Virus record (IMG/VR): IMGVR_UViG_3300046004_000174
Location: 1-21,220 of that record
Source: a virus
DNA length: 21,220 nucleotides
Reading direction: 5' to 3' (one strand)
Position 1 is the first letter of the stretch; the number at the start of each line of letters is the position of its first letter. The notes below the pieces were generated by a model. It had not been told where the DNA came from and searched no databases. It was given only the letters and a program-made list of their open reading frames with translations. This document shows, piece after piece, positions 1 through 21,220 of this stretch. The position numbers and the translations under genes are program-made.

Positions 1-7
1 AGAGTCA

Positions 8-23
8 TACGTAGTACTACGTA
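8..23. repeat. 16-bp perfect palindrome
   Basis: TACGTAGTACTACGTA equals its own reverse complement. It lies 21 bp upstream of the tandem DnaA boxes. It could be a dimeric protein-binding site or a cruciform-forming element; nothing in the sequence identifies a binding protein. Confidence 0.7.
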
Positions 24-44
24 GTCACGTACTGTACTCTAGAG

Positions 45-66
45 TTATCCACAGGTTATCCACAGG
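45..66 (+). promoter_or_regulatory. Two tandem DnaA boxes
   Basis: The 11-bp unit TTATCCACAGG occurs twice head to tail (45-55 and 56-66). TTATCCACA is a perfect match to the bacterial DnaA-box consensus TTATNCACA and is the sequence of strong E. coli oriC boxes. The 11-bp period places both sites on nearly the same helical face. Two adjacent perfect 9-mers are very unlikely by chance in a 21-kb window, so host DnaA binding is a reasonable inference. Confidence 0.75.
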
Positions 67-70
67 CAGT

Positions 71-102
71 ATAGTGCATCAATGATGTGCATCATAGTGC
101 AT
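71..102. repeat. GTGCATCA / ATAGTGCAT short direct repeats
   Basis: ATAGTGCAT occurs at 71-79 and 94-102. GTGCATCA occurs at 74-81 and 87-94, and the segment between them (83-94) forms the interrupted inverted repeat TGATG-TG-CATCA. The cluster starts 5 bp after the DnaA boxes and looks iteron-like. No binding protein can be named. Confidence 0.5.
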
Positions 103-123
103 GTGTGAGAGGCGATGTGGGTG

Positions 124-204
124 CCTATAACGTACACCTTATACGCTATACTTGGAAGCTACTATCTAGTCATCTATCTAGTCACTACCTATAAGCTACA
201 CCTT
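124..204. repeat. Two direct-repeat pairs
   Basis: CCTATAACGTACACCTT (124-140) recurs as CCTATAAGCTACACCTT (188-204), 15 of 17 bases identical and 64 bp apart. Nested between them, CTATCTAGTCA is repeated exactly at 162-172 and 174-184, a 12-bp period. The segment is AT-rich and non-coding. The role is unknown; an origin or operator role fits the neighbouring DnaA boxes. Confidence 0.55.
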
Positions 205-256
205 TAAAGATACTGTTACCCGCAGAGAACGTAGTGATCGAGGACATAGCCGAAGG

Positions 257-275
257 CTGTTACAAACTGTTACAA
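257..275 (+). promoter_or_regulatory. Double TGTTACAA element, copy 1
   Basis: CTGTTACAAACTGTTACAA holds two TGTTACAA units with a 10-bp period. It ends 18 nt before the -35 box of the promoter at 294-321, which centres it near -61.5 from the expected start of transcription, where class I activators sit. A copy with 18 of 19 bases identical lies at 3631-3649 at exactly the same distance from another promoter, which supports a shared regulatory function. Confidence 0.6.
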
Positions 276-293
276 TTAAAGGTCAACAAAGCA

Positions 294-321
294 TTGACAA
301 TGTGCGTTATGTCTATATACT
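294..321 (+). promoter_or_regulatory. Sigma70-type promoter P1 (early)
   Basis: TTGACA (294-299), 16-bp spacer, TATACT (316-321): a full-consensus -35 and a 5/6 -10. Transcription should start near 328, about 40 nt before the first gene at 369. It is the most upstream + strand promoter seen and probably launches the early small-gene region. Confidence 0.75.
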
Positions 322-368
322 TCATACCATGCCAAGCAATCATGCAAGGCTAAACGAGGAAACACATC

Positions 369-524
369 ATGTCATTGTTTAACAAGCCAGTGCGTAACAC
401 TCAGACAAACGAAATAGGTATTGTGGTAAAACATTGTGCCAAGTCTCTCAAGGTTTGTTGTGTGCATCCTACAATTAGGGGCGCCCACTGCTATAAATAC
501 TGGAAAACAATTGAAACAATCTAA
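369..524 (+). CDS. Small early protein, 51 aa, unknown function
   Basis: ATG at 369 follows GAGGA with about 8 nt spacing and is the first start after promoter P1. The product begins MSLFNKPVRNTQ, is basic, and carries Cys24, Cys30, Cys31 and Cys41 in a compact layout that might bind metal, though the spacing is not a classic zinc finger. It ends at TAA 522-524, just before promoter P2. I do not recognise a family. Its position as first gene of the leftmost operon fits an early host-takeover peptide, which is inference. Confidence 0.6.
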   Translation: MSLFNKPVRNTQTNEIGIVVKHCAKSLKVCCVHPTIRGAHCYKYWKTIETI

Positions 525-539
525 GGGTTTATCCCTACT

Positions 540-576
540 AAATAGTTCTTGACAGTCACTCAAACAAGCATACAAT
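540..576 (+). promoter_or_regulatory. Sigma70-type promoter P2
   Basis: TTGACA (549-554), 16-bp spacer, TACAAT (571-576). The bases just before the -35, AAATAGTTC (540-548), match those before promoter P4 (AAATAGTTG, 8370-8378), so the 15-bp block including the -35 is identical at 14 positions. Start of transcription is expected near 583, giving a leader of about 22 nt before the gene at 605. Confidence 0.75.
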
Positions 577-604
577 CAACACACTAATCAACCAAGGAAA
601 TAAT

Positions 605-940
605 ATGTACGAAACTATTCACACAACAGAAGCAGCAGGATTTGACATTGTTTTTAGTGTCACCTACGAAAACGATCCACCAGACTGGGATTTTGAAAGT
701 GAAGAAGATAAACAAGACACCTCGCGCAGGATTGATAACGGTGATTTGGTCTGGTTTGTTGCGCGTGTTCAAGCCTTTAAAAATGGCATTGAATTAGGCA
801 GTGACTATATGGGCGCATGCTGCTATGACTCATACATGCAATTTGTAGAGGCTTCAGACTATTATGCCGATATGGTGGAAAACGCAGTAAGTGAAGCCAA
901 AGCAAACATTGCCAAACTGTGCGAAAAGACGTACAACTGA
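605..940 (+). CDS. Conserved phage hypothetical protein, 111 aa
   Basis: ATG at 605 is preceded by AAGGAA at 594-599, directly downstream of promoter P2, so it heads that transcript. The product begins MYETIHTTEAAGFDIVFSV, is acidic, and contains DYMGACCYDSYMQF at about residues 67-80. It has no signal peptide or membrane span. Small proteins with this N-terminus recur in early regions of other phages as far as I remember, but no function is known to me. It is probably cytoplasmic and expressed early. Confidence 0.75.
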   Translation: MYETIHTTEAAGFDIVFSVTYENDPPDWDFESEEDKQDTSRRIDNGDLVWFVARVQAFKNGIELGSDYMGACCYDSYMQFVEASDYYADMVENAVSEAKANIAKLCEKTYN

Positions 941-950
941 GACTTACACC

Positions 951-1082
951 ATGAAACACAATCAGTATCAATACACATACACACCTGATCCTAAAGAGTC
1001 ACACATCGAGGGCATCATCATCACAGTCTCATGTCTCGCAGTGTTCGCCTTTGTAGGTGTCTTGCTCGCATGGCGCGGATGA
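951..1082 (+). CDS. Small single-span membrane protein, 43 aa
   Basis: ATG at 951 gives MKHNQYQYTYTPDPKESHIEG followed by a hydrophobic segment of about 20 residues (about 22-40) and the short tail WRG. This suggests a single inner-membrane helix with a polar N-terminal region. It begins 10 nt after the stop of the previous gene. A longer reading from 891 would overlap that gene for 50 nt and has no better binding site, so 951 is preferred. The binding site at 951 is weak, which suggests translation coupled to the upstream gene. Function unknown. Confidence 0.6.
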   Translation: MKHNQYQYTYTPDPKESHIEGIIITVSCLAVFAFVGVLLAWRG

Positions 1083-1119
1083 CCCTGTACCTTGTAGGGT
1101 TTTGTCTTGATGATAGAAT
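1083..1119 (+). promoter_or_regulatory. Weak hairpin with possible overlapping promoter
   Basis: ACCCT...AGGGT followed by TTTTG forms a 5-bp hairpin with a short T tract, at best a weak terminator. Overlapping it, TTGTAG (1092-1097), a 16-bp spacer and TAGAAT (1114-1119) match the 16-bp spacing of the other promoters here, but the -35 is poor. The gap to the next gene (1190) holds nothing else I can see. Confidence 0.3.
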
Positions 1120-1189
1120 CCTATGCAGTGCAACGTTAAAGCACTAGCTCCCACCAGTGAGTGACTGGCAACCTTCAAGGAAACTTATC

Positions 1190-1522
1190 ATGAAACAATC
1201 TGTCAACTTCTCCGCCTTTGTCGATGCCTTCCACGCTTACAATCGCTATGATTCCTTTGGCTATGATGGCCTGCGTGTTATCTTTGACTATCTGGAAGAC
1301 TACGAAGAACAGACAGGCGGAGAAATCGAGCTGGATGTAATCGCTATCTGCTGTGACTACAGTCTCGAACACTATACAGACATTGCCTCTAACTACTCAA
1401 TCGACCTGTCTGATGCTGATGGTGACACTGACGCAGAAGAGCAGATTGTCATGGATTACCTCAATGACAACACTATGGTTTTGGGCCAATGCACTGATGG
1501 TATTGTCTACCAAGTCTTTTAA
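1190..1522 (+). CDS. Conserved phage hypothetical protein, 110 aa
   Basis: The start at ATG 1190 is chosen because AAGGAAA lies about 8 nt upstream; an in-frame upstream start at 1157 lacks a binding site. The protein is soluble and very acidic, beginning MKQSVNFSAFVDAFHAYNRY, with ELDVIAICCDY near residues 45-55 and an Asp-rich stretch (DLSDADGDTDAEE) in the second half. This layout is familiar to me from many phage early regions, always without an assigned function. Charge mimicry of DNA, as in anti-restriction proteins, is possible but unsupported by any motif. Confidence 0.75.
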   Translation: MKQSVNFSAFVDAFHAYNRYDSFGYDGLRVIFDYLEDYEEQTGGEIELDVIAICCDYSLEHYTDIASNYSIDLSDADGDTDAEEQIVMDYLNDNTMVLGQCTDGIVYQVF

Positions 1523-1532
1523 GGGGTTGACC

Positions 1533-1706
1533 ATGTTTAAAGTAATTACACAATACAAAGCTACAGGCAAACGTGGTGGTTATGTTCTTCAATGGATTGG
1601 GGGCAGTGTTCCTTCATACATTACAGGCCCAAATGCTACTTGCGGCTGGTATAAAAGCAAAGCTGATGCAGTGTCTCGCTGCGAAGCATTGAACAGGAGT
1701 GCTTAA
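1533..1706 (+). CDS. Small hypothetical protein, 57 aa
   Basis: ATG at 1533 follows AAGGGG (1521-1526) by 6 nt, 10 nt after the stop of the preceding gene. The product begins MFKVITQYKATGKRGGYVLQ and ends KADAVSRCEALNRSA. It is basic, likely beta-rich in its first half, with a short C-terminal helix. No family is recognised. It is co-transcribed with the next gene, whose binding site lies inside its 3' end. The next protein has a similar opening and a similar central region, so the two may be distant paralogues. Confidence 0.65.
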   Translation: MFKVITQYKATGKRGGYVLQWIGGSVPSYITGPNATCGWYKSKADAVSRCEALNRSA

Positions 1707-1707
1707 C

Positions 1708-1917
1708 ATGAGATACATCGTCCAATTCAAAACCTCCGGCATAGTGGCCTTTAGCGCCACTGAACGAGCAATATGCCAGCACTGGTACGAATGCAACAAT
1801 TACGGGCCTGACATGGCCTACTATGACCCTCTAACAGGCGAGATTGTCCCTGACAAGTGGGTTAGAGGTGAAGATTTAGGTTTGTTTGTCGTTAAACGTG
1901 TCAATAAAGGGGTTTAA
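1708..1917 (+). CDS. Small hypothetical protein, 69 aa
   Basis: ATG at 1708 lies 8 nt after AGGAG (1695-1699), which sits inside the end of the upstream gene. The product begins MRYIVQFKTSGIVAF and contains HWYECNNYGPDMAYYDP at about residues 27-43. It is a soluble aromatic-rich protein. Its opening (M-[FR]-x-V-x-x-[QF]) and central Cys/Tyr region vaguely resemble the preceding 57-aa protein. No function can be assigned. The next gene begins 3 nt after its TAA. Confidence 0.65.
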   Translation: MRYIVQFKTSGIVAFSATERAICQHWYECNNYGPDMAYYDPLTGEIVPDKWVRGEDLGLFVVKRVNKGV

Positions 1918-1919
1918 TC

Positions 1920-2021
1920 ATGGATGTATTGTTTCACTTGGTCCTGATCGGACTGTTCTGTTTCTTTGGTGGTTGGATGGGCTTTATCGCCTACCTGCTG
2001 TTGATGTTGTTGATGAAGTGA
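1920..2021 (+). CDS. 33-aa membrane peptide
   Basis: ATG at 1920 is preceded by AAAGGGG about 8 nt upstream and lies 3 nt after the previous stop. The product begins MDVLFHLVLIGLFCFFGGWM and is almost entirely hydrophobic, ending in a single Lys. It should form one or two short inner-membrane helices. Length, hydrophobicity and position in a run of similar peptides support a real gene, but the function is unknown. Confidence 0.55.
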   Translation: MDVLFHLVLIGLFCFFGGWMGFIAYLLLMLLMK

Positions 2022-2035
2022 TAGGAGGTTGACAA

Positions 2036-2164
2036 ATGTATGATGTTAACGAAGGTAAATATCTTGTGTGGTTCTTGGTCTGTGCTGGTCTCTTGAACTA
2101 CTTTGTAGGGGCTTATGCAGCATTGATCTTTATGATTGTCTGTATCTTGTTCTCGAAAGGTTGA
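2036..2164 (+). CDS. 42-aa membrane peptide
   Basis: ATG at 2036 follows AGGAGG (2023-2028) by 7 nt, a strong site that fixes the start. The product begins MYDVNEGKYLVWFLVCAGLL and continues hydrophobic through to FSKG, giving one long or two short membrane segments after a polar N-terminus. It sits between two other tiny genes with gaps of 14 and 2 nt. Function unknown. Confidence 0.6.
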   Translation: MYDVNEGKYLVWFLVCAGLLNYFVGAYAALIFMIVCILFSKG

Positions 2165-2166
2165 CT

Positions 2167-2265
2167 ATGTATACATGGCCCTTCCCTGCCTTCCCTAATC
2201 CACTCGATACAGGCCATAAAAAGCCTAAGTTTAACCCTAACAACCATGAGGAGTCACCTTTGTGA
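2167..2265 (+). CDS. 32-aa proline-rich peptide
   Basis: ATG at 2167 begins 2 nt after the preceding stop and is probably coupled to it, with AAAGG 6-10 nt upstream. The product begins MYTWPFPAFPNPLDTGHKKP; it is rich in Pro and polar residues and has no membrane span. It ends at TGA 2263-2265. It is too short to assign a family. Confidence 0.5.
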   Translation: MYTWPFPAFPNPLDTGHKKPKFNPNNHEESPL

Positions 2266-2279
2266 CTGAAAGGAACGAT

Positions 2280-2513
2280 ATGAGCAACGATACAAACACA
2301 GGTGGACCAGCGTTTCCAGCATTGGCACGATATTCCCGGTCTGCACAGCTTGAAAGTGCCTTACAGCAAGACGGCATGACCCTGCGAGACTACTTTGCAG
2401 CCAAAGCAATGCAAGGTCTGCTGTCTGATTCAGAGGTATCAGGAACACCTGAAGAATTCTCTACTAGGGCATATAACGTAGCCGATGCAATGATTAAAGC
2501 GAGGAACCAATGA
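2280..2513 (+). CDS. Conserved phage hypothetical protein, 77 aa
   Basis: ATG at 2280 has AAAGGAA 5-6 nt upstream; an in-frame GTG at 2262 overlaps the previous gene and has no site. The product has the opening MSNDTNTGGPAFPAL and the central block DGMTLRDYFAAKAMQGLL (about residues 32-49), a combination I recognise from many Gram-negative phages and prophages, where it stays uncharacterised. The C-terminal half is predicted helical (YNVADAMIKARNQ). Its stop overlaps the next start (ATGA at 2510-2513), so the two are translationally coupled. Confidence 0.75.
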   Translation: MSNDTNTGGPAFPALARYSRSAQLESALQQDGMTLRDYFAAKAMQGLLSDSEVSGTPEEFSTRAYNVADAMIKARNQ

Positions 2514-2758
2514 CTAAGATCAAACAATTCAGCTACACAATCAAAGGCTTTGAATGGTATGGCCTCTGTGAGATTCAATCCATTGAGTCCCTGCCCTTGA
2601 TCGTTCGTTGTACTGACCTTTATCTTGAAGGCTATCGAGACGATAACCCTCCTGACATGAGGGACATTGTAGACTATCAGATCATCCTTGACATTGAGGA
2701 CATGGTTAGACTGGAGGCTGAGAATCCGCAGGGTTCGAACGGAGATGAGAATGTTTAA
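2510..2758 (+). CDS. Hypothetical protein, 82 aa
   Basis: The start ATG at 2510 overlaps the upstream stop by 4 nt (ATGA), with GAGGAA 4-5 nt upstream inside that gene. The product begins MTKIKQFSYTIKGFEWYGLC and is acidic and soluble, with a middle rich in Asp/Pro (YRDDNPPDMRDIVDY) and a C-terminal DIEDMVRLEAENPQ segment. No family is recognised. It ends at TAA 2756-2758, 5 nt inside the next tiny membrane gene. Confidence 0.65.
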   Translation: MTKIKQFSYTIKGFEWYGLCEIQSIESLPLIVRCTDLYLEGYRDDNPPDMRDIVDYQIILDIEDMVRLEAENPQGSNGDENV

Positions 2759-2837
2759 GGTCAATCATTGGACAGCCTTGGGACTGGTGTTTGTAGCTTA
2801 CTTAATTGCGGGGTATTATGATCAAATGGCTTATTGA
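2751..2837 (+). CDS. 28-aa membrane peptide
   Basis: ATG at 2751 (or ATG 2745 in the same frame, two codons earlier) is preceded by GGAG at 2741-2744, which favours 2751. The product begins MFKVNHWTALGLVFVAYLIA, a single hydrophobic helix of about 17 residues with a short polar end. It overlaps the previous gene by 8 nt and is the last gene before a 100-nt gap. Function unknown. Confidence 0.5.
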   Translation: MFKVNHWTALGLVFVAYLIAGYYDQMAY

Positions 2838-2857
2838 ACTGTTGTTACCTACAAAAA

Positions 2858-2912
2858 AGCTCTATTGAGCTATTTGTAAGCTTCTTGTAAGCAAAATCTG
2901 TTAAAATATAGG
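2858..2912. promoter_or_regulatory. Weak hairpin and possible promoter before the HNH gene
   Basis: AGCTC-TATT-GAGCT (2858-2871) is a 5-bp hairpin flanked by six A's on the left. Read on the - strand it is followed by T6, but no - strand gene is nearby. Downstream, TTGTAAGC is repeated (2874-2881, 2885-2892; 11-bp period), and TTGTAA (2885-2890), 16 bp, TATAGG (2907-2912) gives a weak promoter with the same spacer as the strong ones. Expected start near 2918 fits the HNH ribosome binding site at 2923. Confidence 0.35.
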
Positions 2913-2937
2913 TTTCAATACAAAGGAGATGCAAATT

Positions 2938-3441
2938 ATGGCAACAAAACGCAACCAAAAGAGGGAACTCTTAATGAAACTACATGGACACAAGTACAAA
3001 CGACACTTCACACAAGAGGGTTACTACTGTTTTTACTGTTCTGACCCTGCTGATACACTAGATCATGTGCCACCATTGTCTGCAATGGAGGTATTAAACA
3101 AAGAGAAGCGGAAAAAGGAGCAGATTCCAGCCGTTTTAGTGCCTTGTTGCAAGGAATGTAACTCCGCACTAGGTTCAAGGCAGCTGTGGACTGTTTTCGA
3201 CCGTCTAATGTACCTTGAAAGCTACTATGATGCCTACTTCAAGCGACAGAAGATGCTATGGTCTGAAGAAGAGATTGAAGAGTTGGGTTATTCCTTGAGG
3301 GAGTCTGTAAGACACCGACAGGATAAGCTTGACAGGTATCGTGACAAGATTCGAGCCATTCAGGTGAGGCAGCTCAAGCCAGAGACCTATCCTGACTACT
3401 ATGATGACGATTTAATTGATGATGAGGAGTACAAACCATGA
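2938..3441 (+). CDS. HNH endonuclease-like protein, 167 aa
   Basis: A probable HNH-fold nuclease. Visible are a zinc knuckle pair CFYC (Cys31/Cys34) and CCKECN (Cys71/Cys74), with the HNH core DHVPP at residues 42-46 and Asn75 between and after them. A long charged helical C-terminus (about 105-150) and an acidic tail follow. ATG 2938 is chosen over 2929 because AAGGAG (2923-2928) abuts 2929 but is 9 nt from 2938. Free-standing HNH enzymes in phages act as homing endonucleases, or nick or cut DNA during replication or packaging; which applies is unknown. It is coupled by an ATGA overlap to the next gene. Confidence 0.75.
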   Translation: MATKRNQKRELLMKLHGHKYKRHFTQEGYYCFYCSDPADTLDHVPPLSAMEVLNKEKRKKEQIPAVLVPCCKECNSALGSRQLWTVFDRLMYLESYYDAYFKRQKMLWSEEEIEELGYSLRESVRHRQDKLDRYRDKIRAIQVRQLKPETYPDYYDDDLIDDEEYKP

Positions 3442-3671
3442 AGTGTATTTGCTGTGACCGTAACCTGAAAGACCATGAAGCAGTCCGTAGACACGCGATA
3501 ACCAATGAATTCTTAGACATTTGTGATGTCTGTTTGAAGGATATTCCCGGTCTGCCTACCAAAGCAGGACAAGGAGTAGACACTGTGAGTGATCCCTTTG
3601 AAGATAGTGAAGACGCTGTTGAGGTAGATTCTGTTACAAAGTGTTACAACTTAGATGAAGACGATCATTGA
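3438..3671 (+). CDS. Small zinc-finger protein, 77 aa
   Basis: The start ATG 3438 overlaps the HNH stop (ATGA), so it is translated after it. The N-terminus has MKCICCDRNL (Cys3, Cys5, Cys6), and residues 29-32 are CDVC, together a treble-clef or zinc-ribbon-like CxxC...CxxC unit. The second half is highly acidic (DPFEDSEDAVEVDS). Such small proteins occur in phage early regions and may bind nucleic acid or a host protein; no function is assigned. The final codons also contain the double TGTTACAA element that precedes promoter P3, and the -35 box overlaps the stop codon, so regulatory sites are embedded in this gene. Confidence 0.7.
   Translation: MKCICCDRNLKDHEAVRRHAITNEFLDICDVCLKDIPGLPTKAGQGVDTVSDPFEDSEDAVEVDSVTKCYNLDEDDH
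3631..3649 (+). promoter_or_regulatory. Double TGTTACAA element, copy 2
   Basis: CTGTTACAAAGTGTTACAA differs from copy 1 (257-275) at one base in 19, has the same 10-bp internal period, and ends the same 18 nt before a TTGACA box. It lies inside the coding sequence of the zinc-finger gene. The repeated geometry argues for a binding site rather than coincidence. Confidence 0.6.
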
Positions 3672-3695
3672 CAGTTGACCAATGAGTGATACAAT
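3668..3695 (+). promoter_or_regulatory. Sigma70-type promoter P3
   Basis: TTGACA (3668-3673), 16-bp spacer, TACAAT (3690-3695). The start of transcription is expected near 3702, leaving a leader of about 110 nt before the gene at 3812 in which I see no ORF. It probably drives the genes from 3812 through the primase-helicase and polymerase. Confidence 0.75.
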
Positions 3696-3811
3696 TACTA
3701 TATAGACCTAAGACATTTCATAGATGTTAACCTACTAACAGTTACTTAGCAAGTTATACATTGTATGTCTTTAACTATGTAGTCCTTTAAAGTCTTTATA
3801 AGGTGGATGAT

Positions 3812-3988
3812 ATGTCTATTGACATGATGGATTTCGATGAAGAATGTGGACAGGATGATGTCTTACAGTTTGAATGCTGGTATCATTCCGTTATGGATGA
3901 TGTCGCTAGTCTTATCCGTGCCAATGGTTACGATAAGGTGATGCTAGACATCATGTCTGCTGTTAACAGGATGGAGAACAAACAATGA
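3812..3988 (+). CDS. Small acidic protein, 58 aa
   Basis: ATG at 3812 has AAGGTGG (3800-3806) 5 nt upstream; an in-frame GTG at 3803 lies within that site and is rejected. The product begins MSIDMMDFDEECGQDDVLQF and is strongly acidic at the N-terminus, with a predicted helical C-terminal half (DDVASLIRANGYDKVMLD). It is the first gene after promoter P3, and its stop overlaps the start of a micropeptide gene. No family is recognised. Confidence 0.65.
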   Translation: MSIDMMDFDEECGQDDVLQFECWYHSVMDDVASLIRANGYDKVMLDIMSAVNRMENKQ

Positions 3989-4041
3989 TTGTCTCCCTGT
4001 TTATAGGTGTCTTAACTCTTGTCAAGGTGGTATTGAAATGA
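3985..4041 (+). CDS. 18-aa hydrophobic micropeptide
   Basis: The reading MIVSLFIGVLTLVKVVLK starts at ATG 3985 overlapping the preceding stop (ATGA) and ends at TGA 4039-4041, overlapping the next start (ATGA). The double 4-bp coupling and the purely hydrophobic, Lys-ended sequence suggest either a real membrane micropeptide or a translational relay that carries ribosomes to the gene at 4038. AAGGTGG at 4024-4030 also gives the next gene its own binding site. The function cannot be told from sequence. Confidence 0.4.
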   Translation: MIVSLFIGVLTLVKVVLK

Positions 4042-4316
4042 AAGATAACCCATACGGTTTGGTCGTAAACGTAGAGAATGCTAGGTGTGTCGTTGAGTTT
4101 GATGTCATTGGTGACGGTGAGATCAACTATGAGACATGGGAAGTGTTCTACAACAAGCACTTTAAAGGTGACTTTAAGCAGGTTTTACCGCCTGAACCAT
4201 GGGTACAAGTCAATGACTTGCTCCACAACAAAACTTGGGAATCCATTGACGACCAGATAAAGGCACAATGGAAGGATGTAATCGAACAACAGAGGGCACA
4301 TGATGAACACTACTGA
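4038..4316 (+). CDS. Hypothetical protein, 92 aa
   Basis: ATG 4038 is 7 nt downstream of AAGGTGG and overlaps the micropeptide stop. The product begins MKDNPYGLVVNVENARCVVE. The N-terminal half looks like a small beta barrel of about 45 residues (alternating hydrophobics around DVIGDGEINYETWEVF), and the C-terminal half is charged and helical (IDDQIKAQWKDVIEQQRAHD). No family is recognised. It overlaps the next gene by 17 nt. Confidence 0.7.
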   Translation: MKDNPYGLVVNVENARCVVEFDVIGDGEINYETWEVFYNKHFKGDFKQVLPPEPWVQVNDLLHNKTWESIDDQIKAQWKDVIEQQRAHDEHY

Positions 4317-4785
4317 TACTTTGAAATTGGCGCTGGCGGCGTTGGAAGACGTAGATGGTGCCAATCAGCTCGGTTGGTGGGCAAGAAGCAAAGCCATCAC
4401 CGCAATCAAGCAAGCCCTTAACACGGCTACGCCACTGGCAGCACCTACTGTGCAGGAGCCTGTGGCGCATTGCGAAGCAGGGCCAGAATTTTGCCCGGTT
4501 TGTTGGGCAGAAACTCGCTCGTTGGCATTGGCCGCAGCAGTTGTGTATATCCAGCGCAATACCCCAACTCTTGTTTGGACTGAAATTTGCAGGGCTTTGG
4601 ATAAATCTTCACCCGCAGCACAGCCAGCACCTGTGCCGCTGACGGATGATGCCCGTGGTCTGCTGGTGGTTGAGCACCTTGGGCCAAATGCTTTGCTGCA
4701 TAAGCCAATGAGCATCTATGACGCATTCCACATGGGCATTGATGCCGCCGAAGCCGCCCACGGCATCACGAAAGGCCAGCCATGA
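4300..4785 (+). CDS. GC-rich accessory protein, 161 aa, unknown function
   Basis: Begins at ATG 4300 (second ATG at 4303), overlapping the upstream gene, with AGAGGG 3-8 nt upstream. It has an N-terminal helical segment (TDTLKLALAALEDVDG), a tract APTVQEPVAHCE, CPVC near residue 66, and a Pro/Ala linker (PAAQPAPVPLTDDARG) at about 103-120. Prophages of beta- and gammaproteobacteria often encode proteins with this modular style, with no known activity. Base composition and codon choice (GCC, GCG, CTG, CAG) are clearly more GC-rich than the neighbouring genes, suggesting recent transfer. The stop overlaps the lipoprotein start. Confidence 0.7.
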   Translation: MMNTTDTLKLALAALEDVDGANQLGWWARSKAITAIKQALNTATPLAAPTVQEPVAHCEAGPEFCPVCWAETRSLALAAAVVYIQRNTPTLVWTEICRALDKSSPAAQPAPVPLTDDARGLLVVEHLGPNALLHKPMSIYDAFHMGIDAAEAAHGITKGQP

Positions 4786-4901
4786 AAGCTCTCCTATTGG
4801 TTGCCTTCTTGCTTTCAGGTTGCGTATCAACAACCCGAGAGGTTTGTGGTGTCACGCCTGATGGCGATGGCTTTTGCGTAATAGCAGGAGGCCATCCATG
4901 A
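4782..4901 (+). CDS. Small lipoprotein, 39 aa
   Basis: The N-terminus MKALLLVAFLLSGCVSTTRE is a short signal peptide with lipobox LSGC (Cys14). Signal peptidase II cleavage would leave a 26-residue lipid-anchored peptide with two more cysteines (CGVTPDGDGFC) that could form a disulfide loop in the periplasm. The gene overlaps its neighbours by ATGA at both ends. Phage lipoproteins of this size can act in superinfection exclusion or as outer spanins. It is far from the lysis genes, so exclusion is somewhat more likely; this is inference. With the preceding GC-rich gene it may be an acquired cassette. Confidence 0.65.
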   Translation: MKALLLVAFLLSGCVSTTREVCGVTPDGDGFCVIAGGHP

Positions 4902-6496
4902 CATCCAAGTTTCTCAGGCATTGTGCCTGTGAACATTGCGGTAGCTCAGACGCTAACAGTCTCTATGATGACGGGCACACACACTGCTTTAATTGCGGTA
5001 CAACTGAGCACGAAGGTGCTTATGATGAACGAACGGTAATGAGGGACGCAGTAGCGCCCACAAAGAAGGTTATTATGGACATCCGAGGACAATGTAAATC
5101 AATCCATGATCGAGGAATCAGTCAGGCAACCTGTGAGAAATACGGAGTAACGACCGAGGGAGACAAACACTTTTATCCTTACACTGACTCAGACGGAGTT
5201 AGAGTGGCTGTTAAACAGCGCAGTGTTCCTACAAAGCAATTCTCCATCACAGGAGACTTCAAAGGAGCAACTCTATTCGGTCAGTCTATCTTTCACGCCG
5301 GAGGAAAAGCTATCACCATCACAGAAGGCGAGCTTGACGCTCTCGCAGCTTTCCAGATGCAGGGGTCACTCTACCCTACAGTGAGCATCCGTAACGGTGC
5401 TAACGCTGCTCTGAAGGACTGTAAAGCCCAGTATGAGTGGATCAACAGCTTTGACTCAGTGGTTATCTGCTTCGATGGTGATGAGCCGGGTAAGAAGGCA
5501 GCTAAGGAAGTGGCTGAGTTGTTCGGTAACAAAGCCAAGATCATGCAGTACAAGGATGGTTACAAGGATGCTTGTGAGTACCTGATTGCAGGAGCTACCA
5601 AAGAGTTTGTCAATGCATGGTGGAGAGCGAGTCCTTATGTGCCTGATGGTATTGTCAACGCTGCTGATCTCTGGGAGGAAATCTCCAAGCCAGAGCCGAT
5701 TGCAGAGGCACAGTACCCTTGGGCAGGCTTGAACAAGCTCTTGTATGGTATCCGACCTGCTGAGTTGATTACGGTCACCGCAGGCAGCGGCTTGGGTAAG
5801 AGTCAATTCTTGAGGGAGATACTGTATAATCTGCTGAAGACAACAAGCTGGAACATTGGTGGACTCTTCCTTGAGGAATCTACCCGTAAAACAGCACGAA
5901 GTATCATGTCGCTACATGCTAACAAATTGTTACACTTACCTGATACACCGACAACTGAACAGGAATTGAAGGAGGCTTTTGATGCTACTCTTGGCAGTAA
6001 CCGTGTCTTTCTGTTTGACCACTTTGGTTCTTCTGATGTGGAAAACATTGCCAACCGTGTACGTTACATGGCTAAGGCGTGTGATTGTCGTGTTGTGTTT
6101 CTCGACCACCTATCTATCGTTATCTCTGGTCAAGATACCGGAGATGAGCGAAAGGCGATTGATGCTATGATGACCAAGCTGCGGACACTGGTACAGGAGC
6201 TGAACATTACTTTGATTTGTGTGAGTCACTTGAAGCGTCCACAAGGCAACCAAGGCCATGAGGATGGCGGTAGTGTGTCTCTGTCACAGTTGCGAGGCTC
6301 AGGAGCCATTGCACAGTTGAGCGATGCAGTGATCACATTGGAGCGTAACAGCATGGCTGAGAACGAGAGTGACAGGCACTTGACAAAGGTGGCAGTAGCT
6401 AAGAATCGTTACAATGGCGAGACGGGCCCTGCTTGTAAGTTACAATACAACAGCTATACTGGACGTATGGTTGAGGCTGAGGAGGAAGCATTATGA
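4898..6496 (+). CDS. T7 gp4-like DNA primase-helicase, 532 aa
   Basis: Makes RNA primers and unwinds DNA 5'-3' as a hexamer at the phage fork. Order of domains: zinc-binding domain with Cys11, Cys14, Cys30, Cys33; TOPRIM primase core with EGELD (Glu143-Asp147) and DGD (Asp193/Asp195); linker near 245-265; RecA-like DnaB-type helicase with Walker A GSGLGKS (296-302), Walker B FLDH (Asp403), and an SHLKRP...LRGSGAIAQ region near 445-475. Length is close to T7 gp4A (566 aa). ATG 4898 is 6 nt after AGGAGG and overlaps the lipoprotein stop. The DNA polymerase follows after one small gene. Confidence 0.95.
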   Translation: MTSKFLRHCACEHCGSSDANSLYDDGHTHCFNCGTTEHEGAYDERTVMRDAVAPTKKVIMDIRGQCKSIHDRGISQATCEKYGVTTEGDKHFYPYTDSDGVRVAVKQRSVPTKQFSITGDFKGATLFGQSIFHAGGKAITITEGELDALAAFQMQGSLYPTVSIRNGANAALKDCKAQYEWINSFDSVVICFDGDEPGKKAAKEVAELFGNKAKIMQYKDGYKDACEYLIAGATKEFVNAWWRASPYVPDGIVNAADLWEEISKPEPIAEAQYPWAGLNKLLYGIRPAELITVTAGSGLGKSQFLREILYNLLKTTSWNIGGLFLEESTRKTARSIMSLHANKLLHLPDTPTTEQELKEAFDATLGSNRVFLFDHFGSSDVENIANRVRYMAKACDCRVVFLDHLSIVISGQDTGDERKAIDAMMTKLRTLVQELNITLICVSHLKRPQGNQGHEDGGSVSLSQLRGSGAIAQLSDAVITLERNSMAENESDRHLTKVAVAKNRYNGETGPACKLQYNSYTGRMVEAEEEAL

Positions 6497-6642
6497 CAAT
6501 TGAACATCTAATCGTAGGAGCCACCGGAGTAGGTTACTTGGTGGTAGGTGTGCTACAATGGAGCAAGGGAGAAATCTCTAACGGGATGATCTGGACGGGG
6601 TATGCCTTTGCTCAGATTGGGTTGTGGCTTAATATTAAATAA
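6493..6642 (+). CDS. Small membrane protein, 49 aa
   Basis: ATG 6493 overlaps the primase-helicase stop (ATGA), with GAGGA (6480-6484) 8 nt upstream. The product begins MTIEHLIVGATGVGYLVVGV, a hydrophobic helix to about residue 22, then a polar loop (QWSKGEISNG) and a second hydrophobic stretch (MIWTGYAFAQIGLWLNIK), so a hairpin of two membrane helices is likely. Function unknown. Its place between helicase and polymerase suggests only co-expression. Confidence 0.6.
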   Translation: MTIEHLIVGATGVGYLVVGVLQWSKGEISNGMIWTGYAFAQIGLWLNIK

Positions 6643-6649
6643 GGCTTGT

Positions 6650-8362
6650 ATGCGTATTGTCCTAGACATTGAGACAAACCTAGCACACGACAAGATTCAC
6701 CTTGTAGTGACTAAAGACATTGACACTGGAGAATTAATCACATGGAGAAATCCAACTGGCCTAAACGACTATCTAAGCAAGGTTACGATCTTGATTGGGC
6801 ACAACATTATCGGGTTCGATGCACTGATCCTGAATCGTACTTGGAACACCAAGATAAGGTTGAAGAACGTATTCGACACGTTGATAGTAAGTCGGCTACT
6901 CGATCCCAGTCGAGAGACAGGACATACACTCGAAGCATGGGGACAGACACTTGGTTTTCACAAGATTGACTACTCTGCTGTATGGCAGTGGATGATGGAC
7001 AGAAAGGAAGCGTATGCCGGAGAGTCTTTTGACAGCCCTATTGATAGTCTTCTTGAGCATTACTGCATTAGGGACGTTGAAGTTACTGCTAAGCTGTATC
7101 ATAGGCTTATCAGTGATGTGGCTGAGAAACAGTTTAGCCAAGAGAGTATCGACCTCGAGCACCAAGTAGCAGCTATCATTGCTCAACAAGAAAGGAATGG
7201 GTTTAAACTTGATCAAATCTTTGCTACCTGCTTACTTACTGACATCAAGTCAAAAGTGGCAGGAATATATGAACGAATGCAGGAACGATGGCCTCCAGTT
7301 ACCATTGAGCGATTCTCTGACAAAACAGGAAAGCGACTCAAGGACAGCGTGGTTACTTTCAATCCGGGATCAAGACAACAGATCGGAGAACGACTAAAGG
7401 AACTTGGGTGGAAACCTAAGACCTTTACACCTACAGGTCATCCGATTGTGGATGAATCTGTGCTAGAGAAGTTAGACATACCTGAAGCTAAGCTCATTGC
7501 CGAGTATCTGATGCTGAACAAACGTATCAGTCAGATCGAGTCATGGATGGACGCTGTAGGTAAGGACGGTAGGGTTCACGGCAGGGTTATCACCAACGGA
7601 GCTGTTACAGGCCGGATGACACACAGTAGCCCTAATATGGCTCAAATTCCAAACAGTAGCTCCATTTATGGGCCTGAATGTCGGGAATGCTGGTCAGTAG
7701 AGGATGGTAATGTGTTGGTAGGTTGCGATGCTTCAGGTCTGGAGCTTCGTATGTTGGCTCACTATATGAAGGATGAAGATTATGTCAGAACAGTCACTGA
7801 AGGAAGTAGCAAAGATGGGACAGATGTGCATACAGTTAATCAACGAGCAGCAGGACTTGCTACGAGAGATGCAGCAAAAACTTTCATCTATGCATTCCTA
7901 TATGGAGCTGGAGACGCTAAAATCGGAACTATTGTTGGAGGCTCTGCAAAAGATGGAGGAAAGCTCAAAGCAAAATTCCTCTCCCAAACACCAGCTCTCG
8001 CAAAGCTCATTGAAAGAGTCGGAAAGCAAGCGGCGAAGGGTTGGGTCCCGGGACTTGATGGGAGGCGTATTTGGGTTCGATCAGAGCACGCTGCCCTCAA
8101 TTCGTTACTCCAAGGTGCAGGGGCAATCGTGATGAAGAAGGCTTTGGTCTTGTTTAACGATAAGATCAAAGCTAACAAGTGGACTGTGAAGCTAGTTGCT
8201 AATGTCCACGATGAATTTCAATTCGAATGCCCTCAAAGTATCGCTGAAGATGCTGGAAAGGCTGCTAGAATGTCAATCATTGAGGCAGGAGTGTGCTACA
8301 ATCTACGTTGTCCGCTGGACGGGGAGTACAAGATTGGAAGAAATTGGAGAGAAACCCACTAA
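6650..8362 (+). CDS. Family A DNA polymerase with 3'-5' exonuclease, T7 gp5-like, 570 aa
   Basis: Replicates the phage genome with proofreading. The exonuclease domain is intact: ExoI DIETN (residues 6-10), ExoII GHNIIGFDALIL (about 48-59), ExoIII with Y...RDVE near 145. A conserved thumb-proximal segment FNPGSRQQIGERLKELGW lies near 240. Polymerase motif A is GCDASGLELR with catalytic Asp360; motif B is K410-TFIYAFLYG; motif C is VHDE with His520-Asp521. It is shorter than T7 gp5 (704 aa), with no obvious thioredoxin-binding insertion. ATG 6650 is chosen because MRIVLDIETN matches the usual N-terminus; the binding site (AAGG, 6641-6644) is weak. Codon choice in 7855-8060, covering motif B, differs from the rest (mostly GGA/GCA). 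Confidence 0.95.
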   Translation: MRIVLDIETNLAHDKIHLVVTKDIDTGELITWRNPTGLNDYLSKVTILIGHNIIGFDALILNRTWNTKIRLKNVFDTLIVSRLLDPSRETGHTLEAWGQTLGFHKIDYSAVWQWMMDRKEAYAGESFDSPIDSLLEHYCIRDVEVTAKLYHRLISDVAEKQFSQESIDLEHQVAAIIAQQERNGFKLDQIFATCLLTDIKSKVAGIYERMQERWPPVTIERFSDKTGKRLKDSVVTFNPGSRQQIGERLKELGWKPKTFTPTGHPIVDESVLEKLDIPEAKLIAEYLMLNKRISQIESWMDAVGKDGRVHGRVITNGAVTGRMTHSSPNMAQIPNSSSIYGPECRECWSVEDGNVLVGCDASGLELRMLAHYMKDEDYVRTVTEGSSKDGTDVHTVNQRAAGLATRDAAKTFIYAFLYGAGDAKIGTIVGGSAKDGGKLKAKFLSQTPALAKLIERVGKQAAKGWVPGLDGRRIWVRSEHAALNSLLQGAGAIVMKKALVLFNDKIKANKWTVKLVANVHDEFQFECPQSIAEDAGKAARMSIIEAGVCYNLRCPLDGEYKIGRNWRETH

Positions 8363-8374
8363 TATTTGCAAATA
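8363..8374. promoter_or_regulatory. 12-bp palindrome, possible operator
   Basis: TATTTGCAAATA is a perfect palindrome directly after the polymerase stop codon (8360-8362) and 4 bp before the -35 box of promoter P4. Position and symmetry suit a dimeric repressor or activator site. No regulator gene is recognised in this window. Confidence 0.45.
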
Positions 8375-8406
8375 GTTGTTGACATTGCCTGAACAGCGTG
8401 TACAAT
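8370..8406 (+). promoter_or_regulatory. Sigma70-type promoter P4
   Basis: TTGACA (8379-8384), 16-bp spacer, TACAAT (8401-8406). AAATAGTTG precedes the -35 as at P2. Transcription should start near 8413, about 5 nt before the tRNA, and run on into the single-strand binding protein gene and the genes after it. Confidence 0.75.
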
Positions 8407-8417
8407 TAAGGTAAGAA

Positions 8418-8495
8418 GCGAGAGTAGCCCAATAGGTAGGAGGCAAGTGATTTAAAATCACTACAGTGTGGGTTCGAATCCCATCTCTCGCACCA
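8418..8495 (+). tRNA. tRNA with UAA anticodon (reads UUA, nominally Leu), short variable loop
   Basis: A complete cloverleaf can be drawn by hand: 7-bp acceptor GCGAGAG/CTCTCGC, 3-bp D stem GCC/GGC, 5-bp anticodon stem AGTGA/TCACT with loop TTTAAAA (anticodon TAA at 8453-8455), variable loop ACAGT, T stem GTGGG/CCCAT with loop TTCGAAT, discriminator A at 8492 and encoded CCA 8493-8495. The anticodon specifies leucine, and A73 agrees, but bacterial leucine tRNAs normally have a long variable arm; this one has 5 nt. It lies right after promoter P4. It probably helps decode UUA, but its aminoacylation is uncertain. Confidence 0.85.
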
Positions 8496-8646
8496 AGTAA
8501 TCAGCTTGATCTGACACACCAACTGGGATTCTCTGGAAGGTAAGGTTCGGTGCGCTAGGCTCATAGCCTAGAGAGTAGCAAGAACGGCAGTGTCCCTGTA
8601 GTATAGTAAGCAGGAACTTTCATAAACATTTAAAGGAAATTAAATC
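8496..8646 (+). other. Untranslated leader between tRNA and SSB, with hairpin
   Basis: No ORF is seen. A perfect 7-bp inverted repeat CTAGGCT-CAT-AGCCTAG (8555-8571) could equally form an anticodon-like arm: a 5-bp stem and a 7-nt loop with CAU. Around it CTGGGAT (8523-8529) and GTCCCTG (8592-8598) could pair with one mismatch, giving a 76-nt tRNA-sized fold, but a T-loop consensus is missing. It may be a decayed tRNA or a structured leader. AAAGGAA (8631-8637) is the SSB binding site. Confidence 0.4.
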
Positions 8647-9069
8647 ATGGATAACAAACCAGTCAAGGTATCGGGTCAACTCTTTTGGGCTAACTGGATG
8701 AAAGAGTTCAACACCAAGTTCAATGAGGACAACACCAAGTACGAATGTACCGTTGGTATGCTCTCTGACAAGGCTTGTGAGGCTCTGAAGGAACTCGGTA
8801 TTGTCATCAAGAACAAGCCTGAGATGGGTAACTACATCGTCGGTAAGAGTAAGTTCTTGTTCGAGCCTGTGGACGCTGAAGGTAATCCAGTGGCTATTGA
8901 GAAGATTGGTAATGGTACTAAGGTGACAGCTCTGGTAGGTTCGTATCGTCACAAGATGAGTGCCAAGTTCGGGGCTGCTCCGTCTATCAGTAAGATCATT
9001 GTGACTGAGCTGGTGGTATACGGCGGTGGTGCTGACGCTGCCGATGATGGTGATGACGACATCCTCTGA
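8647..9069 (+). CDS. Single-stranded DNA-binding protein, T7 gp2.5-like, 140 aa
   Basis: Coats single-stranded DNA at the fork and recruits replication proteins. The sequence begins MDNKPVKVSGQLFWANWMKE and has an OB-fold-like alternation of strands. It ends in an acidic tail DAADDGDDDIL; the acidic C-terminus with a terminal hydrophobic residue is the partner-binding hallmark of phage and bacterial SSBs. Overall homology to gp2.5 is weak by eye; the call rests on the tail, the size (T7 gp2.5 is 232 aa, this one shorter) and the position between polymerase and exonuclease genes. ATG 8647 follows AAAGGAA by 9 nt. The last 17 nt overlap the HNH gene. Confidence 0.75.
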   Translation: MDNKPVKVSGQLFWANWMKEFNTKFNEDNTKYECTVGMLSDKACEALKELGIVIKNKPEMGNYIVGKSKFLFEPVDAEGNPVAIEKIGNGTKVTALVGSYRHKMSAKFGAAPSISKIIVTELVVYGGGADAADDGDDDIL

Positions 9070-9565
9070 GAAAGTCATTACTAAACGGGATGAAAAAGGA
9101 CGAGTGTTAGAGTACAAATTCCTAGTGAACGGAAAAGAAGTTCCTCAGGGACAGAAGTACTGTAATGCTTGTGCCTCTATCAAAGACATTTCATTGTTTT
9201 CTACTCATGGTGGTTCTTGTAAAGAGTGCGCTAACGCCCGAGCACGGGAATTTTATCGCAAGGCTAAACAAGATGCTGAATGGGTTAAAGAAAGGAATGA
9301 GAAGACTGCCCGTGATGGTCTTGAAAAGAAACAAAGGGCTGTGGACTATTTAGGTGGTGCTTGTCAAGACTGTGGCGGGAAGTTTCCATTGCCTGTTTAT
9401 GACTTTCATCACCTAGACCCCACGGAAAAAGAACATAACTTAGGAAATATCTTGCGTCGAAAGAATTTTTCTGAAATTGAGAAAGAACTATCAAAGTGTG
9501 TTCTTCTCTGCGCGAATTGCCATCGCATCCGTCACTTTGAAGGAGGTAAAAATGAAGTCAAATGA
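9053..9565 (+). CDS. HNH endonuclease, 170 aa
   Basis: Likely a free-standing homing-type HNH nuclease. An N-terminal zinc unit (Cys37, Cys40, Cys56, Cys59; YCNAC...CKEC) precedes a lysine-rich helix and a canonical HNH domain: CQDC (104-107), DFHHLDP (His119-His120), CVLLCANCHRIRH (Cys153, Cys156, His157, His161). The start is uncertain: ATG 9044, 9047 or 9053 all lie in the end of the SSB gene without a clear binding site, implying coupling. ATG 9053 is the one closest to the SSB stop. Its 3' end contains the perfect Shine-Dalgarno and first codons of the exonuclease, so the two genes are tightly fused in layout. Confidence 0.85.
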   Translation: MTTSSEKVITKRDEKGRVLEYKFLVNGKEVPQGQKYCNACASIKDISLFSTHGGSCKECANARAREFYRKAKQDAEWVKERNEKTARDGLEKKQRAVDYLGGACQDCGGKFPLPVYDFHHLDPTEKEHNLGNILRRKNFSEIEKELSKCVLLCANCHRIRHFEGGKNEVK

Positions 9566-10307
9566 TCCTAAGATTGCGCTAGTGGACGCTGATTTCCTTT
9601 AGCTTGTCTACCGTATTGGATTCAGTACGGAGGATGAGCCAGTCGGTATCGCTAAGGCACGATTAACGGAATGGTTAGAAGACTTTATCTATATCAATCT
9701 CAAGGCTGATCACTATCTAGCTTGGATTTCAGGTAAGTCTAACTTCCGTTATGACATTGCCAAGACAGTGCCCTACAAAGGCAACCGTAAGGATGCTGTG
9801 AAGCCTAAGCACTATGATGCCCTGCGGGAGCACTTAGTCAAGCGTCACGGTGCTATTCTGACGGTTGGTGAGGAAGCTGATGATACCGTAGCCATTGACT
9901 CCACTAAGCTCTTGGATGAGTGTTGGATTGTGCATGTGGATAAGGACTTGGATCAGCTTCAAGGATGGCACTATAACCCTGTGAAGGATGAGAGATACTA
10001 TGTCGATGAGTTTACAGCGTACAAGTCGTTTGCAACGCAACTTCTCACTGGAGATAGGACTGACAATATCCCGTGCTTGGCGGGAATTGGCCCTAAAAAG
10101 GCTGAAAAAGCTCTTAAAGACGCGAAGACTCAAGAAGAGTTATTGGAAAGAGCGTGGGCCAAGTATGAAGAACTTGGACATACGATGGAGTATTTTACAG
10201 AACAGGGTCAACTTCTATGGTTAAGACGTTATGAAGGACAAATATGGCAAGTACCAAGCAAGTTGCAATTAAGCATGGCTGGCGCAGCGGACTCGAAGAG
10301 AGAGTAG
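9552..10307 (+). CDS. 5'-3' exonuclease (FEN/T7 gp6 type) with in-frame amber at codon 17
   Basis: Removes RNA primers and degrades DNA 5'-3' in replication and recombination. ATG 9552 follows a perfect AAGGAGGT (9540-9547). The reading MKSNDPKIALVDADFL is stopped by TAG (9600-9602), then continues in the same frame LVYRIGFSTEDEP to TAG 10305-10307. Downstream motifs are all present: PYKGNRK (about 74-80), GEEADD (about 113-118), VDKDLDQL (about 134-141), and the helix-three-turn-helix GDRTDNIPCLAGIGPKKAEK (about 167-186). Family N-termini usually read DADxLVYR; here two extra codons (TAG, CTT) sit between DADFL and VYR. Without bypass or readthrough, only a 16-aa peptide or a product re-initiated at GTG 9768 that lacks the first catalytic Asp would be made. 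The 3' end overlaps endonuclease I by 64 nt. Confidence 0.8.
9597..9630 (+). promoter_or_regulatory. Candidate recoding site: CTT TAG CTT plus stem-loop
   Basis: Leu codon CTT (9597-9599) is followed by TAG (9600-9602) and an identical CTT (9603-9605). Eight nt after the TAG a stem-loop begins: CCGTATT (9611-9617), loop GGATTC, AGTACGG (9624-9630), 7 bp with one G-U. Matched take-off and landing codons around a stop recall the T4 gene 60 bypass (GGA, UAG, GGA), and a structure about 8 nt downstream is typical of readthrough signals. Function is inference. Confidence 0.45.
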
Positions 10308-10642
10308 CTGAACAACTGGATCAGTTAGGTGTAGAGTACACGTATGAGAAGCTTAAGTTGAAGTACATTCGACCTGCTTCTGAGCATGTATACACACCCG
10401 ACTTCCAGATTTTGGCTAATGGCATCATCGTTGAGACTAAAGGTAGATTCTTACCTGCTGACCGTATGAAGCACATGATGGTGAAGAAACATAATCCAGA
10501 TGTAGACATTAGGTTTGTGTTCAGCAACTCTAATGCTCGTATTAGTAAGGCATCTAAGACTACCTACGCTATGTGGTGTCGTAAGAACGGCTTCCTGTAT
10601 GCCGATAAAACAATCCCTGAGGAGTGGATAAATGAGAGTTGA
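10244..10642 (+). CDS. Endonuclease I, T7 gp3-like Holliday junction resolvase, 132 aa
   Basis: Resolves branched DNA and helps degrade host DNA, probably as a homodimer. The PD-(D/E)XK catalytic set is visible: GLEER with Glu18/Glu19, TPDF with Asp53, and VETKG with Glu64 and Lys66. These match the T7 residues Glu20, Asp55, Glu65 and Lys67 almost exactly in position. Length is near the T7 enzyme (149 aa). ATG 10244 follows AAGGAC (10234-10239) by 4 nt and lies inside the exonuclease 3' end in another frame. The exo/endo I pair is typical of T7-like recombination modules. Confidence 0.92.
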   Translation: MASTKQVAIKHGWRSGLEERVAEQLDQLGVEYTYEKLKLKYIRPASEHVYTPDFQILANGIIVETKGRFLPADRMKHMMVKKHNPDVDIRFVFSNSNARISKASKTTYAMWCRKNGFLYADKTIPEEWINES

Positions 10643-10802
10643 ATTGATTAAAGAGAATGAAGATGGTAGTTCCAGTTATTCCTTTGACTTGACAGACGAG
10701 GAAGCTGAGTCACTGCTTCGTCACGGTATCCTAGAAGCTATCAAAGCAGGTATTCGTGAAGGCGATAAACTCAAGGTAGAGGGTGAAGATGTCGGTAGTT
10801 AA
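10632..10802 (+). CDS. Small hypothetical protein, 56 aa
   Basis: ATG 10632 lies inside the end of endonuclease I with GGAG at 10621-10624. The product begins MRVELIKENEDGSSSYSFDL and continues with DEEAESLLRHGILEAIKAGI, a beta-strand pair and a helix, soluble and acidic. It overlaps the start of thyX by 14 nt. Small proteins of this look occur in phage replication operons without a known role. Confidence 0.65.
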   Translation: MRVELIKENEDGSSSYSFDLTDEEAESLLRHGILEAIKAGIREGDKLKVEGEDVGS

Positions 10803-11427
10803 AACAGTATGGTCAACCCCTAACGGTGAAGATCTGATTGCGTACATGGCTCGGGTGTCCGCACCTGAGAACCAAGACAACAAAGAGACAGCACCTAGGC
10901 TTATCAAGTATCTGATCAAGCATAAGCACTGGAGTCCTCTGGAAATGGTAAATGTGACGATGGAGATTAACACCACGCGCGACATTGCACGACAGATTCT
11001 CCGTCATCGTAGTTTCTCCTTCCAAGAGTTCTCACAGCGTTATGCAGTAGCTCAGGACTTTGAGTTCTCCGATGTACGTATGCAGGACACTAAGAACCGA
11101 CAGAACTCACTGGAAACAGAAGATGATTACTTGAAGAACTGGTGGAATGCTGTTCAACTGCGTGTACAGTGTGAAGCTGAGAGAGCCTACTCATTAGCCT
11201 TAGAGAAGGGTATCGCTAAGGAAGTAGCTCGTAAGCTATTGCCTGAAGGATTGACTATGAGTCGCTTGTACATGAATGGCACACTGCGTAGTTGGCTTCA
11301 CTATGTAGATATTCGCTGTGATGTGGCTACGCAGAAAGAGCACCGAGAGGTGGCTGATCTGTGTAAGGCTGAGTTGGTTAAGTTATTTCCTAATGTGATG
11401 GAGGCTATGAATGGACGTACTGATTGA
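10789..11427 (+). CDS. thyX: Flavin-dependent thymidylate synthase ThyX, 212 aa
   Basis: Methylates dUMP to dTMP using methylenetetrahydrofolate and reduced FAD, supplying dTTP for replication independently of host ThyA. The signature RHRxxSxQExSxRY is present as RHRSFSFQEFSQRY with Arg72-His73-Arg74. The C-terminal part contains MSRLYMNGTLRSWLHYVDIRC, matching the substrate-binding region of the family. Length is normal for ThyX (about 210-250 aa). ATG 10789 is the preferred start, with GAGGG about 6 nt upstream, inside the previous gene. It works with the class II ribonucleotide reductase and MazG encoded downstream. Confidence 0.95.
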   Translation: MSVVKTVWSTPNGEDLIAYMARVSAPENQDNKETAPRLIKYLIKHKHWSPLEMVNVTMEINTTRDIARQILRHRSFSFQEFSQRYAVAQDFEFSDVRMQDTKNRQNSLETEDDYLKNWWNAVQLRVQCEAERAYSLALEKGIAKEVARKLLPEGLTMSRLYMNGTLRSWLHYVDIRCDVATQKEHREVADLCKAELVKLFPNVMEAMNGRTD

Positions 11428-11599
11428 TCCTCCTCGTGGTTGGATGTATGGCTTTCCTAAACTGCTTCCTAATCCTCCTCCTGAAAACATAGGGGAATGG
11501 TTAGTTGAGAAGGGTTATCCTCGGACGGAGATGGAATCTTATGGAGACTTCTTCTTCTGTCGGTACATTGAACAAACAAAAGGTAAACTGGAGGAATGA
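11411..11599 (+). CDS. Conserved phage hypothetical protein, 62 aa
   Basis: ATG 11411 overlaps the end of thyX by 17 nt, with GGAGG at 11399-11403. The product begins MDVLIDPPRGWMYGFPKLLP and contains EWLVEKGYPRTEMESYG (about 29-45) and a FFFCRYIEQ motif. It is a compact soluble protein whose DPP-GW-YGFPK opening I recall in other phages beside nucleotide-metabolism genes. Function unknown. The stop overlaps the mazG start. Confidence 0.7.
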   Translation: MDVLIDPPRGWMYGFPKLLPNPPPENIGEWLVEKGYPRTEMESYGDFFFCRYIEQTKGKLEE

Positions 11600-11907
11600 T
11601 GCTAATTGAAGATTATCAAGAGCTAGCGTTTAAGACAGCACTAGAGTCAGCTAAGAACCCTGCTTACATGGTAGCTAATCTTACCTCTGAAGCAGGTGAA
11701 GTAGCAGGTAAGTATGCCAAGTGGATTCGTGATGGTGTCTTGGATGAGGTAGGTATGCAAAAGGAAGTAGGTGATGTCCTGTGGCAGATCGCAGGGTTGT
11801 CTACAGTGATGGGTTGGAGCTTGGCTGACTTGGCTAGCCAGAACTTACGTAAACTTGCAGCACGACAAACAAACAATACCTTGAGTGGTGAAGGAGATGA
11901 GCGATGA
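11596..11907 (+). CDS. MazG-like nucleoside triphosphate pyrophosphohydrolase, 103 aa
   Basis: Hydrolyses (d)NTPs or (p)ppGpp-like nucleotides to monophosphates. The all-alpha MazG metal-binding motif is seen as SEAGEV (Glu32, Glu35) and KEVGDVLW (Glu57, Asp60), the ExxE...ExxD pattern. Length fits single-domain phage MazG. The start is ATG 11596 overlapping the upstream stop, or ATG 11599; GAGG at 11591-11594 is close, so 11599 may be used. Phage MazG may alter host alarmone or nucleotide pools. It sits between ThyX and the ribonucleotide reductase, consistent with nucleotide-pool control. Confidence 0.88.
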   Translation: MMLIEDYQELAFKTALESAKNPAYMVANLTSEAGEVAGKYAKWIRDGVLDEVGMQKEVGDVLWQIAGLSTVMGWSLADLASQNLRKLAARQTNNTLSGEGDER

Positions 11908-12179
11908 CCAATAAATATGATGTTATGCAGTCCTATAGTTTTACCTATACAGACTGTGACGGTAAAGTACACAATAAGACAATCAGTACACCCGGAGCTA
12001 CATGGCACGAGTGCATGGATGACTATGTGAAGTTCTTGGAGTCAGTGTTTGGTTATGCTATCAAGCATCAGGTACGGTTGGAACAACCCAAGTGGTTGGA
12101 TGCGATGTATGAATATCATTCTGACTACCTTGATCCTTGGACTGGTGAGTACTTCGTTAAAGAGGATGAAGAGGAATGA
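11904..12179 (+). CDS. Hypothetical protein, 91 aa
   Basis: ATG 11904 overlaps the mazG stop (ATGA), with GGAG at 11891-11894. The product begins MTNKYDVMQSYSFTYTDCDG and is acidic and aromatic-rich, with TWHECMDDYVKFLESVFGY (about 33-51) and an acidic end (VKEDEEE). Family not recognised. The stop overlaps the next start. The pattern of strands followed by a helix suggests a small alpha/beta domain. Confidence 0.7.
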   Translation: MTNKYDVMQSYSFTYTDCDGKVHNKTISTPGATWHECMDDYVKFLESVFGYAIKHQVRLEQPKWLDAMYEYHSDYLDPWTGEYFVKEDEEE

Positions 12180-12946
12180 GGATACTGTGTATTCCAGACA
12201 CACAATGTAAACCAGATAGTCCTACCGAGCACCTTGAGTGGGCAGGTAAGGCTATCTGTGAATACAAGCCTGATGTGGTTGTTCACCTAGGGGATCATTG
12301 GGACTTCCCTAGCCTGAGCAGTCACGACAAAGCTGGTAGCAAGTACTTTGAAGGTAAACGCTACCTAGCTGATGTTGAGGCTGGTAACAAAGGTATGGAT
12401 ATACTGTTAGCTCCATTGAAAGCGATGCAGAAGACTCAGAAGGAGACCAAGCACAAGGTGTATAAACCTCGTATGGTGTTCCTAAAAGGTAATCACAGTC
12501 ATCGCTTGACACGAGCTGTCCAGAATAATCCAATGCTTGAGGGACTGATGACCTATGAGCATTTGAACTTGAAAGATTGGGAAGTACATGAGTTCTTAAA
12601 GCCTGTGTTCATTAACGGTGTTGGGTTTAACCATTATTGGCCTGTAGGCGCGATGGGTAGACCTGCTGCAAGTCCTGCTGCTATTATCAATAAACTACAT
12701 ATGTCCTGTGTCGCTGGTCACCAACAAGGCAAGGCTGTAGCTTATGGTAAACGAGCAGATGGGAGCAGTATCTGTTCTATCATTGCCGGTAGTTATTACC
12801 TACATGATGAAGACTATATGGATCAACTGAGTAACCGTCACTGGCGTGGTTTGGTTGTATTGAATGATGTTAAAGATGGTAGCTTCGATGAGATGTTTCT
12901 GTCGATTGAATACCTAGAAAGGAAGTACGGTGGAAAACAAGTGTAA
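12176..12946 (+). CDS. Calcineurin-like metallophosphoesterase, 256 aa
   Basis: A dinuclear-metal phosphoesterase. Motifs in order: IPDTQ (Asp8, with Gln10 where DxH enzymes have His), HLGDHWD (Asp40, Asp43), KGNHSHR (Asn106, His107), and AGHQQG (His182). This set is complete except that the first motif is the DxQ variant, common among phage members. The substrate is not known; candidates are nucleic acid ends, cyclic nucleotides or phosphoproteins. ATG 12176 overlaps the previous stop and has AGAGGA just upstream. The 3' end contains the binding site and GTG start of the next gene. Confidence 0.88.
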   Translation: MRILCIPDTQCKPDSPTEHLEWAGKAICEYKPDVVVHLGDHWDFPSLSSHDKAGSKYFEGKRYLADVEAGNKGMDILLAPLKAMQKTQKETKHKVYKPRMVFLKGNHSHRLTRAVQNNPMLEGLMTYEHLNLKDWEVHEFLKPVFINGVGFNHYWPVGAMGRPAASPAAIINKLHMSCVAGHQQGKAVAYGKRADGSSICSIIAGSYYLHDEDYMDQLSNRHWRGLVVLNDVKDGSFDEMFLSIEYLERKYGGKQV

Positions 12947-13376
12947 CAGTTGCTTCTATACTTTTATGGATCGTGACTTGGAAGCTCCTTGCATTACCTG
13001 CACAGGCTACTCTAACTATGTGAAAGGAAATGTGTATATGACTTGGCAGGCTTCTCAGCCTCTCAAAGAAGCTATTGATGATTGGTTCTCTAACACTAAT
13101 GGTATTTCTTCAGGGGATATGCACTTTGATGTGGTGAATAAACCTAAACACTATATGCTCTTCGAGGAAGAAGGCATTGAGGTTCGGGATGTCATCGAGA
13201 AGCTGGTGGATAAGATGCCTACTCATTACGTTACTCGTAACTCTTTATTTGTACCTGACTACGTACAGATGATGCAGTACTTGATGCGCTTCATGGACAA
13301 GAACGGTGTTGAGGACTTGAAGAAGGCAGAGTTTTATCTGAAGAAGCTGATTGAAGCGTATGAATCTGACGTTTGA
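12930..13376 (+). CDS. DUF3310 protein with N-terminal zinc ribbon, 148 aa
   Basis: Starts at GTG 12930, 4-5 nt after AAAGGAAG (12918-12925), overlapping the metallophosphoesterase by 17 nt. The N-terminus has two CxxC pairs, MENKCNSC (Cys5/Cys8) and PCITC (Cys21/Cys24), a likely zinc ribbon. The C-terminal half is the phage DUF3310 domain: VNKPKHY, IEVRDVIEKL, and the closing MRFMDKNGVEDLKKAEFYLKK-type helix. This domain is widespread in phages, sometimes labelled nucleotide kinase without evidence; its real function is not known to me. No Walker A motif is present. Confidence 0.8.
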   Translation: MENKCNSCFYTFMDRDLEAPCITCTGYSNYVKGNVYMTWQASQPLKEAIDDWFSNTNGISSGDMHFDVVNKPKHYMLFEEEGIEVRDVIEKLVDKMPTHYVTRNSLFVPDYVQMMQYLMRFMDKNGVEDLKKAEFYLKKLIEAYESDV

Positions 13377-13515
13377 AGAACTTAAAGAGAAGCTTCAACG
13401 AGTCGATGAAGTCACACTGCTGGAGTTGTTAGACATCCACAGTGATGACATCATCGAGCGCTTTGAAGATTACATTGAAGAGAAGCAAGAACAACTAACT
13501 AAGGAAATTTACTGA
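13360..13515 (+). CDS. Small conserved phage protein, 51 aa
   Basis: ATG 13360 overlaps the previous gene by 17 nt. The product begins MNLTFEELKEKLQRVDEVTL and continues LLDIHSDDIIERFEDYIEEK, a highly charged helical protein with coiled-coil character. I recall near-identical small proteins next to DUF3310 genes in other phages, so the pair may work together; no function is known. It ends 1 nt before the ribonucleotide reductase start and carries AAGGAAA (13500-13506), the binding site of that gene. Confidence 0.75.
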   Translation: MNLTFEELKEKLQRVDEVTLLELLDIHSDDIIERFEDYIEEKQEQLTKEIY

Positions 13516-13516
13516 T

Positions 13517-15427
13517 ATGAGTTTTACAATGAGTCCATACAATACATACATTGCCAAGAGCCGCTATGCTCGGTACTTGGACGATAAAGGCCGTCGTGAG
13601 CATTGGCCTGAGACAGTCTCTCGTTACTTTGACTTCATGGAGAAACACCTGAAGAAGAACCATGACTATACCTTGACAGGTGAACTGCGTGATAAGCTCC
13701 AGACAGCGGTAACTAACCTTGATGTTGTGCCTTCCATGCGTAGCATTATGACAGCGGGTGATGCGCTTGAGCGACAGAATATCGCAGGTTACAACTGCTC
13801 ATACTTGCCTATTGATGACCCTAAAGGCTTCGATGAGGCTATGTATATCCTCTTGTGTGGTACAGGTGTTGGTTTCAGCGTGGAGCAGAAGTATGTTAAC
13901 AAGTTGCCAGAGATTCCAGAGAAGCTGTATGACAGTAATACTGTGGTGGTCGTTAAAGACTCCAAAGAAGGATGGGCTAAAGCATTGCGACAAGTTATCT
14001 CCTTGCTATATGCTGGAGAAGCGCCTAAGTGGGACGTATCGGCTGTCCGCGCTGCCGGAACACGCCTTAAGACGTTTGGGGGGAGAGCGAGTGGCCCTGA
14101 GCCTCTTGTTGAACTCTTCAAGTATGTTGTGGCTAAGTTCAAAGGTGCTCAAGGGCGGAAGCTTACAAGCCTCGAAGCGCATGACATTCTGTGTAAGGTC
14201 GGGGAAGTCGTTGTGGTGGGCGGAGTACGCCGTTCCGCTATGATCTCTTTGTCTGATTTAGGTGATGACCGTATGGCCCACGCTAAGGCAGGTAACTGGT
14301 GGGATGGTAATGGTCAACGTGCTTTGGCTAACAACAGTGCAGTGTATGAAGTCAAGCCTCCTGTGGGGCAGTTTATGCGTGAATGGAGTAGCATCTATGA
14401 GAGTCATTCGGGAGAGCGTGGAATCTTTAACCGCTATGCTTCAGAGCTTCAAGCTGCCAAGAATGGACGAAGGAAGGAAGATCAGGAATGGGGTACTAAC
14501 CCTTGCTCTGAGATTATTCTTCGCCCTTATCAGTTTTGTAATCTTTCCAGTGTTATTGTTCGCAGTGGCGATACTATGGATCGACTTCGGGATAAGATTT
14601 CTATGGCAACTATCCTTGGAACTTTTCAGTCAACGATGACTCACTTCCCGTACCTGCGTAAGGTGTGGCAGACGAACACCGAAGAGGAGCGTCTGTTGGG
14701 TGTGTCGATGACAGGTATCTTGGACAATGTATTGTTGAATAACCCTGATGATCCTGAGTTGGGTCAACGCTTGGAGGAACTTAAGAATGTTGCTGTCGCT
14801 GCTAATGCTGATTACGCTGCTGCTATTGGTATCAACGCTTCTGTGGCAATCACCGCTATCAAACCTGAAGGCACTGTATCTCAGCTCACTTCTACTGCAA
14901 GTGGCATCCATCCTCAGCATAGTCCTTATTACATTCGGCGTGTACGATCTGATAACAAAGACCCTCTGACTAACTTCCTGAAAGCTCAGGGGTTCCCTTC
15001 AGAGCCTTGTGTGATGAAGCCTGAGAGTACTACAGTGTTCAGCTTCCCTGTTAAGGTGGAAGAAGGTGCTGTACTCCGTGAGGACTTGGATGCTATCCAG
15101 CACTTGAAGCTGTGGTTGATGTTCCAGCGTCACTACTGTGAGCATAAACCATCAGTCACCATCTCTGTTCAAGAGCATGAGTGGCCTAAGGTTGGTGCTT
15201 GGGTGTGGGATAACTTCGATGAGATTACAGGTGTGTCCTTCCTGCCTATGGACGGAGGAACATATCGACAAGCTCCTTATGAGAGCTTCACTGAAGAGGA
15301 GTATGACAAGATGTATGCTATCATGCCTAAGAGCATTGATTGGGAGCAGTTCATTGAGAATACTGATAACGTAGAAGGTGCTCAGACACTGGCCTGTACC
15401 GCAGGCGGGTGTGAAATCAGTTTCTAA
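13517..15427 (+). CDS. Class II (adenosylcobalamin-dependent) ribonucleotide reductase, monomeric type, 636 aa
   Basis: Reduces ribonucleotides (triphosphates in the monomeric RTPR family) to deoxyribonucleotides using adenosylcobalamin as radical source. Compared with Lactobacillus RTPR: NPCSEI gives the thiyl cysteine Cys330; Cys341 lies 11 residues on, as Cys419 follows Cys408; Cys94 (YNCSYL) is the likely disulfide partner; CTAGGC (Cys627/Cys632) is the C-terminal swivel pair. CGTGVGF (114-120), SGERGIFNR and PEGTVSQL are further family motifs. Length is about 100 aa below RTPR. ATG 13517 follows AAGGAAA by 10 nt. The cofactor must come from the host or medium, as no B12 genes are present. 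A terminator follows. Confidence 0.94.
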   Translation: MSFTMSPYNTYIAKSRYARYLDDKGRREHWPETVSRYFDFMEKHLKKNHDYTLTGELRDKLQTAVTNLDVVPSMRSIMTAGDALERQNIAGYNCSYLPIDDPKGFDEAMYILLCGTGVGFSVEQKYVNKLPEIPEKLYDSNTVVVVKDSKEGWAKALRQVISLLYAGEAPKWDVSAVRAAGTRLKTFGGRASGPEPLVELFKYVVAKFKGAQGRKLTSLEAHDILCKVGEVVVVGGVRRSAMISLSDLGDDRMAHAKAGNWWDGNGQRALANNSAVYEVKPPVGQFMREWSSIYESHSGERGIFNRYASELQAAKNGRRKEDQEWGTNPCSEIILRPYQFCNLSSVIVRSGDTMDRLRDKISMATILGTFQSTMTHFPYLRKVWQTNTEEERLLGVSMTGILDNVLLNNPDDPELGQRLEELKNVAVAANADYAAAIGINASVAITAIKPEGTVSQLTSTASGIHPQHSPYYIRRVRSDNKDPLTNFLKAQGFPSEPCVMKPESTTVFSFPVKVEEGAVLREDLDAIQHLKLWLMFQRHYCEHKPSVTISVQEHEWPKVGAWVWDNFDEITGVSFLPMDGGTYRQAPYESFTEEEYDKMYAIMPKSIDWEQFIENTDNVEGAQTLACTAGGCEISF

Positions 15428-15437
15428 GTAACAAAGG

Positions 15438-15463
15438 AGCCTCTTTAGGGAGGCTTCTGTTTT
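15438..15463 (+). terminator. Rho-independent terminator after the reductase
   Basis: AGCCTC (15438-15443), loop TTTAGG, GAGGCT (15450-15455), a 6-bp stem followed by TCTGTTTT. It lies 11 nt after the reductase stop codon. The stem is short and the T tract interrupted, so termination is probably partial and allows read-through to phoH, which has no promoter of its own that I can see. Confidence 0.65.
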
Positions 15464-15479
15464 GATAAAGGGAGAACTA

Positions 15480-16229
15480 ATGGCAAGTAAACAGATTATG
15501 AACAGAGCTATCCCTGCAAAGGAATTGACTCCTCGTGAGAAGGTAAACAATAGCTTGAAGTTGAAGCTGGATGACATGACTGTTATCAAGCCTAAGACTG
15601 AGAAGCAGATGGACTTCTTTGAAGCCTACCAAGCCTCTAACTACTTCATGGCATTGCACGGAGTAGCTGGTACAGGTAAGACATACATTGCCTTGTACAA
15701 AGCCTTGGAAGAGGCTATGGATCGTAACAATCCCTTCAACAAGGTGACTATTATCCGTAGTAGTGTCCAGAGTCGTGACATGGGCTTCTTACCCGGTGAT
15801 GCAGATGAGAAGATGGAGGTGTACATTCAGCCCTATCGACAAATCTGTAGTGACCTGTTCAAGCGTAAGGATGCATGGGATCGATTGGTAGAGCAGGGAC
15901 ATATTGAGTTTGTGTCTACCTCGTTCATCCGAGGTACTACCTTCTCCAACAGTATCATTGTCGTGGATGAGACACAGAACATGACATTTGAGGAACTGGA
16001 TACCATCATTACCCGTGTTGGTGACAAGTCCAAGATCATCTTCTGCGGCGATTACAGGCAGACTGATCTGAAGAAGAAGGATGACAAGTCAGGTATCCTT
16101 AAGTTCTTTGACATTGCGGGTAAGATGAAGGAATTCATTCGTGTGGAGTTCCACATTGAGGATATTGTTCGTAGCTCACTGGTTAAGAACTATATCATTG
16201 CCAAGACTAACTATGAGGATGGTGTATGA
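15480..16229 (+). CDS. phoH: PhoH-like ATPase, 249 aa
   Basis: A P-loop ATPase of the PhoH family, related to the helicase core of superfamily 1. Walker A is GVAGTGKT (61-68) and Walker B is VVDETQN with Asp163/Glu164; a sensor-like FCGDYRQTD segment follows near 188-196. The N-terminal 35 residues are a basic extension. ATG 15480 has GGGAGA 4-5 nt upstream; an in-frame ATTG-type start at 15462 falls in the terminator and is rejected. PhoH is common in marine and freshwater phages. Links to phosphate stress are historical, and RNA unwinding or processing is the more direct expectation. The stop overlaps the protease start. Confidence 0.92.
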   Translation: MASKQIMNRAIPAKELTPREKVNNSLKLKLDDMTVIKPKTEKQMDFFEAYQASNYFMALHGVAGTGKTYIALYKALEEAMDRNNPFNKVTIIRSSVQSRDMGFLPGDADEKMEVYIQPYRQICSDLFKRKDAWDRLVEQGHIEFVSTSFIRGTTFSNSIIVVDETQNMTFEELDTIITRVGDKSKIIFCGDYRQTDLKKKDDKSGILKFFDIAGKMKEFIRVEFHIEDIVRSSLVKNYIIAKTNYEDGV

Positions 16230-16858
16230 GTAAAGCTAACGAGAACATTGAAGACCTAATGCTAATGGCTGAGGGACAACAGAAGGGTATGATCAGGACT
16301 ATCACTCAGCAGATGAATACTCACTTGGTGTTCATTGATGATGATATTACCGATCCTCGTAACTACCGTGATGTTATTCACTGCTTGGCAACCTGTGGTG
16401 ATAACGATTCAGTTAATCTATTGGTCAATAGCTCAGGTGGCAGGACTGACTCTATCTGGCAAATCATTGAGACCATGAAAGGATGTCGAGGTGATGTATC
16501 GGTTACGGTTATTGGTGCTGCATACAGCGCTGCTAGTATGTTGGCTTGTATGGCTGATGAGTGTTACATTGCTGACTCTGCTGAGTTCATGCTTCATACT
16601 GCTCATTATGGTTCCATTGGTACTGTTCCAAATGTGCAGGGCCAAACTGAGTTCGCTACGAAGCAGATTAACAAACTGTTAGACAAGGCTTACACAGGGT
16701 TCCTGACTCCTAAAGAGATGGAGGAGTTGAAGCAAGGTAAGGAGTTCTGGTTCGATGCTGAGGAGGCAGGTAAGCGAATGACTCGTCGTTATAAATATCT
16801 CAGTGGATTGAGTAAACCACCTAAGGTTAAGAAGGTGAAAGAAGTTGAGGTAGAATGA
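16226..16858 (+). CDS. ClpP-like serine protease, 210 aa
   Basis: ClpP/crotonase-fold serine peptidase. LLVNSSGG near 65-72 forms the oxyanion strand. YSAASML holds the likely nucleophile Ser104 (aligned with the AASM of ClpP), and FMLHTAH holds the likely His124; EFWFDAEEAG near 172-181 probably supplies the Asp. Length matches ClpP. The Lys/Glu-rich tail (PPKVKKVKEVEVE) is extra. In phages such proteins serve as prohead proteases or act on cell targets. It is encoded with PhoH in the metabolism arm, not with capsid genes, which leaves the role open. The start overlaps the phoH stop (ATGA); the stop is at the edge of the terminator. Confidence 0.88.
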   Translation: MSKANENIEDLMLMAEGQQKGMIRTITQQMNTHLVFIDDDITDPRNYRDVIHCLATCGDNDSVNLLVNSSGGRTDSIWQIIETMKGCRGDVSVTVIGAAYSAASMLACMADECYIADSAEFMLHTAHYGSIGTVPNVQGQTEFATKQINKLLDKAYTGFLTPKEMEELKQGKEFWFDAEEAGKRMTRRYKYLSGLSKPPKVKKVKEVEVE

Positions 16859-16894
16859 AAAAGGCCACTAGAGCGTGAACTCTAGTGGCCTTTT
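16859..16894. terminator. Strong bidirectional terminator between convergent arms
   Basis: AAAAGGCCACTAGAG (16859-16873), loop CGTGAA, CTCTAGTGGCCTTTT (16880-16894): a perfect 15-bp stem. It has a T tract on the right for + strand transcripts and an A tract on the left that becomes a T tract for - strand transcripts. It starts 1 nt after the protease stop and ends 6 nt before the holin stop, so it serves both arms. Confidence 0.93.
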
Positions 16895-16900
16895 GCGTTA

Positions 16901-17305
16901 CTACTTACCTTTAATTTCCATGATCTTCTCTAAGGTGCGACCACCGAAGTAGAAACTCATCACCAACATTCCCCACTGCCCTAGTAACTGGACATAGGTT
17001 TCATTAGCTTTGATGCCATTAGCATCCATGATACCGAAAGTAAAGTATCCTGTGAAAATAGCCACAAGGGTCATAGGTCTAATGTTCTTGGACAACCAAG
17101 AGTCACTAGCCATGTCTGCCTTCTGTCGATCAGTCACATTGTTCTGCTCTGTCTTATACAGATCAGTCTCGTTAGCCATCTTAGCCAATTCCCCATCCTG
17201 AGCCATTTGTGCTAGCTTCAGTTGAGCCTCTGCCTTTTGAGCAGGGTCAGGGATTAGTTTGTCGATAAGCTTACCACCAATGCCTAAAAGTGATTCTAGG
17301 ATCAT
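16901..17305 (-). CDS. 3TM-type holin, 134 aa
   Basis: Forms inner-membrane lesions that time lysis. The N-terminus is amphipathic (MILESLLGIGGKLIDKLIP), then a charged helical region with DPAQKAEAQLKLAQMA (about 20-35), then LSKNIRPMTLVAIFTGYF starting a first clear membrane helix (about 76-92) and QWGMLVMSFYFGGR a second (about 109-122). The DPAQKAEAQ...LSK-x-RP pattern matches the GTA/phage 3TM holin family. It overlaps the endopeptidase stop by 4 nt, and the two make up the lysis module at the 3' end of the - strand operon. Confidence 0.85.
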   Translation of the reverse strand: MILESLLGIGGKLIDKLIPDPAQKAEAQLKLAQMAQDGELAKMANETDLYKTEQNNVTDRQKADMASDSWLSKNIRPMTLVAIFTGYFTFGIMDANGIKANETYVQLLGQWGMLVMSFYFGGRTLEKIMEIKGK

Positions 17306-17685
17306 ATGTATTTACTCCTATGTAACTCGATATGAGGGCCATCACGGAAGGATTGCCAATCACCACCCCAGACAATATCAACACCTAGCTCTTTGGCTAC
17401 TTTCTTGATGTGATCAGCTACCAGTTGATAGTACTTGAAATCCCAAGTAACTTCACCGTCCTTGATCACTGCAAAGTCAATCGCATGGCCTGTGATATGC
17501 CTACTGTTCATGGTCTTGGACTTACCTGAATCGAACAATACCTTCTGACGCTCCTTGGTGCGAATGCCTTCACTGATGGAGAAGTCCAAAGGAGACTCTT
17601 TAATAGCCTCCTCTATTACTTTTACTAGGTCAGGATGGACTCCTTTGAGCCTGTCCTTGCTACGTTGGCTTAGTGCGAATGTCAT
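17302..17685 (-). CDS. Endolysin, M15 (VanY/T5-type) peptidase, 127 aa
   Basis: A zinc peptidase cleaving peptidoglycan peptide cross-links, most likely L-alanoyl-D-glutamate, as in T5 endolysin. The M15 zinc site is complete: SRHITGHAIDF gives His63 and Asp70, and GPHIEL gives His118; SEGIRTKERQ near 38-47 matches the substrate-binding region. No signal peptide, so it needs the adjacent holin to reach the periplasm. ATG (17685-17683) overlaps the stop of the upstream virion gene (ATGA), with GGAG about 8 nt upstream. Length is typical. Confidence 0.93.
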   Translation of the reverse strand: MTFALSQRSKDRLKGVHPDLVKVIEEAIKESPLDFSISEGIRTKERQKVLFDSGKSKTMNSRHITGHAIDFAVIKDGEVTWDFKYYQLVADHIKKVAKELGVDIVWGGDWQSFRDGPHIELHRSKYI

Positions 17686-19232
17686 GGTGTTGCTCCCATA
17701 GTAGCGCCAAACAGCCCCGGAACAGCAAAGCCCTGTTTAGGAGTTTGCAGGTTACCAGAAGCAATCTGACCAATAAGATTCTTCATTTCACGTTGACGCA
17801 TAGAAGCTAATGCTTTATCAGCTAAATAACCACTTCCAGCCATACCCAGACCAATGCCTCCCATTACAGCAGTAGCTCCTTGGCCTGTAGTGGCAGCAGT
17901 AGCAGCGCCACCCAGTCCTGCTGTCTGTGCAAAACCACGTTGAGGGTTGAACTTAGACAACAAAGACAGCAAGCTATCCAAGTCGGTAGACTGAGCAGCA
18001 GCTTTGATGACATTCTGCTCTCTAGAAGAGAATTGTTTCATCTTTTCCACATTAGAGGTAAGGTTTACCAGCTTAGCTTTGAGGACATCACCTGTAGGGC
18101 CGGTTGTACCTTCCATACGAGCAGTAGACGAGTCCAAGATGTCCTGCAACACTTGAGCACGAGATTGATTACGCCAGTCCTTACGGGCATTTTCAAGAGT
18201 CTTAAAGACTTCTTTGCTGTTCTGACCAGACAAAACTAATGTATCTTTGGGAGAGATGTTACCTAGATAAGAATCAATCTCATTCTTGACAACATTAGCC
18301 AGACGTGCCGTATCATCAGTTCCTTGAGCTAACCCGCTAAAGGTACTTCTGATCTTCTCCAACCTACGGAAATCTACAATCTTGTTATCTGTAATTTGTT
18401 GAAACAGTTTCAAGTTTTCCTGAATTGGTTTGTGAGCAGAGACAATATCGGGATCATAGTTAGCTGCTCGGAGTTCTGACTCAATGTTAGGCATGAGTTT
18501 ATTCTTCAGAGTGTCAGTACGCACAGCAACACCTGCATTGTCCACAGCCTCAAAACTACGGGAAGCTCGTTGTCGAATCTGGTCGATTGTCACAGGTTCT
18601 TGACGAGGGCCTGTCAAAGCAAAGCCTGTCTTACCTACAGCAGAACCAGCAACTGTACCTGTCGCTAAACCGGCAGCCAGAGCAGCCCAAGGACTACCTG
18701 TAAGCTCTTGCGCTTGCTGAGCAGCAGATTGACCTACGATAGCACCTGTAGCTGTGGCAGCAGCTTCGGACATACCTCGACCGACTACTTGTCTAGCTGT
18801 TGCTCCTTCAGCTTGCGATGCCATAGGCAGACGCATACCGGGAGTCATCATACCTGCCACTGCTTCAGCACCTGTCTGTACCTTCTGTTCCAAGCCGGGG
18901 CGTGGAGTTGGTAAAGTTTGGTCAAGTGCTTGTTGCTGTAACTGAGACAGGTAAGGAACACGCCGATCTGAACCTACTGCTTGCAAGCCAAGGTTAGCAG
19001 CTCCCGAAGCAAAGTCAGCCACTGCATTAGGGACAGCAGACAAGCCTGTGATGCCAGCACGGGCAGTCAGTCCAAGTTGCCGCCCAAGCTCAGATACCAT
19101 TGAAGGTTGCTGAGCAGCAGGGGCCTCTTGAGGAGCAGACTCAGAGCCTTTTAAAACTGCTGCAATCTGGTCATCTGACATATCATCAGGGAACTCGACT
19201 ACTTCATTACCTACCTGAATATATTGAGCCAT
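17682..19232 (-). CDS. Virion protein, probably internal/ejected, 516 aa
   Basis: Begins MAQYIQVGNEVVEFPDDMSD; the short motif VEFPDDMSDDQI resembles N-termini I recall from internal or ejected virion proteins of many podoviruses and related phages. Residues about 55-210 are Ala/Gly-rich with several hydrophobic stretches (AALAAGLATGTVAGSAVG), able to insert in membrane. The middle (about 215-400) is charged and helical, and residues 430-470 are again Gly/Ala-rich. No peptidase motif was found. Such proteins are ejected to help DNA cross the envelope; this is inference from composition and position between another helical virion protein and the lysis genes. Its start abuts the upstream stop by 1 nt. 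Confidence 0.65.
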   Translation of the reverse strand: MAQYIQVGNEVVEFPDDMSDDQIAAVLKGSESAPQEAPAAQQPSMVSELGRQLGLTARAGITGLSAVPNAVADFASGAANLGLQAVGSDRRVPYLSQLQQQALDQTLPTPRPGLEQKVQTGAEAVAGMMTPGMRLPMASQAEGATARQVVGRGMSEAAATATGAIVGQSAAQQAQELTGSPWAALAAGLATGTVAGSAVGKTGFALTGPRQEPVTIDQIRQRASRSFEAVDNAGVAVRTDTLKNKLMPNIESELRAANYDPDIVSAHKPIQENLKLFQQITDNKIVDFRRLEKIRSTFSGLAQGTDDTARLANVVKNEIDSYLGNISPKDTLVLSGQNSKEVFKTLENARKDWRNQSRAQVLQDILDSSTARMEGTTGPTGDVLKAKLVNLTSNVEKMKQFSSREQNVIKAAAQSTDLDSLLSLLSKFNPQRGFAQTAGLGGAATAATTGQGATAVMGGIGLGMAGSGYLADKALASMRQREMKNLIGQIASGNLQTPKQGFAVPGLFGATMGATP

Positions 19233-20521
19233 TATTTACCTCCACTGACTGCTTCAAGCTGACGTGTTGCAGGATTGTATCGTTTAGTTGCTACAGGAGG
19301 TTTCGCAGACTCAGTATTATCAGGAGCACCAGAAGCAAAATCAAAATCATTAAGATTACCTTTCTTGGTAGCTTCTTTAGACATACGCTGATAATAATCA
19401 ATGTTCTTGCTGTGAATCTCTTTAAGCTTCTTAATCAACTCGGTACGTGCAAGTTGGCTGTTACGGAGTTGAGGAATACGTGCTTCAATAAACTCACGAT
19501 CAGCGTTAGAAATCTGAGCACCGAGCTTACCACCCAAGTCTTGCATAACCAAGTCTTTAGCTTGTTTATCATAGATTTCAGAACTGCCTAATGTCTTAGC
19601 TGCCTCAGGGCTTAACAGGCCAAGAGATGACAAGAACTGACCTGCGCCAATAGCAGAACCTGCAAGAGGGCCTGAAATCAGAGGGCCTTGATTCAGCTTC
19701 TCCATGTTTGCCAAGCGGTTAACAGCGTTAGCGGAAGCTTTAGCTTGTGTCTCGACTTCTGCAAGTGTCTTGGCTTGTAGCTGTCCGCGCTCTTTAGCAA
19801 AGGCTGATTCCTGTGTATTACTCACATTGATATTTGTCTTGTTTGCTCGCTCTTTAGCAGTTTCCTCAACCTTAGCGTTAACCTTCTCCATTTCTTTAGG
19901 CTTCAGCTCAGAATAAGGTTTGCTGTAGAGTTGACGGGAATAACGCTCAGCTTCAGAACCGAAAGAAGGAGTCTTATCAGCAGGAATCAGAGCATCCAAT
20001 TCATTCTGCAACAGAGTAGCAGTCTGTGTGTCGCCTGCTTCCTTGTACACTGGAAGGGCTGCCTTGATTGCTGCAATACGTTGGGCTTTCTGAATATCCG
20101 CAGGAGTGGCAGCAGCGTTCCTCTCAGCGGTATTCTTAGTGATTATAGACCGTTGAACATCAGCATCCAAAGCAGACTTATTGGCAGCTTGATAACGGTT
20201 AGTCAGCTCACTGACCAGTGCGTAATCGTTGTTCTGCATAGCAGTTTGAATACCGCGCTGCAACGATTCAGCACTGGTCAGGTCTAACCCTTGCATCAAA
20301 CCTTGTCGCTGCTCTTGACGTTGTAACTCAGGGTCTTTGTAGCCCAACAAACCTGCACCGGCATCGCCTAAGCGACTACCGGCAGTGTAGAAGGCCATCT
20401 GAGCAGCTTGTTGAGGATCAAGCTTAGCGAACTGCAAAGCCCTAGCTTGAAGCTCATTGTCACGTTGTCGTTGGATAGACTCAGGAGTCATACCGAATAA
20501 ACTATTCATTACATCAGCCAT
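19232..20521 (-). CDS. Helical virion-associated protein, 429 aa
   Basis: Begins MADVMNSLFGMTPESIQRQR after AAAGGAT about 5 nt upstream. The sequence is rich in Gln, Ala and Lys, nearly all predicted helical, with coiled-coil character across about 85-280, a Gly-rich hydrophobic stretch (ISGPLAGSAIGAGQFLSSLG) near 287-306, and a C-terminal segment ADREFIEARIPQL near 345-357 seen in other phage internal proteins as I remember. It ends with a disordered Pro/Thr region. It is probably an internal core or ejection protein, co-expressed with its neighbours. No enzymatic motif was found. Confidence 0.6.
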   Translation of the reverse strand: MADVMNSLFGMTPESIQRQRDNELQARALQFAKLDPQQAAQMAFYTAGSRLGDAGAGLLGYKDPELQRQEQRQGLMQGLDLTSAESLQRGIQTAMQNNDYALVSELTNRYQAANKSALDADVQRSIITKNTAERNAAATPADIQKAQRIAAIKAALPVYKEAGDTQTATLLQNELDALIPADKTPSFGSEAERYSRQLYSKPYSELKPKEMEKVNAKVEETAKERANKTNINVSNTQESAFAKERGQLQAKTLAEVETQAKASANAVNRLANMEKLNQGPLISGPLAGSAIGAGQFLSSLGLLSPEAAKTLGSSEIYDKQAKDLVMQDLGGKLGAQISNADREFIEARIPQLRNSQLARTELIKKLKEIHSKNIDYYQRMSKEATKKGNLNDFDFASGAPDNTESAKPPVATKRYNPATRQLEAVSGGK

Positions 20522-20531
20522 TATCTATCCT

Positions 20532-21220
20532 TTAAAAGTCCAACCAGCCTGTAGGCGAAGTAGCTGCATAGTATGTAGCTTGGTTATATTGCTGTTGAGG
20601 GGTAACAGGAGAACCGCCCATCCAGTTAGCTATTCCGCTGGTGAAGCGAGAGTTACTACCCAAGCCTTGCAAGGTAGAACCAAGAGCGCTGTAACCAGTA
20701 CCTCCCTGCATTGTACGGGCAGCATTAGTACCACCTTGTAACAGAGTGTTACCTACGTTAGTACCATACTGAGCAGAACGACCACCCAACTGAGCACCTA
20801 AGTCCAGAGGACTCTGACCAAGTTTCTCCAACTCAGAAGCCAAACCAATCTGTGTCTGAATTGGGCTATAACCCGAGGTAGCAATCTTAGCACCTTCACC
20901 GAACAGACCTGCACCGAACTGAGTCTGAGCACGTCCTTGAGCCATAGCATCAGCAGACAACTGTAAGTCTTGCTGCATCAAGGCATTGTAGTAAGCCTGT
21001 TGCTCAGGGTTAGCGTTACCTAAGTTACCGCCTTGAGCAGTACTCAGACCACCACGACCTGTATTGAACAGGTTCTGAGTGATCTTGGACTGAGCCATGT
21101 CTCGGCTAGGCTGCAACAGTTGCTGCTGCTTCGCCATCCAGTCAGCCGCTGTCTGCTCAGGGGAAGTACCTAAGTACTGCTGACCTAAGTTGAACAATGA
21201 CTGAGCACCTTGTAAGCCTT
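20532..21220 (-). CDS. Virion protein, Gln/Gly-rich, 5' end beyond window
   Basis: The reading frame stays open to the window edge (the residues before LFNLGQQYLG read GLQGAQS), so the true start lies outside; at least 229 residues are visible. It is rich in Gln, Gly, Ala, Ser and Thr, with repeated short patterns such as LLQGGTNAARTMQGGTG and LGAQLGGRSAQYG, low in charge, and ends GSPVTPQQQYNQATYYAATS. This composition is typical of podovirus internal or tail-associated proteins, and it heads the visible part of the - strand operon. It ends 10 nt before the next gene. No specific family can be named. Confidence 0.6.
   Translation of the reverse strand, partial: GLQGAQSLFNLGQQYLGTSPEQTAADWMAKQQQLLQPSRDMAQSKITQNLFNTGRGGLSTAQGGNLGNANPEQQAYYNALMQQDLQLSADAMAQGRAQTQFGAGLFGEGAKIATSGYSPIQTQIGLASELEKLGQSPLDLGAQLGGRSAQYGTNVGNTLLQGGTNAARTMQGGTGYSALGSTLQGLGSNSRFTSGIANWMGGSPVTPQQQYNQATYYAATSPTGWLDF

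Follow-up and report, generated by a model that had tools for sequence, protein, structure and literature searches.

A stop codon between leucine codons in the first catalytic motif of phage exonucleases: mobile HNH cassettes as candidate minimal bypass elements

An exonuclease gene interrupted by TAG

The window, i.e., the whole 21,220-nucleotide stretch of viral DNA that we analyzed (IMG/VR record IMGVR_UViG_3300046004_000174), carries a gene for a FEN-type 5'-3' exonuclease with a stop codon near its 5' end. The exonuclease frame starts with ATG 9552, preceded by the Shine-Dalgarno sequence AAGGAGGT at 9540-9547, and encodes MKSNDPKIALVDADFL before TAG 9600-9602 interrupts it; LVYRIGF... 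resumes in the same frame. A CTT codon stands on either side of the TAG, at 9597-9599 upstream and 9603-9605 downstream. Behind the stop, the frame stays open to TAG 10305-10307 and contains the exonuclease motifs. This part matched the PHROG exonuclease family phrog_107 with E=3e-56 and Pfam 5_3_exonuc with E=1.9e-8, the latter under the curated cut-off, and it belongs to the FEN/5'-3' exonuclease family. A preliminary description of the window had named the Shine-Dalgarno, the ATG, the TAG between CTT codons and the later in-frame FEN motifs; all were confirmed in the sequence, and the TAG-interrupted exonuclease is a real observation. It had not mentioned that the upstream open reading frame at 9053-9565 encodes an HNH endonuclease, whose cassette supplies both the TAG and the exonuclease 5' end. 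The features of the locus are as follows.

9053..9565, plus strand: HNH endonuclease ORF (PHROG HNH endonuclease, E=4e-29; relatives; start overlap)
9425..9602, plus strand: near-invariant block of 178 nt that ends exactly at the TAG (column variability among lineage-1 carriers)
9540..9547, plus strand: Shine-Dalgarno of the resupplied exonuclease start (sequence)
9552..9599, plus strand: resupplied exonuclease 5' end, MKSNDPKIALVDADFL (codon choice unlike that of native relatives)
9597..9599, plus strand: proposed take-off codon CTT (Leu); CTT in 15/15 TAG carriers, CTG in phage T2S1-k141_477764, CTT in phage Phriendly
9600..9602, plus strand: in-frame TAG stop (sequence)
9603..9605, plus strand: proposed landing codon, CTT in the window (resident Leu codon; carriers have CTT, CTG or CTA)
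9603..10307, plus strand: remainder of the FEN-family exonuclease, intact (PHROG and Pfam matches, dN/dS about 0.1)

We scanned IMG/VR for exonuclease relatives and considered the best 80, among which 68 uninterrupted ones were comparable. All 68 read D[AS]DFLVY[RK] without a gap, and against them the window carries an insertion of exactly 6 nt, which bears out the earlier statement that the motif is two codons too long. In most uninterrupted relatives among these 80 the exonuclease ATG overlaps the end of the ssb gene; in the window, a tRNA-Leu(UAA) lies directly upstream of ssb, at 8418-8495. Also among the best 80, 11 further contigs from other metagenomes share an identical right end of 72 nt including CTTTAG, followed by CTT, CTG or CTA. 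With the window they form lineage 1 (12 contigs), and the TAG was present in 11 of 11 HNH relatives of this lineage. Relatives that carry a sense codon at this position at the same length, named beforehand as evidence that would speak against a bypass, were sought and none was found.

The post-stop exonuclease frames are intact in all carriers and dN/dS among carriers is about 0.1, which indicates selection for exonuclease function. Because the cassette moves horizontally (see below), part of this purifying selection is older than its arrival. Each of six carrier contigs examined holds one exonuclease copy, and a second copy was absent from all six.

The HNH cassette and its occurrence in other phages

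The HNH ORF begins at the ATG that in uninvaded relatives is the exonuclease's own (MTTSS...). Its 3' end contains the new exonuclease Shine-Dalgarno and overlaps the new exonuclease start. The TAG is the right end of a mobile cassette that consists of the HNH ORF, a new Shine-Dalgarno, a start and the first exonuclease codons. The catalytic and zinc-binding residues (HH, N, H and Cys pairs) are invariant in the HNH alignment; a Pfam search with the window HNH protein gave no match, and the Pfam HNH match of a related protein (L098) lay below the Pfam cut-off. Another window ORF at 2929-3441 (CFYCSDPADTLDHVPPLS...) resembles an HNH-type endonuclease by eye.

Cassette-free and cassette-bearing alleles are found at one and the same site, as horizontal movement of a homing cassette demands. 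Moreover, between contigs L029 and L055 dS was 0.15 for the HNH gene, far under the value of 0.81 for the exonuclease, and we conclude that the HNH is mobile and that the two genes have separate histories. In 11 lineage-1 carriers only 2 of 178 columns vary in the block at 9425-9602, compared with about 40% of columns in the 5' part of the HNH and about 30% across the exonuclease, and the block has abrupt edges on both sides. Folding found no RNA structure within it; our guess is that its near-invariance stems from conversion during homing.

TAG occurs at the same place in three more IMG/VR contigs of two further lineages, which brings the TAG carriers to 15 IMG/VR contigs including the window. 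In L098 and L099, where the HNH is 47-48% and the exonuclease about 52% identical to the window's, the motif reads AIIDADIL-TAG-LVYRVGF; the stop has CTT in front of it and CTG behind it. L124 reads ALIDGDIL-TAG-LVYRIGF, and its HNH is about 47% identical to that of the window. Across the three TAG lineages the HNHs are about 44-48% identical, and all have the Shine-Dalgarno GAAGGAGG and the sequence [AT]TCCTTTAGCT; the three lineages may descend from one ancestral cassette.

Two cases with TGA were found via HNH-exonuclease adjacency and motif searches, neither of which required Leu codons. T2S1-k141_477764 (PQ867848.1; L118), a metagenome-assembled oyster phage of the Zobellviridae, has an HNH ORF followed by MQCLIDADIL-CTG-TGA-CTA-YEIAF, where uninterrupted Zobellviridae relatives read DADILLYEIGF (Klyazma, Asterion) or DADILAYEIGF (CVT22). 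Over the part of the exonuclease that was compared, identity to its nearest uninterrupted relatives reaches only 54-62%, and a search of IMG/VR for close exonuclease relatives gave weak matches only. In the cultured Vibrio phage Phriendly (MN062185.1), an HNH ORF precedes LLLDCDI-CTT-TGA-C-CTA-CGT-TAT-GAG. Its insert is exactly 7 nt relative to phage KIT05 and breaks the frame; uninterrupted KIT05 and VP506 read DCDILRYEL. Phriendly was plaque-purified and sequenced at 66.7-fold coverage; its paper is silent on exonuclease and HNH, and for the exonuclease its record has no more than a truncated hypothetical protein. T2S1-k141_477764 and Phriendly are probably independent cases. AAGGAGG is found in the cassettes of both, as well as in those of L098 and L124. 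In genome contigs, a pattern scan gave no match, and an HNH profile scan returned 73 loci, whose record titles gave no sign of a phage exonuclease context. A search with a loose DNA pattern gave chance matches only.

HNHs of the same family also lie in the same exonuclease motif of the cultured phages ECBP2, Bas93, PKM.Hi.22.6 and BUCT695. There the HNH ORF forms an in-frame fusion with the original exonuclease start, at loci L119 (2468-2911), L120 (2468-2911), L249 (1110-1337) and L266 (1480-1899), listed with ECBP2, Bas93, BUCT695 and PKM.Hi.22.6 in that order. At the junctions, the exonuclease codons IVDADT, LIDT or LIDA lead into the HNH body, and a second complete exonuclease start follows the HNH. 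From these fusions with a new start behind them, the HNH family appears to home into the DxD codons. The four phages thus share with the window the HNH family, the target motif, the fusion to the old start and the new start behind it, but they have no stop codon, and their resupplied motif is at most recoded (such as DAD to DGD in ECBP2 and Bas93). Related HNHs in L103-L110 also stand upstream of the exonuclease without a stop. In L111-L116, the gene that directly follows the related HNH ORF is another one, whose start resembles that of a ribonucleotide reductase, and the family may home elsewhere too. In Salinivibrio phage CW02 (L244, around 1366-1513) the exonuclease annotation is apparently too short: ahead of the annotated start, the same frame encodes DGDIILYE but offers no ATG, and the gene perhaps has a non-standard start.

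Passage of the stop codon

Together these loci comprise five sequence types at the same motif, all of the form Leu(CTN)-stop-[0 or 1 nt]-Leu(CTN). Three are CTT-TAG-CTN types (lineage 1, L098/L099 and L124); fully identical flanking codons are limited to part of lineage 1 and L124. All five have CTN on both sides as matched take-off and landing codons and a stop, TAG or TGA, directly after the take-off codon, with one extra nucleotide in the gap of Phriendly. In all five, a Leu-to-Leu hop across the stop gives exactly the motif length of the uninterrupted relatives. As a random pre-stop codon is CTN in 1/16 of cases, three independent origins correspond to a chance of about 2 in 10,000. When E. 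coli Pol I, Taq and a further bacterial Pol I were aligned, the distance between the first Asp and the Arg proved unchanged; a motif longer by two residues would thus depart from a spacing kept throughout the family.

The preliminary description had proposed a 6-nt hop akin to that of T4 gene 60. This proposal stands as the best reading and is strengthened by CTG-TGA-CTA, by the out-of-frame CTT-TGA-C-CTA and by the link to the HNH; readthrough and +1 frameshifting, discussed below, stand beside it as alternatives. An HNH homing cassette would target the codons for the first catalytic motif (DxDxL) in the gene of the phage FEN-type 5'-3' exonuclease. On insertion there it would supply an exonuclease 5' end of its own, equipped with ATG and a strong Shine-Dalgarno, and add a 6- or 7-nt insert including a stop codon beside the Leu codon of the motif. 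Each cassette may resupply a 5' end that its own nuclease cannot cut, be it via recoding or via a short insert, and the insert probably stops the endonuclease from re-cutting the gene. Inside a motif intolerant of extra residues, a codon plus stop would be an insert that translation can drop: with the stop in the A site, peptidyl-tRNA-Leu would leave the pre-stop Leu codon and re-pair with the Leu codon just past the stop, over a gap of 3 nt, or 4 nt in Phriendly. The predicted product is the exact canonical motif (DADFLVYR, DADILLYE or DCDILRYE). That the hop occurs, at whatever efficiency, and that the insert blocks cleavage is what we infer from this arrangement. We hold a homing cassette with an anti-recutting insert of 6-7 nt, dropped in translation by a stop-hop, to be somewhat more probable than all else.

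In several carriers the hop would start on CTT and end on CTG or CTA, a difference in the wobble position that calls for a permissive tRNA-Leu. Folding revealed no RNA structure around the stop that is common to the cases, and uninterrupted L003 folded best. A nascent peptide like that of gene 60 is absent, with only 11-22 residues before the stop. Hence neither stem-loops nor a nascent-peptide signal accompany these sites, no stimulator is evident and the efficiency could be low, which the strong Shine-Dalgarno sequences of the cassettes may offset. A pairing of the Shine-Dalgarno with UCCUU is visible by eye in the TAG types and L118 but was unsupported by the folds.

The main rival is that the stop is read through in the in-frame cases by a near-cognate or suppressor tRNA and passed in Phriendly by an RF2-like +1 frameshift at CUU-UGA-C, with products two residues longer (x-Leu or Asp-Leu) that still work. 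We regard this as possible, though clearly the less likely course. In E. coli, UAG or UGA terminates weakly when C follows, RF2 uses CUU UGA C as its shift site, and here too strong Shine-Dalgarno sequences could make up for low efficiency. But two different mechanisms would be required, as readthrough is impossible in Phriendly and +1 frameshifting in the other types, whereas a hop would be one event covering all five. None of the 68 uninterrupted relatives has the added length, nor does it occur in the alignments of the Pol I family, and neither mechanism gives a reason for CTN around every stop. No suppressor tRNA was found in six carrier contigs or the window, where TAG serves as stop elsewhere, including at the end of the exonuclease gene. 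The tRNA-Leu(UAA) is equally present in non-carriers and missing from the L098, L099 and L124 contigs, and was rejected as a helper. An amber-recoded genome was dismissed as well, since TAG ends 2/28 likely window genes and a tRNA with anticodon CUA is lacking, as was a group I or II intron, for which the region gave no Rfam match besides a tRNA-Leu. Some supposed natural readthrough may itself be stop-hopping (PMC5009743), and without peptides the two are hard to distinguish.

The cassette might instead be a selfish element that inactivates the exonuclease, leaving a 16-residue stub, while the phage uses a host 5' nuclease activity. Homing endonucleases can be costly and this cassette spreads horizontally, but we consider inactivation improbable: no carrier shows decay behind the stop, as the low dN/dS attests, and the stop, matched Leu codons, strong Shine-Dalgarno and resupplied start have been kept in three TAG lineages whose HNHs have diverged so widely. 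Phriendly forms plaques, and a dead gene has no need for a resupplied 5' end equipped with a Shine-Dalgarno. A private null allele, as considered in the preliminary description, is effectively excluded by the other TAG carriers. Production of the downstream part as a truncated protein from an internal start, alone or with the 16-residue peptide, is very unlikely. Annotators did choose such starts in T2S1-k141_477764 and Phriendly, but the next start in the window, GTG 9768, loses the first catalytic Asp and about 55 more residues, the positions of such starts are not conserved among carriers, and the region lost is conserved like the remainder. Sequencing or assembly error, also raised earlier, found no support and is already refuted by the 15 IMG/VR contigs from different metagenomes and by the coverage of the cultured phage.

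Comparison with known bypass systems

Stop-hops have been described in synthetic E. coli constructs, where 9 nt encode one amino acid (Weiss, Dunn, Atkins, Gesteland 1987, as related in PMC5009743). The exonuclease cases share with them the codon-stop-codon arrangement with matched codons around the stop; in contrast to these reporters, they are natural, lie in a presumably needed gene and are part of a mobile cassette. A 2016 review states that in-frame stop hopping is not known to occur in nature (PMC5009743), and in the literature that we searched, with incomplete coverage, no later report of a natural stop-hop was found. In Magnusiomyces capitatus mitochondria, short inserts called byps are corrected by bypassing in 81 instances (PMC5009743). 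Unlike the exonuclease inserts, byps are mitochondrial and place an unused codon, not a stop, in the A site. Their inserts are longer, and the element is not known to contain an endonuclease. The +1 site of prfB (RF2), CUU UGA C, recurs as CTT TGA C in the Phriendly insert; a prfB-type shift would add Asp-Leu there, is inapplicable to the in-frame TAG cases, and an internal Shine-Dalgarno at the prfB distance is lacking.

The sequences leave an even chance that minimal bypass elements, each a codon plus stop of 6-7 nt, arose in a family of mobile HNH cassettes on three or more occasions (CTT-TAG, CTG-TGA and the 7-nt CTT-TGA), every time within the catalytic motif of a phage FEN exonuclease. 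Stop-hops would then be known from nature for the first time, no natural bypass would be smaller, and the elements would confer immunity against the cassette's own nuclease. If so, elaborate signals are not required for ribosomes to skip a stop reliably, the association of bypass elements with homing endonucleases becomes general, and some phage 'pseudogenes' and truncated gene calls are translated whole. As one case lies in a cultured phage (Phriendly) whose host, Vibrio natriegens, is a laboratory organism, the hop is directly testable.

Bypassing in bacteria and phages is almost a single case, T4 gene 60, which has a 50-nt gap and adjoins an HNH homing endonuclease (mobE/mobA), and whose insert is thought to protect against the nuclease (PMC5009743, PMC3014915, PMC11194080). 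The cassettes described here resemble it in the stop directly after the take-off codon, the matched landing codon, the gene for a replication enzyme and the HNH neighbour. They differ from it in that the gap spans 3-4 nt, where gene 60 leaves 50 nt of mRNA untranslated, that the codons are Leu and not Gly, and that the stop comes 11-22 codons past the start, with no long nascent-peptide signal and no conserved stem-loop. Moreover, unlike gene 60, they recur in several phage groups, each as one contiguous cassette within its target gene.
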